Of a DNA stretch of 64,000 nt, positions 1-64,000 are shown in pieces. Each line of letters starts with the position of its first letter. The stretch's first letter is position 1. The translations under genes were made by a program, and so were the position numbers. This stretch comes from Propionispira arboris (GTDB lineage: Bacteria > Bacillota > Negativicutes > Selenomonadales > Selenomonadaceae). The stretch lies in contig NZ_FNZK01000016.1 of NCBI RefSeq assembly GCF_900109225.1, forward strand, positions 1 to 64,000, given 5' to 3'. Below the pieces are notes generated by a model, which worked only from the letters and a program-made list of their open reading frames with translations, was not told the DNA's origin and did not search any database.

Positions 1-2063
1 TTTCCCCCTGCCAATTTGGCACCACTGGCATTGGTTATTGCAGCTGCTGTCACGGTTACGTTATGAACCCCGGTAATGCTGCCCTCCGAAGTAACGGTAT
101 CAGCGACTATTGTTACATTGCGGTTCGCCGCAAAATCTCCGCCTACCAAATGGTGGATCGTTTTACTGGCGGTAAGGTTCATATCTCTTCCTGCCTTGGC
201 ACTGCCTCCGCCTTGTATAGTCTGCGCCGTCAGCGTGATATCTTGATTCGCTGCCAGCTTTCCATCTTTGTTATCTATATTACCTGTAACCGCCGCCGTT
301 AAGCTGCCGCCGGAAATTACTTGACCTACTGCATTCTTTAATCCAGTACTGGTCAGGTTGACATTTCCATTGCCGCCGATCGTTCCTGCCGTATTATCGA
401 TTGCCTGCGTAGTTTGTACTGTCAAATCGCTGTTGTCCAGGCTAAGCAGACTGCCCTTGGTATTATTAACAGTTTGTGCTGCAACAAACAAATTTTTATC
501 CGCTTGCATACTCCCCTGCTGATTCAGGAATTCGCCCTGAGCTTGTATATTGAGTGCTCCTTTTGTGAGAATCGTGCCCTGCGTATTATCTAAATCAGCC
601 TGTGATGTAATATGAGTGTCATCCGTGCCTGTTTGTACAATCCGGCCCCCATGATTGCTAATATTACCTGCAGCAATACTCATTTGCCGAGCGGTTATTT
701 GACCCGCCATACCATTTATAGCTTGGTCATTGATTAAAGCACCCGTCGTTGTTATGGTGACTTTATTATTGGTCTGCAAAGTACCACCTGTATGATTTAT
801 ATCTCCTGCACTTGCAAGTAAGCCAATATCAAGACCTGCACTGCTTTTTCCTCCAGCTATATCAAGTGCGGCACCTTGAACCGTAAGATTGCCTGCCGCT
901 ATATTTTGTCCATTGATCGAGGCCGTCTTGTTTACCCGTAAGGTAAGGTCACCCGTATTTCCAACACTGCCATCCGTTTGTATCCCCGATCCGATCGTAC
1001 CGCTCGACTGTGCGGCATCTGCGATAATGTTCATATTTTGTCCGGCAGTAAGTATGCCTGTATTGATCAGCATACCTTGGGCGTTAATCGTGGTGCTTTG
1101 CCGACTGCCTAAAGAACCTTGATTCATAATATTGTCATTTGATGTAAGTACCACGTTTCCAATAGCCGACGTACTACCTGCCATAATAATCTTACCGGTC
1201 TGATTTATCATCAGATCGTCGTTCAGTGCTGAGATTGTCCCCAGACTATTGACACCTACGCCTTGAGCGGTGCCAATGAGGCTGATTTTACCAGCGTACA
1301 TGCCTCCTAACTGCCCTACATCTAGCGCTACGGTGGTCTTGGCATCATTTATTTTTTGTACATCTAGATTGTTATAATCTACCTTATTATTTCCTGTAAT
1401 TACATTGAGTTTTTTCGCCCACATTCCGGCGTTAACCTGTACGGACTGGCTGATTAAATCGACACGGTCTGCACGGCTACCGTCAAGGCCGCTTCCTGCC
1501 ACAGAAATTTGACCGCCTGTTACACGAAAAGCCTCCAGACTGCCGCTGCCTCCGAAGAGGGGAGTACCGGTGGTAAGTGTTGTGCGACCAGCATTGATAA
1601 ACCCAAAGCCATTACCGACAATTCCGTTTGGATTGGCAAGGATAAGGTCGGCTTTTGCGCCTGCTATTTCTGTATAGCCGCGCAGATAACTGCGCCCCGT
1701 CCCGGTCACTTCATTTAATATCAGTCTCGCACTGCCACCCGAGAGATTGGGGTTGCCTGCAATATATCCTGCCAGCTGTGTTTGTGTAATAACCCTGGCA
1801 TTATTCAGGATGAGCCCACGTGAATCTACATTAAACTGCTGATAGTAGTTATGGGATATACCTGTTTCCGAGGGTGTTGCAATATGTACAATGGTTATAC
1901 CATTCGCTGTTTTATCTACAATTGGCTGTTTATTTTTAGCAGCATTTGCATCAGCCACCACGTCAGCAGCGGCTGCCAAACAAGGCTGCAACAAGTAGAG
2001 ACACAGGGTAAACCATGCCGTGTATTTTTTTAGTTTACGAAACCTATTACGAATATTACTCAT
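1..2063 (-). CDS. TpsA-type filamentous haemagglutinin/adhesin exoprotein (partial, 3' end outside window)
   Basis: Secreted partner of a two-partner secretion system. Reading the minus strand from ATG at 2063 gives an unbroken frame of about 687 codons to the left edge, so the C-terminal part is missing. A basic stretch and hydrophobic segment (residues 8-32) form a signal sequence. The TPS domain follows and carries both family hallmarks: NPNL near residue 104 and NPNG near 144. After about residue 200 come degenerate beta-helix repeats rich in N, G, T and A (motifs such as NTGDLTL, NQGSLGS, NNTKGSLLS), typical of the haemagglutinin fibre. The ribosome site AGGAGGT lies at 2071-2077. The gene starts 50 bp after tpsB on the same strand, so the two form an operon. 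The TPS domain should be recognised by the TpsB POTRA region for export across the outer membrane. The passenger's binding target cannot be told from this part. Confidence 0.93.
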   Translation of the reverse strand, partial: MSNIRNRFRKLKKYTAWFTLCLYLLQPCLAAAADVVADANAAKNKQPIVDKTANGITIVHIATPSETGISHNYYQQFNVDSRGLILNNARVITQTQLAGYIAGNPNLSGGSARLILNEVTGTGRSYLRGYTEIAGAKADLILANPNGIVGNGFGFINAGRTTLTTGTPLFGGSGSLEAFRVTGGQISVAGSGLDGSRADRVDLISQSVQVNAGMWAKKLNVITGNNKVDYNNLDVQKINDAKTTVALDVGQLGGMYAGKISLIGTAQGVGVNSLGTISALNDDLMINQTGKIIMAGSTSAIGNVVLTSNDNIMNQGSLGSRQSTTINAQGMLINTGILTAGQNMNIIADAAQSSGTIGSGIQTDGSVGNTGDLTLRVNKTASINGQNIAAGNLTVQGAALDIAGGKSSAGLDIGLLASAGDINHTGGTLQTNNKVTITTTGALINDQAINGMAGQITARQMSIAAGNISNHGGRIVQTGTDDTHITSQADLDNTQGTILTKGALNIQAQGEFLNQQGSMQADKNLFVAAQTVNNTKGSLLSLDNSDLTVQTTQAIDNTAGTIGGNGNVNLTSTGLKNAVGQVISGGSLTAAVTGNIDNKDGKLAANQDITLTAQTIQGGGSAKAGRDMNLTASKTIHHLVGGDFAANRNVTIVADTVTSEGSITGVHNVTVTAAAITNASGAKLAGG

Positions 2064-2113
2064 AATCGATACCTCCTACCTTGTCTATCTATTAGCCATG
2101 ACTAAAAGCAACA

Positions 2114-3790
2114 TTAGAGCTGATAGATGAGCTGAAACCCGATAGCCGGGGTGGCTGTCTGTATTTCCTTAGGTTGTTTTAGCGCCCAGGCACAAAAAAT
2201 TTCATAGTTTACACCTTGGATCTGGCCGCGAAGCCCGATAGTCGTACCAGCCAGTGCCTTGCCAGAAAAAGATGCACTATCCGGTCCATGTACTTCACCA
2301 TAGTCAAGGCCAACATAAACTTCCTGTTTACCTATAGGAACACTTAGTTCATTGCGCAAAAAGTATCCCTGTTCGGCAGCCAAGGTTTGCTCACCGTCAA
2401 AACCACGCACCGTATAACGATTGCCAATACTGAAATAGTCGACTGCATAGAGACGGCTATTGGTATCTTGCACCTGAAGGACTACGCTGTATTTCCCTTC
2501 TACCTTGCCAAGCATAACCGGTGTAGTATAATCGACCTCGGCTGTCCATAAGTTATAGCGAGTGGTTGGCGAGTCAGCCGCCGCCGCATCTGTCTGTGCT
2601 CCAAGCCAAGGGAGACCTCGTTTATAGGCTAGACGCCAATCGAGTACTTTTTTACCGAAATACTGGCGTCTCGTGATGGCCAGCTCTGCAGCTGTAGTAT
2701 CCTTATGTTGTACATCAATTTCGGTACCCTCCGCATAGTTCCGGCTTTGTTTTTTAATTAATGAAAACTCTATATGCGTTTTGCTTGTCTGATCCCGATG
2801 AATGAGTTTAGCAATTTTAAATTCATTTGTGTAGCTATCCCCACTATAAAGTAAGTTTTGATTAATGGCTGCTATGGTTTGATGATAGTTGTGATGCTGC
2901 GTCAATAGCGTAAAGGTCCAGTTGCCACTTGGAAAGGAATAGTAAAGACTATAATCATCCGTTCCACGAAGGTTTTCTGAGCGATCCGCATCTTTATTAA
3001 ATGACACATTAAACAGGTCATTGGCATTAAATGGATTGTCAAAAGCCATGGATATTGAAGATTGCAGTTTGCCCGTTGCTTTACTGCCTGAATCATCTAG
3101 CGAAAGTACATAACGGTTCGGCCTAGATTCTTTCATTTGGATGACAACATCACTTTCCCCCATCCGCTTACCGGGTATCAGCTTAAAGTCAGCATCCTGT
3201 GATGGAACTCGTTTTAACTGTTCAAGGCCTTGCTCCAAGTCGCGAAGGTTTAGAATATTTCCTGGTCTTGTCGGAAAAGCATTTTCCCAGTTCCCGCTAT
3301 GCTGCACCTTGTCAAATCGAATTTGACTTATGATACCAGGAACAAGTACAAGCTGTAGTGTTCCATTGGAAAGGTCTTGTTCTGGAATGGCAACGCGAGT
3401 GGTAACATACCCCCGATTAATGAGTTCATTCGTTAATCGTTTGACAATGAGATTAATGCCTTCTTTACCAATCTGCTGATTTTTATATTTGTTTAGCATA
3501 TCTTGCAGCCAGGGGAACTGTCCATCCCTGTCACCTTCCAGCATCAATGTATGAATAAGAAAACTTGGTGCTTCGGCTGGCAGGCGGTTGTCATTATCTT
3601 TAATCTGCTCCTGTTCTAGAAAGACATCCTTCTTTTGCTGCAAGTTTTGTCGTTGTGCCGCTGCTTCCCGCGAACGACGATTTAGTTCTTGATTATCACC
3701 AGGATGCGGTATTTCTGCCCAGGCCTGTGTATAAGGCAGCATGCATAGTACCACCAAAATCAAGACGACTTTTATCTTTGATAAGTGCAC
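2114..3790 (-). CDS. TpsB outer-membrane transporter (ShlB/FhaC family)
   Basis: Omp85-superfamily pore that exports the TpsA protein encoded just downstream. The 558-residue length fits the family. There is a signal peptide with likely cleavage after AWA (residue 25). A Gln/Arg/Glu-rich linker follows, then POTRA-like sequence (about 75-230; LVKRLTNELINRGYVTTR is typical of the ShlB POTRA). A 16-strand barrel region follows to the C terminus, with the conserved GNRYTVRGFDGEQ segment near residue 460 corresponding to the VRGY/F lid-lock motif. Start is GTG at 3790 with GGGAG about 8 nt upstream; no better ATG is in frame. It stands first in the tpsB-tpsA operon. Presence of such a transporter means the cell has an outer membrane. 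Confidence 0.93.
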   Translation of the reverse strand: MHLSKIKVVLILVVLCMLPYTQAWAEIPHPGDNQELNRRSREAAAQRQNLQQKKDVFLEQEQIKDNDNRLPAEAPSFLIHTLMLEGDRDGQFPWLQDMLNKYKNQQIGKEGINLIVKRLTNELINRGYVTTRVAIPEQDLSNGTLQLVLVPGIISQIRFDKVQHSGNWENAFPTRPGNILNLRDLEQGLEQLKRVPSQDADFKLIPGKRMGESDVVIQMKESRPNRYVLSLDDSGSKATGKLQSSISMAFDNPFNANDLFNVSFNKDADRSENLRGTDDYSLYYSFPSGNWTFTLLTQHHNYHQTIAAINQNLLYSGDSYTNEFKIAKLIHRDQTSKTHIEFSLIKKQSRNYAEGTEIDVQHKDTTAAELAITRRQYFGKKVLDWRLAYKRGLPWLGAQTDAAAADSPTTRYNLWTAEVDYTTPVMLGKVEGKYSVVLQVQDTNSRLYAVDYFSIGNRYTVRGFDGEQTLAAEQGYFLRNELSVPIGKQEVYVGLDYGEVHGPDSASFSGKALAGTTIGLRGQIQGVNYEIFCAWALKQPKEIQTATPAIGFQLIYQL

Positions 3791-3987
3791 AAGGATGCTC
3801 CCTTCTTTCTTAAATCACTATAATACATTTTTTCCATCGAAACGATTGTTAAAGTTTTCACAATCATATGTATTCCTGTGATTCCTATTTTCTTGTTTCT
3901 AGATTGTTCGTTACCTTTCAGCTTACGACAACTCAATTTTTTTGTTGATTCTGCGGGTAAATCTAAAGAATTTCTCTGTTGGGACTG

Positions 3988-4122
3988 TCATTGCAAAAAA
4001 ACATGTTTTCCATAACTGTACTCTTTTTTTTCAGCAAAACAATAAGTATGTGTGCGACACGCTATCTTGTTAGCGATAGCTGACCACAAGAAAATGCATT
4101 GTTCCATCCTTGGCTTTTCCAC
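3988..4122 (-). CDS. Possible small ORF (44 aa) upstream of tpsB
   Basis: Not recognised. GTG at 4122 is preceded by a very good AAGGAG site (4130-4135, spacing 7). The 44-residue product is basic, with four cysteines and a hydrophobic patch (residues 9-17). The frame stops at a TGA (3988-3990). It then stays open in the same phase for at least 65 more codons, up to and beyond the tpsB start at 3790. That is long for AT-rich non-coding DNA, so this may be a gene cut by one nonsense codon, or a chance opening. No homologue comes to mind. Confidence 0.3.
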   Translation of the reverse strand: MEKPRMEQCIFLWSAIANKIACRTHTYCFAEKKEYSYGKHVFLQ

Positions 4123-4498
4123 TTTCTCACTCCTTTTTTATTGTGTGGGGTATGATGCAGCGACTGATTGTTATCTGTCATCAGCCATGCCTTGATTATG
4201 CTATTTGATTCATTCCAATTATTGAAATTATTAAAATTCTACAAATTGGCAAAAAAAAATGACGTTATTTTTTATACCTAGTACTATCTTTCTAAAACCT
4301 CCACAAAAGCTGTTCCATGAAACTTAATACCTAGTATATTTCATAAGTCAGAATACAAATATACAATATTTATCTTTATTTATGGATAATAACATAAATC
4401 GAATCTGTAGACAATGAGTATTTAATCCTATAATCAATAAATTCAAAATCATCTGCTTATACTATTATTCTCAGAAAGCTGCTTTCAAAGTATCGGCT

Positions 4499-4532
4499 AA
4501 AAAAGCCAATAAATTTTTATATTTATTGGCTT
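4499..4532 (-). terminator. Intrinsic terminator after the P-loop kinase gene
   Basis: Perfect 12-bp arms AAGCCAATAAAT (4503-4514) and ATTTATTGGCTT (4521-4532) around a 6-nt loop, followed on the minus strand by TTTTTT. It sits 54 bp after the stop of the gene at 4586-5098. Confidence 0.75.
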
Positions 4533-4585
4533 CAAAGTCGAGATATTCTTTGAATATTAAGTATGGTCTTAAACCTAATTCTATT

Positions 4586-5098
4586 TTAAGAACCAGTTTC
4601 AGAAATGATCGTCGCTATTTTATTGGCAGCTTGTTTTGCCGTAATAGCACTGACATCAATTTTGATCGTATCCATGTTTTCGTATAAAGAAATTCTGGGG
4701 ATACTTCGTTCCAGTACATCCGCGTGCCTTTTTTGATCCACAATATCTTTACCAACCCTTTTAGTCAGTGCTTCTTTCGATACGAGCAAGGAAAATTTAT
4801 ATACAGCAACATCCTTTAAAGATAATCGGCTTAAAATATCATCCATAATAGATTCTTGGTGCATAACCCAACAAAAAATAATATTTTCAAATTCGGAACA
4901 TGCCAAAAAGTTGTTCAGACTAAAACAAATATTTTTCAAAACCAGCTCTTTTGTTTCTGCGGTGACCGTAAAAGGTTTCATGTTCCAGCACCAATCACCA
5001 TCTAAAAAAACACCTGGCTGCACAATATTCAAAAGTTCATTACACGTTGCCGTCTTTCCTGCGCCCATCGTTCCATTTACCATGATCAACCGTTTCAT
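4586..5098 (-). CDS. AAA_33-type P-loop nucleotide kinase-like protein
   Basis: Small (170 aa) cytoplasmic P-loop NTPase. Walker A is GTMGAGKT at residues 9-16, and a DGDW motif at about 34-37 corresponds to the substrate/Mg-binding region of shikimate/gluconate-kinase-like folds. KRVGKDIVDQKR near 114-125 looks like the mobile LID segment with its arginines. This family includes small-molecule kinases, zeta-toxin-like and antibiotic phosphotransferases; the substrate cannot be told. It lies 24 bp after the M20 amidohydrolase gene on the same strand, so it is probably the last gene of that transcript, and is followed by a good terminator. Confidence 0.75.
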   Translation of the reverse strand: MKRLIMVNGTMGAGKTATCNELLNIVQPGVFLDGDWCWNMKPFTVTAETKELVLKNICFSLNNFLACSEFENIIFCWVMHQESIMDDILSRLSLKDVAVYKFSLLVSKEALTKRVGKDIVDQKRHADVLERSIPRISLYENMDTIKIDVSAITAKQAANKIATIISETGS

Positions 5099-5122
5099 TT
5101 TGCCGCCTCTTTATCCTATGAT

Positions 5123-6265
5123 TTATTTGTTTATAAATCCCAATATTTTATTCACCATCGTGTTCATGATCTGCACACCATCCGCTAAAGACTCTATGTC
5201 AAAAGACATTTGGGGATTATGCAATCCCTCTTTCATATTGCACCCCAAACCCATAAAAGCTGTCTTTAAAGATTTTTTATGCTGCTTATAAAAATGAAAA
5301 TCATCTACACCCGTCGTTACAATTGGATCGAGTAATCCACCCTCGCCCAAAACTTCTATAATAGCATCTTTCATTTGCTTGGTTAACTTCGCATCATAAT
5401 CAGCCCCAGCAAAACCTTCTTGCAGTGTAATGTTAGATTTCGCCCCAACGGTAGCAGCTCCATTTTCAATTGCCTGGATTGTTTTATTCATCAGTTCTTC
5501 CATTACTTCATTCGTTTGTGCCCTTAAATCAAAAACAATATGTGCGATATTGGGAACTGTATTAACAGCTGATTCCGCCGCACTGATTTGAGTAACTTTT
5601 ACACTGGACGAAACACCTGGATCAACACGAATGGAATTCACAGCCATAATAGCTGCTGCTGCACCATCGATTGCATTAATCCCTAAGTGAGGTCTTGCTC
5701 CATGTGCTGTTTTCCCTTTAATATCAGCCGCAATCGTATAACCTGCACCATGCCATAATGCTGGTGAAGCCTGTCCTTTTCCCGCCTCTTGCAGCGGACG
5801 CAGATGCAGCCCCAATAAAATATCAACATCATCGATCGCACCAGCTCTAGCCATACGCTGCGACCCGCTGCCATTTTTCGAAGCAACTTCCTCCGCTGGT
5901 TGAAAGATCAATTTCAGTGTCCCTTTTTTTATTTTTTGTTCAGCTGCGAATTTTGCCAAGGCTAAAACAATCGACATATTTGCATCATGTCCGCAGGCAT
6001 GAATCACACATGGTTTTCCTTCAATAACATAGGGAAGGGCATCGATATCGGCACGAATCGCCAGCACAGGTCCTGGTTCAGCTCCTCGCAAGATACCAAT
6101 TACGCCCGTTTGAGCACCCGTTGCTTGCTTTCCCGTTTGCACAACATAACCAAATTGCTGTAACAGTTTCGCGATATAGGCTGTTGTTTTTATTTCTTCA
6201 AAACCCAATTCCGGCATTTTATGTAAGTTTGTATAAAATTCAACTACAGAGTTTTTTATGTTCAC
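5123..6265 (-). CDS. M20D-family amidohydrolase (N-acyl-amino-acid/aminoacylase type)
   Basis: Metal-dependent hydrolase of acylated or conjugated amino acids, acting in the cytoplasm. The 380-residue length is normal for M20D. Metal ligands are visible: HACGHD (about 90-95), QPAEE (about 127), GLHLRP (about 153) and a late His in GLHNPQMSF (about 356). The usual small dimerisation domain lies between (HGARPHLGINAIDGA, about 190). Start is GTG at 6265 with GGGAG about 9 nt upstream. It follows yjiH and yjiG with a 30-bp gap, so the likely role is hydrolysing the compound those membrane proteins take up, much as E. coli yjiHG sits beside iadA. Exact substrate unknown. Confidence 0.88.
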   Translation of the reverse strand: MNIKNSVVEFYTNLHKMPELGFEEIKTTAYIAKLLQQFGYVVQTGKQATGAQTGVIGILRGAEPGPVLAIRADIDALPYVIEGKPCVIHACGHDANMSIVLALAKFAAEQKIKKGTLKLIFQPAEEVASKNGSGSQRMARAGAIDDVDILLGLHLRPLQEAGKGQASPALWHGAGYTIAADIKGKTAHGARPHLGINAIDGAAAAIMAVNSIRVDPGVSSSVKVTQISAAESAVNTVPNIAHIVFDLRAQTNEVMEELMNKTIQAIENGAATVGAKSNITLQEGFAGADYDAKLTKQMKDAIIEVLGEGGLLDPIVTTGVDDFHFYKQHKKSLKTAFMGLGCNMKEGLHNPQMSFDIESLADGVQIMNTMVNKILGFINK

Positions 6266-6295
6266 AAAAATATGCTCCCTATTTTATGTATTTTA

Positions 6296-6748
6296 TCAAC
6301 TGAATATTTTCATAATAAACATAGCAACAATTGCATTAATAAAGCAAATCGCAAACATCACAGGATAAAAGCGTGTTTGCACCCCTGATGTGCCAAGGCA
6401 TCGCCCCATATATTGCATCAAAGATCCCATTAGAAAAATCGCTGGCAGTAATATGGTAACTTGATGCTCATCCAAAATTCCAGATGTAACCAAACTCGTA
6501 ACGACACCAACACCACCACCCATTGATAAAAAAGAGCTCACTAAAACCATAATTGATTCACCCGGCAGACCAAAAACAATCATTACAGGTGCAAAAACTT
6601 TACCTAAAATAGCCAATATGCCAAGTAATTTTAGAAATTCAATTAATACGAACGCCATCAAAACATTTGGCAGCATTGAATAAATACCAACATCCCAGCC
6701 CTCTTTGGCTCCTCTTGTAAAAGCATCCATCACATTTTCTTTTTTCAT
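6296..6748 (-). CDS. yjiG: YjiG-family nucleoside-recognition (Gate) membrane protein
   Basis: 150-residue inner-membrane protein with about four transmembrane helices and the Gate-domain signature (GLPGESIMVLVSSFLSMGGGVG, in the first half). Length and partner match E. coli YjiG, which always goes with YjiH. Its ribosome site GGAGGAG lies inside the last codons of yjiH, implying coupled translation and probably a 1:1 membrane complex. Transport role is inferred from family and from the amidohydrolase gene that follows. Confidence 0.85.
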   Translation of the reverse strand: MKKENVMDAFTRGAKEGWDVGIYSMLPNVLMAFVLIEFLKLLGILAILGKVFAPVMIVFGLPGESIMVLVSSFLSMGGGVGVVTSLVTSGILDEHQVTILLPAIFLMGSLMQYMGRCLGTSGVQTRFYPVMFAICFINAIVAMFIMKIFS

Positions 6749-6752
6749 TATC

Positions 6753-7409
6753 TTATAGCTCCTCCAGTTTTACAACTTTTCTAATATATAATCTCATAAG
6801 ATTGGCTCCCACCACTTTCAAAACCATAATTAAACATAAAGGAAAGATAATCGGAACCGTTGAAAATGCGAATAAGGCAATCCCCGTCGACAAAAAATTT
6901 CCAATAGCAGCACCTGCGGAAAATTGGAACGCAACAAAAACCGTTCTTTGTTCTTCGGTAATTAAATTTTGTTCGCGCAGCATTTTTGTCATACCGGCTC
7001 CGGCGTCTGTGCTTTGCGTACTTGATACGAGGGCTAAACCAACAACGCCAGGAAGCCCCATTAACGGTTGCAATAATGGTGTCAAGATACGTTGCGCTGC
7101 CCTTAACCCGCCCAAATGTTCAATGACCGCAACTACACCTAAAGATAACATGGTTGGTGGTACTAATGTAATAGCAAACATAAAACCATTTTTAGCTCCG
7201 GTTCCATCTATACCTAAAAAAGATCCACCTTCTTTGATTTTGCCAAAAGCACCGTTGATCGCATTAAAATCAAATGCCGCCTCAATTCCTTTTGCATCCG
7301 TGAATATTCCCGAAAAAAAGATAATTCCCAAAAACAAGACTATATAGCCTATAATAGGCACCTTTGATATTTTGTTAGGCTCAGCTTGCTCTGTTTTTTG
7401 TTCATCCAT
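6753..7409 (-). CDS. yjiH: YjiH-family Gate-domain membrane protein
   Basis: Inner-membrane protein of 218 residues with five or six hydrophobic helices and the nucleoside-recognition motif GLPGVVGLALVSSTQSTDAGAG around 125-146. Forms a pair with the next gene, yjiG; together they resemble the split halves of SpmAB/nucleoside-gate proteins. I chose ATG at 7409 (protein MDEQKT...) because AAGGAG lies 6-7 nt before it; the upstream in-frame ATG at 7439 has no site. First gene of the yjiH-yjiG-amidohydrolase-kinase transcript and preceded by a 200-nt leader (see 7494-7617). Confidence 0.86.
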   Translation of the reverse strand: MDEQKTEQAEPNKISKVPIIGYIVLFLGIIFFSGIFTDAKGIEAAFDFNAINGAFGKIKEGGSFLGIDGTGAKNGFMFAITLVPPTMLSLGVVAVIEHLGGLRAAQRILTPLLQPLMGLPGVVGLALVSSTQSTDAGAGMTKMLREQNLITEEQRTVFVAFQFSAGAAIGNFLSTGIALFAFSTVPIIFPLCLIMVLKVVGANLMRLYIRKVVKLEEL

Positions 7410-7493
7410 ACAATTACTCCTTCTCACTTTTAAAATCACATAATATTATTATAAACGTTTTCGAATATAACATAATATAGGAAAAAACATTCA

Positions 7494-7617
7494 TAAAAAA
7501 AGTTTAGCGGATTTAGATATATAAAGCAATGCGAAAATTAAAAAAGCGATCACCTTTCGTAGTCCAATATATCGTATCAAACCATTTAAGCAGTTCCGCT
7601 AAATGCTGGCGACTCCT
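7494..7617 (-). ncRNA. Candidate structured leader RNA / attenuator before yjiH
   Basis: On the minus strand a good promoter (7624-7651) would start transcription near 7617. Just inside the transcript lies TTTAGCGGA (7603-7595), whose exact complement TCCGCTAAA lies at 7511-7503. It is followed at once by CTTTTTTT (down to 7494). The closing helix plus U-tract looks like the end of a terminator or riboswitch expression platform, with about 83 nt enclosed. I do not recognise a known riboswitch class. yjiH begins only at 7409, leaving about 85 nt of further leader. Confidence 0.4.
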
Positions 7618-7623
7618 TTTTCC

Positions 7624-7651
7624 ATTATAAAACCGCTTTTATATTTGACAA
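7624..7651 (-). promoter_or_regulatory. Sigma-A type promoter of the yjiH operon
   Basis: Minus strand TTGTCA (7651-7646), 16-bp spacer and TATAAT (7629-7624). The -35 overlaps the -35-like TTGACA (7645-7650) and operator of the divergent padR gene, so one bound PadR could affect both directions. Confidence 0.65.
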
Positions 7652-7664
7652 GTTATATATAACT
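7651..7664. promoter_or_regulatory. Palindromic operator, probably for PadR
   Basis: Perfect 14-bp palindrome AGTTATATATAACT directly after the TTGACA at 7645-7650 and before the padR ribosome site AAGGAGG (7698-7704). PadR-family repressors commonly autoregulate through such AT-rich dyads near the -10; binding here is inferred. Confidence 0.5.
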
Positions 7665-7710
7665 ATGCTAATATAATTAAAATAATTCAAAATCACTAAG
7701 GAGGTCATTT

Positions 7711-8256
7711 ATGTCATTAAGCCATACATTATTAGGTTTACTATCTTATAAGCCAATGACCGGTTATGAAATAAAGCAACTATTCGATTGTTCCATCCAA
7801 CATTTTTGGAATGCTCATATAAGTCAAATATATCGTGAACTTACACGCATGGATGAAAAAGGATGGATTGTACATCATACACAAGAACAAACGAGTAAAC
7901 CGGACAAGAAAATTTATTCCATTACCGATACCGGCTCGGCAGAATTTATGAAGTGGCTGCAGGATTTCCCTGCCGAGTTTGAAAAAGTGGAACGCAATGA
8001 GTTTTTAGTACGAATTTTTTTTGCGTCACGAATTGATAAAGCCGCTTTGACTTATGAACTGAAGCGTTATATAAGAAAAGCGCAAGAGCAGTTGGACAAG
8101 TATAACCAAATTGGAACAGGAATTCAAACCGAAGCCGAAAACGGTGAAAAAGATGCCTTTTTTTGGCGCATGACACTGCGGCGCGGTATCCTGTCAACCG
8201 AGGCCACAATGAAATGGGCCGAAGAATGTTTACTATTAATAGAAGAGGAGCGATAA
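7711..8256 (+). CDS. PadR-family transcriptional regulator
   Basis: 181 residues. The N-terminal winged helix (about 5-75) has the family pattern LLGLLSYKPMTGYEIKQ, then SQIYRELTRMDEKGW and a wing ending KKIYSITDTG. The C-terminal Vir-like helical dimerisation domain (about 90-178) is present. AAGGAGG lies 6 nt before the ATG. It is followed after 4 bp by a flavoprotein gene and a membrane-protein gene, its likely targets, and is divergent from yjiH with a shared palindromic operator. Effector unknown; PadR proteins often sense phenolics or drugs. Confidence 0.9.
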   Translation: MSLSHTLLGLLSYKPMTGYEIKQLFDCSIQHFWNAHISQIYRELTRMDEKGWIVHHTQEQTSKPDKKIYSITDTGSAEFMKWLQDFPAEFEKVERNEFLVRIFFASRIDKAALTYELKRYIRKAQEQLDKYNQIGTGIQTEAENGEKDAFFWRMTLRRGILSTEATMKWAEECLLLIEEER

Positions 8257-8260
8257 TCGT

Positions 8261-8992
8261 ATGAAAATTACAGCAATCAATGGAAGTCCGAAAGGCAAGG
8301 CAAGCCACACAAATGTAATGGTTTCTTCATTTTTAAAGGGAGCCCAAGCAGCTGGAGCGGAAACGGTGAATATCTTCTTATCGGAAAAAGATATTCATCA
8401 TTGTCGAGGCTGTTTTTCCTGTTGGGTCAATCATCCGGGACAGTGCGTAATTAAAGATGATATGTCCGAGGTATTAGCACGTTGTGCCAATAGTGATATT
8501 TTGATTTTAGCTACCCCTTTGTATTTTGATAATATTTCAGGTATGTTAAAAGACTTCATGGATCGACTCATTGTGAGTGGTGATCCGCATTTCCAAAAAG
8601 ATAGTAGCGGTGAATGTCGTCATACACATCTTTTTAAACAAAAAACACCAAAACTCATTTTGATGTCAAACTGCGGGTTCTCTGAAAGATCTCATTTCCA
8701 GGTGATTTCACACTGGATTCAAAGAGCTGCCTTGAATATGCATACCGAAGTAATCGGTGAAATATATACACCGCAGGGAGGACTTTTAAACATTACCAGC
8801 GGAGAATTATCTACTATTATCCAGCAATATATACACCACTTAGAAACAGCTGGCAAAGAAATTGTAACCGATATGAAAATTTCTGCAGATACAGCAAAGC
8901 AATTAGAGCAGAATTTCATTCCCGATGAAATTTATGTCCAGCAGGCAAATCAATATTTTGACAGCATGTTAGCCAAACAGCCAATATTATGA
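8261..8992 (+). CDS. FMN-dependent NAD(P)H oxidoreductase (flavodoxin-like, ISF-related)
   Basis: 243 residues with a flavodoxin-like fold. The FMN phosphate loop is NGSPKGKASHT (7-17), followed by the cysteine-bearing CRGCFSCW (about 49-56) and C at about 64, as in iron-sulfur-flavoprotein relatives of the NADPH-dependent FMN reductase family. ATPLYFDNISGMLKDFMDR (about 86-104) is the usual isoalloxazine-side motif. Co-transcribed with padR (4-bp gap) and overlapping the next gene by ATGA. Probably a PadR-controlled quinone/nitro/azo reductase; the substrate is not evident. Only part of the classical Cys pattern is kept, so an Fe-S cluster is uncertain. Confidence 0.85.
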   Translation: MKITAINGSPKGKASHTNVMVSSFLKGAQAAGAETVNIFLSEKDIHHCRGCFSCWVNHPGQCVIKDDMSEVLARCANSDILILATPLYFDNISGMLKDFMDRLIVSGDPHFQKDSSGECRHTHLFKQKTPKLILMSNCGFSERSHFQVISHWIQRAALNMHTEVIGEIYTPQGGLLNITSGELSTIIQQYIHHLETAGKEIVTDMKISADTAKQLEQNFIPDEIYVQQANQYFDSMLAKQPIL

Positions 8993-9375
8993 GTATTTCA
9001 TTTACATGCTTAGCAGCAGGTGGTATCTATCATCTATTTTTCGGCTTTTTCCATGCAAAATTCTGGACATTCGGTTTTTTAAACTGGCGCGAAGAATTAC
9101 CACGCATGACGCCTATCAATCGTGCCGTAATTCAAATGTTAAATATAGCTGTTCTCGTCTTCATGTTTTTAATCGCATATATCAGTCTGCGATACACCCA
9201 GGAATTACTAACACCAGGTCTTGGAAAAACCATACTTTTTGGCGTAGTCATATTTTGGGCAGCACGGCTTGCGGGTGAATTCACCTTAAAAGACGGTACA
9301 TCAGCTAATCGCAAGCTTGTAGCGGCATTGATCAGTGGTATTTTACTATATTTGATCCCTGCCATATTGATCTGA
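8989..9375 (+). CDS. Small four-helix membrane protein, unknown function
   Basis: 128 residues with about four hydrophobic helices (5-24, 45-66, 78-95, 108-127) and no recognised catalytic motif. The start ATG overlaps the stop of the flavoprotein gene (ATGA), so the two are translationally coupled. As the third gene of the padR operon it may deliver or receive the compound the flavoprotein reduces; that is inference only. Confidence 0.75.
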   Translation: MSISFTCLAAGGIYHLFFGFFHAKFWTFGFLNWREELPRMTPINRAVIQMLNIAVLVFMFLIAYISLRYTQELLTPGLGKTILFGVVIFWAARLAGEFTLKDGTSANRKLVAALISGILLYLIPAILI

Positions 9376-9422
9376 AATAGAGAAGCCTCATAAGGTCTCT
9401 CCCCAACAGATGATCCACTATA

Positions 9423-9481
9423 AAAAACATCCCTTAAAACTTTTTCACGTTGGTGTGAAAAAGTTCAAGGGATGTTTTTTT
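9423..9481. terminator. Strong bidirectional terminator
   Basis: Long stem: AAACATCCCTT (9425-9435) continuing through AAACTTTTTCAC, loop near 9449-9453, and GTGAAAAAGTT leading to AAGGGATGTTT (9468-9478). There are T-runs on both strands. It ends the padR operon (plus) and the acetyltransferase gene (minus). Confidence 0.9.
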
Positions 9482-9507
9482 GATACAAATCGAAAAGGCC
9501 CGACATT

Positions 9508-9912
9508 CTACAATGCTTGCCGTCTCAACATGCCACATTTATTATCTGGCAAATATGCGAAATTGTATTTACGATACAGGGCATCTGCTGGTTTATTTGC
9601 GATAAGGCATACATAACTATCTTCAAAGGTATTTTCTTTTAAATAGGTATCAATGGCCTGCATGATCTGATTAGCAAAGCCTCTCCGCCAGTACTTTTCA
9701 TCTACCATAATGTCACTGACCACATACGTGATTCCAGCATCACCAACAATTCGTCCAAAAGCAATCAATTGTTCCTGATCATAAATTGATACCGTAAATA
9801 AGGAATTTTCAATTGCTTTTTGGCTTCTCAGCAAATCTTTATCCCCCATACCAGAACGCATTCGTAAGCTAATATAATCTTCCGGTTTTGGTTTTTCATA
9901 AATCAAATCCAT
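9508..9912 (-). CDS. GNAT-family N-acetyltransferase
   Basis: 134 residues, the normal minimal GNAT length. Conserved acetyl-CoA segment is visible as VDEKYWRRGFANQIMQAI (about 69-86; the R/Q-x-x-G-x-A/G loop) after the beta4 strand TYVVSDIMV, and LYRKYNFAYLPD gives the C-terminal motif B. Ribosome site GAGGTG lies 7 nt before the ATG. Stands alone between a shared terminator and a divergent carrier gene. The acceptor substrate cannot be predicted. Confidence 0.87.
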   Translation of the reverse strand: MDLIYEKPKPEDYISLRMRSGMGDKDLLRSQKAIENSLFTVSIYDQEQLIAFGRIVGDAGITYVVSDIMVDEKYWRRGFANQIMQAIDTYLKENTFEDSYVCLIANKPADALYRKYNFAYLPDNKCGMLRRQAL

Positions 9913-10264
9913 GAACAGTCACCTCTTACTATCGTTTCACATTTTATTTTCTTAAATATCAGTTTCTGACTAAACAGCTTTATAGCAAAGAACTCTGCTA
10001 ACTAAAAGCCGTCTTTTGATGTGAATATAATCTGATTCTAGCATATTCTTTTCAGTGTTGCCATTTTTTTGTATAAAAAAGAATATTTCTACGTAATTTT
10101 TCACAATAACAAGTGTCTCCATTAGAATTTTTATCTAGAATTTAAAATTATATTGCATTCTTAATTTCATCCATCTATAATAGTATCTATTAAAGGAATT
10201 ATTCTTTTATTATTCCTTTAATAGATACTATCAGAATATTCAGCAAAAATAAGGAGGTTTTCTT
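9913..10264. other. Intergenic region with DcuC-gene leader
   Basis: Divergent promoter region between the acetyltransferase and the DcuC-type carrier gene. The only clear structure is the 52-bp inverted repeat at 10180-10231. No small ORF with a ribosome site was seen. AAGGAGGTTT lies at 10250-10259. Confidence 0.6.
10180..10231 (+). repeat. Perfect 20-bp inverted repeat in the leader of the DcuC-type gene
   Basis: Arms ATAGTATCTATTAAAGGAAT (10180-10199) and its exact complement (10212-10231) flank a 12-nt T-rich centre. The second arm ends 19 nt before the ribosome site of the 10265 gene. No T-run follows, so it is not a plain terminator; a dimeric-regulator operator or an RNA hairpin controlling translation or stability are the alternatives. 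Confidence 0.8.
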
Positions 10265-11530
10265 ATGGTTTTAACTGGTGCCTTGATCGTCATTCTCACC
10301 TTATTTGCCATTGCAAAACGTTATGAAACACGCATGGTTTTATGTGCCGCCGGACTATTGATGGCAGCGATTGGTGGTAATCCGCTGGGAGCAATGACAG
10401 CTTTCGAAAAGACAATGGTCAACTCGGGGTTAGTCACCACAATTTGCACAGTTATGGGATTCTCATTTGTAATGAAATATACACAGTGCGATGCAAATTT
10501 GGTACATTTGCTGGCTGGTGGTTTAGAAAAATGCAGAATCATTTTAATTCCTGGTGCAATTTTGATTACATGGATATTAAATATTGCATTATCCAGTACT
10601 GCTGGTACTTGTGCGGCTGTTGGTGCAGTTCTTATCCCTACCATGATTCGCTCGGGCATTCATCCAGCCATGGCTGGGGCTTGTATTTTAACAGCTTGCA
10701 TTTCGAATCCATTAAATCCAGGGTTTCCCCATGCAATTTTCATTGCCAACTTAGCACAGATTGATACGATGGAAGTTATCTCTGGTTATACGATTCCACT
10801 GCTTATCGTATCTACTATCATCTTAATCACAATGACAATTCAATCAATTTTACGCAAAGAAGGTGTTAATAAAGAACATATTCATCAAACAACGCATGAA
10901 GTAAACACGCCCGTTTTAAAAATCAATCCCATCAAAGCTGCAATTCCAATTATTCCTTTAATCATCTTAGTTCTCGCGATCCCGCAAGTTGCCATTTTAC
11001 CTAAAATATCGATTCCACAAGCTATGATTATTGGTACATTATTAGGTTTTATCGTACATAGAAAAAACCCGCAAGATATCACCAAAGAATTTTTTAATGG
11101 TTTAGGCAATGCTTATGGCAGCATTATTGGAATCATCGTCGCCGCCGGTGTTTTTACGTATGGTATGGAAAGTATCGGTTTAACTACAGCTTTAATTGAT
11201 TTAATGAAAAACAGTCAAGACTTAGCGAAGTATGCTGCATCGATTGGTCCAGCAGGTATTGCTATCATTAGCGGTTCCGGTGATGCTGCCGCACTTGCTT
11301 TTAATGGCGCCGTTACGCCTCACGCCCAAGTATTCGGTATGACAATTACAGATCTGGGTTCACTGTCCACACTTTCTGGCACACTTGGACGAGCCATGTC
11401 CCCGGTCGCTGGCGGCACTATTATTTGCGCAACATTAGCAGGTGTAAATCCAATTGATATCGTTAAACGTACTGCACCAGGGCTGCTCATTAGTTTAATT
11501 GCTCTGCTTATTATGTTCAGTATTCATTAA
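10265..11530 (+). CDS. DcuC-family anaerobic C4-dicarboxylate/organic anion carrier
   Basis: 421-residue polytopic inner-membrane protein (about 11-12 helices) of the DcuC/ArsB-like ion-transporter superfamily. Family features include the paired re-entrant-like regions SSTAGTCAAVGAVLIPTMIRSG (about 115-136) and ISGSGDAAALAFNGAVTPHA (about 336-355), and the C-terminal GTLGRAMSPVAGG. DcuC exports or exchanges succinate in E. coli, but several relatives sit next to amidohydrolases and probably carry acyl-amino acids or peptides. Here the next gene, 38 bp on, is AbgA-like, so the substrate may be an amino-acid conjugate. Confidence 0.88.
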   Translation: MVLTGALIVILTLFAIAKRYETRMVLCAAGLLMAAIGGNPLGAMTAFEKTMVNSGLVTTICTVMGFSFVMKYTQCDANLVHLLAGGLEKCRIILIPGAILITWILNIALSSTAGTCAAVGAVLIPTMIRSGIHPAMAGACILTACISNPLNPGFPHAIFIANLAQIDTMEVISGYTIPLLIVSTIILITMTIQSILRKEGVNKEHIHQTTHEVNTPVLKINPIKAAIPIIPLIILVLAIPQVAILPKISIPQAMIIGTLLGFIVHRKNPQDITKEFFNGLGNAYGSIIGIIVAAGVFTYGMESIGLTTALIDLMKNSQDLAKYAASIGPAGIAIISGSGDAAALAFNGAVTPHAQVFGMTITDLGSLSTLSGTLGRAMSPVAGGTIICATLAGVNPIDIVKRTAPGLLISLIALLIMFSIH

Positions 11531-11568
11531 TATTTTAAATAAATCATTCACATGAAGGGGTCTTAACC

Positions 11569-12873
11569 ATGAACTTAGATATTAAAATCGCCGAGCTTGC
11601 AAAATCACTGGAAGAAAAAACAATAACCCGCCGTCGCGATTTTCATCGCTATCCTGAAACCGGTTGGACAGAATTCAGAACTGCCTCTATTGTTCTTGAA
11701 AATTTAATCAGCCTGGGCTACGACGTTAAATTTGGTGATGCTGTAATCGATGAAACGAATATGATGGGTGTTCCAAGTTCCACAATACTTGAAGAAAATA
11801 TGAAACGAGCAATTTCTCAAGGTGCAAATTCTGATTTCGTTGCAAAAATGGCTGGTGGTAAAACTGGTGTGATTGGCATAATGAATTTCACAAAACCAGG
11901 TCCAACTGTTGCACTTCGTTTCGATATGGATTGTAATGATATTGTCGAAGCAGCCGATGAAAAACATCGACCAAGCAGAGATGGTTTCGCTTCCATGAAT
12001 CCTGGCTGTATGCATGCTTGTGGTCATGATGGGCACACTGCCGCCGGACTTGCCATCGCCGAAATTTTATCTATATTAAAAGATGAGCTTGCTGGCACGA
12101 TCAAATTGATTTTTCAACCTGCAGAAGAGGGCGTTCGTGGGGCAAAAGCCATGCTGGCAAAAGGTGCTGTTGACCATGTTGATTTTTTCCTTGCTGCACA
12201 TCTCATGATGCCAAAAGTAGGTTACTTAGCCTATGATGTACAAGGTTTTCTCGCAACCAGTAAATTTGATGCAACGTTTACGGGTGTTCCTTCACACGCA
12301 GGTGCAGCACCAGAAATCGGTAAGAACTCCCTTTTAGCCGCTGCAATTGCCGCGATTAATTTGCAGGCAATTCCACGTCACAGTGACGGCATTTCCCGGG
12401 TAAATGTCGGTGTATTAAACGCAGGGACTGGTCGAAACGTCGTGCCTGCCAACGCAGTCATTAAAGTAGAAACTCGCGGTGCAACAAGTAAAATTAATGA
12501 TTATATTTATGCATGTGCCGAAAAAATCATTAAAAGTTCTGCGGCCATGTATGACAATACCGTTACTATCAGCCAAATGGGTGGCGCGGCGAACGGAAGT
12601 AATTCTCCAAAGCTCACCAAAACAATTGGTAGTATTGCCAAACGACTTGGCATCTTTAATCAATATGAATCCCTTGCAAATATTGGCGGAAGTGAAGATA
12701 GTTCTTATTTCATGGATAAAGTACAAAAAAATGGTGGTCAAGCGGCATATATGATTATTGGCGCTTCTTTAACTGCCATCAATCACAATCTTTACTTTGA
12801 TTTTGATGAAAAAGCATTAATACTCGAAGCGCAGCTCATTGCAACAATTACAAGTGATTTATTAACAAAATAA
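11569..12873 (+). CDS. AbgA-like M20 amidohydrolase (p-aminobenzoyl-glutamate utilisation type)
   Basis: 434 residues, close to E. coli AbgA (436), longer than the other M20D gene in this window because of the insert at about 55-95. Metal ligands: MHACGHDGH (about 148-156), QPAEEG (about 184-189), AAHLMMP (about 210), and the late His in AINHNLYFDFDE (about 401-412). The dimerisation-domain signature SHAGAAPEIGKNSL is present. Ribosome site AAGGGG lies before the ATG. It follows the DcuC-type carrier and precedes the SLH porin, forming what looks like an uptake-and-hydrolysis set. A partner AbgB is not present; the true substrate may be another N-acyl amino acid. Confidence 0.85.
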   Translation: MNLDIKIAELAKSLEEKTITRRRDFHRYPETGWTEFRTASIVLENLISLGYDVKFGDAVIDETNMMGVPSSTILEENMKRAISQGANSDFVAKMAGGKTGVIGIMNFTKPGPTVALRFDMDCNDIVEAADEKHRPSRDGFASMNPGCMHACGHDGHTAAGLAIAEILSILKDELAGTIKLIFQPAEEGVRGAKAMLAKGAVDHVDFFLAAHLMMPKVGYLAYDVQGFLATSKFDATFTGVPSHAGAAPEIGKNSLLAAAIAAINLQAIPRHSDGISRVNVGVLNAGTGRNVVPANAVIKVETRGATSKINDYIYACAEKIIKSSAAMYDNTVTISQMGGAANGSNSPKLTKTIGSIAKRLGIFNQYESLANIGGSEDSSYFMDKVQKNGGQAAYMIIGASLTAINHNLYFDFDEKALILEAQLIATITSDLLTK

Positions 12874-12970
12874 AAAATAAGGAGCGGGGAATATTCAAAA
12901 GCATTGCCTGCTCTATATTTAATAATCAAAATATAAAAAACGGAATATTCTGTATATTGGAGAGTGTATT

Positions 12971-14224
12971 ATGAATAAAACTTTACTCCTAAGTATTTCA
13001 ACCATACTGCTTACAATGACAACCCGCGTCTTGGCAGCAGAAAACCCGTTCAGTGATGTACCGGCCACGCATTGGTCTTTTCAAGCGCTTGCACAATTAG
13101 AAGCAGATGGTGTTATCGAGGGTAATGATGATGGCAGTTTTCGCGGAAATGTTCCTATAACACGCTATGAAATGGCTAAAATAGTCGCAAGAGCAATGGC
13201 TAAAGCCAATGTTCGTGATACTGACAAAGCAATAATCGATAAATTATCCACAGAATATGCGGCTGAATTGAATCAATTAGGTGTGCGTGTCAATCATTTA
13301 GAAAAAAAAGCGGATAACGTAAAAATAAATGGCTATGCTTATCTTAGAATGCAGAATCAAAAAACAACGGATAAAAGCACTGGAAAAAGTCAATCGACTT
13401 CACTTAGTAGATCTTATGAAGAACTTGTAATTAAAGGGAAAGTAAATGAAAATTGGGATGCTGTAGGTCAGATCCAAATGTATAAAGACTTAAAGACTGA
13501 TATCGATTCTGATGACAATCTTCTGGTAAAAGGAATCAGTGCGAATGGAAAATTATTCGGTGCAAATGTAAAATTAGGTAAATTTGAACAAGTCACACAA
13601 AATGCTGTGGTCTATCATGAATATACGACTGGTGCAGAATTCTGTTTTGGCAATGCATTGAAAACGCGTATTACAGTTGGTAATGTTACAAACCCAATGA
13701 AACTCATTGGAGAAACAACCGAAAATGTATTTTACAAAGCAGCCGAATTTAATTACAAGCTAAGCAAATCAACCAATTTAAATGCAGCTTATTTTGATTT
13801 GGATGGTAATGAACTGCAATATACGCGTGGTAAAAAAAATCCACATATTTATGCAGCTGGATTCGACACGCGTTTTGATAAAAACTGGGGATTTAGAGGA
13901 TTATATCTAAAATCAAGCAGCAATATTTCAAAGGGTAAAAAAGTTGAAGACATCGGGTATTTAGCAAGTCTTGAGTATAAAGGCGAAAAACTTAATAATC
14001 CAGGGTCTTTCGGAATCTATTTGAAATATATTCAACTTCCAAAATTGACGCAAATTTTTACGGATGTGGCACATCAATATAACTATAAAGGCTTTGAGAT
14101 AGGAACGATGTATATGCTGGCACCAAATACGAGGGGACATTTGCGATATTACAAAGGAACGGATGTAGATAATAGTAATAAAGAAAAAAGTTTAGTTCGT
14201 GCAGAGGTTCGCTATTTCTTTTAA
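12971..14224 (+). CDS. SLH-domain outer-membrane porin
   Basis: 417 residues. The signal peptide is cleaved near VLA-AEN (residue 23). One S-layer-homology domain follows (about 25-78: FSDVPATHWSFQAL, GNDDGSFRGNVPITRYEMA), then a short coiled segment (95-112) and a beta-barrel of alternating hydrophobic strands ending in a terminal aromatic (VRYFF). This architecture is the major porin type of Negativicutes and cyanobacteria, where the SLH domain anchors the barrel to the peptidoglycan. It lies 97 bp after the AbgA-like gene without an intervening terminator and may be the outer-membrane entry for the same substrate. GAATATTC occurs in its leader twice. Confidence 0.93.
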   Translation: MNKTLLLSISTILLTMTTRVLAAENPFSDVPATHWSFQALAQLEADGVIEGNDDGSFRGNVPITRYEMAKIVARAMAKANVRDTDKAIIDKLSTEYAAELNQLGVRVNHLEKKADNVKINGYAYLRMQNQKTTDKSTGKSQSTSLSRSYEELVIKGKVNENWDAVGQIQMYKDLKTDIDSDDNLLVKGISANGKLFGANVKLGKFEQVTQNAVVYHEYTTGAEFCFGNALKTRITVGNVTNPMKLIGETTENVFYKAAEFNYKLSKSTNLNAAYFDLDGNELQYTRGKKNPHIYAAGFDTRFDKNWGFRGLYLKSSSNISKGKKVEDIGYLASLEYKGEKLNNPGSFGIYLKYIQLPKLTQIFTDVAHQYNYKGFEIGTMYMLAPNTRGHLRYYKGTDVDNSNKEKSLVRAEVRYFF

Positions 14225-14233
14225 AATTCTATA

Positions 14234-14281
14234 AAAATCCCGTAACCACAAAAAGCTGTTCATCTGTGGTTACGGGATTTT
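14234..14281. terminator. Bidirectional terminator between porin and regulator genes
   Basis: Perfect 17-bp arms AAAATCCCGTAACCACA (14234-14250) and complement (14265-14281), followed by ATTTT. It lies between the convergent genes and its last bases overlap the regulator stop. Confidence 0.9.
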
Positions 14282-15590
14282 ATTTTAATTGATATTTTTT
14301 AGTTGGCCTGCCACGGCTTGCCAGCGCTTCTTCACCTATACATTCCACCAGTCCTACTTTTAACAAATCTTTCATAATGCGCCGTACATTACGATCTGTA
14401 ACTTCAAGCTGTCCGGCAAGCATCGCTGATGTGAAATTTTCCCAGTTCATTTTTTTAACAATAGCAACAATTTTTTGATATGTTTTTATACCTACATTTG
14501 CTACAGTCAATTGTTGTAATAGTTCTTTATCAGCACTAAAAACAAGGTATCCCAACTCATTTTCCTGACCTGCCGCTTCAATGATTTGTCCATCATCATC
14601 AATCATAACAATACCTTGACTGCCGATACTTTTACCTTGATTCACCGCTCGATAAGCATTTAACTGTGCTGTAAAGACCGTTGCCCCAAAACCAATTCCC
14701 GCAACAATATCTGTAGCTAAGGCGATACGAACCTCATCAATCATGTCTTGCAACACTTGCACATGCTGCTCTAATAAGCCACGTGAACTAAAGATTTCGT
14801 AACGTCCATTTCCTTTTTCTGATAAATAGCCATTGATCCCTTGACACAACTTTAGCAAACGCTCTCTGATCTTGAGTTCTAACATTTGTAATTTATAAGA
14901 ATCACCCGCTCTTTCGATGATTTTTTCAAAATTTTTTATTTCTATAATTTCTAAACCAACTTGACTATTTTTAAAATATAAACCATTGAGCTTTTCCATG
15001 AGTACCCGAACTGCTTGACGAATAGATGTCGTACTTGCCATCAATCGTCTAACAGGTACCTTGTTTTTTTTAAGTTCCAGCTCCACTGCATGTAATGTCG
15101 TCACGATACCATCAAATTCCCCTGATTTCCAACAGCTTAAATGCATCTTTACAATATCGTCTAAGACAAAAGGAATATTATATTCATAAAAAACAACCAT
15201 TTCTTTCGCTACTTTTAATTCGTTAACGGATTCTTTATTCGTAAAAATATCGGAAGTTGGGCAATCCATTGAAATTTTAAGCTTCGTAGATTTCTTTTCA
15301 CACGCCATTTCTAAAATACATTTAAATATTTCATTTCCAGTTATGCCACAAAAAACGGCATTATCGTCTTTACCCAAATATGGCTTCGCTGCAGTATAAG
15401 GATTTGGACCAGAAAAAATCCAGCCCCCCACTTTGTTTTTATTTGCTATTAAAATTTCAGAAACTTCGGCAATGTCCGTATAGGGAAAAGAAACCCACTC
15501 AACGGCCATTGCCACCTTCATAGATTTCGCTACGTTTATAATTCGTTCAATCATTTTCATCGACGAACTTACAACTCCAATTTTTTGCAC
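14280..15590 (-). CDS. Regulator with GTP-cyclohydrolase-III/GGDEF-like domain and C-terminal winged helix
   Basis: 436 residues; I do not know a named family. The N-terminal part (1-110; KIGVVSSSMKMIERI, WIFSGPNPYTAAKPYL) reads like an alpha/beta sensor domain distantly recalling PrpR_N. The middle (about 215-345) has the GTP cyclohydrolase III/minimal cyclase pattern, best seen in DIVAGIGFGATVFTAQLNAYRAVNQG. The C-terminal 65 residues form a winged helix (LEVTDRNVRRIMKDLLKVGLVE, RGRPTKKYQLK). Start is GTG at 15590 with AAGGAG about 9 nt upstream. It is convergent with the carrier-amidohydrolase-porin operon, which it may control. A ligand-sensing transcription factor is the best guess; enzymatic activity is possible but not shown. 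Confidence 0.6.
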   Translation of the reverse strand: MQKIGVVSSSMKMIERIINVAKSMKVAMAVEWVSFPYTDIAEVSEILIANKNKVGGWIFSGPNPYTAAKPYLGKDDNAVFCGITGNEIFKCILEMACEKKSTKLKISMDCPTSDIFTNKESVNELKVAKEMVVFYEYNIPFVLDDIVKMHLSCWKSGEFDGIVTTLHAVELELKKNKVPVRRLMASTTSIRQAVRVLMEKLNGLYFKNSQVGLEIIEIKNFEKIIERAGDSYKLQMLELKIRERLLKLCQGINGYLSEKGNGRYEIFSSRGLLEQHVQVLQDMIDEVRIALATDIVAGIGFGATVFTAQLNAYRAVNQGKSIGSQGIVMIDDDGQIIEAAGQENELGYLVFSADKELLQQLTVANVGIKTYQKIVAIVKKMNWENFTSAMLAGQLEVTDRNVRRIMKDLLKVGLVECIGEEALASRGRPTKKYQLK

Positions 15591-15897
15591 GGCTCTACTC
15601 CTTCTATAATAAGTTTTTTATTTTTCCAAACATAGCTTTCACTAATTCACTAACTTTCTATCCATAAAATGAACTATATATTCAGCATAGTTATTATAAT
15701 GTAATTAGCTGAATTCCCCAGAAATCCTGCCGGTACACGAATCTGATAATTTTGCACCACAAAAGATATATTTTCTACGAATCGAATTCAACGGAAAAAT
15801 TTTCAAACATTATTCATCAAATAGAACGTTTATTGACAGAATTCTTTGTGGCAGGTATAGTGAGGGCGTAGATATTTTTTTGAGGAGGAATTTTGTG
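15591..15897. other. Divergent promoter region
   Basis: About 300 bp between the regulator and the Gfo/Idh/MocA gene. It contains a near-consensus plus-strand promoter (15833-15861) and otherwise AT-rich sequence with no ORF or clear dyad. Confidence 0.55.
15833..15861 (+). promoter_or_regulatory. Sigma-A type promoter of the Gfo/Idh/MocA gene
   Basis: TTGACA (15833-15838), 17-bp spacer, TATAGT (15856-15861), 21 bp before the GAGGAGG ribosome site. Confidence 0.75.
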
Positions 15898-16896
15898 ATG
15901 GCAGAAAAAAAAGCCCTGCGTTGGGCAATTTTAGGGACAGGCGTTGTAGCAAATGAAATGGCTCAGGCGTTGACGAATGCGGGTAAAGAAATTTATGCCG
16001 TAGGCAATCGTACATATGACAAAGCCGTGGATTTTGCACAGAAATATCACATCAAAAAAGTTTATCAGGATTTTCACGAAATGTTTACGGATGAGACTGT
16101 TGATGTTATTTATTTAACAACACCACATAATACACATATTGATTTTATGCGCGAAGCAATCAAGCATGGCAAACATTTGCTCTGTGAGAAATCAATTACC
16201 TTGAACAGCCGTGAATTAAATGAAGCGGTCGAAGCCGCAAAAGAAAAAAATCTTGTTCTTGGTGAAGCCATGACGATTTATCATATGCCAATCTATAAAA
16301 AATTGAGAAAATACATGGCTTCGGGAAAACTTGGTAAGGTAAATCTTATTCAATTGAATTTTGGCAGTTATAAAGCCTATGACATGAACAATCGTTTTTT
16401 TAATATGTCATTAGCTGGTGGTGCTTTGCTTGATATTGGAGTCTATGCTTTTTCATTGGCACGGAGTTTTCTTGATTCAAAACCAAATGAAATTTTATCG
16501 AAAGTACAGTATGCAGCAAGTGGAGCCGATGAAAAATCTGGTTTTGTTATGACAAACAAAGAGGGGCAAATGGTTGTCGCATCTTTATCACTGCATTCCA
16601 AACAGCCTAAACGTGCCGTTATTTCTTGTGAACACGGCTATATTGAAATCATGGAATACCCTCGAGCTGAAGAAGCTGTCATTATCAATGCAGAAACTGG
16701 CGAACGAACCGTTTTACGGGTTGGGGAACAGAAAAAGGCTTTGCAGTATGAAATGGAAGATATGGAAGCTGCTATTGCGGGTGACATTGCGCTTATGCGT
16801 TTAGCGGATACGATTGATGTCATGGCAATGATGTCAGAAATCAGAACCGAGTGGAACATGTATTATCCTTCCGAAACACCTGGAGAAATTTTATAA
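15898..16896 (+). CDS. Gfo/Idh/MocA-family oxidoreductase
   Basis: 332-residue NAD(P)-dependent dehydrogenase. The N-terminal Rossmann domain has GTGVVANEMAQAL (about 14-26), the family EKSITLN motif (equivalent to EKP; about 95-101), then the C-terminal alpha/beta domain with GGALLDIGVYAFSLA (about 175-189; the G-x-x-D-x-x-x-Y/H catalytic segment). I chose ATG at 15898: GAGGAGG lies 9 nt before it. GTG at 15895 is equally reachable, while the more upstream TTG would overlap the site. Monocistronic, with a good promoter and terminator. The family oxidises sugars, inositols or dihydrodiols; the substrate is not predictable here. Confidence 0.9.
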   Translation: MAEKKALRWAILGTGVVANEMAQALTNAGKEIYAVGNRTYDKAVDFAQKYHIKKVYQDFHEMFTDETVDVIYLTTPHNTHIDFMREAIKHGKHLLCEKSITLNSRELNEAVEAAKEKNLVLGEAMTIYHMPIYKKLRKYMASGKLGKVNLIQLNFGSYKAYDMNNRFFNMSLAGGALLDIGVYAFSLARSFLDSKPNEILSKVQYAASGADEKSGFVMTNKEGQMVVASLSLHSKQPKRAVISCEHGYIEIMEYPRAEEAVIINAETGERTVLRVGEQKKALQYEMEDMEAAIAGDIALMRLADTIDVMAMMSEIRTEWNMYYPSETPGEIL

Positions 16897-16937
16897 ATCA
16901 TTCGTAGTCTTCGTTTCACAACAAAATATTTTTTCTG

Positions 16938-16984
16938 CAAAACAAGCAAAACCGCTCACAAAAGCGGTTTTGCTTGTTTTGTTA
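16938..16984 (+). terminator. Intrinsic terminator after the oxidoreductase gene
   Basis: Perfect 19-bp arms (16938-16956 and 16963-16981) around a 6-nt loop, core AAACCGCT/AGCGGTTT, followed by TTATTT. Confidence 0.88.
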
Positions 16985-17088
16985 TTTAATCCAACGGCCT
17001 GTCATGCATATAGATAATGCACCATAAATCTTGCCTCAATTATAAATGGACCTACTCTATTTTAACGGTTCTTACTTACTCACAACCG

Positions 17089-18369
17089 TTACTCTTCCAA
17101 CATGATTTTGATAATTTCCGTATCTGTATTTTTCATACCCTTACATGCAACCCGGCCAACAGCAGCAATCGTTTCTTCGATATTATTTTTTAAAATACCA
17201 TCGCCTGGTTGGTAATTTCTTCCACTCATGGCTAATACATGTGCCATGTATGCAGCATCTAAAGAAGAAGCAATTTTAGCTGCACAAGATGGTTTAGCTC
17301 CATCGCAGATAATTCCCGACACATTGGCTAGTGTATTACGAATTGTTACATTAATTTTTTCCAAGCTGCCCCCTGCAAGATAAGTTATTGCTGCTCCGCT
17401 GGAGCAAGAGGCACTAACGCCCCCACAAAAAGCCGATAATCTACCGATCAATGTTTTCTGGTGAATTGTTAATAGGTTCGCTAGCACGAGTCCCCTATAT
17501 AGTTTTTCTTCCGATAATCCCTGTTCTCTGGCATAAACAATAACCGGAACGGATGTCGCAATTCCTTGATTTCCACTACCCGAATTTGTTATAACTGGTA
17601 ATGCACAACCACTCATTCTAGCCTCTGATGCAGCAGCTGTATAGGCTTTTATCTTGACTTGTAAAGGTACATCACTGCCGCCTATGCCCAATAATGTCTG
17701 ACCAATATTCACACCATAATTTCCTGCTAACCCTGCCTCTGCAATTTTTATATTATAATCAATTTGCTGCGTAATAAGTTCACCCAATACATTTCGTGAA
17801 ATAATATTAGCAAATTCATAAATGTCTTTCACGTTAAGGACACTACGATCCGTAAAGCTGCCTAAATATTTATTAGCATTGTCATCATTTTGATAAACAC
17901 TTTTACCATTTTTCTCAATTCGACAAATATTCGTATGATTATACTTAATTTCTACTAACACAGAGTCCTGTCCAGCTGTTACTATCATAATGAGATGGAG
18001 ATTAATTTCCGTTTCCAATAATTCTAAATCACCAAATTTACAATCCAATAACTCTTTTACCACAGCCAAATCTTCTTGCGTCAATTGCGACAAAACTTCC
18101 ATTTTTTTATTTACTTGACCACCAACCAAACCGGCCAGCATACTGGCCCTAATACCGATCAATCCTTCGGTATTAGGTACTGTGACACTTTTTACATTTT
18201 TTAAAATATTCCCACTGCATTTCAATAAAACTTTTTCGGGAAAAGCGCCTAACATTTCTCTTGCTTTGGCAGCAATATAGGCAATCGCAATGGGCTCAGT
18301 GCACCCTAATGCCGGAACAAGTTCTTCCTTTAAAATTGCGATATAATCATCGCTGATTTTAGTATCCAT
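17089..18369 (-). CDS. CyuA/UPF0597-family L-cysteine desulfidase or serine dehydratase-like Fe-S enzyme
   Basis: 426 residues. Conserved cysteines sit where the family binds its [4Fe-4S] cluster and performs catalysis: PALGCTEPIAIAYIAAK (near residue 21), FCGGVSASCSSGAA (about 315-328) and ICDGAKPSCAAK (about 355-366); NSGSGNQG (about 270) is also family-typical. The expected reaction is alpha,beta-elimination of cysteine (H2S + NH3 + pyruvate) or serine. Start chosen at ATG 18369, which has GGAGGTGA 8 nt upstream; the upstream ATG (18387) is itself part of that site. It follows the PTS IIA gene by 63 bp on the same strand, an unexpected addition to a sugar operon. Specificity for cysteine rather than serine is inferred. 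Confidence 0.82.
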   Translation of the reverse strand: MDTKISDDYIAILKEELVPALGCTEPIAIAYIAAKAREMLGAFPEKVLLKCSGNILKNVKSVTVPNTEGLIGIRASMLAGLVGGQVNKKMEVLSQLTQEDLAVVKELLDCKFGDLELLETEINLHLIMIVTAGQDSVLVEIKYNHTNICRIEKNGKSVYQNDDNANKYLGSFTDRSVLNVKDIYEFANIISRNVLGELITQQIDYNIKIAEAGLAGNYGVNIGQTLLGIGGSDVPLQVKIKAYTAAASEARMSGCALPVITNSGSGNQGIATSVPVIVYAREQGLSEEKLYRGLVLANLLTIHQKTLIGRLSAFCGGVSASCSSGAAITYLAGGSLEKINVTIRNTLANVSGIICDGAKPSCAAKIASSLDAAYMAHVLAMSGRNYQPGDGILKNNIEETIAAVGRVACKGMKNTDTEIIKIMLEE

Positions 18370-18431
18370 CTTTATTGTCACCTCCATTTACTTGCACTAC
18401 TTACAATAAAATTTGAAAACTACCTTACTTA

Positions 18432-18758
18432 CTATTTATTGTTCTTTAATTCATTAATTTCATTTTGCATATAAATCATTTTTTCAATCAGATCTTTTGC
18501 CAGCATAGAAGTCATCAAGTGGTCTTGTGCATGTACCATTAATAAACTAAGTTCCAGCTTATCGCCACTAGATTCTTGCTGAATTAATTCTGTTTGAACT
18601 TTATGTGCGGCTATTAACCCTTCCTTTGCCATACCTATATAACGATTCGCTTTATCCATATTACCAGCTTGAGCTGCACCCAAAGCTTCAAAAACCGTAC
18701 TCCTTGCATCCCCTGAATTCGTAATTAATTGGAAAATTTTCGATGTTAGTTCGTCCAT
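18432..18758 (-). CDS. celC: PTS lactose/cellobiose-family EIIA
   Basis: 108 residues, the normal length for the trimeric all-helical IIA of the Lac family. The phosphorylated histidine lies in LSLLMVHAQDHLMTSM (about residues 71-86). It accepts phosphate from HPr and passes it to the EIIB encoded upstream (21682-22005). Ribosome site AGGAGG lies 5 nt before the ATG. It follows the GH4 gene at about 150 bp on the same strand; the gap contains a weak inverted repeat (AATCTTCC.. / ..GGAAGATT at 18810-18853) that could lower readthrough. Confidence 0.92.
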   Translation of the reverse strand: MDELTSKIFQLITNSGDARSTVFEALGAAQAGNMDKANRYIGMAKEGLIAAHKVQTELIQQESSGDKLELSLLMVHAQDHLMTSMLAKDLIEKMIYMQNEINELKNNK

Positions 18759-18907
18759 AATAACCTCCTGGTAGTAAAATTTTTTGTCATAATATAAACA
18801 ATCTTCCCTTCTGTTTGAAATAGTTTTATGACTATTCTTACAGCAAGGAAGATTGTTATCCTATCTACATAACTATATCATTTCTAACAATATCTTCTAT
18901 TTTGTCT

Positions 18908-20251
18908 TTATAATGAACTGTTTTTTTCTATTTCTTTGATTGCTTTTGTAAATTGCGGCAAGTAATCTTTATGTGCCAATAACATTTCATTTAAAATTGT
19001 TTTAGCAATTTCTCCAGAAGGAATTAACGGATTCAAAATAAATGCTTGTAAAGCTTTCGCATAACTGCCAGTAACAGCAGCTTCAATCGTTACTTCTTCC
19101 ATAGCTTTCATCAATTGCACCATGCCACGCATAGCTGGTTTAAATTTTCCAAAAGTGAGCGGTCTGGGTCCAATACCTGTTATGATACTACTTACTTCTA
19201 CAACACATTCATAAGGTAAGTCCGTTAATGCTCCATGATTACGCGTACTTACAACCATCTCTGTCTTTTTATTGTTCAATATTGAACAAATAAGTTCACA
19301 AGCAGCATCTGAATAATGCGTTCCACCACGTTTCGTTAACTGTTCCGGCTTGTCTTTTAGGTTGGGATCTTTATATAGTTCAAATAACTCAGCTTCTAAT
19401 TTTTTTACCAACTCGGCACGTGTAGTGTGGTTTTCATAATTGACTACTTCTTTTTTTACCATATCATCTGTCAAATAATAATATTGATGATAGCTGCATG
19501 GTAACATTCCTAAATCACGAATCTGTTCTTCACAGAAGGGAACAAATTCAATATTTTCCATGGTACTTTCTTTCTGTTCAAATAATTTTTCCATAACCAA
19601 GGCTGTTAAATCATCGCCCGACTTATCGTATATTTTGTGCCAATGATGATGATTTAATCCTGCATATTGGAATATTAATTCATCCGGTGATTTTCCGATT
19701 AGCTTAGACTCCCGAAAATTATGATTTATTGGCACATTGCACAAGCCAACCACTTTTTCGAAATTTCCATAATTAAGAACTGCTTCTGTTATCATCCCAG
19801 ATGGATTTGTGAAATTAACAAGCCATGCATTGGGGCACAATTTTTTCATATCATTAACAATATCTAAAATTACAGGTATTGTCCTTAAAGCTTTAAAAAC
19901 TCCTCCGGCTCCATTCGTTTCTTGTCCTAATACACCATATTTTAATGGTATACGTTCATCTTTAATTCTAGCATCTAAGAGTCCGACTCGAAATTGGGTC
20001 GATACAAAATCAGCATCTTTTAATGCTTCTTTTCTATCCAAAGATAAATGAATCTCCCAATCCAGTCCAGCTTTTTTGACCATGCGTCTTGCCAGATTGC
20101 CGACAATTTCCAATTTTTCTTTTCCAGCTTCAATATCAACTAACCAAATTTCTTTTATTGGCAGTTGATCTTTTCTAACAATAAATCCTTCTATCAATTC
20201 CGGAGTATAGCTTGAGCCTCCTCCAATAGTAACAATTTTAATTTTTTTCAT
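18908..20251 (-). CDS. celF: GH4 6-phospho-beta-glucosidase
   Basis: 447 residues; NAD+- and Mn2+-dependent hydrolase that cleaves the phosphorylated disaccharide made by the PTS. N-terminal Rossmann motif is TIGGGSSYTPEL (about 8-19). The substrate/metal-binding segments GVLGQETNGAGGVFKALRTIP (about 106-126), FTNPSGMITEA (about 148), GLCNVPINHN (about 170, metal Cys) and GLNHHHW (about 198) are all visible. Ribosome site GGGGAGG lies 8 nt before ATG. Lies between EIIC and EIIA genes in a cellobiose-type operon, so the likely substrate is cellobiose-6-phosphate or another beta-glucoside phosphate. Confidence 0.94.
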   Translation of the reverse strand: MKKIKIVTIGGGSSYTPELIEGFIVRKDQLPIKEIWLVDIEAGKEKLEIVGNLARRMVKKAGLDWEIHLSLDRKEALKDADFVSTQFRVGLLDARIKDERIPLKYGVLGQETNGAGGVFKALRTIPVILDIVNDMKKLCPNAWLVNFTNPSGMITEAVLNYGNFEKVVGLCNVPINHNFRESKLIGKSPDELIFQYAGLNHHHWHKIYDKSGDDLTALVMEKLFEQKESTMENIEFVPFCEEQIRDLGMLPCSYHQYYYLTDDMVKKEVVNYENHTTRAELVKKLEAELFELYKDPNLKDKPEQLTKRGGTHYSDAACELICSILNNKKTEMVVSTRNHGALTDLPYECVVEVSSIITGIGPRPLTFGKFKPAMRGMVQLMKAMEEVTIEAAVTGSYAKALQAFILNPLIPSGEIAKTILNEMLLAHKDYLPQFTKAIKEIEKNSSL

Positions 20252-20293
20252 AATAGGTTCCTCCCCTTATCAACTTTTCGCATGATAAAAACT

Positions 20294-21685
20294 TTATTTA
20301 TTGACGTCATTAACGCTTTCAGCTTCTTGTTTTATACATTGCTTCTCATAAATTTTAAAAAATGGATAATATATTACAAAGTCTATTACAATCAAGCATA
20401 ATATCAAGACTGCTGCATGCCAATCCATTGTAGAAAGGAATGCCCCTATCGGTGCAGGCGTTGTCCATGGCGCAGTAACAAAAGTAGCACCGACTAGTCC
20501 CATCTCCGTAACCACATAGGCAATAACACCATTAATTCCCTGAACAAAGACAAAAGGTAAAAATAAAATAGGATTAAAAATCAATGGCAAACCAAAAATA
20601 ATCGGCTCATTAATATTAAATAAACCAGGTAATAATCCAATACGCCCTATTCCTTTAAGTTGTTGCGATTTACTCCACAATAACATAAAGACTAACGCTA
20701 AAGTAGCCCCGGATCCGCCTAATTGCATATAGAAATCTTGAAATGGTGTCGTATAAATATGTTCCAAAGGCAGCCCTGCAATTTTATCAGAAGCATTCGC
20801 TAAAAGATTGCTATCTAAAAACGGTCTGCTTACTCCACCGATAATGGCAGGTCCATGTAATCCTATAAACCATAACAAATTCATCATAGTCGCTATGACA
20901 AAAGTGCCACCTGCACTATCTACAGCACCAACAAATGGCGCCAGACTTTTCATTATAGCTTCCGGTATAAGCATTCCAAAAGTCGATTCACATAATAAAC
21001 TAATCAGATGAAAACCAAACACACAAATAATCAATGGAATGAGTAATTCAAAAGAAGAAGCAACGGCTGGTGGTACACCTTTTGGCATTTTTATTACAAT
21101 ATTTTTCTTTTTTAACCACCGAGCAATTTCAACGACCAGCAAGCCTACTAGAATTGCCGTAAACATCCCTTTAGCATCCATAAATTTCAAAGGTAATGCA
21201 TCTTGTCCTAATTTGCTTATTAAGGGATAACCCATACTATCATTTATTTTAGAAAGAACTACGACGCTTTGAGAAGGCGCCGCAACCAGCAAAAAAGTCG
21301 CAGCTGCCGTCATCGCACCAGAAAGTGGATTCATCTTGTAAGAAATCGATAAATTATACCCTACTGCCATAGCAACAAATAAAGCCATAATTCCCATAGT
21401 CATATTAAATGGTGCCAAAATTGTTGCCATATTGGCACTTGCCCAGCTATGCCACACTAAAAGCATTTGAGTGAAAATATTCGGATTATCATTTACCCGC
21501 GTAGGATCAATTGGTGGAAAAGCCATTATCAAGCTTATCCCGCCCACAATTGTCAAAGGGACAGCGGCAATAACACCATTACGCACAGCTAAAATATGCT
21601 TTTGATTAGCAAATGAAGCAGCCATTGGACCAATTTTCAGTTCCAAAAACTGACTAAATTTTTCAAAAATGTTCATGTGATTCAT
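20294..21685 (-). CDS. celB: PTS cellobiose-family EIIC permease
   Basis: 463-residue inner-membrane channel of the Lac/cellobiose PTS family, about ten helices. Characteristic segments: VRNGVIAAVPLTIVGGISLI (about 33), WFIGLHGPAIIGG (about 271; the conserved H-G-x-x substrate loop) and GLFNINEPIIFGLPLIFNP (about 351; the NEP motif). Start ATG at 21685 overlaps the EIIB stop (ATGA) and has AGGAGC 7 nt upstream. It imports and phosphorylates the beta-glucoside together with EIIB and EIIA. Confidence 0.94.
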   Translation of the reverse strand: MNHMNIFEKFSQFLELKIGPMAASFANQKHILAVRNGVIAAVPLTIVGGISLIMAFPPIDPTRVNDNPNIFTQMLLVWHSWASANMATILAPFNMTMGIMALFVAMAVGYNLSISYKMNPLSGAMTAAATFLLVAAPSQSVVVLSKINDSMGYPLISKLGQDALPLKFMDAKGMFTAILVGLLVVEIARWLKKKNIVIKMPKGVPPAVASSFELLIPLIICVFGFHLISLLCESTFGMLIPEAIMKSLAPFVGAVDSAGGTFVIATMMNLLWFIGLHGPAIIGGVSRPFLDSNLLANASDKIAGLPLEHIYTTPFQDFYMQLGGSGATLALVFMLLWSKSQQLKGIGRIGLLPGLFNINEPIIFGLPLIFNPILFLPFVFVQGINGVIAYVVTEMGLVGATFVTAPWTTPAPIGAFLSTMDWHAAVLILCLIVIDFVIYYPFFKIYEKQCIKQEAESVNDVNK

Positions 21686-22005
21686 GTTCTTGCTCCTAAT
21701 GCCTTATTTTTATATAACTCTTTAGCAGCCTGCAAAATATGATCTCCTCTGCAACGTCCATAATCCATAGTATTAATTACGGCTACAGGAATATTTACCC
21801 CCGCAATCTCTTGAAACTCATCCTTTTTAAATCGAACTTGCGGACCTAATAATACGACATCATATTCACTTACCACCTCATGAAATTGCTCAGATGGCTC
21901 CGCTGAAATCACCCAATCTTTTTCCGCTTCACTTAAAGCATCCTGCATACTTTCTGCAACTAAACTAGTAGACATACCCGCAGCACAAACTAATAGTATT
22001 TTCAT
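21682..22005 (-). CDS. celA: PTS lactose/cellobiose-family EIIB
   Basis: 107 residues. The phosphocysteine is Cys7 in MKILLVCAAGMSTS, with the P-loop-like AAGMSTS after it. First gene of the operon; its start lies 46 bp downstream of a sigma-54 promoter. GAGGGTG precedes the ATG. Confidence 0.94.
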   Translation of the reverse strand: MKILLVCAAGMSTSLVAESMQDALSEAEKDWVISAEPSEQFHEVVSEYDVVLLGPQVRFKKDEFQEIAGVNIPVAVINTMDYGRCRGDHILQAAKELYKNKALGART

Positions 22006-22050
22006 GTTTACACCCTCTTTTCTATATGAATTTATCTATACTTACTTATA

Positions 22051-22068
22051 TTGCAAATATCATGCCAA
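22051..22068 (-). promoter_or_regulatory. Sigma-54 (-24/-12) promoter of the cellobiose PTS operon
   Basis: Minus-strand TTGGCATGATATTTGCAA: the GG of -24 and GC of -12 are both present with the right spacing (consensus TGGCACG-N4-TTGC). It lies between the EIIB gene and the gene for the sigma-54 activator, exactly where such a promoter is expected. Confidence 0.88.
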
Positions 22069-22081
22069 CTTTCTAAGTAAA

Positions 22082-22120
22082 AAAAAGCGAGAGTTTTCCT
22101 AACGAAAACACCTCGCTTTT
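22082..22120 (-). terminator. Terminator of the activator gene
   Basis: Arms AAAAGCGAGAGTTTTC (22083-22098) and GAAAACACCTCGCTTTT (22104-22120), one small bulge, followed on the minus strand by a T-run. It separates the activator transcript from the sigma-54 promoter downstream, and lies between the enhancer repeats and that promoter. Confidence 0.85.
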
Positions 22121-22131
22121 CCTGGTGAATC

Positions 22132-22191
22132 ATACACAATTCATACACTATTGCTTTTTCTACCGATAAATATACACTATTAATACACTAT
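22132..22191 (-). promoter_or_regulatory. Enhancer-like paired direct repeats (LevR-type activator site)
   Basis: Four near-identical 9-mers, ATAGTGTAT on the minus strand, at 22191-22183, 22180-22172, 22151-22143 and 22140-22132 (the last reads ATTGTGTAT). They form two pairs with 11-bp spacing and 40 bp between pairs, about one helical turn and four turns. They lie 80-140 bp upstream of the sigma-54 promoter, the usual place for an enhancer. The first repeat overlaps the activator stop codon. Confidence 0.7.
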
Positions 22192-24923
22192 GACTGTTTT
22201 ATAATTTGCAAAATAAAGCATATCTCATCCATATTAATATCAAGCGAATAGGCTTGTTCAATAACCGCTAGAGTCTGCTTTATTTTATCAATCTCTACCG
22301 TATATTCTTGTAATATATTTTTTTTATTTTTACACTCACGAGTTTTTTTACCATCCAACAAAATATCAATCGCACAAGTTACATGAAAAATCAATCCCAC
22401 CATAGTATCTTTATCTATAACAATATGCAAAGTATCTTCCAAATTTTTTATAAACAACTCAAAATATTGCTTGAATTCATCAACATCAATATATTTTAAT
22501 TTGTCTTTAATAGCATCAAAAACTTGATTTTTGATTTCCATCATGTCCGTTGCACTAACCTCTGTAATAACTTGTGCACTTTTTACTAAATCCCGAATTT
22601 TATCATAACGGTTAAACATAATTAAATCTGATAATGAAATAAATGGAATCCCATAAAAATGTGGATTTATTGTACCTACAATTGCAATAATTGTACGATC
22701 ATTTGCAATTTTTTGTAATCTTTTTTCCAGTTCCTGATCATCACTAATAGACATTGGTAAAATTTCTACATGTTCTGTCTTAACATCCACATTATCTTCA
22801 ATTAAGTTTTTAATTTTCACAGCACTACCTTCACCAGTTACACAAAGAGTAATAATGACAAATTCACTATTTACTTTAAAGTCCTTAAATAGTTCTGTGC
22901 CATAACTTAATGACATTGGAACTGTATCACGAAGTGATTGACATATAAGATCAATATTATTTTCTACCGCTACTTTCCGTGCCGCCTCTAATGCCATAAC
23001 CGTAGTAACTAAATGAATCACTCGCAAATCAATGCCTAATTCTTCACTAATTAATTCGCCAAAGGTTCCAAGAGATCCCATATCAACAAGTAAAATCACA
23101 CTGCAAGGGTTATTAACTTTTATTAATTGTTTAAGTTCCTCATAGCAAATCTTTGAACTTTTATCCAGGTTCATATCATAAGCTAGCACATACTGAATTC
23201 CCAACAGGCAATTAACCACTTCAGCCATTGAACTGGCTGTGCTTCTACCATGCATAGCTATAACTAACAACGGATGATTTTTTTGGTATTCACCTTCTAT
23301 TTTATCAATACTTAAGAACATTGTAATAAAGGCAATTTCCTCTACAGGTATTTTCACATCATATTCGTGTTCTAATTTGCGACAATAATCATGGACAACT
23401 TTAAATTCTTCTGGGTACTTTTCTAAAATCTCGCCAAATTTATAATTAATGATTGGTTTCCCTATGCGCATTCTTTCCAAACTGGCCTGCATATGTAAAC
23501 ATAAACTGTGGAAAACTTTAACAGGAAAAACCTTGTGCAATTCTTTGCCAGCATAACCTAATAAACCATCAACAAATTTAATTGTATTTGCATTTACAAT
23601 TTTAGAAATTTCCATTGTATAGTCATCAAAATTTCTGATATATTTATTAAAATAACCTTCAATTTCCGTAGTCATTATCAGTCGAATATCTTCTTCACTA
23701 TATTGACGGCTATGCAACTCTTCCAATTTTTTTTCAATCTGCCCATAAAAGTTGTTTTTATATTTGCTTATATCTATTTCATTAGAAAATTCTAACTCTT
23801 TGCCAGCAAAAGAAAACCAGTGCTTATTTTGAATAATTTCTTCTATTTTTTCAGAATGATCCTTCAGATACAACATTCCTTGTTTAACATAATCAGGGAG
23901 ATGATGTAATTCAATTGTAAATTTTTTCTGCATCTCGCCAATACAATCTAAAAACGCATTTGCACAAGTTAATTTAATATCACTTTTTAATTGTCCTATA
24001 TTGCCTATGCACGGATATAATAATAAACTTTTTATTACTTCATCCGTTACAATGATTCGCCTATTTACCTGTCGTGACTCTTTTTGAAAAAAATCACTGA
24101 TTAACAAAAATCGTTCTTCCAATGTCCGCTCTTTTAACGACGGAATACAAATCGTCATAGGAATTCTACGTTTAAATGTTTGCAATAAGGATGTATCTAC
24201 TTGTTCTGTAGTCGCACACACCAGAAGAATATTGACTTTCTTTTTTACTGTATCTCCCAACGAGCAAAATTCACCCTTGTCTATTAAATAAAACAAAAGC
24301 TCCTGCCCTTCCGCAGGCAAACGATGAATTTCATCCAAAAACAGTACGCCTCCATCAGCTTTTTCAACTATGCCATGATGTTCTCGTTCTGCACCAGTAT
24401 ATGCACCTTTTTTATATCCAAATAATTGTCCTATGAGTAATTGTGGATTATTTGAATAATCTGCACAATTGAATTCTATAAATGGAGAATTCAAAGGCAT
24501 CACACCATTTTCACTAGCAAACTTATGCATTAAGCTGGCAAACATGGTTTTCCCGACACCTGTAGGTCCTAAAAGTAAAGTATGAATTCCCTTTGGAGGA
24601 TATAACACTGCGGCCTTCGCCTGACGAATTATTTTTTTTAAGCTGCCGCTGCTTCCAATCAATGTAGAAAAATCAACCTCATCGTTGCTCCTATAGATTG
24701 TTTTTTCTATTTCATCGGAAATAACATATCTAACGGGACGACCCTCTATTTTTTTAAGTTGTCCTTTTCGATAAAGCTTATTTAATACGGCACTCACATT
24801 ACTTCGAAGTGATCCTACATATCGTGTAATCTCATTCGTTGTATGCCCTTGTCCGATTTTATTGTTTACACTCTTTATCTCTAAAAATTCAAATATTTTT
24901 TCTTCTAAACTTTTTTTCTCCAT
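22188..24923 (-). CDS. LevR/ManR-type sigma-54 activator with PRD and PTS domains
   Basis: 911 residues. Order: N-terminal winged helix (about 5-70), AAA+ domain with Walker A GPTGVGKT (119-126), GAYTGA loop (173-178; contacts sigma-54) and Walker B GGVLFLDEI (191-199). A first PRD (about 440-550) follows, then a mannose-type EIIA domain with phosphorylatable His in IAMHGRSTASSM (about 558), a galactitol-type EIIB-like domain beginning ITLCVTGEGSA (about 695), and a second PRD (about 800-905, His in LIFHVTCAID). The activity is set by PTS phosphorylation: HPr at PRDs activates, EIIB-linked phosphorylation inhibits. ATG at 24923 has GGAGG 5 nt upstream. It sits head-to-tail with the PTS operon it should control through the visible enhancer and -24/-12 promoter. 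Confidence 0.92.
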   Translation of the reverse strand: MEKKSLEEKIFEFLEIKSVNNKIGQGHTTNEITRYVGSLRSNVSAVLNKLYRKGQLKKIEGRPVRYVISDEIEKTIYRSNDEVDFSTLIGSSGSLKKIIRQAKAAVLYPPKGIHTLLLGPTGVGKTMFASLMHKFASENGVMPLNSPFIEFNCADYSNNPQLLIGQLFGYKKGAYTGAEREHHGIVEKADGGVLFLDEIHRLPAEGQELLFYLIDKGEFCSLGDTVKKKVNILLVCATTEQVDTSLLQTFKRRIPMTICIPSLKERTLEERFLLISDFFQKESRQVNRRIIVTDEVIKSLLLYPCIGNIGQLKSDIKLTCANAFLDCIGEMQKKFTIELHHLPDYVKQGMLYLKDHSEKIEEIIQNKHWFSFAGKELEFSNEIDISKYKNNFYGQIEKKLEELHSRQYSEEDIRLIMTTEIEGYFNKYIRNFDDYTMEISKIVNANTIKFVDGLLGYAGKELHKVFPVKVFHSLCLHMQASLERMRIGKPIINYKFGEILEKYPEEFKVVHDYCRKLEHEYDVKIPVEEIAFITMFLSIDKIEGEYQKNHPLLVIAMHGRSTASSMAEVVNCLLGIQYVLAYDMNLDKSSKICYEELKQLIKVNNPCSVILLVDMGSLGTFGELISEELGIDLRVIHLVTTVMALEAARKVAVENNIDLICQSLRDTVPMSLSYGTELFKDFKVNSEFVIITLCVTGEGSAVKIKNLIEDNVDVKTEHVEILPMSISDDQELEKRLQKIANDRTIIAIVGTINPHFYGIPFISLSDLIMFNRYDKIRDLVKSAQVITEVSATDMMEIKNQVFDAIKDKLKYIDVDEFKQYFELFIKNLEDTLHIVIDKDTMVGLIFHVTCAIDILLDGKKTRECKNKKNILQEYTVEIDKIKQTLAVIEQAYSLDINMDEICFILQIIKQS

Positions 24924-25105
24924 AAAGTCCTCCATATTTCCCCTAAAGCACCTATACTGAGTTAAATTAATGGGGTGAATTGGCAACCGTTCGTTGGGTT
25001 TTTACATAATTAGTTGAATATATACTTTATTTAATTGTAATAAATTGCATTTTTTATTGCAGTGATATCTTTGGTTATACCATAAATGAAATCGATCTGC
25101 AACCT

Positions 25106-25162
25106 GAAAAATAGCCGTGGATCAATACTTAGACTATCCGTATTGATCCACGGCTATTTTTC
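25106..25162. terminator. Very stable bidirectional hairpin/terminator
   Basis: Perfect 23-bp arms (25106-25128 and 25140-25162; core AGCCGTGGATCAATAC) with an 11-nt loop and T-runs on both sides. No gene ends next to it; it may serve the gene at 25448 about 290 bp upstream, or a lost gene. Confidence 0.75.
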
Positions 25163-25279
25163 TTTACAGACTCGCTTTATCTTTTCATACCACTAAGAGA
25201 TCATTTCAACCAGCTGTTATATAAGGAACATCGCGTATCAGAAGCTTATTTCTTAACAAAAAGAGATCACCTATAGATT

Positions 25280-25447
25280 TTTTAATTTCTACAAGTGACC
25301 TCACTTACCGCAAAAATAACTTCATGTCTTGCCTTACAGTCTAAATTTTCCATAATACTTTGCCTAAGTTTCATACAACCTGACTACATTTCTTCCTCAT
25401 GAAGCATAATAACAATGGTCACCATATGAGAATCAGCAATAACTATA
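25280..25447 (-). pseudogene. Possible decayed coding remnant
   Basis: Minus-strand frame reading ...IADSHMVTIVIMLHEEEM, a TAG, then SGCMKLRQSIMENLDCKARHEV... to a TAA. It continues for about 54 codons in one phase across the TAG and has amino-acid content like a real protein. The family is not recognised. It could also be chance. Confidence 0.25.
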
Positions 25448-26029
25448 CTATTGATTAATCCATAGTCCGTGTTCTTTACAGCAATAATAAAGTGTTCCAC
25501 GCTGGCGTTTTGGAAAACGCACTTCGCCGCCCTGCTCTGGATACAACTTAATCAGAAGCACCCTGTCACACGTTACGTAAGCAAAAAAAGTGAGGTAATG
25601 CTTTTTTGTCATTTCATGTTTAAATGTGATATAAAAATCCTCCTCAATTTCTTCTACATTTATTTTGTGCATATCATCGGCTGTTTTTGCTACGAGTGGC
25701 AAAAGTTTCCGACCACAACAAGAAATTGCTGCCTCACCTGTGCCTGTTAAGATATTTCCACAATGAGGACATTCATAAAATTTAATTCGTTTCATATTGC
25801 CTCCATCGATATCATTCGGATCTAAATTTCCTAATAGGATTTTTTCAATATGTACGCCCAAGATATCAGAAAGAGATTTTAATAAAGATACATCTGGACA
25901 GCCCAAGCCACGTTCCCATTTAGATATAGTTTTATCGCTGATATTCATTGCATCTGCCAGTTGTTTTTGCGTCATCTTTTTTTCTTTACGCAAATCAAAA
26001 ATCAATTTTCCAACCCTGCTGCAATCCAT
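25448..26029 (-). CDS. XRE-family regulator with C-terminal zinc-ribbon/desulfoferrodoxin-like domain
   Basis: 193 residues. HTH_3 domain at about 5-60 (LRKEKKMTQKQLADAMNISDKTISKWERG). A second domain starts YECPHCGNIL (about 85) with further Cys (SCCGRK) and a beta-rich part ending RGTLYYCCKEHGLW, like the domain found in many clostridial XRE proteins and related to desulfoferrodoxin's N-terminal metal site. Start chosen at ATG 26029, which has GGGGGTGA 5 nt upstream. Stands alone. A metal- or redox-sensing role is inferred from the cysteines only. Confidence 0.85.
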   Translation of the reverse strand: MDCSRVGKLIFDLRKEKKMTQKQLADAMNISDKTISKWERGLGCPDVSLLKSLSDILGVHIEKILLGNLDPNDIDGGNMKRIKFYECPHCGNILTGTGEAAISCCGRKLLPLVAKTADDMHKINVEEIEEDFYITFKHEMTKKHYLTFFAYVTCDRVLLIKLYPEQGGEVRFPKRQRGTLYYCCKEHGLWINQ

Positions 26030-26163
26030 CTTGCTCACCCCCATGCATTTATCATAACCGTATAAGCCTCACGATTCAATAAACGTTCCGTAGAGTTATC
26101 CAAATACTTGATATCGCCTGAAACATCTAAAAGTATAATAAAAAATAACTATATTCATGAAAT

Positions 26164-26631
26164 TTAATGGATTTTACAAACATCAACCCACCCCAAGCCG
26201 CGAGAATATTCTTCCAGCTCATGAATGGTCAGTTCAATAGCACTATTTGAACTTCCGCAGGCGGGAAATACGGTATCAAAGCGTTTTAGAGACTCATCTA
26301 AATAAATTTCAACACCTTCATTCACAGCGAAGGGACAAACGCCGCCAACTGCATGACCGATCAAAGGCTCGGCTTCGTCGAAAGAAAGCATTTTCGCTTT
26401 TTTACCGAAGTATTCTTTATATTTATGGTTATCTATCTTGGTATCACCAGCAGCAACAATCAATACAACCCGATTATCAATATGAAAAGAAAGTGTTTTG
26501 GCAATGCGACAGCCTTCACAATGTAAAGCCTGTGCCGCCAAATCAACAGTAGCACTCGATGACGAAAATTCTTGTATCTTGCCGTCCATTCCTTTTTCAC
26601 GAAAATATTGTTTTACTCTTTCAAGTGACAT
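26164..26631 (-). CDS. YbaK/EbsC-family aminoacyl-tRNA deacylase
   Basis: 155 residues; hydrolyses mischarged aminoacyl-tRNA in trans. Family markers: CRIAKTLSF (about 41-49, conserved Lys), AAGDTKID (about 60), and GGVCPFAV (about 95-102; the GG-hinge with the P-F that caps the pocket), then PACGSSNSAIEL (about 125). ATG at 26631 is preferred over the in-frame ATG at 26637 because GGAGGG directly abuts the latter. Which tRNA it edits (Cys-tRNAPro, Ala-tRNAPro or other) cannot be told. Confidence 0.9.
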   Translation of the reverse strand: MSLERVKQYFREKGMDGKIQEFSSSSATVDLAAQALHCEGCRIAKTLSFHIDNRVVLIVAAGDTKIDNHKYKEYFGKKAKMLSFDEAEPLIGHAVGGVCPFAVNEGVEIYLDESLKRFDTVFPACGSSNSAIELTIHELEEYSRGLGWVDVCKIH

Positions 26632-26684
26632 GTTCATCCCTCCGTATAAGTATAAGCCTTTATTTTATGATTGATTCGTATAAA

Positions 26685-27665
26685 TTAGAAGACTGTATTT
26701 TCAATTGCATGACCCCGTCGTTCTAAATTTGCCGGTGAAAAAGCTGTTACATGTGTCTGATATTTTTTTGCGATACCAATATTATAGCCATAAACTATTC
26801 TGACTTGTATTTCTTTTGTGTGGCTCGCTAGTGGATATTTTTCTAAAACAATATTTATGATATTATCTTCCATCACCTTAAGATCAAGTTTTGGATCATG
26901 TGTGTAAACCGTGACATTCATATTTTGAATTGTATTTCCATCGTTTGATTGCACCTGATTTCCAACATAAACACCAGTCGTATCTACCCCTTCGATCTTG
27001 GCCAAATCTGCTTGTAAATTCGTCAGCATCGTCATCGTTTCAACGTTAGCCGGTTGATGCTGTAAATAAATAACGTATCCGCCCCAACACAAGACAACCA
27101 TTACCAAAAGAGAACATATCACAAAATGGGCCCGTCCCATAATGGTACGAATTGGTTCTTTAACTCTATTCGCCTGCACTACGAAAACCTTCGTTACAAT
27201 ATCATGAAAACCTTGGCGCGTATTACGGTTAAATAAATAAAAATATATTACGGCTACTGATATAGAAAAAAAGAGTAATCCTATAATAAGCTGGACAAAA
27301 GCTGGTAATATTGGTAGATATAATACATTCAAGCAGATTGGAACCCCTAATATTGCTGCACGAGCAAAAGATCGTGTCAGCGTGATAAATTCTCCATCCT
27401 TATTTACAACACAAATCCTAAACAGTTTATTTCCAATACTTTGTCCTTTCCCAACATAGCTGTCGAGAACCCCAAAATAAAGTACCGTTATCACAAATCC
27501 AATCAATGGGCCGCTTTCTCCCAGAATAGCCAATTGATGCTCAAGCGCTGTTCCAATAGCTATCCCAATTAGCCCCAATATAATAAGATCAATAACAAAT
27601 GCCAGACTCCGGCGCCAAAACGCACTAATCGTTTGATCCTTTTGAATCGTTTCTTTCGTTTTCAT
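26685..27665 (-). CDS. RDD-family membrane protein with soluble C-terminal domain
   Basis: 326 residues. N-terminal RDD domain (about 12-165: FWRRSLAFVIDLIILGLIG, GQSIGNKLFRICVVNKDG) with three or four helices, one more helix at about 180-200, then a 125-residue soluble domain (LQADLAKIEGVDTTGVYVG..., EIQVRIVYGYNI) resembling the C-terminal cytoplasmic domain of cation-efflux proteins. Possibly an ion or compatible-solute transporter subunit; the function is not established. Monocistronic. Confidence 0.75.
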   Translation of the reverse strand: MKTKETIQKDQTISAFWRRSLAFVIDLIILGLIGIAIGTALEHQLAILGESGPLIGFVITVLYFGVLDSYVGKGQSIGNKLFRICVVNKDGEFITLTRSFARAAILGVPICLNVLYLPILPAFVQLIIGLLFFSISVAVIYFYLFNRNTRQGFHDIVTKVFVVQANRVKEPIRTIMGRAHFVICSLLVMVVLCWGGYVIYLQHQPANVETMTMLTNLQADLAKIEGVDTTGVYVGNQVQSNDGNTIQNMNVTVYTHDPKLDLKVMEDNIINIVLEKYPLASHTKEIQVRIVYGYNIGIAKKYQTHVTAFSPANLERRGHAIENTVF

Positions 27666-27793
27666 TTACAAATTCCCCTCTTGCTGCTTCTTTCTATTAA
27701 GTTGACTAAATTTTACCAATAACAAGTGTCACTGCTGCAAATGTAGTTTGATCAGCTTTTAAAATATTCTATGCTATTTCTGTTTTTTTCATT

Positions 27794-27835
27794 CCTGTAT
27801 ATTGAAGAATGATCCACCCTTCTTCAGTATACAGG
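27794..27835. repeat. Hairpin overlapping the end of the dapB-like gene
   Basis: Inverted arms CCTGTATATTGAAGAA (27794-27809) and TTCTTCAGTATACAGG (27820-27835), one mismatch. It includes the stop codon at 27824; on the minus strand no T-run follows directly, so termination is uncertain. Confidence 0.55.
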
Positions 27836-28585
27836 GATATGCTTTTTAAACATCTCCGATACAATCTGCTCCATTGAATATAAACCGGGAGATTGTTTTA
27901 TAAGAAATTTTGCTGCAAAAATAGCACCTTGTCCAAAAGCAGCTCGATCAACACTTTCATGCATAAGTCGAAGTGTCTGGTTGGGAAAGCCAAAAATAAT
28001 ATCATGTTTTCCAATCGTTTTTCCCACTCTAATAGAATGTATATTGTTTTGCTTTAAAGAAAGTACTTCTGCCATTTTTTTTGCGGTTCCAGAAACTTCT
28101 TTCTTTTCTTTAAAATGCTCTTCGACAATTTCAATGTCCGCATGCGGAGCAATATTTTGTAAGATTTGTGCTGCTACCATCAATATATTAATGCCTACGG
28201 TAATATTCGGTGAATATAATACTGCTGTTTTTGTCGCATAAGATTTTAGTGCAGCCAAATCTTCCGGTTCATATTTTGATATAGCGGATACAATCGGAAT
28301 TCCTATTTGTGCTGCAGCATAATATTCATAAACTGCCTTGCCAGATGAAAAATCAATAATAACATCGACTGGATTTTTACAAAAAAAGTCTTCGGTAATA
28401 TCATTTTTTCCAAAAATCTTCCCTTGTTTAAATTCATAACCCAAAAGTTGGCTGGCATATTTCGGCTCTTCTTTATGTTGACGTATAACCCATTCCAAAA
28501 TACAATCTGTTTCACCCATAATTTGATTTGCCACTATTTTACCAGTTTTCCCAAATCCAAAAAGTCCCATCTTGATTTTTCCCAT
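27824..28585 (-). CDS. dapB: DapB-like dihydrodipicolinate reductase family protein
   Basis: 253 residues. N-terminal NAD(P)H Rossmann motif GLFGFGKTGK (about 7-16), then VDVIIDFSSGKAVYEY (about 92; DFS motif of DapB) and SPNITVGINIL (about 130). The catalytic stretch reads EEHFKEKKEVSGTA (about 160-173) where E. coli DapB has EAHHRHKVDAPSGTA: the first His and the Lys are kept, the second His is Phe and the D-A-P is altered. Start is ATG 28585 with GGAGGG 6 nt upstream; the longer frame has no ribosome site. A lysine/DAP-pathway role is likely but this is a divergent branch. No other lysine genes adjoin. Confidence 0.8.
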   Translation of the reverse strand: MGKIKMGLFGFGKTGKIVANQIMGETDCILEWVIRQHKEEPKYASQLLGYEFKQGKIFGKNDITEDFFCKNPVDVIIDFSSGKAVYEYYAAAQIGIPIVSAISKYEPEDLAALKSYATKTAVLYSPNITVGINILMVAAQILQNIAPHADIEIVEEHFKEKKEVSGTAKKMAEVLSLKQNNIHSIRVGKTIGKHDIIFGFPNQTLRLMHESVDRAAFGQGAIFAAKFLIKQSPGLYSMEQIVSEMFKKHIPVY

Positions 28586-28829
28586 AACAGTCCCTCCTAT
28601 CATTAATGATCCATAAGTATAATATTTTTTAGAAATAGAGCCTAAAAATTGTGATAATCTTTCTTTTAAATCACAAAATATATGACGAGAATAGCATAAC
28701 ATCATTGTACCTGAAATCTAAAATTACTGCAAAATAAATGTAGATCATAAATTCAACTGCCGTATAAGAAATGGTTTTCTAAAATAAAGAAAAATATTGG
28801 ATAGTGAGAACTTTTTCGTATTTTTAGTG

Positions 28830-28835
28830 TATAAT
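28830..28835 (+). promoter_or_regulatory. -10 element of the small Cys-protein gene
   Basis: TATAAT about 27 bp before the AAAGGAGG ribosome site; no convincing -35 at the right distance. Confidence 0.45.
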
Positions 28836-28874
28836 GAAAAGTAGTTTGATTTAAATGTTAAAGGAGGTTTTCTC

Positions 28875-29126
28875 ATGGGTATTTCTTCAATTAGCAGCAC
28901 CCTTCCCAGTGCCTCTGTAAAAACCCAAGTGAATGGACAGTGTGTTCTAGGTAAGGGAACTTGTACCAATTGTGGGCAATGCGGCAAACCAGTCAGTAAT
29001 GCAAACACTACCAGCAGTGCTGCAAACATAGGTCCGGCAGCGGTATTAACATTAAGTGACAAGTCAGTTGCTGCAGCCGCAGCCGCCAGCAATGCCATCA
29101 ACCCTTATGAAAAAATGAATTTATAA
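28875..29126 (+). CDS. Small Cys-rich protein of unknown function (83 aa)
   Basis: Very good ribosome site AAAGGAGG 8 nt before ATG, a TATAAT upstream and a clear terminator downstream support a real gene. The sequence has a Ser/Thr-rich start, a cysteine cluster CVLGKGTCTNCGQCGK (about 23-38), and an Ala-rich C-terminal half (AAAAAASNA). No signal peptide or membrane helix. A metal-binding or redox peptide is possible, as is a modified-peptide precursor, but no maturation enzyme is nearby. Not recognised. Confidence 0.75.
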   Translation: MGISSISSTLPSASVKTQVNGQCVLGKGTCTNCGQCGKPVSNANTTSSAANIGPAAVLTLSDKSVAAAAAASNAINPYEKMNL

Positions 29127-29190
29127 AAAGTAAGCTGCCTCATGTTGAAAGCATAAATGTGAGCACTAGCTTATTCTATCTAAAATATAT

Positions 29191-29243
29191 GAGCAGAAAA
29201 TATGCAGTTTATCAATTCCACTGCATGCTTTCTGCTCTTTTTT
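29191..29243 (+). terminator. Terminator of the small Cys-protein gene
   Basis: GAGCAGAAA (29191-29199) pairs with TTTCTGCTC (29229-29237) and ATGCAG with CTGCAT inside it, followed by TTTTTT. Confidence 0.85.
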
Positions 29244-29260
29244 ATGTCTAAAATTTTCAA

Positions 29261-30067
29261 TTACATGTTTGAAACGACTTTCTTGACCAAACTCATAAAT
29301 TTTTCTTTGGCGATCTCTGCTGTTTCCATGACTTCTTTATGATTGAGTTTTTGCCTGGAAATGCCTGCTGCCATATTGGTCACGCAGGAAATACCGAGGA
29401 CTTTCAAGCCGCAGTGAACGGCTACGATTACTTCCGGCACCGTTGACATCCCAACAGCATCCGCACCGATCATTTTCGCATACTTGATTTCAGCCGGTGT
29501 TTCATAGCTAGGTCCACTCATCGCAACGTAAATCCCTTGCTGTAAGTTGATTTTAAGTTCATCGGCAGCAGTAAGAGCCAGCGTACGTAGTTCGTTCGCG
29601 TAAGCTTCTGACATATCCGGAAATCTTTCCCCAAACGTTTCTTCATTTTTTCCGCGCAAAGGATTAACGCCCAAAAGATTAATATGATCTCGAATCAACA
29701 TCAAATCACCTGGCATAAAGTCTGCATTGATGCCTCCGGCTGCATTCGTAACGATAAGCTTCGAAATACCAATTTTTTTCATCACACGAACGGGCAGTGT
29801 AACCTGTTGTAAATCATAACCTTCATAGTAATGGAATCTTCCATCCATACAAACAACGGCTTTCCCTGCTAAATAGCCAAAAATAAATTGGCCCTTATGC
29901 CCAACCACGGTTGATTGGGGAAAATGTGGTATTTCACTGTATGAAACCACCGTTTGTTCTGTGATTTCCTGCGCCAGCATACCAAGTCCTGAACCTAAGA
30001 TAATACCAATTTCCGGCGTAATTTTCACTTTGCTCTTTAGATAAACAACGATCTCCTCATAATTCAC
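29261..30067 (-). CDS. punA: Purine-nucleoside phosphorylase (trimeric class)
   Basis: 268 residues. Cleaves inosine/guanosine with phosphate to ribose-1-phosphate and base. Phosphate loop GSGLGMLAQ (about 25-33), VGHKGQFIFG (about 56), GRFHYYEGY (about 76), TNAAGGIN (about 109) and MSGPSYETPAEI plus GADAVGMSTVPEV (about 185-208) are all typical of the high-molecular-weight-independent trimeric PNP. Start is GTG at 30067 with GAGGAGG 9 nt upstream. Stands alone on the minus strand. Confidence 0.94.
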   Translation of the reverse strand: MNYEEIVVYLKSKVKITPEIGIILGSGLGMLAQEITEQTVVSYSEIPHFPQSTVVGHKGQFIFGYLAGKAVVCMDGRFHYYEGYDLQQVTLPVRVMKKIGISKLIVTNAAGGINADFMPGDLMLIRDHINLLGVNPLRGKNEETFGERFPDMSEAYANELRTLALTAADELKINLQQGIYVAMSGPSYETPAEIKYAKMIGADAVGMSTVPEVIVAVHCGLKVLGISCVTNMAAGISRQKLNHKEVMETAEIAKEKFMSLVKKVVSNM

Positions 30068-30211
30068 TATAATTCCTCCTCATATAATATATGTAACAAA
30101 TTAAATGGATGCACTGATTTCCAATTTCTAAATTGGAAGCATTCTATAAATATTCTTGCTTTCCCTGCATTTTCCCTTGTTTTATTCTATCTTGGCGATG
30201 TTGTTTATTTT

Positions 30212-31957
30212 TCAAGCTTCAAGTTCATGGGCAAACTGGCTGTTGTAAAGTTTGGCATACGTTCCATTTTCACTTAATAGTTCTTCATGGTTTCCTTTTT
30301 CAACAATACTGCCCTGATCCATCACTAAAATCACATCGGCTTCCTTGATTGTCGACAAACGATGCGCAATGACAAAGCTTGTCCGACCTTCGAGCATTTT
30401 TGAAAAAGCTTTTTGTATCCGTAATTCCGTTCTCGTATCAATACTGCTTGTTGCTTCATCTAAAATAAGCATCGCCGGATTTACCAACATAACCCGAGCA
30501 ATCGTCAACAATTGTTTTTGCCCTTGTGAGAGGTTGGCTCCTTCGTCGGTGATTAAAGTATCATATCCTTTTGGCAGCCTGCGAATAAAGCTGTGTGCAT
30601 CAGAAGCTTTGGCCGCCGCAATCACATCGGCCTCACTAGTATTCTCTACACCATAAGCAATATTGTCACGAATTGTCCCCGCAAAGAGCCAGGTATCTTG
30701 AAGAACCATCCCAAAATTACGGCGTAAACTATCTCGGGTAACATTTTTAATATCAACATCATCAACTATAATGGATCCTTGATCAATTTCATAAAACCGC
30801 ATCAGCAAGTTAACCAGGGTTGTCTTACCAGCACCCGTATGTCCAACAATGGCGATATGTGTTCCCGGACTTACCGTCAGGTTAAAATCACGAATCAATG
30901 GATTGCCTTCTGTATAGGAAAAATATACATTTTTAAATTCTATATTTCCTTGACTATGCTCCAATTGAATTGCCGACACTTGATCTTGAACTTCTTCTTG
31001 TCTATCCAAAATATGAAAAATACGCTGTGCTGAGGCCAATGCACTTTGAATTTGTGTAAAAATACCTGTTATATCATTAAAAGGTTTAGCAAATAAATTG
31101 GAATAAATAAGGAAACTAGCTATATCGCCTACGGTAATTTGCCCTGAAATCGCAAGAATGCTGCCAATTACACTGATTACGCCGTAGGTAATATTGTTGA
31201 CAAGACGCGTCGTCGGATTCGTGAGTGATCCATAAAATTGCGATTTCACACCCATTTGATATAAATCATCGTTCATTTTTTGAAACTCGATAAAAGACCG
31301 CTCTTCATACGTAAAGGCTTTGACTAGTTTCTGTTCTGAAATCACTTCTTCGGCATATCCATTTAATGCCCCGAGACATTTTGCTTGTGCCTTAAATAAT
31401 TTTTGCGACCGTTTTGTAATAAAACGTGCCACAAAATAAGCAACGGGTGCCGACAAAAGAACAACGAGTGTCATTGAGCCGCTGATATAGAGCATAAAAC
31501 TAATTGCGCCAAAAATCGTTATAATACCAGTTAACATATTGGCGATGCCTTGTACCATACCATCGGAAATAATATCAATATCATTTACAAAACGACTAAC
31601 AATATCACCATGGGAATTCCGATCATAGAATTGCAGCGAAAGCTTGTTGATTTTTTCAAACAGTTCGTGCCGCATTGCATTGACTGTTTGGTAAGATACC
31701 TTATTCGTAAAATAGGTTAAGCTCCAGCCAAACAAACTATTGATGCTGTAGACCAAAACTAAAATCATTAAAATCCAGCGAACCGAATCAAAATCCACCT
31801 GATTGGTCCCTATCATATAATCTACAGCCTGTCCGATAAACATCGGCCCTAGTAAACTGGCTATAACACTCACGATTGCCGAAAGAATTGATAGAATCAT
31901 ATATTTTTTATATTTTGCAATATAGATGAAAACTCGTCTCATACTATTCGTATTCAT
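30212..31957 (-). CDS. ABC exporter half-transporter (canonical-Walker-B subunit)
   Basis: 581 residues: six-helix ABC_membrane domain (about 1-310) fused to an ATPase domain. Walker A GHTGAGKT (about 370-377), signature LSQGQKQ (altered from LSGGQ), Walker B MLILDEATSSID with catalytic Glu, H-loop AHRLST. Start ATG overlaps the stop of the preceding ABC gene (ATGA). Together they make a heterodimeric multidrug-type exporter like BmrC/BmrD or YheI/YheH. The altered signature here matches the degenerate Walker B of the partner, giving one hydrolysing and one degenerate site. Confidence 0.92.
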   Translation of the reverse strand: MNTNSMRRVFIYIAKYKKYMILSILSAIVSVIASLLGPMFIGQAVDYMIGTNQVDFDSVRWILMILVLVYSINSLFGWSLTYFTNKVSYQTVNAMRHELFEKINKLSLQFYDRNSHGDIVSRFVNDIDIISDGMVQGIANMLTGIITIFGAISFMLYISGSMTLVVLLSAPVAYFVARFITKRSQKLFKAQAKCLGALNGYAEEVISEQKLVKAFTYEERSFIEFQKMNDDLYQMGVKSQFYGSLTNPTTRLVNNITYGVISVIGSILAISGQITVGDIASFLIYSNLFAKPFNDITGIFTQIQSALASAQRIFHILDRQEEVQDQVSAIQLEHSQGNIEFKNVYFSYTEGNPLIRDFNLTVSPGTHIAIVGHTGAGKTTLVNLLMRFYEIDQGSIIVDDVDIKNVTRDSLRRNFGMVLQDTWLFAGTIRDNIAYGVENTSEADVIAAAKASDAHSFIRRLPKGYDTLITDEGANLSQGQKQLLTIARVMLVNPAMLILDEATSSIDTRTELRIQKAFSKMLEGRTSFVIAHRLSTIKEADVILVMDQGSIVEKGNHEELLSENGTYAKLYNSQFAHELEA

Positions 31958-33696
31958 TGGACTGCCTCCTTACTGGAAAGTTGCGATAAACAGATTTCCT
32001 GATACGTTGGACACGTTTCCATCAAGTCAACATGTGAACCAACCCCCACCAAAGAACCATCTTCAAAAACAAGAATTTTATCTGCGTGTTTGATACTGCT
32101 GGCACGCTGCGACACTAAAAAAACCGTCATGTCTTGACCATTTTCACGCAAGGCAGCGCGCAAGGCAGCATCCGTAGCAAAATCCAATGCACTGGATGAA
32201 TCATCCAAAATTAATATTTGCGGTTTAGCAACTAAAGCCCGCGCAATCGTCAATCGCTGTTTTTGTCCGCCGGAAAAATTCAAGCCGCCCCGAGTCACCG
32301 CCGTTTGATAGACATCCGGAAGCTTCTCAACAAACTCATGAGCTTGGGCAATTTTAGCCGCTTCGATGATTTCGTCAAGGCTGGCATGCTGTTTTCCCCA
32401 GCGAATATTATCTGCAATGCTGCCTGTAAACAAAACCGCTTGTTGCGGCACAATACCTATTTTATTTCGCAATGCACATAATGAATATTCTTTTACATTG
32501 ATGCCTCCCAGAAAAATTTCACCTTGATTCACATCATAAAAACGGGGAATCAAATTGATAAACGTGGATTTTCCCGATCCCGTACTGCCAATAATCCCTA
32601 TGGTCTGACCACTTTCAATCTGAACGGAAACATGATCAAGTGCCATATCCCCTGTTGTATTATATTTAAAAGACACATCTTTGAATTCAATGATTGGCTG
32701 CGATACCTGAATTGACAGAGGATCTTGTCCATTACTAACGATAGAAGAATTCGTAGCAAAAATATCCTGAACACGATTCGCCGAGGCAGCCGCTTTCGTA
32801 AAAATAACCACCAGGTTGGATACAACGATCAGTGCCAGTAAAATTTGCGTTATATAATTGGTAAAGGCGATAATTTCTCCCTTTGACAAGGTACCTTCAT
32901 TGATATGCATACCACCAATCCAAAGAATAATGACAATTGCTGCATTCATAATAAAAGAAGTCATTGGATTTAACAGTGCTGATATCCTGCCGATATGAAT
33001 GGCTGTCACCATCAAATCATTATTCGATTTACAAAACCGCTCTTTTTCCTGACGAGTTTTAGCAAAAGCACGAATGACCCGCACCCCTGACAAATTCTCC
33101 CGAAGTACAATGGCCAACCGATCAAGATTTTTCTGATACAAACGATATAAAACGGAACTTTTTGTCATAATGAAATACAAAATGAAGGCAAAAACTGGTA
33201 CCGCCGCAACCAAAATCATGGCTAATTTAAAATCAAGAAACATTGCCATCAAAATAGCCCCAATACAGATAAACGGCGCTCGCACGACCAGTCGAATCAT
33301 CATGGCCACCGCTAGCTGCAGTTGATTTACGTCATTGGTGATCCGATTAATCAACGACGCTGTACCAAATTTGTCAATTTCCGCATGAGAAAAAGACGCG
33401 ATATGCTGATATAACGCATTTCTAAGACTCGTTCCGACACCTTGCGACGCCCTGGCTGCATAATATTGACAAACCATCGAACAGGCAAAACCTAAAATTG
33501 ACATAGACAGCATGATACCGCCCATTTTTAAGACATAGCTTGCATCATGATTGGCAACACCATTATTGATTATAAAAACCATCATGGTCGGTAAAAGCAA
33601 TTCTAAAATAGCTTCAAATAATTTAAAAACCGGACCAATTATACATTCTTTTTTATACGATGCTAAGAAAACCGCTAATTTAAACAAATTTATCAT
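31954..33696 (-). CDS. ABC exporter half-transporter (degenerate-Walker-B subunit)
   Basis: 580 residues: six helices followed by ATPase domain. Walker A GSTGSGKS (about 367-374), intact signature FSGGQKQR, Walker B ILILDDSSSALD with Asp replacing the catalytic Glu, and SQRASS in place of the H-loop histidine. These changes are usual for the non-hydrolysing half of heterodimeric exporters. The ATG at 33696 has AAGG touching it; TTG at 33687 would have better spacing and may be the true start. Divergent from a LysR-type regulator gene with a dyad between them. Confidence 0.92.
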   Translation of the reverse strand: MINLFKLAVFLASYKKECIIGPVFKLFEAILELLLPTMMVFIINNGVANHDASYVLKMGGIMLSMSILGFACSMVCQYYAARASQGVGTSLRNALYQHIASFSHAEIDKFGTASLINRITNDVNQLQLAVAMMIRLVVRAPFICIGAILMAMFLDFKLAMILVAAVPVFAFILYFIMTKSSVLYRLYQKNLDRLAIVLRENLSGVRVIRAFAKTRQEKERFCKSNNDLMVTAIHIGRISALLNPMTSFIMNAAIVIILWIGGMHINEGTLSKGEIIAFTNYITQILLALIVVSNLVVIFTKAAASANRVQDIFATNSSIVSNGQDPLSIQVSQPIIEFKDVSFKYNTTGDMALDHVSVQIESGQTIGIIGSTGSGKSTFINLIPRFYDVNQGEIFLGGINVKEYSLCALRNKIGIVPQQAVLFTGSIADNIRWGKQHASLDEIIEAAKIAQAHEFVEKLPDVYQTAVTRGGLNFSGGQKQRLTIARALVAKPQILILDDSSSALDFATDAALRAALRENGQDMTVFLVSQRASSIKHADKILVFEDGSLVGVGSHVDLMETCPTYQEICLSQLSSKEAVQ

Positions 33697-33728
33697 CCTT
33701 TATCTATAGTAATCACTACACTAAACCT

Positions 33729-33745
33729 ATTGCATGGATTGCAAT
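33729..33745. promoter_or_regulatory. Candidate LysR-type operator
   Basis: Inverted repeat ATTGCA-5 nt-TGCAAT, containing a T-N11-A core, in the intergenic space between the ABC exporter and the LysR gene. Confidence 0.45.
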
Positions 33746-33842
33746 TTCCAGCTATGATTATATCATCTTGTTTCCCATATTAAAAATATCTGTTTAATCT
33801 ATATATCATATGAAAAAAGTATGCATGAAAGGAGCTCTCCGC

Positions 33843-34712
33843 ATGGATATACGACAACTAAAATACTTTCTTACCATTGTCAATGAAGGACAAATTACAG
33901 CCGCTGCCCAAAAGCTGCAAATGGCACAACCACCGCTCAGTCAACAATTAAAGCTTCTCGAAAATGAACTTGGTGTAAAACTTTTAAATCGGGGGCCGCA
34001 TCAGGTAGAACTTACCGATGCTGGCAAGCTACTGCTTGATCGGGCACGCCAAATTCTAGAATTATCAAATTCCACTATTAAAGAAATTGATGATTTTAAA
34101 CGAGGTTTTAATGGTACACTGAAACTAGGCACTGTATCCTCATCGGGTGGTATTCTTTTAACAAAAGGTCTAGCCAATTTCCACAAAGACTATGCCGGTG
34201 TCAAATTTGAAATTCATGAGGGCAATACCTTCTGCCTGATTGATTTACTAACAAAAGGAATCATTGAAGTCGGTATTGTCCGCACACCATTTAAAGGTGC
34301 AGCTTTTCATTGTAAATATTTGAGCTCTGAACCCATGATTGCTGCTATGACAAAGGAATATGACTGGAAGCCGAAACAACTCTCCATCGATTTTTCCGAA
34401 CTCAACAACCGTCCCCTGATTATCTATCGTCGTTTTGAACCACTGATCCATGAAATGTGCGCAGAAAATAATTTTGAACCAAACATTACTTGCAAAAATG
34501 ATGATGCCAGAACTACCTTACTTTGGGCAAATGCCGGTTTTGGTATCGCAATTGTACCAAAATCGGCCTTTTATCTTACTGCAAATCAAAATTTATCCTA
34601 TAAAGAAATTAAAAATACAAAAATGCAAACAAAAATTGCCGCAATCTGGGTTAAAGATCGCTATCTTTCCTCTTTGGGCGAAAAATTCATTGAAAACTTT
34701 GCTATGTCCTAG
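33843..34712 (+). CDS. LysR-family transcriptional regulator
   Basis: 289 residues. N-terminal winged helix (about 1-60: MDIRQLKYFLTIVNEGQITAAAQKLQMAQPPLSQQLKLLE) and the C-terminal periplasmic-binding-like effector domain (about 90-285). ATG at 33843 has AAAGGAG 8 nt upstream; the earlier in-frame ATG lacks one. Divergent from the ABC exporter genes, its probable target. Effector unknown. Confidence 0.92.
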   Translation: MDIRQLKYFLTIVNEGQITAAAQKLQMAQPPLSQQLKLLENELGVKLLNRGPHQVELTDAGKLLLDRARQILELSNSTIKEIDDFKRGFNGTLKLGTVSSSGGILLTKGLANFHKDYAGVKFEIHEGNTFCLIDLLTKGIIEVGIVRTPFKGAAFHCKYLSSEPMIAAMTKEYDWKPKQLSIDFSELNNRPLIIYRRFEPLIHEMCAENNFEPNITCKNDDARTTLLWANAGFGIAIVPKSAFYLTANQNLSYKEIKNTKMQTKIAAIWVKDRYLSSLGEKFIENFAMS

Positions 34713-34889
34713 TCTGTTATTCGCCTCTAAGCAGTAAAAATTTCTAAATATAATAAAATATTTTTTAATATTAAATAAAAATCCAATAAATCTTTGCTAA
34801 AATAAATAAAATATTAATTTGGCTGCATTGCTTTTAATATTGAGGACAAGTACAATCGTTACTATTATAAGTATGAGGAGGAATATATT

Positions 34890-35651
34890 TTGACTATGCA
34901 CAAATATGGATTAAAAAAAGACAAACCAGATTTAAGAGATCATATTTTCTACTCAACAAAATTTAAAACGGCTCTCCCAACACATGTTGATTTACGTACG
35001 GGCTGCAGTCCTATCGTTGATCAAGGTAATCTCGGCTCATGTACAGCAAATGCCATCGCCAGTGGATTACGTGAATATCAGCTAAAAAAAGATAACAACT
35101 GGATTGCGTTGTCTCGTCTTTTCCTATATTGGCAGGAACGAAAAATTGAAGGTGACATCGAAGATGATAGCGGTGCCCAACTTCGTGATGGAATGAAAGC
35201 TTTGCATAAGATAGGTGTTTGTCCTGAAGTAGATTGGCCCTATGATATCACTACCTTTGCAAATACTCCCACAAGCAAAGATAATACGGATGCAGCGGCA
35301 TATAAAATCAGTGAATATCATCGCATCAGTTCGCTTGATCTGCTTAAAGCTGCACTTGCCGAAGGGATGCCTGTAGTCATAGGCATCACCGTCTATGATT
35401 CTTTTGAAAGTGCGAATGCTATTTCTACAGGCATTGTTCCTGTTCCGAATCTAAAAACAGAACAAATATTAGGTGGACATGCAATTTGTTGTATAGGCTA
35501 TGATGATACCAAATCTGCCAATGGGCAAACAGGCTATGTAATATTTCGCAATAGTTGGGGCACCTCATATGGAGAACAGGGTTATGGATATTTACCATAT
35601 GCCTTTTGGGCGCAAAATTTAGTTTCCGATTGCTGGACAAGCAAAGATTAA
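34890..35651 (+). CDS. C1-family papain-like cysteine peptidase
   Basis: 253 residues, mature papain domain with only a short N-terminal stretch and no signal peptide. Oxyanion Gln and catalytic Cys in DQGNLGSCTANA (about 45-56), catalytic His in LGGHAICCIGYDD (about 190-202), Asn in RNSWGTSYGEQGYGYLPY (about 216-233). All catalytic residues are present. Start TTG at 34890 is 8 nt after GAGGAGG; ATG at 34896 is the alternative, at 14 nt. Cytoplasmic location is suggested by lack of an export signal. The biological substrate is unknown. Followed by a strong terminator. Confidence 0.9.
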   Translation: MTMHKYGLKKDKPDLRDHIFYSTKFKTALPTHVDLRTGCSPIVDQGNLGSCTANAIASGLREYQLKKDNNWIALSRLFLYWQERKIEGDIEDDSGAQLRDGMKALHKIGVCPEVDWPYDITTFANTPTSKDNTDAAAYKISEYHRISSLDLLKAALAEGMPVVIGITVYDSFESANAISTGIVPVPNLKTEQILGGHAICCIGYDDTKSANGQTGYVIFRNSWGTSYGEQGYGYLPYAFWAQNLVSDCWTSKD

Positions 35652-35660
35652 TATTAGAAT

Positions 35661-35703
35661 AAAAAGAGTATCAAATCACTTATAAGATTTGATACTCTTT
35701 TTT
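35661..35703 (+). terminator. Terminator of the peptidase gene
   Basis: Perfect 17-bp arms (35661-35677 and 35686-35702; core GAGTATCAAATC) around an 8-nt loop, with T-run. Confidence 0.9.
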
Positions 35704-35793
35704 ACTATACACTATAAAATTCATAAGCAGTATTAGCACCTGCTAAAATATTTTTAACAATATCCATCTTTAAGCTACAATAATATATGAGCA

Positions 35794-36987
35794 TCAATTC
35801 CTATTATGCGAAAGCGGTTTTGGCACATATTTTTCCTTTGTTAAACGTCCCGGTTCTTTTATAAATAAAGTAAGAACAAATCCCAAGATTGGAAGTACCA
35901 CCAGAATATCAAATACAAAAAGAATACCAAAATGATCTGCTACCCAGCCTAAAGCTAATACGCCCATAGTACCAAGACCAACACTAAAACCAAGTGTAAA
36001 ACCCGATGCCATCGCTACATTTTTTGGCATCATTTTTTGCGTCAAAAGTAAACTGCTCGTTGCTGTTGCTGATAATAAAATACTGGCAAAAATCAAAATA
36101 ACAAAGACCCACATGCCTGCAGCTGTCAAAAATGCATACATCAAAAACGCAATCGGTAAAATAGAATACAGCATTACCTGTTTGCTGCCATATTTATCGC
36201 TCAAAATTCCGCCGAACATCGTTCCTACAGCCCCGGCTGCTAAATATACCGTAAGCAGCGAACTTGCATAAATAGAACTGCCTCCCAAGTGTGAAACATA
36301 ATACAGCGGCACAAACGTACTAATACCGGATGTAACCGTGGCTCTAGTCAAAATCATACCAAGTAAAGCTAAAAGCGGCCAATTAATGCATTCTTTAAGT
36401 GTCCCCAAGCTCCCACTTGTTTTAACTGCCTGATGCGGTATATTCTTCCTTTCATGCAATAAAGCAGCACCAATAAGCAAACTTGGAATTGTATATAACA
36501 AGATCAGCGGCGTTTCACCATCTACCAAAAGCATCGCCAGCAGCATAGATCCCAAGGCTACGCCAACATACCCACCTAATGAAAACAAACTGACAGCTTT
36601 ACCTTTTTCTTTTCCTCCCATAAAATTGACTGTTTTGGCGGCTTCTGGATGGAAAGCAGAATTTCCCAAACCACTGACGGCCGTACAAATCATAACCATA
36701 TAGAAACTCGGAACCAATAACGATGCCGCCATAAAAACACCCGTAACGATACACCCGAGCGGCATCAGCCACGGACGATGTTTTTGGTCACTCAAATAAC
36801 CAAATAAAGGCTGGCTCACCGATGAGGCAATGTTTTGCGTCAATACAATCGCCGTAACTTCGGCATAGGATAAGGCAAATTTTGCTTTTAAAAAAGGTAA
36901 CGCCACATACAAAGCTCCCGGTGATAAATCTGCCGCTAAATGCCCGAGAGCAATCAACCAAACAATTTTGGGAACATTTTTAAACAT
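35794..36987 (-). CDS. MFS exporter, fosmidomycin-resistance (Fsr)-like
   Basis: 397 residues from ATG 36987; twelve helices. Fsr-family motifs: GHLAADLSPGALYVALPFLKA in TM1, SSVSQPLFGYLSDQKHRPWLMPLG between TM2 and TM3, and GNSAFHPEAAK near 105. The frame is open 28 codons further to TTG 37071, but that adds a stretch without a good ribosome site; TTG at 36996 is another candidate, so the start is uncertain. Exports a small molecule by proton antiport; substrate not known. Confidence 0.87.
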   Translation of the reverse strand: MFKNVPKIVWLIALGHLAADLSPGALYVALPFLKAKFALSYAEVTAIVLTQNIASSVSQPLFGYLSDQKHRPWLMPLGCIVTGVFMAASLLVPSFYMVMICTAVSGLGNSAFHPEAAKTVNFMGGKEKGKAVSLFSLGGYVGVALGSMLLAMLLVDGETPLILLYTIPSLLIGAALLHERKNIPHQAVKTSGSLGTLKECINWPLLALLGMILTRATVTSGISTFVPLYYVSHLGGSSIYASSLLTVYLAAGAVGTMFGGILSDKYGSKQVMLYSILPIAFLMYAFLTAAGMWVFVILIFASILLSATATSSLLLTQKMMPKNVAMASGFTLGFSVGLGTMGVLALGWVADHFGILFVFDILVVLPILGFVLTLFIKEPGRLTKEKYVPKPLSHNRN

Positions 36988-37174
36988 ACTAAACAACGCA
37001 CAACACCCTAACACGAAATAAAATTTCAAAACCAAATCTATATAATTTGCATTAAATATTTGATATGGCAATCGCTAGGAATTAGGTATACACTATACCC
37101 TATTCCTGGCAGCCTACTAATAGGTTAGATGCAATTTCTTTAATGCATTCTACATAATCTAATTTTTTTGATTA

Positions 37175-37222
37175 TTAAACTATATGCCACTGACAAAATT
37201 CTGTCAATGGCATATAGTTTAA
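37175..37222. terminator. Hairpin after the D-2-hydroxyacid dehydrogenase gene
   Basis: 21-nt arms (37175-37195 and 37202-37222; core AAACTATATGCCA) with one mismatch. Strong stem but weak T-tract on the minus strand. Confidence 0.65.
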
Positions 37223-37246
37223 ATTTAAATGAAATTTATGTTTAAA

Positions 37247-38239
37247 TCAATTCGATCGTGTAACCTCATATGGGTTTTCAGCGCCTTCAAGCCCATATTT
37301 CAGTGATAAGATTCCGCAGCGCACCATTGATTCTGTTGCCTCTTCTGTAAAAAATGCATAATGCTGGGTAAAAACAACATTGGGAAACTGCTTTAAATAT
37401 AAAAGCGACCGTTTATCCAAAATCTGTGCCCCAATGTCAACATGCATCACACCGTCTTCTTCTTCAATCGTATCAAGACCGGCGCCACTGACTTTCTCTT
37501 TCTCCAAAGCATGTATTAAAGCTTCTGAATCCATTAAACCACCACGTGCTGTGTTGACTAAAAGCACACCATCTTTCATTTTTGCAATTGTATCCTTATT
37601 GATCATATGATAATTATCATCTGTCAAAGGCATATGCAGGGAAATAATATCACTTTGGGCATACAATTCATCCAATTCCACATATGTTGCATATTCTTCT
37701 ACTGCTTTATTTTTATATTTGTCGAAAGCAATGATTTTACAACCAAATCCACTAATATTTTGAATAACAGTAAAACCAATTTTTCCCGTACCAATGATGC
37801 CAATTGTCAAGCTCCGCATTTCGCGGCCTTTTAATCCATCCAACGAAAAATCATTCACCAGCGAACGGCAAACAGAAATTTTGACTTTTCTAAGCAACAT
37901 CAGCATCAGCATTACTGTGAAATCAGCTACGTTTGCCGGCATATATCTGGCATTGCTCACATGTATCCCCGTTTTTTCTGCAGCCTTAATATCAATGTTG
38001 TCAAACCCGACCGTTCTGGTTGATAAATGAACAATCCCCATTTCTTTGAGCGTTTTCAGCATTTGAGCATCGACCCGACTGTAACCCATAATTGATACTG
38101 CATCACATCCAGCTGCAAGTGCTATATTTTCGGGCAGAAAATTTTCAGTTGAGCAGCAAAATTCTATTTCCAATTCTTGTTCTAGTTTTTTCAATACGGT
38201 TTTTTCATAGTCAAGTACGTCATATACCATTATTTTCAT
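37247..38239 (-). CDS. D-isomer-specific 2-hydroxyacid dehydrogenase (D-lactate dehydrogenase-like)
   Basis: 330 residues. NAD-binding GTGKIG at about 150-155. The catalytic Arg lies in VNTARGGLMDSEAL (about 228), Glu in the GLDTIEEEDG region (about 257) and His in FTQHYAFFTEEA (about 293), which carries the H-x-A/x-F-x-T motif of D-LDH/VanH. STRTVGFDNIDIKAAEKTGI (about 73) is typical of D-lactate dehydrogenases. AAAGGGGCG precedes the ATG. Likely reduces pyruvate to D-lactate with NADH. Confidence 0.9.
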   Translation of the reverse strand: MKIMVYDVLDYEKTVLKKLEQELEIEFCCSTENFLPENIALAAGCDAVSIMGYSRVDAQMLKTLKEMGIVHLSTRTVGFDNIDIKAAEKTGIHVSNARYMPANVADFTVMLMLMLLRKVKISVCRSLVNDFSLDGLKGREMRSLTIGIIGTGKIGFTVIQNISGFGCKIIAFDKYKNKAVEEYATYVELDELYAQSDIISLHMPLTDDNYHMINKDTIAKMKDGVLLVNTARGGLMDSEALIHALEKEKVSGAGLDTIEEEDGVMHVDIGAQILDKRSLLYLKQFPNVVFTQHYAFFTEEATESMVRCGILSLKYGLEGAENPYEVTRSN

Positions 38240-38323
38240 AATAAATTCGCCCCTTTTTATCCTATAGAAACTCTTTTTAAAACGTATCCATCCATAATTT
38301 ACTATATTTATTATAACATGAAA

Positions 38324-38358
38324 AATAAGCAGCAGGCGTTTTGTGCCTGCTGCTTATT
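38324..38358 (-). terminator. Terminator after the C_GCAxxG_C_C gene
   Basis: Perfect 14-bp arms AATAAGCAGCAGGC (38324-38337) and complement (38345-38358), followed on the minus strand by T residues. Confidence 0.85.
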
Positions 38359-38367
38359 ACATATAGA

Positions 38368-38799
38368 TCAATAACCTAATTCTTCTAATAATTGAATGCC
38401 GCTTGCTACGAGATCGTCACAAGGTCTGACAGTATCTGTTTTAGCCCTTGCCGCCCCTTCCTCAGTTGATGGATCAAAACCCAATAAATCACGACAAACA
38501 ATAGACTTATGCTTTTCTTGAAAAACCCTTATGAATTCTTTGGTTTTTTCACCGCATAATGCTTTTGCAGTTGTATCTGCTAAACTTTCATTTCCATATT
38601 TCAGTCCAATGACCATAGCTGCGCCGGAAACAACACCGCAAATTTCACCTGAACGAACGCCACCGCCAAACCCACAAGCAATTTTTAAAGCCACCTTAGA
38701 ATCAAGTCCATATTTTTCTGCAAAAACCGTTAGTACGGATTGGCAGCAATTGCCACCACTATTAAAAATCTTCGCTGCGTTTTGCATATTTTGACTCAA
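38368..38799 (-). CDS. C_GCAxxG_C_C family putative redox protein
   Basis: 143 residues. Family pattern visible: GGNCCQSVLTVFAEKYG (about 15-31), ACGFGGGVRSGEICGVVSGAAMVIGL (about 41-66), and late cysteines CRDLLGF (about 102) and CDDLV (about 126). The spaced cysteines suggest an Fe-S or redox role; often found near membrane or electron-transfer genes. Start is TTG at 38799 with AAGGGG 8 nt upstream; ATG four codons later is possible. Function not established for the family. Confidence 0.88.
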   Translation of the reverse strand: MSQNMQNAAKIFNSGGNCCQSVLTVFAEKYGLDSKVALKIACGFGGGVRSGEICGVVSGAAMVIGLKYGNESLADTTAKALCGEKTKEFIRVFQEKHKSIVCRDLLGFDPSTEEGAARAKTDTVRPCDDLVASGIQLLEELGY

Positions 38800-38842
38800 A
38801 ATAAAAACCCCTTTTTTAATATTTATCGGTATGACACCGTCT

Positions 38843-39682
38843 TTACTTAATAAATGTAGAATCTTCCAGTTCCTTGAATGCCAATTTTAATTCAGCTTTC
38901 GTATTCATAACAATAGGTCCGCCCCATGCAATCGGTTCTTTCAAGGGACGTCCGGCCAGCAACAAAAATCGCATTCCATTATCATCTGCTTTTACCATAA
39001 GCTGATTTCCTTTATGAAATAATATGGCCTGCTTTTTTGAAATGGCACTATTTTCTGGCAATACAGCCCCTGTTCCCTGTAAAACATAAATAAACATCGT
39101 AGACTCTTGATCGATATCAATCGACCACTCAGCATTCTTCTTCATTTCGACATCTAAATATAGCGGTTTCACATAACCACCTTCAAAAGCTCCCTTAATA
39201 TCGTGATAGGTGCCACCAATAATGTGTATTTTCCGATTTCCCTCATTGCACACGGGAATATCAACCTTCCTTATTTCATGATAGTGTGGGGTGGTCATTT
39301 TATCTTTTGCCGATAAATTTAACCATAACTGCACGCCGAGCATCCTTGGACTGGCTTTTGGCATTTCCTGATGGATAATACCGGAACCCGCTGTCATCCA
39401 CTGGCAATCTCCATCCAGAATACTTCCCTTATTCCCCAGATTATCGCCATGTTCAATATCCCCTTCAATAAGATACGTTATCGTTTCTATCCCGCGGTGA
39501 GGATGCCAGGGAAAACCTTTAATATAATCGGTCGGGTCTGTCGAGTCAAAAGCATCTAACATCAAAAAAGGATCTAATTCTTTTGTTTCTTTATAGCCAA
39601 AAACACGAACTAAGTTCACTCCCGCGCCATCAACAGTATGTTCTCCTATAATGATTTTTTTAATCACACATATCTGTACCAT
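38843..39682 (-). CDS. Pirin-family cupin protein
   Basis: 279 residues, two cupin domains. Metal site of the first domain: FPWHPHRGIETITY (about 57-70), then GSGIIHQEMP (about 97-106). The C-terminal pirin domain ends with AGRPLKEPIAWGGPIVMNT (about 247). Bacterial pirins include quercetinases and pyruvate-dehydrogenase modulators; the exact role is unknown. GAGGAGG lies 8 nt before ATG. Monocistronic. Confidence 0.92.
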   Translation of the reverse strand: MVQICVIKKIIIGEHTVDGAGVNLVRVFGYKETKELDPFLMLDAFDSTDPTDYIKGFPWHPHRGIETITYLIEGDIEHGDNLGNKGSILDGDCQWMTAGSGIIHQEMPKASPRMLGVQLWLNLSAKDKMTTPHYHEIRKVDIPVCNEGNRKIHIIGGTYHDIKGAFEGGYVKPLYLDVEMKKNAEWSIDIDQESTMFIYVLQGTGAVLPENSAISKKQAILFHKGNQLMVKADDNGMRFLLLAGRPLKEPIAWGGPIVMNTKAELKLAFKELEDSTFIK

Positions 39683-39905
39683 GCTCAGACCTCCTCTTAT
39701 TTCTTATGTTGCCCAGACTGAAATTTACACAAAAGGAAAAAATGCTTTACAATTCCAGAATACTATTGATAATGCACTTTTACAATATGTTTATTGTAAT
39801 TTTAGCTCTATTATAAAAAAGCCGACTGGATAAATTGATTTCATCCAGCCAGCTTCAATATGCTTTAAATATTTTATATGGAAATCGTCAGGAATGGAGA
39901 GAACG

Positions 39906-40859
39906 TTATTCTTTGCCGCTTACAGCGATATCGGTCTTTTGTAGTTTAGGCAATTTGGGTGAGATAGCCGTTGTTTTTACTTCTTTAGCTGTATCACGCA
40001 CCATCTGAGGAATTTCGATCGGATCGACTTTGTTATATTGCGAATACTTTACCTGCATCGTAAGCGTCGATTTTGTTAAAAAATCTTCCATCTCTGCTGC
40101 ATTTTTGGGCTGGCTCATATCGAGAAATAAATTTCCTGCTTTTCGAATGGGATTTGCTAAATTCATAGCAACTTCTTGTATCATTTGCGTTGTTTTATCA
40201 ATTTTAACATTATATTTAATGTCACCCGCAGCTAATAAGCCAATCCGAGCGAATGCCGCCATACTCAATACATTTTTATCCTGATTCTTGTTTTCCCTAA
40301 CCATTTCATCTATGGAATCACTGATTTTCATGCTGTCCAACGTGACTTCCATATATTTATAAGATGGTGTTTCTCTCGTAAGTTTCACAGCTTTCACCAT
40401 CTGCATCATAAGCAGCTCCATTTTGCTGTTTTCATCGGCAGTAAGTTCTTTGTCCGCAGAAAATCCAACTGGCATGGTTTGTTTCATCCATTTGTTGTTA
40501 CTCAATGAATAAATGACCACTGTATCCTTATTTTGTTCAATATACTGCTGCAATGTCGTTGTAGTTTCCTTTCCTTTTACATCACGGAACAAAAAAACTG
40601 CATCGTTTTTATACAACATCGGTTTCATTTGTCCATCACCAGCCATTGTAACATTTACATCGCCCATAGGTGTTTGTGCCGTTAACAAAATATCATAATG
40701 TACATTTTTGACATCAAGCATATTTTTATATACAGTTTCTAAATACTGTTTTTCCATTGGAACCTTATCGGCCGCCAAAACCAAGGAACTACTCATCGTC
40801 ACAAACAACATTCCCACTACGAAAATAAAACAAAATTTAAATTTTTTAAAGTAACTCAT
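39906..40859 (-). CDS. Secreted LolA-like/DUF6612-like protein
   Basis: 317 residues. Signal peptide with cleavage near VLAA-DK (residue 30). The rest is a beta-rich domain of the kind found in LolA/LppX-like lipid- or surface-exposed proteins (NVHYDILLTAQTPMGDVNVTMAGDGQM; VDPIEIPQMV near the C terminus, a frequent ending of these domains). No lipobox Cys, so periplasmic rather than lipid-anchored. Function unknown; a role in envelope lipid handling is only a guess. Confidence 0.75.
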   Translation of the reverse strand: MSYFKKFKFCFIFVVGMLFVTMSSSLVLAADKVPMEKQYLETVYKNMLDVKNVHYDILLTAQTPMGDVNVTMAGDGQMKPMLYKNDAVFLFRDVKGKETTTTLQQYIEQNKDTVVIYSLSNNKWMKQTMPVGFSADKELTADENSKMELLMMQMVKAVKLTRETPSYKYMEVTLDSMKISDSIDEMVRENKNQDKNVLSMAAFARIGLLAAGDIKYNVKIDKTTQMIQEVAMNLANPIRKAGNLFLDMSQPKNAAEMEDFLTKSTLTMQVKYSQYNKVDPIEIPQMVRDTAKEVKTTAISPKLPKLQKTDIAVSGKE

Positions 40860-40931
40860 TTCTTCATCAATCTCCTATTTTATAAATTTGGACTATACGT
40901 ACGCCGGCAGTTCTATAACATGCAAGTAAAA

Positions 40932-40971
40932 AATACTGACAGATATCTATTTTTTAGATGCCTGTCAGTAT
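40932..40971 (-). terminator. Terminator of the repeat-protein gene
   Basis: AATACTGACAG (40932-40942) with CTGTCAGTATT (40961-40971), inner TCTA/TAGA pairing, followed on the minus strand by TTTTTT. Confidence 0.85.
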
Positions 40972-41014
40972 TCCTCATTTTATTTACAATAAAATGCAAA
41001 ATTATCTTAACCAA

Positions 41015-41659
41015 TCAATCAATGTATTTTGAATTACTATTATAGGATGCCATCGCCGATTGAATTTTTTGCGTTAAAAGGTCCGTTTCATCGGACGAGG
41101 AGGTATCATTTGACGCAGCATCAAAAAAAGTTCCCCCAGACTGGAGCTTCTGATTTAAAAAATATTGTTTCAACATATCCGATGTCGTTGAGGTCACCGT
41201 AGTTGAGCTGGCGGTTTGTGAGTTCGTTGCATCCGTTGCTTTCACATAGGCCGTCAAATCACTAATAATCTGTGTACCAGATTTCACGGCAGTCGTACCA
41301 GCAGATTTCGATGAATCTTTGGAATTGATATACGTATTCAATTCACTAATGAGGGCAGTTCCCACTTTACCAACATTCGAAGTACTTGAATCCACTGAAT
41401 TGATATAATCTGTCATATCTTTGAGTACGCCAGTCGCTGTTTTTTTATCATCCGCACTAGCAGCCGTTTTGCCATCGACTGACTTAACATAATCCGTCAA
41501 CTCTTTAAGCAATTGTGTAGAAGTCTTGATTTTACTCGTACCGGTATCCTCTTCCGTTGCTGTCGTGGTATTACTCTTTGTTGTATTTTGCTGTGCCAAA
41601 GCAGCAGCATAGCCTGAAACAACCTTTGCATAGTCTGTTGAATATCCAGCAATCCTCAT
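41015..41659 (-). CDS. Protein with four internal repeats, unknown function
   Basis: 214 residues; Ser/Thr/Asp-rich with no Cys and no signal peptide. Four repeats of about 30 residues share the core (L/I)-(L/I)-x-(E/D)-L/M-x-x-Y-(V/I)-x-(S/A)-x-D, at about 47-70, 74-97, 104-127 and 140-163: LLKELTDYVKSVD, VLKDMTDYINSVD, LISELNTYINSKD, IISDLTAYVKATD. Start chosen at ATG 41659, after GGAGGG (8 nt); the earlier frame lacks a site. Composition resembles exported or surface proteins lacking classic signals, but nothing identifies it. Bordered by its own terminator. Confidence 0.72.
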   Translation of the reverse strand: MRIAGYSTDYAKVVSGYAAALAQQNTTKSNTTTATEEDTGTSKIKTSTQLLKELTDYVKSVDGKTAASADDKKTATGVLKDMTDYINSVDSSTSNVGKVGTALISELNTYINSKDSSKSAGTTAVKSGTQIISDLTAYVKATDATNSQTASSTTVTSTTSDMLKQYFLNQKLQSGGTFFDAASNDTSSSDETDLLTQKIQSAMASYNSNSKYID

Positions 41660-41826
41660 ATAAAATCCCTCCATTATTATCTTATAAAAATTTATCCCCA
41701 TCGGTGGAGTAAGTAACTTGCTTCACTTGATGACAAAACTTATTTATAATATCGTCATTTATCGTTTTTTTCTTAAGTCTATTTTATTGAACAAGAATAC
41801 GATTCGTTTATTTTAACTGGACAGAC

Positions 41827-41854
41827 AAAAAAATCCGCCTTAACAAAAGGCGGA
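41827..41854 (-). terminator. Terminator of the yidC-like gene
   Basis: TCCGCCTT (41834-41841) with AAGGCGGA (41847-41854), followed on the minus strand by seven T. Confidence 0.88.
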
Positions 41855-41870
41855 AAATAAGGAATTGTGT

Positions 41871-42515
41871 TTACACAACTGGCGCTTCTTTGGTTTGCAG
41901 TAGTCGCATTTGGATAAGCTGCATCACATTGCTGACAATCCAATAGAGTCCCAACCCAGCGGGGAAACGCAGCGTCATAAAGCCAATAAACAGAGGCATT
42001 ACAAGAAGCATAGCTTTACCGCCCGGGTTTGAATTGGCTGCACCTAAACTGCTTTGTCTTGATGAAAAATATGTAGTCAGAACCGCAAGTACCGGCAGAA
42101 TATAAAAATGATCTACTGCTGATAGATTACGAATCCACAAAAAACCGGGATGGCTTAAATATTTGAAGCTTTGCAGTGCATAAAACATGCCACTGAGAAT
42201 CGGCATTTGAACAATCATCGGCAGACAGCCTGCTAATGGATTGATCCCTGTTGTTTTATACAATTCGGCAATCGCTTTTTGCTGCTCTTGTTTATCATTT
42301 TTATATTTTTCTTGCAAAACTTTCATTTGCGGTCCCAGCAATTTCATCGCCTGCATTGATTTCATTTGCTTCGCTGTTAAGGGAAATAATAAAGCTTTGA
42401 TAACGACTGTAAACAATATAATCGCTAATCCATAACTTGGAAAACCAAAATCCGCTGTAATATCATAAAAAAAAGTCACCAGGGATTGCATAAATCCAAT
42501 AAAATAATCGAACAA
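41871..42515 (-). CDS. yidC: YidC/Oxa1-family membrane insertase
   Basis: 214 residues, the short Gram-positive-type YidC without the large periplasmic domain. Five helices; conserved features are the positive groove residue region (YGLAIILFTVVIKALLFPLTAKQMKS, about 28-53), the coiled cytoplasmic hairpin (QEKYKNDKQEQQKAIAELYK, about 67-86), the NPLAGCLPMIVQMPIL motif (about 92-107) and FPAGLGLYWIVSNVMQ (about 188). No lipobox or signal peptide, unlike typical YidC1/2 lipoproteins. Start TTG at 42515 (AAAGGA 11 nt upstream). Lies away from rpmH/rnpA, so probably an extra copy. Inserts membrane proteins with or without Sec. Confidence 0.9.
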   Translation of the reverse strand: MFDYFIGFMQSLVTFFYDITADFGFPSYGLAIILFTVVIKALLFPLTAKQMKSMQAMKLLGPQMKVLQEKYKNDKQEQQKAIAELYKTTGINPLAGCLPMIVQMPILSGMFYALQSFKYLSHPGFLWIRNLSAVDHFYILPVLAVLTTYFSSRQSSLGAANSNPGGKAMLLVMPLFIGFMTLRFPAGLGLYWIVSNVMQLIQMRLLQTKEAPVV

Positions 42516-42574
42516 CCAACTTCACGTCCTTTATATTTTTAACTAAAATAACAGGTAACAGAATAAGCTTCTAT

Positions 42575-42609
42575 ATAAAAAAGGCTTCTGAATCAAAACT
42601 ATTCAGAAG
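42575..42609 (-). terminator. Terminator of the aldo-keto reductase gene
   Basis: CTTCTGAAT (42585-42593) with ATTCAGAAG (42601-42609), followed on the minus strand by TTTTTT; lies 110 bp after the stop. Confidence 0.78.
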
Positions 42610-42721
42610 TCTTTTCTTCTTACATTAAAGCATATTCAAATTATCGTAGCTAAAGAATACTATTTACCAGTATTCTTGTCAATGTTTTCTTCCTGAAATC
42701 AGCAAATAAAATCTCGAAATT

Positions 42722-43714
42722 CTATTTGCTAATTTCATCAATTGCTTTGATTTCTGCTGGTGAGAATGTTGTGTAATCGACAATTTTACAATTTTCGATA
42801 ATTTGCTCTGGTTTTGATGCTCCAATAAGAACACTAGTCACAGCACCATCTTTTAATACCCAGCTAAGTGCCATTTGTGCCAATGTTTGACCACGCTCCC
42901 CAGCAATTTCATTAAGGGCAGCAATCTGCGCCAGTTTTTCCGCGGTCAATTGATCCGCATGCAAAAATTGACCACTTGTTTTAATTCGGCTATCCGCTGG
43001 AATACCATGCAGATATTTATCACTTAACAGTCCTTGTGCTAATGGACTAAAAGCAATAATACCGCAGCCATTTTCTACAGCTGCTTCTTTTAAACCATTT
43101 GATTCAATATGGCGGTCAAAAATAGAGTAGCGGCTTTGGTTGATAACAAATGGACATTTTAGTTCCTTTAAGATTTTCATAGCCTGTCTCGTATGTTCCC
43201 CATCATAGTTGGATATTCCCGCATATAATGCTTTCCCACTTTTTACAGCTGTATCCAATGCCATCATACTTTCTTCAAGCGGCGTATCAGGATCCATGCG
43301 ATGATGATAAAAAATATCAACATAATCAAGCTGAAGTCTCTTTAAACTCTGATCTAAACTAGCGAGTAAATATTTACGACTGCCCCAATCACCATAAGGA
43401 CCATCCCACATGGTATAACCAGCTTTTGTACTGATAATGAGCTCATCGCGATATGCTCCCATTTCTTGCTGCATGATTCGACCAAAATTGCTTTCAGCAC
43501 TGCCCGGCTGCGGCCCATAATTATTTGCTAAATCAAAATGTGTGATACCTTGATCAAAAGCAGTAAAACACATTTTTTTCATATTGTCATAATCTGCACT
43601 TGTACCAAAATTATGCCAAAGTCCCAACGAAACCTGTGGCAATTTCAGACCACTTTTCCCACTGCGACTATATCTCATATGTTCATACCGTTCTTTATTT
43701 GCCTTATAGGTCAT
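42722..43714 (-). CDS. Aldo/keto reductase, YghZ/Gpr-like
   Basis: 330 residues, TIM-barrel NADPH reductase. Catalytic tetrad: Asp in HFDLANNYGP (about 60), Tyr of the same motif (about 65), Lys in IISTKAGY (about 95) and His in DIFYHHRMDP (about 137). GPQPGSAESNFGR and the extra sequence YTMWDGPYGDWGSRK are characteristic of the AKR14/YghZ group, which reduces L-glyceraldehyde-3-phosphate and methylglyoxal. Ribosome site GGAGGG lies 6 nt before ATG. Divergent from the mmsA-type gene. Confidence 0.92.
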   Translation of the reverse strand: MTYKANKERYEHMRYSRSGKSGLKLPQVSLGLWHNFGTSADYDNMKKMCFTAFDQGITHFDLANNYGPQPGSAESNFGRIMQQEMGAYRDELIISTKAGYTMWDGPYGDWGSRKYLLASLDQSLKRLQLDYVDIFYHHRMDPDTPLEESMMALDTAVKSGKALYAGISNYDGEHTRQAMKILKELKCPFVINQSRYSIFDRHIESNGLKEAAVENGCGIIAFSPLAQGLLSDKYLHGIPADSRIKTSGQFLHADQLTAEKLAQIAALNEIAGERGQTLAQMALSWVLKDGAVTSVLIGASKPEQIIENCKIVDYTTFSPAEIKAIDEISK

Positions 43715-44051
43715 TGAAATCCCTCCAAATTTTTTAATAAAATCTCTCTATATAAATTACATCCAGCTTTAGAATATTGTTTTTTAATTTCGTGAAAACT
43801 ATTCCAAGACCTTTAAATAAAAAAAATATCGTACAAAATATCTCAAATTTCATCCTATAAAAAGCATGATTGATACGATCAACGAAACAGTTCATGCTTC
43901 CCATTGAGTTTAAATCCATTATATTATCATAATATATCCATAATATTATCAATAAAATAATAAACTTAATAAAAATACTTGTTTTACTATACTCAAAATG
44001 TTATCATATTAACAGAATATTATTACTTTTTAGGAAGAAGGGTGTTTTACT
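43715..44051. other. Divergent promoter region, aldo-keto reductase / mmsA
   Basis: 337 bp, very AT-rich. The only dyads are AAGCATGA (43862-43869) with TCATGCTT (43892-43899), enclosing TTGAT-AC-GATCAA (about 43870-43882), a possible operator. No credible gene; a 72-codon opening on the minus strand lacks a ribosome site. Confidence 0.5.
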
Positions 44052-45563
44052 ATGCAAGAAGTTAAAAAATTGCAGTATTACGTAAATGGAGAGTTCAAAA
44101 CTTCCAAAACCGAAGTCTATTCGGATGCCTTTGATCCAAGCACTGGAGAAATCATCGCCAAAGTACCGCGTTGTACTCCAGATGAAGTAACAGAAGCCAT
44201 TGCCGCAGCTAAAGCTGCCTTTCCCGGCTGGTCATCGACACCAGTCATTAAAAGAGTTCAGATCTTACATAAATTTCGGGAACTCTTAATAGAAAATATG
44301 AATGAGTTAACTCATTTAGTCGCTTTAGAAAACGGTAAAGCCTGGGGCGAAGCCGAAGGTGATGTTCTTAAAGCAAAAGAAGGAACGGAACAGGCTCTTG
44401 CTGCACCGTCCTTGATGATGGGTGAAAGTTTACTTGATGCTTCTAAAGGATATGATACTGTATCGTATCGTGAACCCTTAGGTGTCTTTGCCGGAATTAT
44501 TCCATTTAACTTTCCAGCAATGATTCCAATGGGCTGGATGACACCAATTTGCATTGCCTGTGGTAATACAATTGTCTTGAAAGCCGCAACATTTACACCT
44601 CAAACCTGTTTCCGTATCGTTGAATTGTATAAAGAGGCTGGTCTTCCCGATGGTGTTATTAATATTGTTACCTGTTCACGTCACGAAGCCGAAATTCTAC
44701 TGACACATCCTGACGTAAAAGGAATTACCTTTGTTGGTTCTACTGAAGTTGGGAAACATATCTATTCCACAGCTGCCGCTTCCGGGAAAAGAGTCCAAGC
44801 GTTATGTGAAGCCAAAAACCACGCTCTTGTATTAGCGGATGCCCCCATCGACCGGACAGCCGCTGGCATCGTCAATGCTGCCTTCGGCTGTGCTGGAGAA
44901 CGCTGCATGGCCTTACCAGTAATTGTAGCCCAAGACAGTATTGCCGATGAATTAGCACAAGCTATTATAAAACAAGCAAAAGCTTTAATCGTCGGTGCTG
45001 CCTACAATAAAAAGACACAGTTGGGACCGGTCATTAATGAAGCACATAAAAAATCCGTCTTAGACTGGATTCAGCAGGGAATTGACGAAGGTGCAAAACT
45101 AGTTCTCGATGGTCGCAATATAACAGTAAAAGGTTATGAGCATGGTTTTTATGTGGGACCTACGATTTTCGATCAGGTAAAACCCGGCATGACCATCGGC
45201 GATAGAGAAGTCTTCGGTCCTGTTCTTTGTATAAAACGAGTAAAAACTTTTGAAGAAGGTTTATCTGTGATGAATGCAAATCCATTTGCCAATGGATCAG
45301 TTATTTTTACTCAAAATGGTCACTATGCCAGAGAATTCGTGCGCCATACAGATGGCGGTATGGTTGGCGTAAATGTTGGTATTCCTGTTCCTGTAGGTGT
45401 TTTCGCTTTTAACGGACACAAGCAATCCTTTTTTGGTGATCTGCACTGCCTCGGTAAAGATGGCTACAGATTCTATACCGAAGGAAAAGTTGTCACTACG
45501 CATTGGTTTGATGAAGCTGAAAAAAAGTCAAAAACAGTCAGTACCTGGGATGGTACAATTTAA
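44052..45563 (+). CDS. mmsA: Methylmalonate-semialdehyde dehydrogenase (CoA-acylating)
   Basis: 503 residues, aldehyde dehydrogenase superfamily. MMSDH markers: PFNFPAMIPMGWMTPI (about 157-172), catalytic Cys in FGCAGERCMALPV (about 282-294), and the C-terminal VGVFAFNGHKQSFFGDLHCLGKDGYRFYT. It oxidises methylmalonate or malonate semialdehyde with NAD+ and CoA to propionyl- or acetyl-CoA, as in valine or inositol breakdown. No other inositol or valine genes adjoin. AAGAAGGGTG precedes the ATG. Monocistronic with hairpin after it. Confidence 0.93.
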   Translation: MQEVKKLQYYVNGEFKTSKTEVYSDAFDPSTGEIIAKVPRCTPDEVTEAIAAAKAAFPGWSSTPVIKRVQILHKFRELLIENMNELTHLVALENGKAWGEAEGDVLKAKEGTEQALAAPSLMMGESLLDASKGYDTVSYREPLGVFAGIIPFNFPAMIPMGWMTPICIACGNTIVLKAATFTPQTCFRIVELYKEAGLPDGVINIVTCSRHEAEILLTHPDVKGITFVGSTEVGKHIYSTAAASGKRVQALCEAKNHALVLADAPIDRTAAGIVNAAFGCAGERCMALPVIVAQDSIADELAQAIIKQAKALIVGAAYNKKTQLGPVINEAHKKSVLDWIQQGIDEGAKLVLDGRNITVKGYEHGFYVGPTIFDQVKPGMTIGDREVFGPVLCIKRVKTFEEGLSVMNANPFANGSVIFTQNGHYAREFVRHTDGGMVGVNVGIPVPVGVFAFNGHKQSFFGDLHCLGKDGYRFYTEGKVVTTHWFDEAEKKSKTVSTWDGTI

Positions 45564-45577
45564 AAAACATTGTTACA

Positions 45578-45612
45578 ACAAACTGGTATTGCATAGTGCA
45601 ATACCAGTTTGT
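45578..45612 (+). terminator. Terminator-like hairpin after mmsA
   Basis: Perfect 16-bp arms (45578-45593 and 45597-45612; core AAACTGGTATTGCA) with a 3-nt loop; only a weak T-tract follows. Confidence 0.75.
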
Positions 45613-45630
45613 ATTTGATTAGGATTTATG

Positions 45631-45659
45631 TTGACAAAAAAAAATGATAATGCTACAAT
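45631..45659 (+). promoter_or_regulatory. Consensus promoter of the amino-acid ABC operon
   Basis: TTGACA (45631-45636), exactly 17-bp spacer, TACAAT (45654-45659). Confidence 0.85.
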
Positions 45660-45693
45660 ACATCCATTGAGGTCTCGTACCAATGAACAATGA

Positions 45694-45727
45694 AGTTCAC
45701 AGATATTATTATCTGTGGACTTTTTTT
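45694..45727 (+). terminator. Leader terminator/attenuator before the amino-acid ABC operon
   Basis: Hairpin AGTTCACAGATA (45694-45705) with TATCTGTGGACT (45710-45721), one G-U pair, directly followed by seven T. It stands between the promoter and the first gene, about 30 nt into the transcript, so it should end most transcripts unless relieved. Confidence 0.7.
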
Positions 45728-45760
45728 GTTACATTTTTTAAATTCAGAGGAGGATTTTTT

Positions 45761-46561
45761 ATGAAAAACACGCGTATTTTAGCTCTCGTATCAACTTGTA
45801 TAATGATTTTAGCTCTATTGGTTAGCGGCTGTGGATCAAGTCCAGCAGCTGAAAAAAGCAGTTCCAGTTCAGCTTCCAATGCCGCTGACAAAGAATTCAT
45901 TATCGCTTGTGATGCGAAATATGCTCCTTTTTCCATGGAAATTGATGGGAAATATAAAGGTATTGATGTTGAGCTCTTAGATGCTATCGCCAAGGTAGAA
46001 GGCTTTAAATATCAATTAAAACCAATGGATTTTAGTGGCATTATCCCTGGTATCGTTTCTGGACAACTAGATGGTGCTATTGCCGGCATGAATATCACCG
46101 AAGAACGTGCTAAAAGTGTAGATTTCTCAGATGGATATATCAGTTCCGGTTCAGCTATTGTTGTAAGTAAAACAAACACAACGATCAAAACCATTGAAGA
46201 CATCCAAGGAAAAACAGTTGCCGTAAAAAAAGGAACGACCGGCTCAACCTTTGCTGAAGACAATAAAGATAAATATAAATTAAACGTTACGTATTATGAT
46301 GATTCTCCAAGTATGATGATGGCCGTAGCAAATGGTGCTGCTGACTTTCTCATTGAAGATTATCCTGTTATCAGCTATCAGATTAAAATTGGTGAACAAG
46401 ACAAACTGCGCGTTGCAGTTGATGCGATCAACACGCCTCCACAATATGGTTTTGCTGTAAAAAAAGGCGACAATGCTGAATTGTTGAAAAAATTTAATGA
46501 AGGCTTAGCAAAAATTAAAGCCGATGGAACCTATGATAAAATCGTAAAACAATATTTATAA
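45761..46561 (+). CDS. Polar amino-acid ABC transporter, substrate-binding lipoprotein
   Basis: 266 residues. Lipoprotein signal ending LVSGC (Cys about 24), then a Ser/Ala linker and an SBP_bac_3 domain. Ligand-site features: ACDAKYAPFSMEIDGKYKGIDVELL (about 49-73), GQLDGAIAGMNITEERAKSVDFSDGY (about 101-126), AVKKGTTGS (about 153). ATG 45761 has GAGGAGG 7 nt upstream; the longer frame would run through the leader hairpin. First gene of a binding protein-permease-ATPase operon, importing probably glutamine, histidine, arginine or cystine; exact ligand not predictable. Confidence 0.93.
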   Translation: MKNTRILALVSTCIMILALLVSGCGSSPAAEKSSSSSASNAADKEFIIACDAKYAPFSMEIDGKYKGIDVELLDAIAKVEGFKYQLKPMDFSGIIPGIVSGQLDGAIAGMNITEERAKSVDFSDGYISSGSAIVVSKTNTTIKTIEDIQGKTVAVKKGTTGSTFAEDNKDKYKLNVTYYDDSPSMMMAVANGAADFLIEDYPVISYQIKIGEQDKLRVAVDAINTPPQYGFAVKKGDNAELLKKFNEGLAKIKADGTYDKIVKQYL

Positions 46562-46631
46562 TGAAACAGTCTCTTTGACTTAGTGAACAGTGTGCCCCCT
46601 TTTGGGGGCATATATAGATAGGAGTACTCAC

Positions 46632-47300
46632 ATGGCTGCATATTTTAGTTTATTTATCGAGTGTCTACCAACTCTATTATCCGGTTTAGAAATGACTCTA
46701 TTCATGGCTGTTGTTTCTTTGATTTTCGCCTGTATTATCGGTGTAATACTTGGTATATTCAGTATTAGTAATATCAAATGGCTAGAGAAAATCGCCACAT
46801 TTTATATCTATGTTGTCCGCGGTATTCCACTTATGGTGTTGGGTTTTTTCATTTTTTTTGGTATCGGCGGCGGACTGAATTTACAATTTTCCGCATTAAC
46901 AGCAGCGGTTATCTCTTTAACAATTAATGCCAGTGCTTATATGGCTGAAATTTTCCGTGGCGGTATCCAGGCAGTTGATATTGGGCAGGTAGAAGCCGCT
47001 CGCAGCTTGGGATTAAGCTATATCCAGGCTATGATGCGTGTCGTTTTGCCACAAGCGATCAAAATCATGATTCCTGCTATTTTAAACCAATTTATTACAA
47101 CAATTAAAGATACCTCGATTCTCTCAGCAATCAGTGTTCGTGAACTGGTTATGAATGGTGAAATCATTGTGGCAAGAAATTTTAAACCATTTGAAGTGTA
47201 TTCTTATCTGGCAATTATGTATTTAATTGTAATTACAATCTTGTCATTGATTACAAGAAGAATCGAAAGGAATATGAGTTATGATTCTAGAGGCAAATAA
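46632..47300 (+). CDS. Polar amino-acid ABC transporter permease
   Basis: 222 residues, five helices, HisMQ/GlnP type. [20 protein letters not shown] in TM1, [16 protein letters not shown] in TM3, and the EAA loop [25 protein letters not shown] (about 133-157), which contacts the ATPase. Start at ATG 46632 (AGGAGT 8-9 nt upstream). Overlaps the ATPase gene by 20 bp, so translation is coupled. Confidence 0.93.
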
Positions 47301-48024
47301 CATAAAAAAGTTCTTTGGCAAAAATGAAGTTTTAAAAGATATTTCTTTTAATGTAAAAGAAGGCGAAGTAATTTGTATTATCGGACCATCGGGATCGGGG
47401 AAAAGCACGTTATTACGTTGTTTAAATCGTCTGGAAGAAATACAAGCCGGAACGATTCAAATCCTCGGGGAAGAAATTACCGCCATGAAAAACATCAATA
47501 ACCTGCGAAAAGAAATCGGCATGGTTTTTCAGCTTTTTAATTTATTTCCAAATTATACTGTGCTGGATAATATAACCATGGCGCCAATTTTATTGAATAA
47601 AATGAGTAAGAAAGAGGCTGAAACAAAAGCTCTGGCGCTCCTTGAGCAAGTCGGGTTAACTGATTTTAAAGATGTATATCCATCTACCTTATCTGGTGGC
47701 CAAAAACAGCGTGTCGCCATTGCCAGAGCTTTGGAAATGGGTCCTAGAATCATGCTGTTTGATGAGCCAACAAGTGCACTTGACCCGGAAATGGTCGGCG
47801 AAGTATTGAAAGTTATGAAAGATTTGGCCCAGGCTGGCATGACCATGGTCGTTGTAACTCATGAAATGGGTTTTGCTCGTGAAGTCGCTGATCGAGTCAT
47901 TTTCATGGATGGTGGATATATTGTCGAAGAAAACACACCCAAAGAGCTGTTTAGCCATCCACAAAGTAAACGCTGCCAAACCTTTTTATCCAGCGTCTTA
48001 CATCCAGCTGGTCTGGAAGGATAA
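47281..48024 (+). CDS. Polar amino-acid ABC transporter ATP-binding protein
   Basis: 247 residues, GlnQ/HisP class. Walker [10 protein letters not shown] (about 34-42), Q-loop [12 protein letters not shown] (about 81), signature LSGGQKQR (about 136-143), Walker [15 protein letters not shown] equivalent ([13 protein letters not shown], about 155-167) and H-loop VVTHEM (about 190). Drives the importer encoded by the two preceding genes. Confidence 0.94.
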
Positions 48025-48090
48025 GGTCTTAGTAAAAATTTACAAATTTTTATTATATCACAAGTTTTACAGTTAATGCAAGTATAAAAT

Positions 48091-48119
48091 TTGACAAAAT
48101 AGAAAAAATATTATATACT
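48091..48119 (+). promoter_or_regulatory. Consensus promoter of the candidate ncRNA
   Basis: TTGACA (48091-48096), 17-bp spacer, TATACT (48114-48119). Confidence 0.8.
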
Positions 48120-48125
48120 AGATTG

Positions 48126-48253
48126 TAGACAGAGTGATCTACACTATAGTATCTAAATCATATATTCGTGAACCGCTTTGGGCATACAACGATTACGTGT
48201 AAGAGACTTCGTACTCATTATCACATATCCGTATTCACCAACGCGGTTTTTTG
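48126..48253 (+). ncRNA. Candidate free-standing structured ncRNA (~130 nt)
   Basis: Own promoter, no coding frame, and a long irregular hairpin ending in TTTTTT. AACCGC (48171-48176) pairs with GCGGTT (48243-48248), then TTGG/CCAA, ATAC (48184-48187)/GTAT (48231-48234), GAT/ATC, GTG/CAC and TAAGAG (48200-48205)/CTCATTA (48214-48220) around an 8-nt loop. A separate 5' hairpin TGTAGA/TCTACA lies at 48124-48143; its TAGACA can instead pair with TGTCTA (48255-48260). The rod shape recalls 6S RNA but it is shorter, and I do not recognise a known family. Confidence 0.5.
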
Positions 48254-48470
48254 TTGTCTAAAAAGCAAAGAACCCCGACAACGCTCAGATATATGGCAAT
48301 AGGAAAAAAAGTATAATTACAACTCGCCTATTGTTAAATGCAAAAAAGTATTCAAAATATTCAGAATTAATTAATTTTTGCTGTTTTTCACATTTTAATC
48401 AATGGAATAATTTTACACACTATTGTTTCAGAAAAAACTGAATCGATTCAAAAGACAGGCGGTGCAAACT

Positions 48471-48758
48471 ATGGAAAAACGAAATGAGTATTTAAAAAAA
48501 CTTGAAGAAAAGCTTGCTGACTACGATTTGAAAATAGCGGAAATCAAATTCAAGGTTGCGGAAGTTCAGGATGACATGAAAACAGAATATTTATCACAAA
48601 TAGAAAACTTGGAAGAAAAACGCGATGAATTAATCGTAAATTACGGTCAGCTCAAACAATCAACCGGAAATGCTTGGACAGATATAAAAACCGGAACTGA
48701 AAAAGCTTGGCTGAGCCTTGAAAAGGCTATCGAAAAAGCGAAAACTCGGTTTAAGTAA
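48471..48758 (+). CDS. Small coiled-coil protein (stress-type)
   Basis: 95 residues, highly charged and almost entirely helical, with heptad-like Leu/Ile spacing (MEKRNEYLKKLEEKLADYDLKIAEIKFKVAEV...). It ends with a W-x3-K-x-G-x2-KAW motif (WTDIKTGTEKAW, about 67-78), similar to the Sll1863-type coiled-coil stress-response proteins. Start ATG 48471 with AGGCGGTG 6 nt upstream. Function unproven. Confidence 0.72.
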   Translation: MEKRNEYLKKLEEKLADYDLKIAEIKFKVAEVQDDMKTEYLSQIENLEEKRDELIVNYGQLKQSTGNAWTDIKTGTEKAWLSLEKAIEKAKTRFK

Positions 48759-48863
48759 GCTAAGATTATATCTGCCACGAAAAGGATGGTGGTATAGATG
48801 ATGTAAAGTTCTTTATAACCAAAAACCAATAAAATATAAAATATATTATCGAGGAGATTTTTT

Positions 48864-49466
48864 ATGAAAAAACATATGATTACTTTATTAGGTGCCTTAT
48901 TCGCGTTATTTTTGATGCTTCCAGCAGGTTTTGCTCAAGCGAAGACCCCAGAAATAAATGATTACCAGTGGGCTTTCTCTTCCGACCAAACCAATTATTA
49001 TTTTGGCAATAAAAAAATGTCATACGCACTTGACGAACATGGAGATATTGATAAAAGCCGTCTGCTTTTTTCCACTATCATGACCTATGAACCACCAAAA
49101 CCACAGGCGATCATCACTCAGCGTGAAGCTCGCGGCCAAAAATTGTCCGGATATGCTAATTTCCATGGCATTATCGAAGTCAGAGAAATCGACTTAGATA
49201 AAAAAACCGTTTGGATTCGCAGCCATAATGATATAGACACAGTTTTTAATATTTTATCATCAGAAAATTCTGATCAACTTTATGATCTTAAGGTATTGCC
49301 AAAAGATCAGCCTGAATATATTTTTGCACAACAAGTCATCGATTATGCAGCAAAACATAAAGATGATTTAAAAGATAACTCAAAAGCTATGCAAAAAGAA
49401 TTAAAAGCTGCTCAAAAAGCTGCCGCTAAAAATAAAGATAGCAATAAAGATAACACTACAAAATAA
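48864..49466 (+). CDS. Secreted protein of unknown function
   Basis: 200 residues. Signal peptide with cleavage after AQA (residue 26). The middle part (NDYQWAFSSDQTNYYFGNKKMSYALDEHG...) is beta-rich, and the last 50 residues are a Lys/Ala/Asp-rich, probably unstructured tail (KAAQKAAAKNKDSNK). GAGGAGA precedes the ATG. Similar small exported proteins occur singly in this class; no function known. Followed by a strong terminator. Confidence 0.78.
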   Translation: MKKHMITLLGALFALFLMLPAGFAQAKTPEINDYQWAFSSDQTNYYFGNKKMSYALDEHGDIDKSRLLFSTIMTYEPPKPQAIITQREARGQKLSGYANFHGIIEVREIDLDKKTVWIRSHNDIDTVFNILSSENSDQLYDLKVLPKDQPEYIFAQQVIDYAAKHKDDLKDNSKAMQKELKAAQKAAAKNKDSNKDNTTK

Positions 49467-49490
49467 ATAAACAAAAACTCTAAAACAACA

Positions 49491-49534
49491 AAAAAGTTTG
49501 AGTCGAAGCAATCGCTTCAGCTCAAACTTTTTTA
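49491..49534. terminator. Bidirectional terminator
   Basis: 19-nt arms (49491-49509 and 49514-49532; core AAAGTTTGAG/CTCAAACTTT) with one mismatch and T-runs on both strands, between convergent genes. Confidence 0.9.
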
Positions 49535-49551
49535 TTGTAAACTTTTATAAA

Positions 49552-50355
49552 TTACGGGATATAAATTAATTGCGCCAGTGAAGGTTTACCCGTTTTCAGT
49601 AAAAATGCTTTTAGATTTTGCAGCGAATCAAAGATTTGTGTAAATTTAAGCCGAAGCCAAAAATGCATAAAGGTATGCGTTCCTCCACCAAAAACCGGAA
49701 TTCTGTTCAAGGAATATAAGGTTGAACTAGTTGTATCGCGCCCAAGATTAATCGTAAAAGCTGCCCGATAGCCAGCCGCTTTCGTAAAATCAATCACATG
49801 CTGATTATAAAAACCACACGGATAGGCCAAATACTGAATTTTCTTTCCCAGCCGCCACTCTAACGCTTGTTTTGATTTTTCCAGTTGATCTTGCAGTTCA
49901 GCATCAGACACTGCCTGTGTCAAAACCAAATGGCTCATCGTATGCCCCTCAAAGTTAATGCCGCCTTGCTCCATCTCATGAATTTCATCCCATGTCAAAT
50001 ACCGATCGTATGTATTAACAAAATCAGAAATCAGAAATATGGTTGCACTTAAATGATATTTCTGCAAAATTGGATATGCATTGATATAATTGTCCTTATA
50101 ACCATCATCAAATGTAATTAAGATCGATTTTGCCGGAACCTCTTTATTATATTGCAAATAATCGGCGAGTTCATCCGGGGTAATAGACGTATACCCCTCT
50201 TTCGCCAAATATTTCATTTGTGCTTCAAATTCGCTGCTACTGAGTGTTAATGAATTATGATCCTGATCATTGATTTGATGATAATTTAACACTGGAATGC
50301 CTTGAAAATAGTTTAACGAAATGTAAAATGCACCGAAAACTAAAATAAAGAGCAA
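49552..50355 (-). CDS. Polysaccharide deacetylase (NodB domain), membrane-anchored
   Basis: At least 267 residues. A hydrophobic anchor (1-16) is followed by IPVLNYHQI and a NodB domain: ITFDDGYKDN (metal Asp-Asp, about 79-88), EGHTMSHLVLT (metal His pair, about 135-145), AYPCGFYN (about 177). CE4 enzymes deacetylate chitin-like or peptidoglycan sugars outside the cytoplasmic membrane. The usual start codons give TTG 50355, but the frame stays open upstream. An AAAAGGGG site lies 7 nt before an ATT at 50400; using it would add the basic LPTKKVLWK stretch expected before the anchor. I therefore suspect a rare ATT (or CTG) start. A shared terminator follows. Confidence 0.9.
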   Translation of the reverse strand: MLFILVFGAFYISLNYFQGIPVLNYHQINDQDHNSLTLSSSEFEAQMKYLAKEGYTSITPDELADYLQYNKEVPAKSILITFDDGYKDNYINAYPILQKYHLSATIFLISDFVNTYDRYLTWDEIHEMEQGGINFEGHTMSHLVLTQAVSDAELQDQLEKSKQALEWRLGKKIQYLAYPCGFYNQHVIDFTKAAGYRAAFTINLGRDTTSSTLYSLNRIPVFGGGTHTFMHFWLRLKFTQIFDSLQNLKAFLLKTGKPSLAQLIYIP

Positions 50356-50490
50356 TAAAATAATCTTCCATAAAACTTTTTTTGTAGGTAAAAACAGAAT
50401 AACACAGCCCCTTTTGAAAAACTAAACTTCACGAAATGATTAACCAAAATAGCTAGCATCATTCAAACGTGAAATTATATATAGTATACT

Positions 50491-50651
50491 ACAAATCGCT
50501 GAATTTTTGCTGAATCCAGCAAAGAAAGGTTTCATGTTTGCATATATTCCAAGAAAAGTCAAAGATATTTCAAATGAATTTCAACCTTATTGACAGTATG
50601 TTTTTGCAATTTTTTCTAAAAAAGCTTCTGATATCTTTCAGAAGCTTTTTT
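50491..50651 (+). ncRNA. Possible small RNA between promoter and orphan terminator
   Basis: TTCAAA (50462-50467), 17-bp spacer, TATACT (50485-50490), and 130-160 nt later a perfect terminator hairpin AAAAAAGCTTCTG (50618-50630) / CAGAAGCTTTTTT (50639-50651). No ORF with a ribosome site in between. Structure inside is weak. Confidence 0.3.
50618..50651 (+). terminator. Orphan intrinsic terminator
   Basis: Perfect 13-bp arms with an 8-nt loop and T-run; nearest upstream plus-strand gene is more than 1 kb away. Confidence 0.8.
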
Positions 50652-50936
50652 GTTGTGGATAACTTGGCGAAATATCAAATATCTATGAAGTTATACACAG
50701 AAGCACTGTGTTTATCCTCTGTTTTCTGTGTATAACTTGCATTTATTGAAAAGTTTCAAACCATATAATAAAATCCCTATCTATTTTCACACAAAACTTT
50801 ACAAAAAATACAACAACCTGTTTACAAACTTACATAAAATGCAGTAAAATTGCAGGAGGGTGTTTTTATTTGTCGAATAAATGTAATTTGTAGCGACTTA
50901 TAAAACAGCACCTTGTAGCATGGAAGGATGGTAAGA

Positions 50937-51944
50937 ATGATTAAAAAGACAAAACAAAAATTACTCTGTATCGGTTTAGCAGCAATGACTGCAGCCGTTG
51001 TTTTATCTGGTTGCGGCAATTCGGATGCAACAAATGGAGCCGCTGGTAAAAAATCAGCAAAAGTAGGTATTGTCCAACTCGTCGAACATAACGCTCTCGA
51101 TGCAGCCAACAAAGGTTTCGTCGACGGGCTTGCATCAAAAGGATATAAGGAAGGCGAAAACATTTCCTTTGACCGCCAAAATGCCCAAGCTGATCAATCC
51201 AATCTGCAAAACATCGCCCAACGTTTTGTAAACGACAAAGTTGACTTAATCTGTGCAATCGCCACACCAGCGGCACAAACAGTCGCAAATCTTACAAAAG
51301 ATATTCCCATCACAGCAACAGCGGTTACAGATTATGAACAGGCAAAACTGGTTGCCAGTAATGCTGAACCAAAAGGTAACGTGACGGGAACTACGGATAT
51401 GAACCCAATTAAAGAACAAATTGATCTTTTACTAAAACTCGTACCAAATGCAAAAACGATTGGTACTGTCTATTCTTCCAGTGAAGTAAATTCTCAAACG
51501 CAAGTCAATATTATGAAAGCTTATGCTGAATCAAAAGGCCTTATTGTCATCGAATCAACTGTCTCAACAGTCAATGACATCCAGCAGGCAGCACAAAGTC
51601 TGGTTGGTAAAGTAGATGCAATCTACGAACCAACTGACAACGTAATCGCATCGGCCATGCCAACACTCGTATCCATTACAAATCCGGCAAAAATACCGGT
51701 AATTTGCGGCGAACCCAACATGGTCAAAGCTGGTGGTTTAGCAACGTACGGTGTTGATTATTATAAATTAGGCTTCCAGACAGGTGAAATGGCGGCAGAC
51801 ATTTTATCCGGCAAATCAAAACCAGCCACCATGGCGATCCAGTCAGCCAAAGAAATGCAAATCACCATTAATGAAAGCAACGCCCAAGCACTTGGCATCA
51901 CAATTCCACAGGAATTATTAAATGGTGCTGACCTTGTAAAATAA
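50937..51944 (+). CDS. ABC transporter substrate-binding lipoprotein (TrpX-like)
   Basis: 335 residues. Lipobox LSGC (Cys about 26) after a basic, hydrophobic leader, then a two-lobed periplasmic-binding domain of the ABC_sub_bind/DUF534 family (KVGIVQLVEHNALDAANKGFVDGL, FVNDKVDLICAIATPAAQTVANLT, GKVDAIYEPTDNVIASAM, ATYGVDYYKLGFQTGEMAADIL). Members of this family bind tryptophan or other aromatic and small ligands; the ligand here is not certain. ATG 50937 with GGAAGGA about 8 nt upstream. Followed by a terminator hairpin before the permease gene. Confidence 0.9.
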   Translation: MIKKTKQKLLCIGLAAMTAAVVLSGCGNSDATNGAAGKKSAKVGIVQLVEHNALDAANKGFVDGLASKGYKEGENISFDRQNAQADQSNLQNIAQRFVNDKVDLICAIATPAAQTVANLTKDIPITATAVTDYEQAKLVASNAEPKGNVTGTTDMNPIKEQIDLLLKLVPNAKTIGTVYSSSEVNSQTQVNIMKAYAESKGLIVIESTVSTVNDIQQAAQSLVGKVDAIYEPTDNVIASAMPTLVSITNPAKIPVICGEPNMVKAGGLATYGVDYYKLGFQTGEMAADILSGKSKPATMAIQSAKEMQITINESNAQALGITIPQELLNGADLVK

Positions 51945-51959
51945 CTTTCCGCAATAAGT

Positions 51960-51999
51960 GCGAAGGGTTCCTCGCCATGAGGATACCCTTCGCTATTTT
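51960..51999 (+). terminator. Internal (partial) terminator between binding-protein and permease genes
   Basis: GCGAAGGGT-x-CCTC (51960 onward) pairs with GAGG-x-TACCCTTCGC (to 51993), then TATTTTTT. In such operons it lets the binding protein be made in excess over the membrane subunits. Confidence 0.85.
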
Positions 52000-52028
52000 T
52001 TAAATATGAAACACAAGGAGGATCTATC

Positions 52029-52928
52029 ATGTTGGATTTACTTATCCCAACCATATCACAAGGCCTGTTATGGTCTATTTTAGCTCTTGGCGTATATCTG
52101 ACATTTCGTGTCCTCGATATCGCCGACCTCACCGTAGAAGGCAGTTTCCCTTTGGGAGCAGCCGTTGCTGCCGCGATGCTCGTTAACGGGTCCAGCCCCT
52201 TCACAGCAATTTTGTGTGCCGGCATTGCTGGTATGCTGGCAGGTGTAATCACAGGTTTTCTGCACACAAAGCTTAAAATACCGGCCTTGCTTGCAGGCAT
52301 CTTGACCATGATTGCTTTGTATTCTGTCAATCTAAGAATCATGGGCAAAGCCAATTTATCTTTGCTGCGGATTGATACCATCTTTTCTTTATTCAATAGT
52401 TACGGATTCGATACACAGACAGTTGTACTCTTAGTCGGCATCATCAGTACTCTTTTTTATATGGTTCTCATGTATTGGTTTTTCGGGACAGAAATCGGTT
52501 CAGCCATCCGTGCCACTGGCTTTAATGTGCAAATGATTCGTGCTAATGGCGTTAATACGGATTTTACAATCATCCTGGGGCTTCTACTCAGCAATGGACT
52601 CGTTGCTGTTTCCGGGGCACTCGTAGCACAAAGCAATGGTTTTGCCGACGTCGGCATGGGGGTTGGAACGATTGTCATTGGACTTGCTTCTGTCATTATC
52701 GGTGAAGTGCTTTTTGGCACGCGTAGTTTCAGAAACTGTCTGATTTCCGTTGTTTTGGGCTCTATTATTTACCGCATTGTCATTGCCCTGGTTTTGCAAT
52801 TAGGAATGCCGCCAAATGACTTAAAACTGTTCACGGCAATCTTGGTTGCACTTGCACTTTCCATGCCACTGTTCAAAAACAAATGGAATGAACAGAAACG
52901 AAGGGGTATAAAATATGCTAAAAATTGA
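52029..52928 (+). CDS. ABC transporter permease (TrpY-like, BPD_transp_2 family)
   Basis: 299 residues, eight to nine helices. Features: GVYLTFRVLDIADLTVEGSFPLGAAVAA (about 20-47; typical of the DUF534-linked permeases), GTEIGSAIRATGFNVQMIRANGVNT (about 156-180; coupling helix) and IGEVLFGTRSFRNCLISVVLGSIIYR. AAGGAGG lies 8 nt before ATG. Overlaps the ATPase gene by 14 bp. Confidence 0.92.
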   Translation: MLDLLIPTISQGLLWSILALGVYLTFRVLDIADLTVEGSFPLGAAVAAAMLVNGSSPFTAILCAGIAGMLAGVITGFLHTKLKIPALLAGILTMIALYSVNLRIMGKANLSLLRIDTIFSLFNSYGFDTQTVVLLVGIISTLFYMVLMYWFFGTEIGSAIRATGFNVQMIRANGVNTDFTIILGLLLSNGLVAVSGALVAQSNGFADVGMGVGTIVIGLASVIIGEVLFGTRSFRNCLISVVLGSIIYRIVIALVLQLGMPPNDLKLFTAILVALALSMPLFKNKWNEQKRRGIKYAKN

Positions 52929-53709
52929 ACATATAACAAAAACCTTTAATCCTGGTACAATTAATGAAAAATATGCTTTAGAAAATCTGAGTCTTCATCT
53001 CACTCCAGGTGAATTCGTCACCGTAATCGGTGGCAATGGCGCTGGAAAGTCAACTCTTATGAACTCAATTGCGGGTGCATTTTTTGTTGATGAGGGGAAA
53101 ATCACGATTGATGGAAATGACATAACGAATGTCCCTGAGCATAAACGTGCCAAATTTATTGGACGCGTTTTCCAGGACCCCATGATGGGGACAGCGGCGG
53201 GAATGATGATTGAAGAAAACTTAGCCATTGCTTCGCGCCGTGGTAAAATACCTACCTTGCGTTGGGGATCACGCAAAGAAGACCACCAGCAATTTATCGA
53301 AATGTTAAAAGAATTGAACCTTGGTCTCGAAGATCGTTTAACGAGTAAAGTGGGGCTATTATCGGGCGGACAGCGGCAAGCCTTGACACTTTTAATGGCA
53401 ACGATGGGTAAACCAAAATTATTGCTCCTTGATGAGCATACGGCAGCTCTTGATCCTAAAACTGCTGAAAAAGTACTGGAGCTGACCAATAAGATTGTCA
53501 ACCGCCACAAACTTACCACGCTTATGATTACACACAACATGCGCGATGCTTTACGTTTTGGCGGACGCTTGATCATGCTGCATAATGGAAAATTGATTAT
53601 CGATGTGGCTGGAGAAGCTAAAAAAAATCTAACCATTCAGGATCTGCTTAAAATGTTTGAAAAAGCAAGCGGTGATACACTGGCTAATGACCGAATGCTG
53701 CTTGGTTAA
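52915..53709 (+). CDS. ABC transporter ATP-binding protein (TrpZ-like)
   Basis: 264 residues. Walker A GGNGAGKST (about 38-46), Q-loop VFQDPMMGT (about 84), signature LLSGGQRQA (about 143-151), Walker B LLLLDEHTAALDPK (about 163-176), H-loop MITHNMRDAL (about 202). The HTAALD variant is typical of this importer subgroup. Third gene of the operon. Confidence 0.93.
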   Translation: MLKIEHITKTFNPGTINEKYALENLSLHLTPGEFVTVIGGNGAGKSTLMNSIAGAFFVDEGKITIDGNDITNVPEHKRAKFIGRVFQDPMMGTAAGMMIEENLAIASRRGKIPTLRWGSRKEDHQQFIEMLKELNLGLEDRLTSKVGLLSGGQRQALTLLMATMGKPKLLLLDEHTAALDPKTAEKVLELTNKIVNRHKLTTLMITHNMRDALRFGGRLIMLHNGKLIIDVAGEAKKNLTIQDLLKMFEKASGDTLANDRMLLG

Positions 53710-53844
53710 GTGCTGATTATCAATAAGCAGGGACAGCTCTATTGATAATTTTTCCAGCTTGTTGTATAATTTTCTTTGTAGTTTTGTGGATGCAAATTAC
53801 CCAAAAACGAAGTATCCGCAAAAAATTTGAAAGGAAGAATGTTA

Positions 53845-54408
53845 ATGAAACGATTTTACACTAGTGTATTATGCTTCGCTGTAATTCTCTCCATCAGTAT
53901 CGCTGCAGCTCCGCCTGCCTTTGCAGCAACAGCATCTGTTCAAAAGAAAGCCTCTATTAAAGCAGCTGTATCAACTCCACAAAAATTGTCGATCGCCTAT
54001 TATACTTTGCAAGTCAACGGGCAAGATATTGATCTCGCTGGAATCAATATCTATACGAAAGGAACCACAATTTTGGTTCCCTTGCGGAAAAGTGCAGAAG
54101 CTTTAGGATTCACACTTACGTGGAATCCTAAAACAAAATCAACAGAACTTGATAATGGAACGATAAAAACCAGTATCACTGTTGGTTCAAATGCATATGC
54201 TTATACAAGCAGCAACGCAATTGGCATAAGTGAGCCAATAACGCTGGGTTCAGCACCGATTATGATCGGTGGTAATACATATATCCCGATTACACTTTAT
54301 AATATACTCTACAACAACCCGGGAACCATACAAATAACCGATACAAGTCTCAATATAAAAAAACCAGCAACTACTATAAAAACAGGCACAGGTGAAGCAG
54401 CTTTATAA
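53845..54408 (+). CDS. Secreted protein with copper-amine-oxidase N-terminal-like (stalk) domain
   Basis: 187 residues. Signal peptide with cleavage near AFA-AT (about 29). A single stalk domain (about 55-165): LVPLRKSAEALGFTLTWNPKTKSTELDNG is the usual first half, followed by a second half with YIPITLYNIL. These domains bind cell-wall or protein partners and are common in exported Firmicute proteins; no catalytic site. ATG 53845 has AAAGGAAG 7 nt upstream. Bracketed by a strong terminator. Confidence 0.85.
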   Translation: MKRFYTSVLCFAVILSISIAAAPPAFAATASVQKKASIKAAVSTPQKLSIAYYTLQVNGQDIDLAGINIYTKGTTILVPLRKSAEALGFTLTWNPKTKSTELDNGTIKTSITVGSNAYAYTSSNAIGISEPITLGSAPIMIGGNTYIPITLYNILYNNPGTIQITDTSLNIKKPATTIKTGTGEAAL

Positions 54409-54412
54409 AAAT

Positions 54413-54472
54413 AAAAAAAGTACCTGTAGATTCAAAACACACCAAGGTGTTTCGTCTACAGGTACTTTTTTA
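54413..54472 (+). terminator. Terminator of the stalk-domain protein gene
   Basis: GTACCTGTAGA (54420-54430) pairs with TCTACAGGTAC (54455-54465), with an inner AAACACC/GGTGTTT helix, A-run before and T-run after. Confidence 0.92.
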
Positions 54473-54783
54473 TACACTATAAGTAGATATTATATGCAGC
54501 CTATCAGTCTGCCAGGAATGGGATGATATAAACTATTTCATTCAACTTATATATATGAATTAAGTAATTAAATAAACTTTTGTGTTTACCTTCTTTTCGC
54601 TGATCAGTAGGTCTTTAGTCCATGTACAGGGGTGTTTTATTTATATATAGTATAGTATAATATATATACAGTTTCTCTATACTATATTATATTGTTGAAA
54701 TATTCATTTTATTTTTGCAATATGATAAATCTATGTTAGCTTTCGAAAAGGCATGGCTATTTTAATACAAAGGGGTTGCACTT
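54473..54783. other. Intergenic region before the chemoreceptor gene
   Basis: Contains one copy of a dispersed intergenic motif (about 54492-54550) and an AT-only dyad (ATATAGTATAG at 54645-54655 with CTATACTATAT at 54677-54687). No ORF; AAAGGGG precedes the next ATG. No sigma-28 promoter was found. Confidence 0.5.
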
Positions 54784-56781
54784 ATGAATATAAAAACGAT
54801 TAAAACCAAATTTTTACTTTTTCTTTTACCTTTATTCTTGATAAATTTCATTATCTTATCTGGAATCAGTTATTATCTTGCCCAGACTTATTTAGAAGAG
54901 AGTTCTGTCGAGACCGCTGAAACCCTTGGGAATGAATATGCTGCAGATGTTTCCAATGAAATCTCCTCTCGTTTAATTCATCTTGAAGATATCGCCGCCT
55001 CGAAAGACAGTAAATCACTTAGTGAGTCTTTAGTCTTAGAAAATTTAAATGCAGAAAAAAGCCGCCGGGCAAATTACACCACTCTTTTTTTTGTAAATCT
55101 TAAAGATGCTGGCGTTAATTATGGCATTACCGCGGAAGGGAACCATTTTGATTATAAACAGCGCTCTTATACACCTGTGATTCAAAAAAATCAAGAATCT
55201 TATGTGTCCGAACCGAATATTTCTTCTTCCACAGGAAAGTTATCGATCATGCTCGTCACACCGATAAAAAACAATGGGAAAATGGATGGCTTCATCGGTG
55301 CTACTTTGTCTACAGATTTATTATCGAAAGCAATTGAAAATATAAAATTCCAAAAAACGGGATACGGCTACATCATCGACAACACAGGACTCGTGATTGC
55401 CAATCAAAAAGATCCGAGTGTTGCGGGTAAGCTTAAATTGCAGGATACACCTTTAAGCGAAATATATCAAACTGTAATGACGAGCGGAAAACAGCAGCAA
55501 GCTACGTATCAAAATGCACTAGATAACACCATGCACATGGCAATCCTTACACCAATCGAACTTGCTGGGAATCGCTGGGTTATGGTAGTCACTGCCCCAA
55601 CGAGTGAAATCAATGAAAAAGCTGGAACTTTAGCCAAGGTAATGATTGGTGTTTCAGTATTCTTCCTGCTTCTAGCCAGTGTACTCATTTTTTATTTTGC
55701 CCAAAAAATGACCACACCGATACAAAAGGTACGTGATGCCTGTGCATTACTCGGAAAAGGCGACTTACGTGAACATGCGTTAGATATAAATTCCGAAGAT
55801 GAAGTTGGTCAAATGGCACAAGACTTCCACCAGATGCGTCAGACGATTGGAAAGCTCATCATCAATGTACAGTCACAAGCGGAACAAGTTGCCGCCTCCA
55901 GTGAAGAACTGACCGCTGGTGCGCATCAAGCTTCCGAAGCTTCTGAGCACGTTGCCGCATCTATCATCCAAATTGCCGAAGGTGCTGATCAGCAGTCTAA
56001 GCTTGCTAAAAATTCCGATCAGGCAGCACGTGAAATGTCAGATGAGACGATTCGTATCTCACAAAAAACAACAGCAATTCAATCTATTACACAAAAGACC
56101 GGCCAGGAAGTAACCGCCGGACGAAGTGAAATTGCTAAAGTAGTAGAGCAAATGACTTTAATTGAAAGCGGTTCGCAAAATGTCGAACATTCTGTAACAG
56201 AACTCGCCGCTTGTTCTAAGGAAATCAGCACCATCGTAGATTTAATTTCTAATATTGCCGGACAAACAAATTTATTAGCATTAAATGCTGCAATCGAAGC
56301 TGCTCGTGCCGGTGAACAAGGTCGTGGTTTTGCTGTTGTAGCCGAAGAAGTTCGAAAACTTGCTGAAGGATCACGTGCGGCATCCGAACAAATTGGCACA
56401 CTCGTAAAACGCAATGAACAAGATATGGAAAATGCGATACTAGCTACACAAGCTAGTACACAAGGTGTAAAATTCGGTATGACCGCCGTCAACTCAGCCG
56501 ATGAAACATTCAAAAACATCGTACTCGCTATTGATAAACTGGCTGGTGAAATAACGGAAGTCGCCCAAGCCATTGATTCCATGAGTCAGAAATGCACTAC
56601 TGTGATGCAGTCAATTTCTATCATAGACAATGTCAGCAACAAAAATGCCGAAGAGTCCCAAAGTGTATCCGCTGCCACAGAGCAGCAAGCTGCTTCAATG
56701 CGTGAAATTGCCGATGCCAGTCATGGTCTGGCTGAACTTGCAACCGTGCTGCAAAGTGAAGCGGCAAAGTTTAAAGTTTAA
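54784..56781 (+). CDS. Methyl-accepting chemotaxis protein with Cache sensor
   Basis: 665 residues. TM1 (about 10-32), extracytoplasmic dCache-type domain (about 33-280; [38 protein letters not shown] is the ligand-pocket pattern), TM2 (about 287-308), HAMP (about 310-362) and a long signalling hairpin with the hallmark tip [38 protein letters not shown] (about 494-531). No pentapeptide tail. The family senses amino acids, organic acids or purines; the ligand is not predictable. No flagellar or che genes in this window. Confidence 0.94.
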
Positions 56782-56992
56782 AATCAGACAAAAAAAAACA
56801 GCAGTAAAAGGCATTTGCCTACTGCTGTTTTTTATTTACATTTGAAATTCCTTCTCATATCCTTCAGGATACTTTATAATAGTATATAATATAGCGAATT
56901 AAAGGATTATGGGGTATAGCGCCAAATTCTTTAATTCATCTTATAAAATTTTGAACAAATGAACCCCCTACAACGAAAGGATGTATACATAC

Positions 56993-58300
56993 ATGGCTAA
57001 AAATACGACCACGACCGTAGATCCGGTCAAACATCAATGCAGTTTTTGCAAAAAGACCATTACGATTAAAGATCAATATGACATGCCGATTTTTGACCCG
57101 CAGACGGGTTTTGCAATTTGTAACTCTTGCATTCGAGAAATTTATCACTTTATCTCGGAAGTAGATACAAAACAAAAGCAAACGGAAAAACAAAACTTTT
57201 CGGTCGAACTTGATGAAATTATCGCCCATAACAAACCCCATAACATCAAGGAATACCTTGATGAATATATCATCAATCAAGATAAAGCAAAAAAGATCCT
57301 GGCTGTTGCTGTCTATAATCATTACAAACGCATGCGTTATGGCTATAATCAAGACATTGACGGTGTTGAAATTGAAAAATCAAATGTTATCATGCTTGGT
57401 CCATCCGGCTGTGGTAAAACAGCAATGCTGCTCCATTTAGCAAAACTACTGGATATTCCCTTCGCCGTAACGGACGCATCAAGCCTGACAGAAGCAGGCT
57501 TTGTTGGTGCTGACGTAGAAGTAGCTGTACGCAATCTTTATTATGCGGCCAACAAAAATATTGACAAAGCCGAGCATGGCATCATATATCTTGATGAATT
57601 TGATAAAATTGCTCGAAAATCCGGTATCAATAATTCTATTACCGCTGATCCCGGTCACGAAGGTGTGCAGCAAGCACTTTTAAAAATGCTGGAAGGCAGC
57701 GTCGTTGAGTTTACGGCCAGAGGTCAGCGCAAACATCCGGAAGCACCAACAATTAAAGTGGACACGAAAAACATTTTATTTATCGTTGGCGGTGCTTTTA
57801 TTGGTATCGATAAGACCATTGCTAAACGTATCCAGCAAACCGACACCAATATAGGTTTTGGCGCTAAAGTAAAAAGCAGTGCCAATAAGCCAAAATACGA
57901 TGAGCTCATCCATCAAGTTCGACCGGAAGATTTGATGAAGTATGGAATTATCCCCGAAATATTAGGGCGTCTGCCGATTATTTGTACTCTTGAAACCTTA
58001 GATGAAGCTGCTCTGCTGCGCATTTTAACGGAACCTAAAAATGCACCAATCAAACAATATGAGAAACTGCTTCGTATGGATAACGTTGAACTTACATTCA
58101 GTGAAGATGCCCTGCGGGCCGTAGCCAAAAAAGCAATAGAACGAAAAACCGGTGCACGTAGTCTGAAAGGTATTATTGAAGATGTGATGCTCGATATCAT
58201 GTTCGATATTCCAAAGAGCAATGAACATCGCAGAGTAGTGATCACTGCTGACTGCATCAACAATCACACTGCACCACAGCTCACAGAACTCTCTGACTAA
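56993..58300 (+). CDS. ClpX-like AAA+ unfoldase (paralogue)
   Basis: 435 residues. N-terminal zinc-binding domain with C-x2-C...C-x2-C (CSFCKK about 17-22 and CNSCIRE about 44-50) but a longer loop than standard ClpX. Walker A GPSGCGKT (about 136-143), pore loop AGFVGADVE (ClpX has GYVGEDVE), Walker B GIIYLDEFDKIAR (about 194-206), ARGQRKHPEAP (RKH loop) and NIGFGAKV (IGF ClpP-docking loop) are all present. It should unfold substrates for ClpP. No clpP or trigger-factor gene is beside it, so it is likely a second ClpX. ATG 56993 is used; AAAGG lies 12 nt upstream, spacing a little long. Confidence 0.87.
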   Translation: MAKNTTTTVDPVKHQCSFCKKTITIKDQYDMPIFDPQTGFAICNSCIREIYHFISEVDTKQKQTEKQNFSVELDEIIAHNKPHNIKEYLDEYIINQDKAKKILAVAVYNHYKRMRYGYNQDIDGVEIEKSNVIMLGPSGCGKTAMLLHLAKLLDIPFAVTDASSLTEAGFVGADVEVAVRNLYYAANKNIDKAEHGIIYLDEFDKIARKSGINNSITADPGHEGVQQALLKMLEGSVVEFTARGQRKHPEAPTIKVDTKNILFIVGGAFIGIDKTIAKRIQQTDTNIGFGAKVKSSANKPKYDELIHQVRPEDLMKYGIIPEILGRLPIICTLETLDEAALLRILTEPKNAPIKQYEKLLRMDNVELTFSEDALRAVAKKAIERKTGARSLKGIIEDVMLDIMFDIPKSNEHRRVVITADCINNHTAPQLTELSD

Positions 58301-58309
58301 CCAATTTGT

Positions 58310-58362
58310 AAAAATAGTAAAACCCCATTGGCTTTAAAGACCAATGGGGTTTTACTATTTTT
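58310..58362. terminator. Bidirectional terminator between clpX-like and kinase-like genes
   Basis: Perfect 22-bp arms (58310-58331 and 58341-58362; core GTAAAACCCCATTGG) with a 9-nt loop; T-runs on both strands; ends at the kinase-like stop codon. Confidence 0.92.
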
Positions 58363-59230
58363 ATAATCCAGCTTCATTACAAGCTAAGTTAAATGCCGTT
58401 TCCATTTCGCTCATATTTTGAAATCGATCTGCCAGTTTTAAAGTACAAGCTTTGTCAGCCCATTGTGCAATTGCCACTGGCAAATCACCACGAAAATGTT
58501 CTAATGGAATAAGTTGCTGGCGCTCATCCACTAAACCAGCTTGGAATGGGAATTTTCCATTTGATAAGATGCCATATGCAATAAGTCCCACCGAAAAACA
58601 ATCCGTTGCCAAGTTCAGTTTCCCATCACGGCTCTCGGGTGATAAATATTGCAAATACTCCGTTTTTTGTGTAGCTATATCAAGAACAGTATTCAGGCTA
58701 AAATCTAATAAAACCGGTTCATTCTCCAAATCAACGATAATATTAGCTGGTGTTATTTTAGCGTGAATGACGGGTTCAGGCTGTTTTTGCAAATAAACAA
58801 CGACTGACAATAGTGATGTAATCCAATGTTTTTTCACAGTCCAGTCAATCGTTTGTATAGAATTTTCCAAAATATCCGCCATTGTTTTTCCAAACAGATA
58901 TTCCATCGGCAGCACACCCAATTTTCCGTTAGCAATCCAGTCAGGTCGTTCCACGCGAACAATATTGCGATGTTTAAGCTGGGATAAACGGCGATATATA
59001 TCTAATGCTAATGGTGTTTGTTCACCATTTTTAAATACTTTCACCGCAAAAATCTTTTTCATTGGAATAAATTCGGCCTTGTAAACACGCCCTAATGCCC
59101 CTTTGCCCAAATACTCTAAAATCCGATAACGATGATCAATTACTTGTTCCGCTGAAAAAGGAACTGTATCATCCGTTGTATCTATGCCTGTAAAAGAACC
59201 TGTTTTAAGAAAATCGAACTTTGACCTCAT
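58361..59230 (-). CDS. Protein-kinase-fold protein, probable pseudokinase
   Basis: 289 residues, Hanks-type kinase fold without membrane or PASTA segments. Gly loop LGKGALGRVYKAE (about 40-52) and AVKVF Lys (about 64) are present. The catalytic loop reads VIHAKITPANIIV (about 154-166) instead of HRDLKPxNI, so the catalytic Asp and Lys are lost, while the Asn is kept. The metal motif is LLDFS (DFG to DFS). SPESRDGKLNLATDCFSVGLIAYGIL matches the APE-to-F-helix region. ATP binding may persist but phosphotransfer is doubtful. Convergent with the ClpX paralogue. ATG 59230 with GGAG 11 nt upstream. Confidence 0.82.
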   Translation of the reverse strand: MRSKFDFLKTGSFTGIDTTDDTVPFSAEQVIDHRYRILEYLGKGALGRVYKAEFIPMKKIFAVKVFKNGEQTPLALDIYRRLSQLKHRNIVRVERPDWIANGKLGVLPMEYLFGKTMADILENSIQTIDWTVKKHWITSLLSVVVYLQKQPEPVIHAKITPANIIVDLENEPVLLDFSLNTVLDIATQKTEYLQYLSPESRDGKLNLATDCFSVGLIAYGILSNGKFPFQAGLVDERQQLIPLEHFRGDLPVAIAQWADKACTLKLADRFQNMSEMETAFNLACNEAGL

Positions 59231-59374
59231 CTAAATCACGCTCCATATCCATACCATGCAAACCTATGAATTCTTTTTACATACTGTATATATTATATCA
59301 TGATTTATCGTTTTTGCGCGAACTGCATTCCATTTAGGGACATAAAACTTATTCGCAAAAAAGAAAGGAACCCT

Positions 59375-59521
59375 CTATTTTTTATCCAAAACTCTTTGCA
59401 AATCACGCATCATATGTAAATGCGTTTCATAATCGAGATCATTTGCATCATATTGCATACGTTTTTTTAGTTCATCAATTTGTCCCTGGATTTTTATTCT
59501 GATTTCTGGTTTCAAACTCAT
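59375..59521 (-). CDS. Small conserved-looking protein (48 aa), unknown function
   Basis: Minus-strand ORF from ATG 59521 with AGGAG upstream. The product MSLKPEIRIKIQGQIDELKK... to ...MMRDLQRVLDKK is charged, helical and amphipathic. It has a plausible globular-helix composition without low complexity. An in-frame ATG three codons earlier (59530) is closer to the ribosome site and is an alternative. Sits 144 bp upstream of the kinase-like gene on the same strand. Not recognised. Confidence 0.65.
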   Translation of the reverse strand: MSLKPEIRIKIQGQIDELKKRMQYDANDLDYETHLHMMRDLQRVLDKK

Positions 59522-59655
59522 ATATATCATGTCTCCTAATATTATTTCTCAGTAACCATATATATATTATAAGCTTCAACAACAAGCCTGTCTATAAGCT
59601 CAAGCACAACGAGCAAAAATCTGAAACTATTTATGATTCATACAATTTTACTTTA

Positions 59656-59664
59656 TGGTATAAT
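59656..59664 (+). promoter_or_regulatory. Extended -10 promoter of the MutS-like gene
   Basis: TGGTATAAT, 31 bp before the GAGGAGAC ribosome site; no good -35, consistent with the extended -10 type. Confidence 0.5.
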
Positions 59665-59707
59665 TAAATAATTCAGGAAAAGTAGACTGAAATCGAGGAG
59701 ACTTTGT

Positions 59708-61495
59708 ATGAAAATCGACTATTTTAAAAACAGTTTAGCAAAAGCACATCTAGACGAAAAAGTTTGTCTTGATCGCATCAATCGAATCACATTCTTACGA
59801 TTTGCTGCCTTTTGCAGCATGATTATCATCTGGGCCTTTGGTTATGATCAGCAAAACCGGCTGTGTTATTTTTTAGCAATGCTTTGTTTGGGGTATTTTG
59901 TATATTTAATCAAAAGCCAGCAAAAATTAAAAAATACACAGCGACTGCTAAAAAGTCGTCAAACCGTTTTACAGCAATACCTTGATCGTTTTTCGAAAAA
60001 CTGGCATGCTTTTACCGAAAATGGCAAAGAATATTTGACCGAATATACAACGCAAGCGAAAGACTTGGATCTTTTAGGAAGTGCCTCACTCTACCAGTAT
60101 ATCTGCGCTGCCTATACAGCATATGGCAAACAAAAGTTATCGCATGCTTTGCTTGACGCACCGCAGACCCCAACAAGTATAAAAAAGCGACAGCAAGCCG
60201 TGTCAGACCTTGCTAGAAAGCAAGACTTATCAATTGATTTGCAAGTCTTGCTTAATCTTTTACCAGCAAAACAATCTACCCTTGCTGACAGTGAAAAATT
60301 TCTAAACCAAATCGAAGCAACCGAAGCTTATGCCGGACCAGTCTTAAAGTTTTTCATTTCAGTTCTGCCTATTCTGACGGTCTTAAGTTTAGTTTGTGGA
60401 GAACTTGGCATATTTTCATGGCAGATAGGCTTGATCTTTTTATTCGTTCAATTTTCCCTTTCAGGTTTTTTTTATGGAAAAAACAGTAGTTTTCTCGCAC
60501 CACTTTCTTCATTTGATCAACAACTGAAAATGTATGAACAAATTTTTTATACGATCGAAAAAGCAGCCTTCACATCACCGTTACAAGAATTACAAAGCAA
60601 ACTCACAAAAGACGGCGGCGCCTGCAAAAAAATTCGCAAATTATACAGGATTAGCGAATGTGCAAAAATGCGTGGTAACTTATTTTTTTATTTTCTCGCC
60701 AATTCATTATTTCTCTGGGATTTCCAGTGTGCTCTCCATTTCACAAAATGGAAACAAGATACGGCCCAAGACGTACGAATTTGGCTTGATACCCTGGGCG
60801 AATTCGAATTGACTTTGAGTCTTGCTGTGCTTTGCCGCATTAAAGACAATTATGTTTTCCCAACCATAACAGACTCAAACTCGCCCATCGTCCAGGCTAT
60901 AGATTTATCACATGTCTTACTGGAAGAAAACTCCGCTATTGCGAATTCACTTGAAATCAATGCCACGACCTGTATTATAACGGGGTCTAATATGTCCGGC
61001 AAAACAACATTTTTACGAAGCATTGGTATCAGTAGTGTCCTAGCCTATGCCGGAGCTCCTGTTTGTGCGAAATCTTTTACGGTATCTCCGATGAATATTT
61101 TCACCTCCATGCGTATCGAAGATGATATTTCTAAAGGAATTTCTACCTTTTATGCAGAACTGCTTCGCATAAAAGGCATGGTTGAATTCAGCAAAAGCCA
61201 TCAGCCTATGCTCATTTTAATTGATGAAATATTCAAAGGTACAAATTCTGCAGATCGCATCATCGGTGCTGCAGAGACAATCCGAAAGTTAACAAATCCC
61301 TGGAGTATTACTTTTGTATCAACTCATGATTTCGAACTCTGCCGCCTTGCTGAATCAGAACATCTCCCCATCACGAACTATCATTTCGAAGAATATTACA
61401 CCGACAATGAAATCCATTTTGATTACAAACTAAAACCAGGTCAATGTCAAACAACAAACGCCAAATATCTACTCAAAATGGCGGGGATTTTATAA
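59708..61495 (+). CDS. Membrane-anchored MutS-family ATPase
   Basis: 595 residues. Two helix pairs (about 30-72 and 215-260) place it in the membrane; a coiled segment lies between them. The C-terminal half is a MutS ATPase: Walker A TGSNMSGKTTFLRS (about 428-441), the Q/D-loop SMRIEDDISKGISTFYAELLRIK (about 475-497; the DDI/F-x-AE motif of MutS), Walker B MLILIDEIFKGTNSADR (about 508-524), and VSTHDFELCRL (about 541). The N-terminal mismatch-recognition domain and connector are missing, so it is not a classical repair MutS. Function of this membrane subgroup is unknown. Confidence 0.88.
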   Translation: MKIDYFKNSLAKAHLDEKVCLDRINRITFLRFAAFCSMIIIWAFGYDQQNRLCYFLAMLCLGYFVYLIKSQQKLKNTQRLLKSRQTVLQQYLDRFSKNWHAFTENGKEYLTEYTTQAKDLDLLGSASLYQYICAAYTAYGKQKLSHALLDAPQTPTSIKKRQQAVSDLARKQDLSIDLQVLLNLLPAKQSTLADSEKFLNQIEATEAYAGPVLKFFISVLPILTVLSLVCGELGIFSWQIGLIFLFVQFSLSGFFYGKNSSFLAPLSSFDQQLKMYEQIFYTIEKAAFTSPLQELQSKLTKDGGACKKIRKLYRISECAKMRGNLFFYFLANSLFLWDFQCALHFTKWKQDTAQDVRIWLDTLGEFELTLSLAVLCRIKDNYVFPTITDSNSPIVQAIDLSHVLLEENSAIANSLEINATTCIITGSNMSGKTTFLRSIGISSVLAYAGAPVCAKSFTVSPMNIFTSMRIEDDISKGISTFYAELLRIKGMVEFSKSHQPMLILIDEIFKGTNSADRIIGAAETIRKLTNPWSITFVSTHDFELCRLAESEHLPITNYHFEEYYTDNEIHFDYKLKPGQCQTTNAKYLLKMAGIL

Positions 61496-61511
61496 AAGAA
61501 TCTATCATTTG

Positions 61512-61550
61512 ATCCACTATCTGCTATAATATTAGATAGTGGATTTTATA
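61512..61550 (+). terminator. Terminator-like hairpin after the MutS-like gene
   Basis: Perfect 11-bp arms ATCCACTATCT (61512-61522) and AGATAGTGGAT (61534-61544), followed by TTTATATT. A TATAAT lies in the loop (61525-61530) and could be the -10 of the next gene. Confidence 0.6.
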
Positions 61551-61572
61551 TTATATAAGGAGATTAGATTGA

Positions 61573-61923
61573 ATGAAATACGAAGCTAGTATTACCTCAA
61601 TTGGTAACCTCGCAAGAAATTTTTTAGAAAGCAATAAAAGTATCATTATCCTGGATGAAGGTATACGCCCAAATTTAGCTGAAATGGTCGTTGCACATAC
61701 AAAAGCCGAACTGAAAGAAGATATTGTCGCTGGTGATACTTTAGTTTGGGGCAAACACGCTTTCAGCATAACATCCGTTGGTGAAGATGCAAATAAGAAC
61801 CTCCGCGATGAAGGTCATTGCACCATCGTTTTCAATGGTGACAATAACATGCCAGGTCAAATTTCTGTTAAAGGCGATATGGAACCAAGACTGCATCGCG
61901 AAGATCTGATTCAAATTAAATAG
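61573..61923 (+). CDS. PTS glucitol/sorbitol-family EIIA, orphan
   Basis: 116 residues, like SrlB/GutB. ITSIGNLARNFLE (about 7-19), the region around the family's phospho-His AHTKAELKEDIVAGDTL (about 41-57), and the strongly conserved ITSVGEDANKNLRDEGHCTIVFNG (about 65-88) match the IIA-Gut family. No EIIB/EIIC or dehydrogenase gene is nearby. It may phosphorylate a distant permease or act as a regulatory PTS protein. AAGGAG lies 8 nt before ATG. Confidence 0.88.
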   Translation: MKYEASITSIGNLARNFLESNKSIIILDEGIRPNLAEMVVAHTKAELKEDIVAGDTLVWGKHAFSITSVGEDANKNLRDEGHCTIVFNGDNNMPGQISVKGDMEPRLHREDLIQIK

Positions 61924-61930
61924 CTATTGC

Positions 61931-61972
61931 AAAAGAGCATTCTGGAAATTTTCCCCGGGATGCTCTTTTTTT
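61931..61972. terminator. Terminator between EIIA and ung
   Basis: AAGAGCAT (61933-61940) with ATGCTCTT (61959-61966), extended by GG/CC pairs after a small bulge, followed by TTTTTT on the plus strand. Confidence 0.85.
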
Positions 61973-61985
61973 GTGAAAAAATCTT

Positions 61986-62660
61986 TTAAATATTTGGCAG
62001 CTGCCAATCAATAGCAGTTTGTCCTGTTTGTTCCAGAAACGCATTCGTTTTAGAAAATGGCCGACTGCCAAAAAAGCCTCGATGTGCCGAAAGCGGGCTG
62101 GGATGCGGTGCTTCCAAAATGAAATGATTTGGATTGGTAATCATTGCTTTTTTCTTGCGCGCTGGTGAACCCCACAAAATAAATACCAGTGGTTTTTCCC
62201 GCTCATTTAATAAAGAAATTATTTTGTCCGTAAAAGTTTCCCAGCCTGCATCATGATGTGAATTGGCCTGATGAGCCCGAACCGTAAGAACTGTATTCAA
62301 AAGAAGCACCCCCTGCTCAGCCCATGGCTGCAAGCAGCCATTATTGGGTAGTGAACAGTTTAAATCGGTTTTGAGTTCTTTAAATATATTCAGCAGCGAT
62401 GGCGGTGGTTCAACTCCTGGCTGCACGGAAAAGCTCAAGCCATGTGCCTGCCTGGGTCCATGATACGGGTCCTGTCCTAAAATCACTACTTTCGTTTTTT
62501 GATAACTCGTATAATGAAGCGCATTAAATATATCATACACTCCGGGATATATGCTCTGCGTTTTGTATTCATGAATAAGAAATTCACGTAATTTTAGATA
62601 ATATGGCAGCTTTAGTTCTTCCGATAAAAGCTCTGCCCAATCATTTTTAAAAATTTCCAT
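61986..62660 (-). CDS. ung: Uracil-DNA glycosylase (family 1)
   Basis: 224 residues. Catalytic water-activating loop GQDPYHG (about 62-68), uracil pocket FSV and [16 protein letters not shown] (about 119-134), and the Leu-intercalation loop [18 protein letters not shown] (about 186-203). Removes uracil from DNA arising by cytosine deamination. Monocistronic on the minus strand. Confidence 0.96.
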
Positions 62661-62754
62661 ATATGTCGCTCCTTATGTACACTATCCGATACTAAGTATA
62701 TTATACTAAAAAAATCGTACAATGCCAGCCAATCATAAAAAAAACAAAAAAATA

Positions 62755-62797
62755 AAATGTTGAAATACCTTTGCAGCTATTTCAACATTTATTTTTT
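62755..62797. terminator. Terminator of the oxoacid oxidoreductase operon
   Basis: Perfect 13-bp arms AAATGTTGAAATA (62755-62767) and complement (62778-62790), flanked by long T-runs on both strands; lies 118 bp after the gamma-subunit stop. Confidence 0.85.
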
Positions 62798-62914
62798 AAA
62801 GCATTGATTCTTATCTATAATATAAATACATTAAATAAATTACAGCTAGCCTGTCAAGCTGTCAGGAAGGGGATATAGAATATTTAATGCAACTTATATA
62901 GGATAAAATTACTC

Positions 62915-63439
62915 TTATTTTGTTACAGCATCGTAACCAACTTGGAGTGCCTGCATATTACGATCAATTGTAGCCGGCGGCACACGCTGGGCAACCGCTT
63001 TTTTTATTGTCTCAAAGTCTACCAATTCCGTAATTTTAACAAGCGCACCCAGTGCTACAATATTCGCAAATAAAGATTTCCCTATTTTATCCACTGCAAG
63101 TTTTGTTATCGGAATCGAAATAATATTAGGGAAGTTTGGTGGATTCGGTACCAGGTCTGTATCAATCACCAGAGTCCCTCCCACCGCTAAATCCTTAGAA
63201 TATTTATCAGCTGCAGCCTGCGTAAGTGCCAACACTAATTCCGGCACTAAAACTTTAGGATGATATATCGGCTGATCGGAAATAATAACTTCCGCTTTCG
63301 AAGCACCACCGCGTGCTTCCGGGCCATAAGACTGTGACTGCACTGCTTCTTTACCTTCACGCACTGCTGCCTCCGCTAAAATAATAGCCGCCGTAATAAC
63401 ACCCTGACCCCCTGAACCTGATAATCTTATTTGCGCCAT
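62915..63439 (-). CDS. 2-oxoacid:ferredoxin oxidoreductase, gamma subunit
   Basis: 174 residues, POR gamma family. GSGGQGVITAAIILAEAA (about 7-24), QSQSYGPEARGGASKAEVIISD (about 34-55) and the VxLGALV segment NIVALGALVKIT (about 124-135) are characteristic. Shares one base with the stop of the beta-subunit gene (TAATG). Part of a KorAB(C)D or VorDABC-type complex that oxidises a 2-oxoacid to its acyl-CoA with ferredoxin reduction; which oxoacid cannot be told from this part. Confidence 0.92.
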   Translation of the reverse strand: MAQIRLSGSGGQGVITAAIILAEAAVREGKEAVQSQSYGPEARGGASKAEVIISDQPIYHPKVLVPELVLALTQAAADKYSKDLAVGGTLVIDTDLVPNPPNFPNIISIPITKLAVDKIGKSLFANIVALGALVKITELVDFETIKKAVAQRVPPATIDRNMQALQVGYDAVTK

Positions 63440-64000
63440 TATTTTGCACCTCCTGCCACGTCAATAACTTCTTGATATGCTGTCGTATATTCAAGAAAAT
63501 CAGCTTGGTAGAATAAACCAATGGGGAATTTTCCTTCTCTTTTATCTTCTGGTAATTTATCCCAAGCTGCTTTCATGACCGCTGTATCTCGCATCCATTT
63601 CATCATATCCGGTGCATCCCCCATCTTGTTTTTACGGCCAAATGCAGTTGGACATTGAACAACAGCCTCAATAAAAGAAAATCCTTTGTTATCAAATCCA
63701 GCAGCGATCATATCAGAAAGATGTTTTACATGAAAAGCTGTACTGCGTGCTACATAGGTAGCACCAGCAGCTTCAGCAAGATGACAAGCATCAAATGGAC
63801 GGTCAACGGTTCCGTATGGAGCTGTCGTCGCTTTTTTATGAAGCGGGGTCATCGGCGAAGCCTGTCCACCCGTCATGCCATAAATGTGATTATTAAACAT
63901 GATAACCGTCAAATCAACATTACGTCGTGCACCATGGATAAAGTGATTACCACCGATAGCCGTGCAGTCGCCATCGCCAGTAATAACAACAACATTAAGT
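63439..64000 (-). CDS. 2-oxoacid:ferredoxin oxidoreductase, beta subunit (partial, 5' end outside window)
   Basis: Thiamine-diphosphate-binding subunit. The frame runs off the right edge; the visible part begins LNVVVITGDGDCTAIGGNHFIH, the TPP/Mg motif (GDGD...GGNHFIH), then RRNVDLTVIMFNNHIYGMTGGQASPMTP, which identifies the KorB/VorB type. An internal TTG at 63912 is not the true start because conserved sequence lies upstream. Operon with the gamma subunit downstream; alpha and ferredoxin subunits are expected to the right. Confidence 0.94.
   Translation of the reverse strand, partial: LNVVVITGDGDCTAIGGNHFIHGARRNVDLTVIMFNNHIYGMTGGQASPMTPLHKKATTAPYGTVDRPFDACHLAEAAGATYVARSTAFHVKHLSDMIAAGFDNKGFSFIEAVVQCPTAFGRKNKMGDAPDMMKWMRDTAVMKAAWDKLPEDKREGKFPIGLFYQADFLEYTTAYQEVIDVAGGAK

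Follow-up and report, generated by a model that had tools for sequence, protein, structure and literature searches.

A probable sigma-54 control unit with legible half-sites ahead of a beta-glucoside PTS operon in Propionispira arboris

Four short repeats in the genome of Propionispira arboris are very probably the UAS of a LevR/CelR-type sigma-54 activator, whose gene adjoins a PTS operon with a -24/-12 promoter. This assignment is based on the sequence word GTGTAT, its orientation and its spacing of approximately 10.5 bp, all of which recur in related loci, and on the fact that the sites follow the promoter where the activator gene is divergent. We consider it likely that the local activator, the half-sites, the sigma-54 promoter and looping of the DNA between them together switch on the beta-glucoside PTS operon. 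An earlier note on this DNA had proposed a complete sigma-54 control unit, and this proposal is supported by the LevR-type domains, the presence of rpoN and a clade-wide word with fixed orientation and helical spacing upstream of the -24/-12 element.

Results

Organization of the locus

The analyzed stretch comprises 64,000 nucleotides (hereafter the window). The features relevant to the control unit are all encoded on the minus strand:

22188..24923, minus strand: LevR/CelR-type sigma-54 activator (winged HTH, AAA+ with GAYTGA loop, PRD, EIIA-Man-like domain, second PRD)
22183..22191, minus strand: candidate UAS half-site 1, ATAGTGTAT; contains the activator stop codon; unchanged in the sister species
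22172..22180, minus strand: candidate UAS half-site 2, ATAGTGTAT; 11 bp from site 1
22143..22151, minus strand: candidate UAS half-site 3, ATAGTGTAT; 29 bp from site 2
22132..22140, minus strand: candidate UAS half-site 4, ATTGTGTAT, which differs from the others at one position; 11 bp from site 3
22080..22123, minus strand: intrinsic terminator hairpin with T-run (-21.4 kcal/mol, z -5.3), between UAS and promoter
22052..22068, minus strand: -24/-12 promoter, TTGGCATGATATTTGCA; transcription would start near 22041
21682..22005, minus strand: PTS EIIB, lactose/cellobiose family (PF02302)
20294..21685, minus strand: PTS EIIC, lactose/cellobiose family (PF02378; TIGR00410 at 370 bits, cut-off 236)
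18908..20251, minus strand: GH4 6-phospho-beta-glucosidase (534 bits to the solved 6-phospho-beta-glucosidases 5c3m and 1s6y)
18432..18758, minus strand: PTS EIIA, lactose/cellobiose family (PF02255)
17089..18387, minus strand: serine-dehydratase-alpha-family protein (PF03313)

For the GH4 enzyme, the best maltose-6'-phosphate glucosidase (alpha-type) scored 226 bits compared with 534 bits for the beta-type. The apparent end of the operon is the serine-dehydratase-alpha-family gene, which the 44-bp gap suggests is possibly its last member.

The activator had been described as LevR-type from its sequence, in agreement with the domains found by Pfam, i.e., Sigma54_activat (PF00158, 8e-41), two stretches of PRD (PF00874) and EIIA-man (PF03610). 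Its reading frame was taken from the ATG at 24923 (alternatives at 24935 or TTG 24986) to the TAG stop codon at 22190-22188. Within the AAA+ domain, the Walker A motif GPTGVGK and the GAYTGA loop are readable. The N-terminal HTH is of the TrmB-type winged kind in 23 of 24 domains and is predicted to adopt a wHTH fold (pLDDT 82), for which Foldseek returned generic winged-helix matches only (best E 3e-4). The nearest solved relatives of the EIIA domain are 3gx1 and 3gdw. Residues H478, H559, C695 and H848 are invariant in all 15 aligned activators and, judged by position, are probably the counterparts of the residues given as regulatory for CelR in the available text of PMC10864463. LevR-type activators would also have an EIIB-Gat-like domain with a cysteine; C695 is such an invariant cysteine, but Pfam gives no EIIB or EIIB-Gat match in the activator.

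Promoter and terminator

Within the window, TTGGCATGATATTTGCA is the sole zero-mismatch match to TTGGCANNNNNTTTGCA. With two mismatches allowed, 19 hits were obtained where 16.3 would be expected, and weight is therefore given to the exact match alone. On genome level, the exact -24/-12 consensus TTGGCAYNNNNNTTGCW occurs 32 times versus once for the reversed control, and a single rpoN gene is present.

The terminator of the activator gene, previously noted between repeats and promoter, was confirmed as a strong hairpin at 22123-22080; none of 200 shuffles was as good, although a simple terminator scan missed it. In the sister species the stem carries one change, which would give G-T for G-C (read by eye). 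The hairpin would end the activator mRNA between UAS and promoter, the UAS being squeezed into the last part of the activator gene and the 3' UTR, and the operon is therefore presumably insulated from read-through.

Comparison with 19 clade loci in which the activator lies upstream and is co-oriented (hairpins read by eye, with L070 standing in for the near-identical unit of the window) placed a hairpin between UAS and promoter in seven (L070, L075, L078, L082, L083, L086 and L087). In eight, the hairpin comes after the stop codon but ahead of most of the UAS; in the remaining four it is weak or overlaps the sites. The order in the window is thus one of two recurring solutions, found mostly where the intergenic region is short. 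Separately, in L081 and L084 the half-sites are themselves part of a terminator-like hairpin.

Repeats upstream of the promoter

The half-sites start at 22191, 22180, 22151 and 22140, giving start-to-start distances of 11, 29 and 11 bp and a distance of 40 bp from pair to pair. The four 9-bp repeats of the earlier note are hence present on the minus strand, only three of them being exact, with ATTGTGTAT as the fourth. The helical phasing claimed for them stands within each pair, as 11 bp is about one turn; at 40 bp, or 3.8 turns, the phase between the pairs is only approximate. The 11 bp fits the family discussed below, in which a spacing of 41-42 bp is common, slightly longer than the 40 bp between the pairs of the window. 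The repeats lie 64-123 bp upstream of TTGGCATGATATTTGCA, counted to the first T of TTGGCA, instead of the 80-140 bp given before, and approximately 91-150 bp from the presumed start site near 22041. In the sister species Propionispira raffinosivorans, the closest named relative, every base of the four repeats is identical, which weighs little because the two are 98% identical.

In the 4.26 Mb genome, ATAGTGTATNNATAGTGTAT at up to one mismatch is confined to the two pairs described here. With as many as three mismatches it is not enriched genome-wide (nine matches versus 12 for the reversed pattern), and no further convincing operon emerged. A count of repeats paired at 11 bp across the window (24, compared with 6-24 after first-order shuffling) was uninformative as a test.

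A conserved word in related loci

A search for relatives provided 80 named loci, of which the 24 nearest were analyzed; in the neighborhood of all 24 there are matches to EIIB and EIIC of the lactose/cellobiose family. A promoter above the score limit was found beside the activator in 21 (L073, L080 and L091 were left uncounted), and the paralogue L018 extended the set to 22 promoters. GTGTAT occurs on the promoter strand in 59 copies in 21 of the 22 promoters, whereas shuffled sequences had 3.6 on average and at most 9. Its reverse complement ATACAC is found seven times (shuffle mean 1.2), GTGTAT thus being mostly in one orientation. The conserved context of the half-site is A/T A/T GTGTAT A.

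A non-redundant set of 17 promoters was obtained by removing L092, L070 (the sister of the window) and the near-duplicates L083, L085, L089 and L090 and adding the window; L092, which had been part of the 22-promoter set and of the first phasing test, fell outside the clade in the tree. An unseeded hexamer count returned GTGTAT as the most enriched word (20.9-fold), present in 17 of 17 promoters. Considering this recurrence, together with the restriction of perfect and one-mismatch pairs to this locus, we regard it as extremely unlikely that the repeats have merely gathered by chance in AT-rich DNA next to a genuine sigma-54 promoter, even though the paired pattern at up to three mismatches is no commoner than its reversed control.

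Adjacent copies of GTGTAT cluster at spacings of 11, 20-21 and 41-42 bp. Pair distances follow a period of 10.4-10.5 bp (R 0.65, 0 of 2,000 jitters as high), and the phasing persisted without the window (0/2,000) and with one closest pair per locus (0/5,000). Helical phasing can therefore be considered a property of the activator family, with the loci being related by descent and hence not fully independent. Phasing of the half-sites against the -24 element (R 0.58, 1/2,000) is suggestive only, since the control hexamer TATATA reaches R 0.44.

The same data bear on an alternative view, in which the repeats are no operator but belong to the activator gene as a 3' UTR or RNA element. This view is invited by their overlap with the stop codon and their position ahead of the terminator. 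At L018 and L072, however, where the activator gene is transcribed divergently, the position and orientation of the sites with respect to the promoter are retained. The helical spacing is indicative of double-stranded DNA, and a scan of 16500-26000 gave no match to an Rfam family. We consider an RNA element very improbable.

In a FastTree phylogeny of 109 LevR-type activators (L027, L079, L099, L114 and L123 were skipped, having no frame long enough for the filter), the protein of the window belongs to a clade of 23 with SH-like support of 100. Within it, 17 members show the direct-repeat layout and three had no promoter found; the other three (L088-L090) lack the layout, with few or no GTGTAT upstream. 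Promoter layout agrees with the phylogeny: four layout labels mapped on the tree required nine changes, whereas shuffled labels required 43.1 on average (none of 200 shuffles as low), a count that near-copies among the loci favor.

Paralogous activators and specificity

Among the 32 exact -24/-12 sites of the genome, four have at least two copies of GTGTAT on the promoter strand in the preceding 300 bp: those of the window, of L018, of L025 and of one mannose-type PTS operon at G000:C30. The genome search suggested by the earlier note thus yielded three other GTGTAT promoters, but no other paired 9-mer within one mismatch. L018 (G000:C36), 44% identical, adjoins a promoter with four copies of TTAGTGTAT at exact 20-bp steps, which precedes a second lactose/cellobiose-family PTS operon. 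The promoter adjoining L025 (G000:C28) has three direct TAGTGTAT plus inverted copies, one copy abutting the -24 element.

As TAGTGTAT stands in other layouts beside the promoters of these two paralogues, another activator could bind the repeats of the window, and the 9-mer alone defines no operator private to the local protein. The claim that the operator is directly readable holds for the word; the word is, however, common to L018 and L025, and the conserved core is GTGTAT after A/T, not the whole 9-mer. It is conceivable that L018 or L025 mainly reads the repeats, the local activator serving elsewhere, or that all three cross-talk on shared TAGTGTAT. Four copies of the word at the L018 promoter and three direct plus inverted copies at L025 speak for such an arrangement. 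Each activator, however, has sites beside it that are arranged in a distinct way (11/29/11, 20/20/20 and mixed orientation), and in related genera the word tracks the clade of the adjacent activator. Overall, control by a paralogue appears unlikely.

Specificity among the paralogues may instead lie in layout rather than letters. We tentatively propose, as a possibility somewhat short of an even chance, that the LevR/CelR clade uses a one-word code of same-strand GTGTAT at multiples of approximately 10.5 bp on one face of the helix, with paralogues of one genome, whose words are almost identical, distinguished by layout (11/29/11 versus 20/20/20 versus mixed).

For control by the local activator, a sequence of events can be outlined. 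In the presence of the sugar, PTS phosphorylation would relieve PRD inhibition, by analogy with work on CelR and LevR. The activator would then assemble on the same-strand half-sites facing one side of the helix, and the short DNA between UAS and promoter would loop, allowing the AAA+ ring to open the closed complex of the sigma-54 polymerase at TTGGCATGATATTTGCA. As a consequence, the EIIB-EIIC-GH4-EIIA operon would be switched on for a beta-glucoside, cellobiose being a plausible inducer.

Further observations on LevR-type activators

For LevR-type activators of a sister group, 17 of 19 promoters have a half-site in inverted orientation (ATACAC, GACAC or TGCAC) in the 14 bases that precede TTGGCA, compared with none of 23 clade-A promoters. 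The sister-group promoters come from the loci L019, L025, L028 and L051-L069. The letters of the inverted half-site agree with the upstream sites of its own promoter (104 matches versus 43.5 with swapped upstream regions, 0/2,000), and a promoter-proximal docking or blocking site is a possible function. In 14 other promoters from 12 loci (L044-L046, L100, L105, L109, L115, L121, L127, L139, L140 and L143), GTGT in direct orientation adjoins the -24 box or overlaps it.

Seven of the 14 LevR-type activators of the genome (L020-L024, L029 and L030; e.g., G000:C15:97647-97811) have an N-terminal domain matching the sigma-54 DNA-binding (RpoN-box) domain, with another HTH-like segment behind it; L183-L202 are of the same kind. 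A search of 80 genomes of the class gave approximately 48 hits with frames of 961-1046 aa in 14 genomes, including this one. In the domain alignment 19 of 19 hit PF04552, and the best solved match of the profile is the sigma-54 RpoN domain 2o8k (E 2.4e-12), which is also the top Foldseek match of the predicted fold (E 0.016, probability 1.00). An activator would thereby use the sigma factor's own promoter-reading domain. Sites resembling -24/-12 elements lie approximately 39-46 bp before the start codons of the activator genes L024, L029, L192, L196, L197, L200 and L202, which suggests self-activation of RpoN-box activator genes.

Comparison with known systems

CelR of Clostridium acetobutylicum is reportedly likewise a PRD-containing sigma-54 activator with HTH, AAA+ and EIIA domains, and its cellobiose-type PTS operon has several UAS copies ahead of a -24/-12 promoter. 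Its motif (Nie 2016) may already hold part of the GTGTAT rule. CelR of Bacillus thuringiensis has the same HTH, AAA+, PRD and EIIA domains and serves a cellobiose-type PTS operon whose -24/-12 promoter is preceded by several UAS copies; UAS mutants lose activity, according to the available text (PMC10864463). The same text gives that operon a CcpA cre site, whereas no cre-like site with up to two mismatches was detected in 21901-22413 of the window. With a beta-glucoside PTS and a phospho-beta-glucosidase, the operon of the window has the content of the CelR type, to which we liken it by description.

LevR of Bacillus subtilis shares the domain order and sigma-54 dependence, its UAS lying approximately 125 bp upstream of the start (PMC10864463, available text). 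LevR serves the levanase operon, whereas the unit described here serves a lactose/cellobiose-family PTS. The levanase operon includes a fructose/mannose-type PTS.

For 57 Clostridiales species, UAS and -24/-12 elements of PRD-EBP groups, with a CelR group named, were reconstructed comparatively, giving the consensus TTGGCATNNNNNTTGCT and placing most UAS 100-250 bp upstream (Nie 2019, PMC6615313, available portion). That portion held no UAS letters for the PRD groups and no helical rule, and Negativicutes are outside the coverage of the study. The UAS of LpoR of Enterococcus faecalis was called as-yet-unidentified in 2021 (PMC8262876, excerpt). In the excerpts returned by a literature search, no description of the GTGTAT rule, of a half-site abutting the -24 element or of RpoN-box domains in PRD activators was recognized.

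UAS sites of LevR-type activators are poorly defined, and a clade-wide word, orientation and spacing rule could here be read from sequence. Because the rule is readable, a few spacing and half-site mutants could test how the activator docks and how paralogues avoid cross-talk. In kind, the control unit, whose binding and function we infer, is ordinary among PRD-containing enhancer-binding proteins and -24/-12 PTS promoters, but it is unusually legible.
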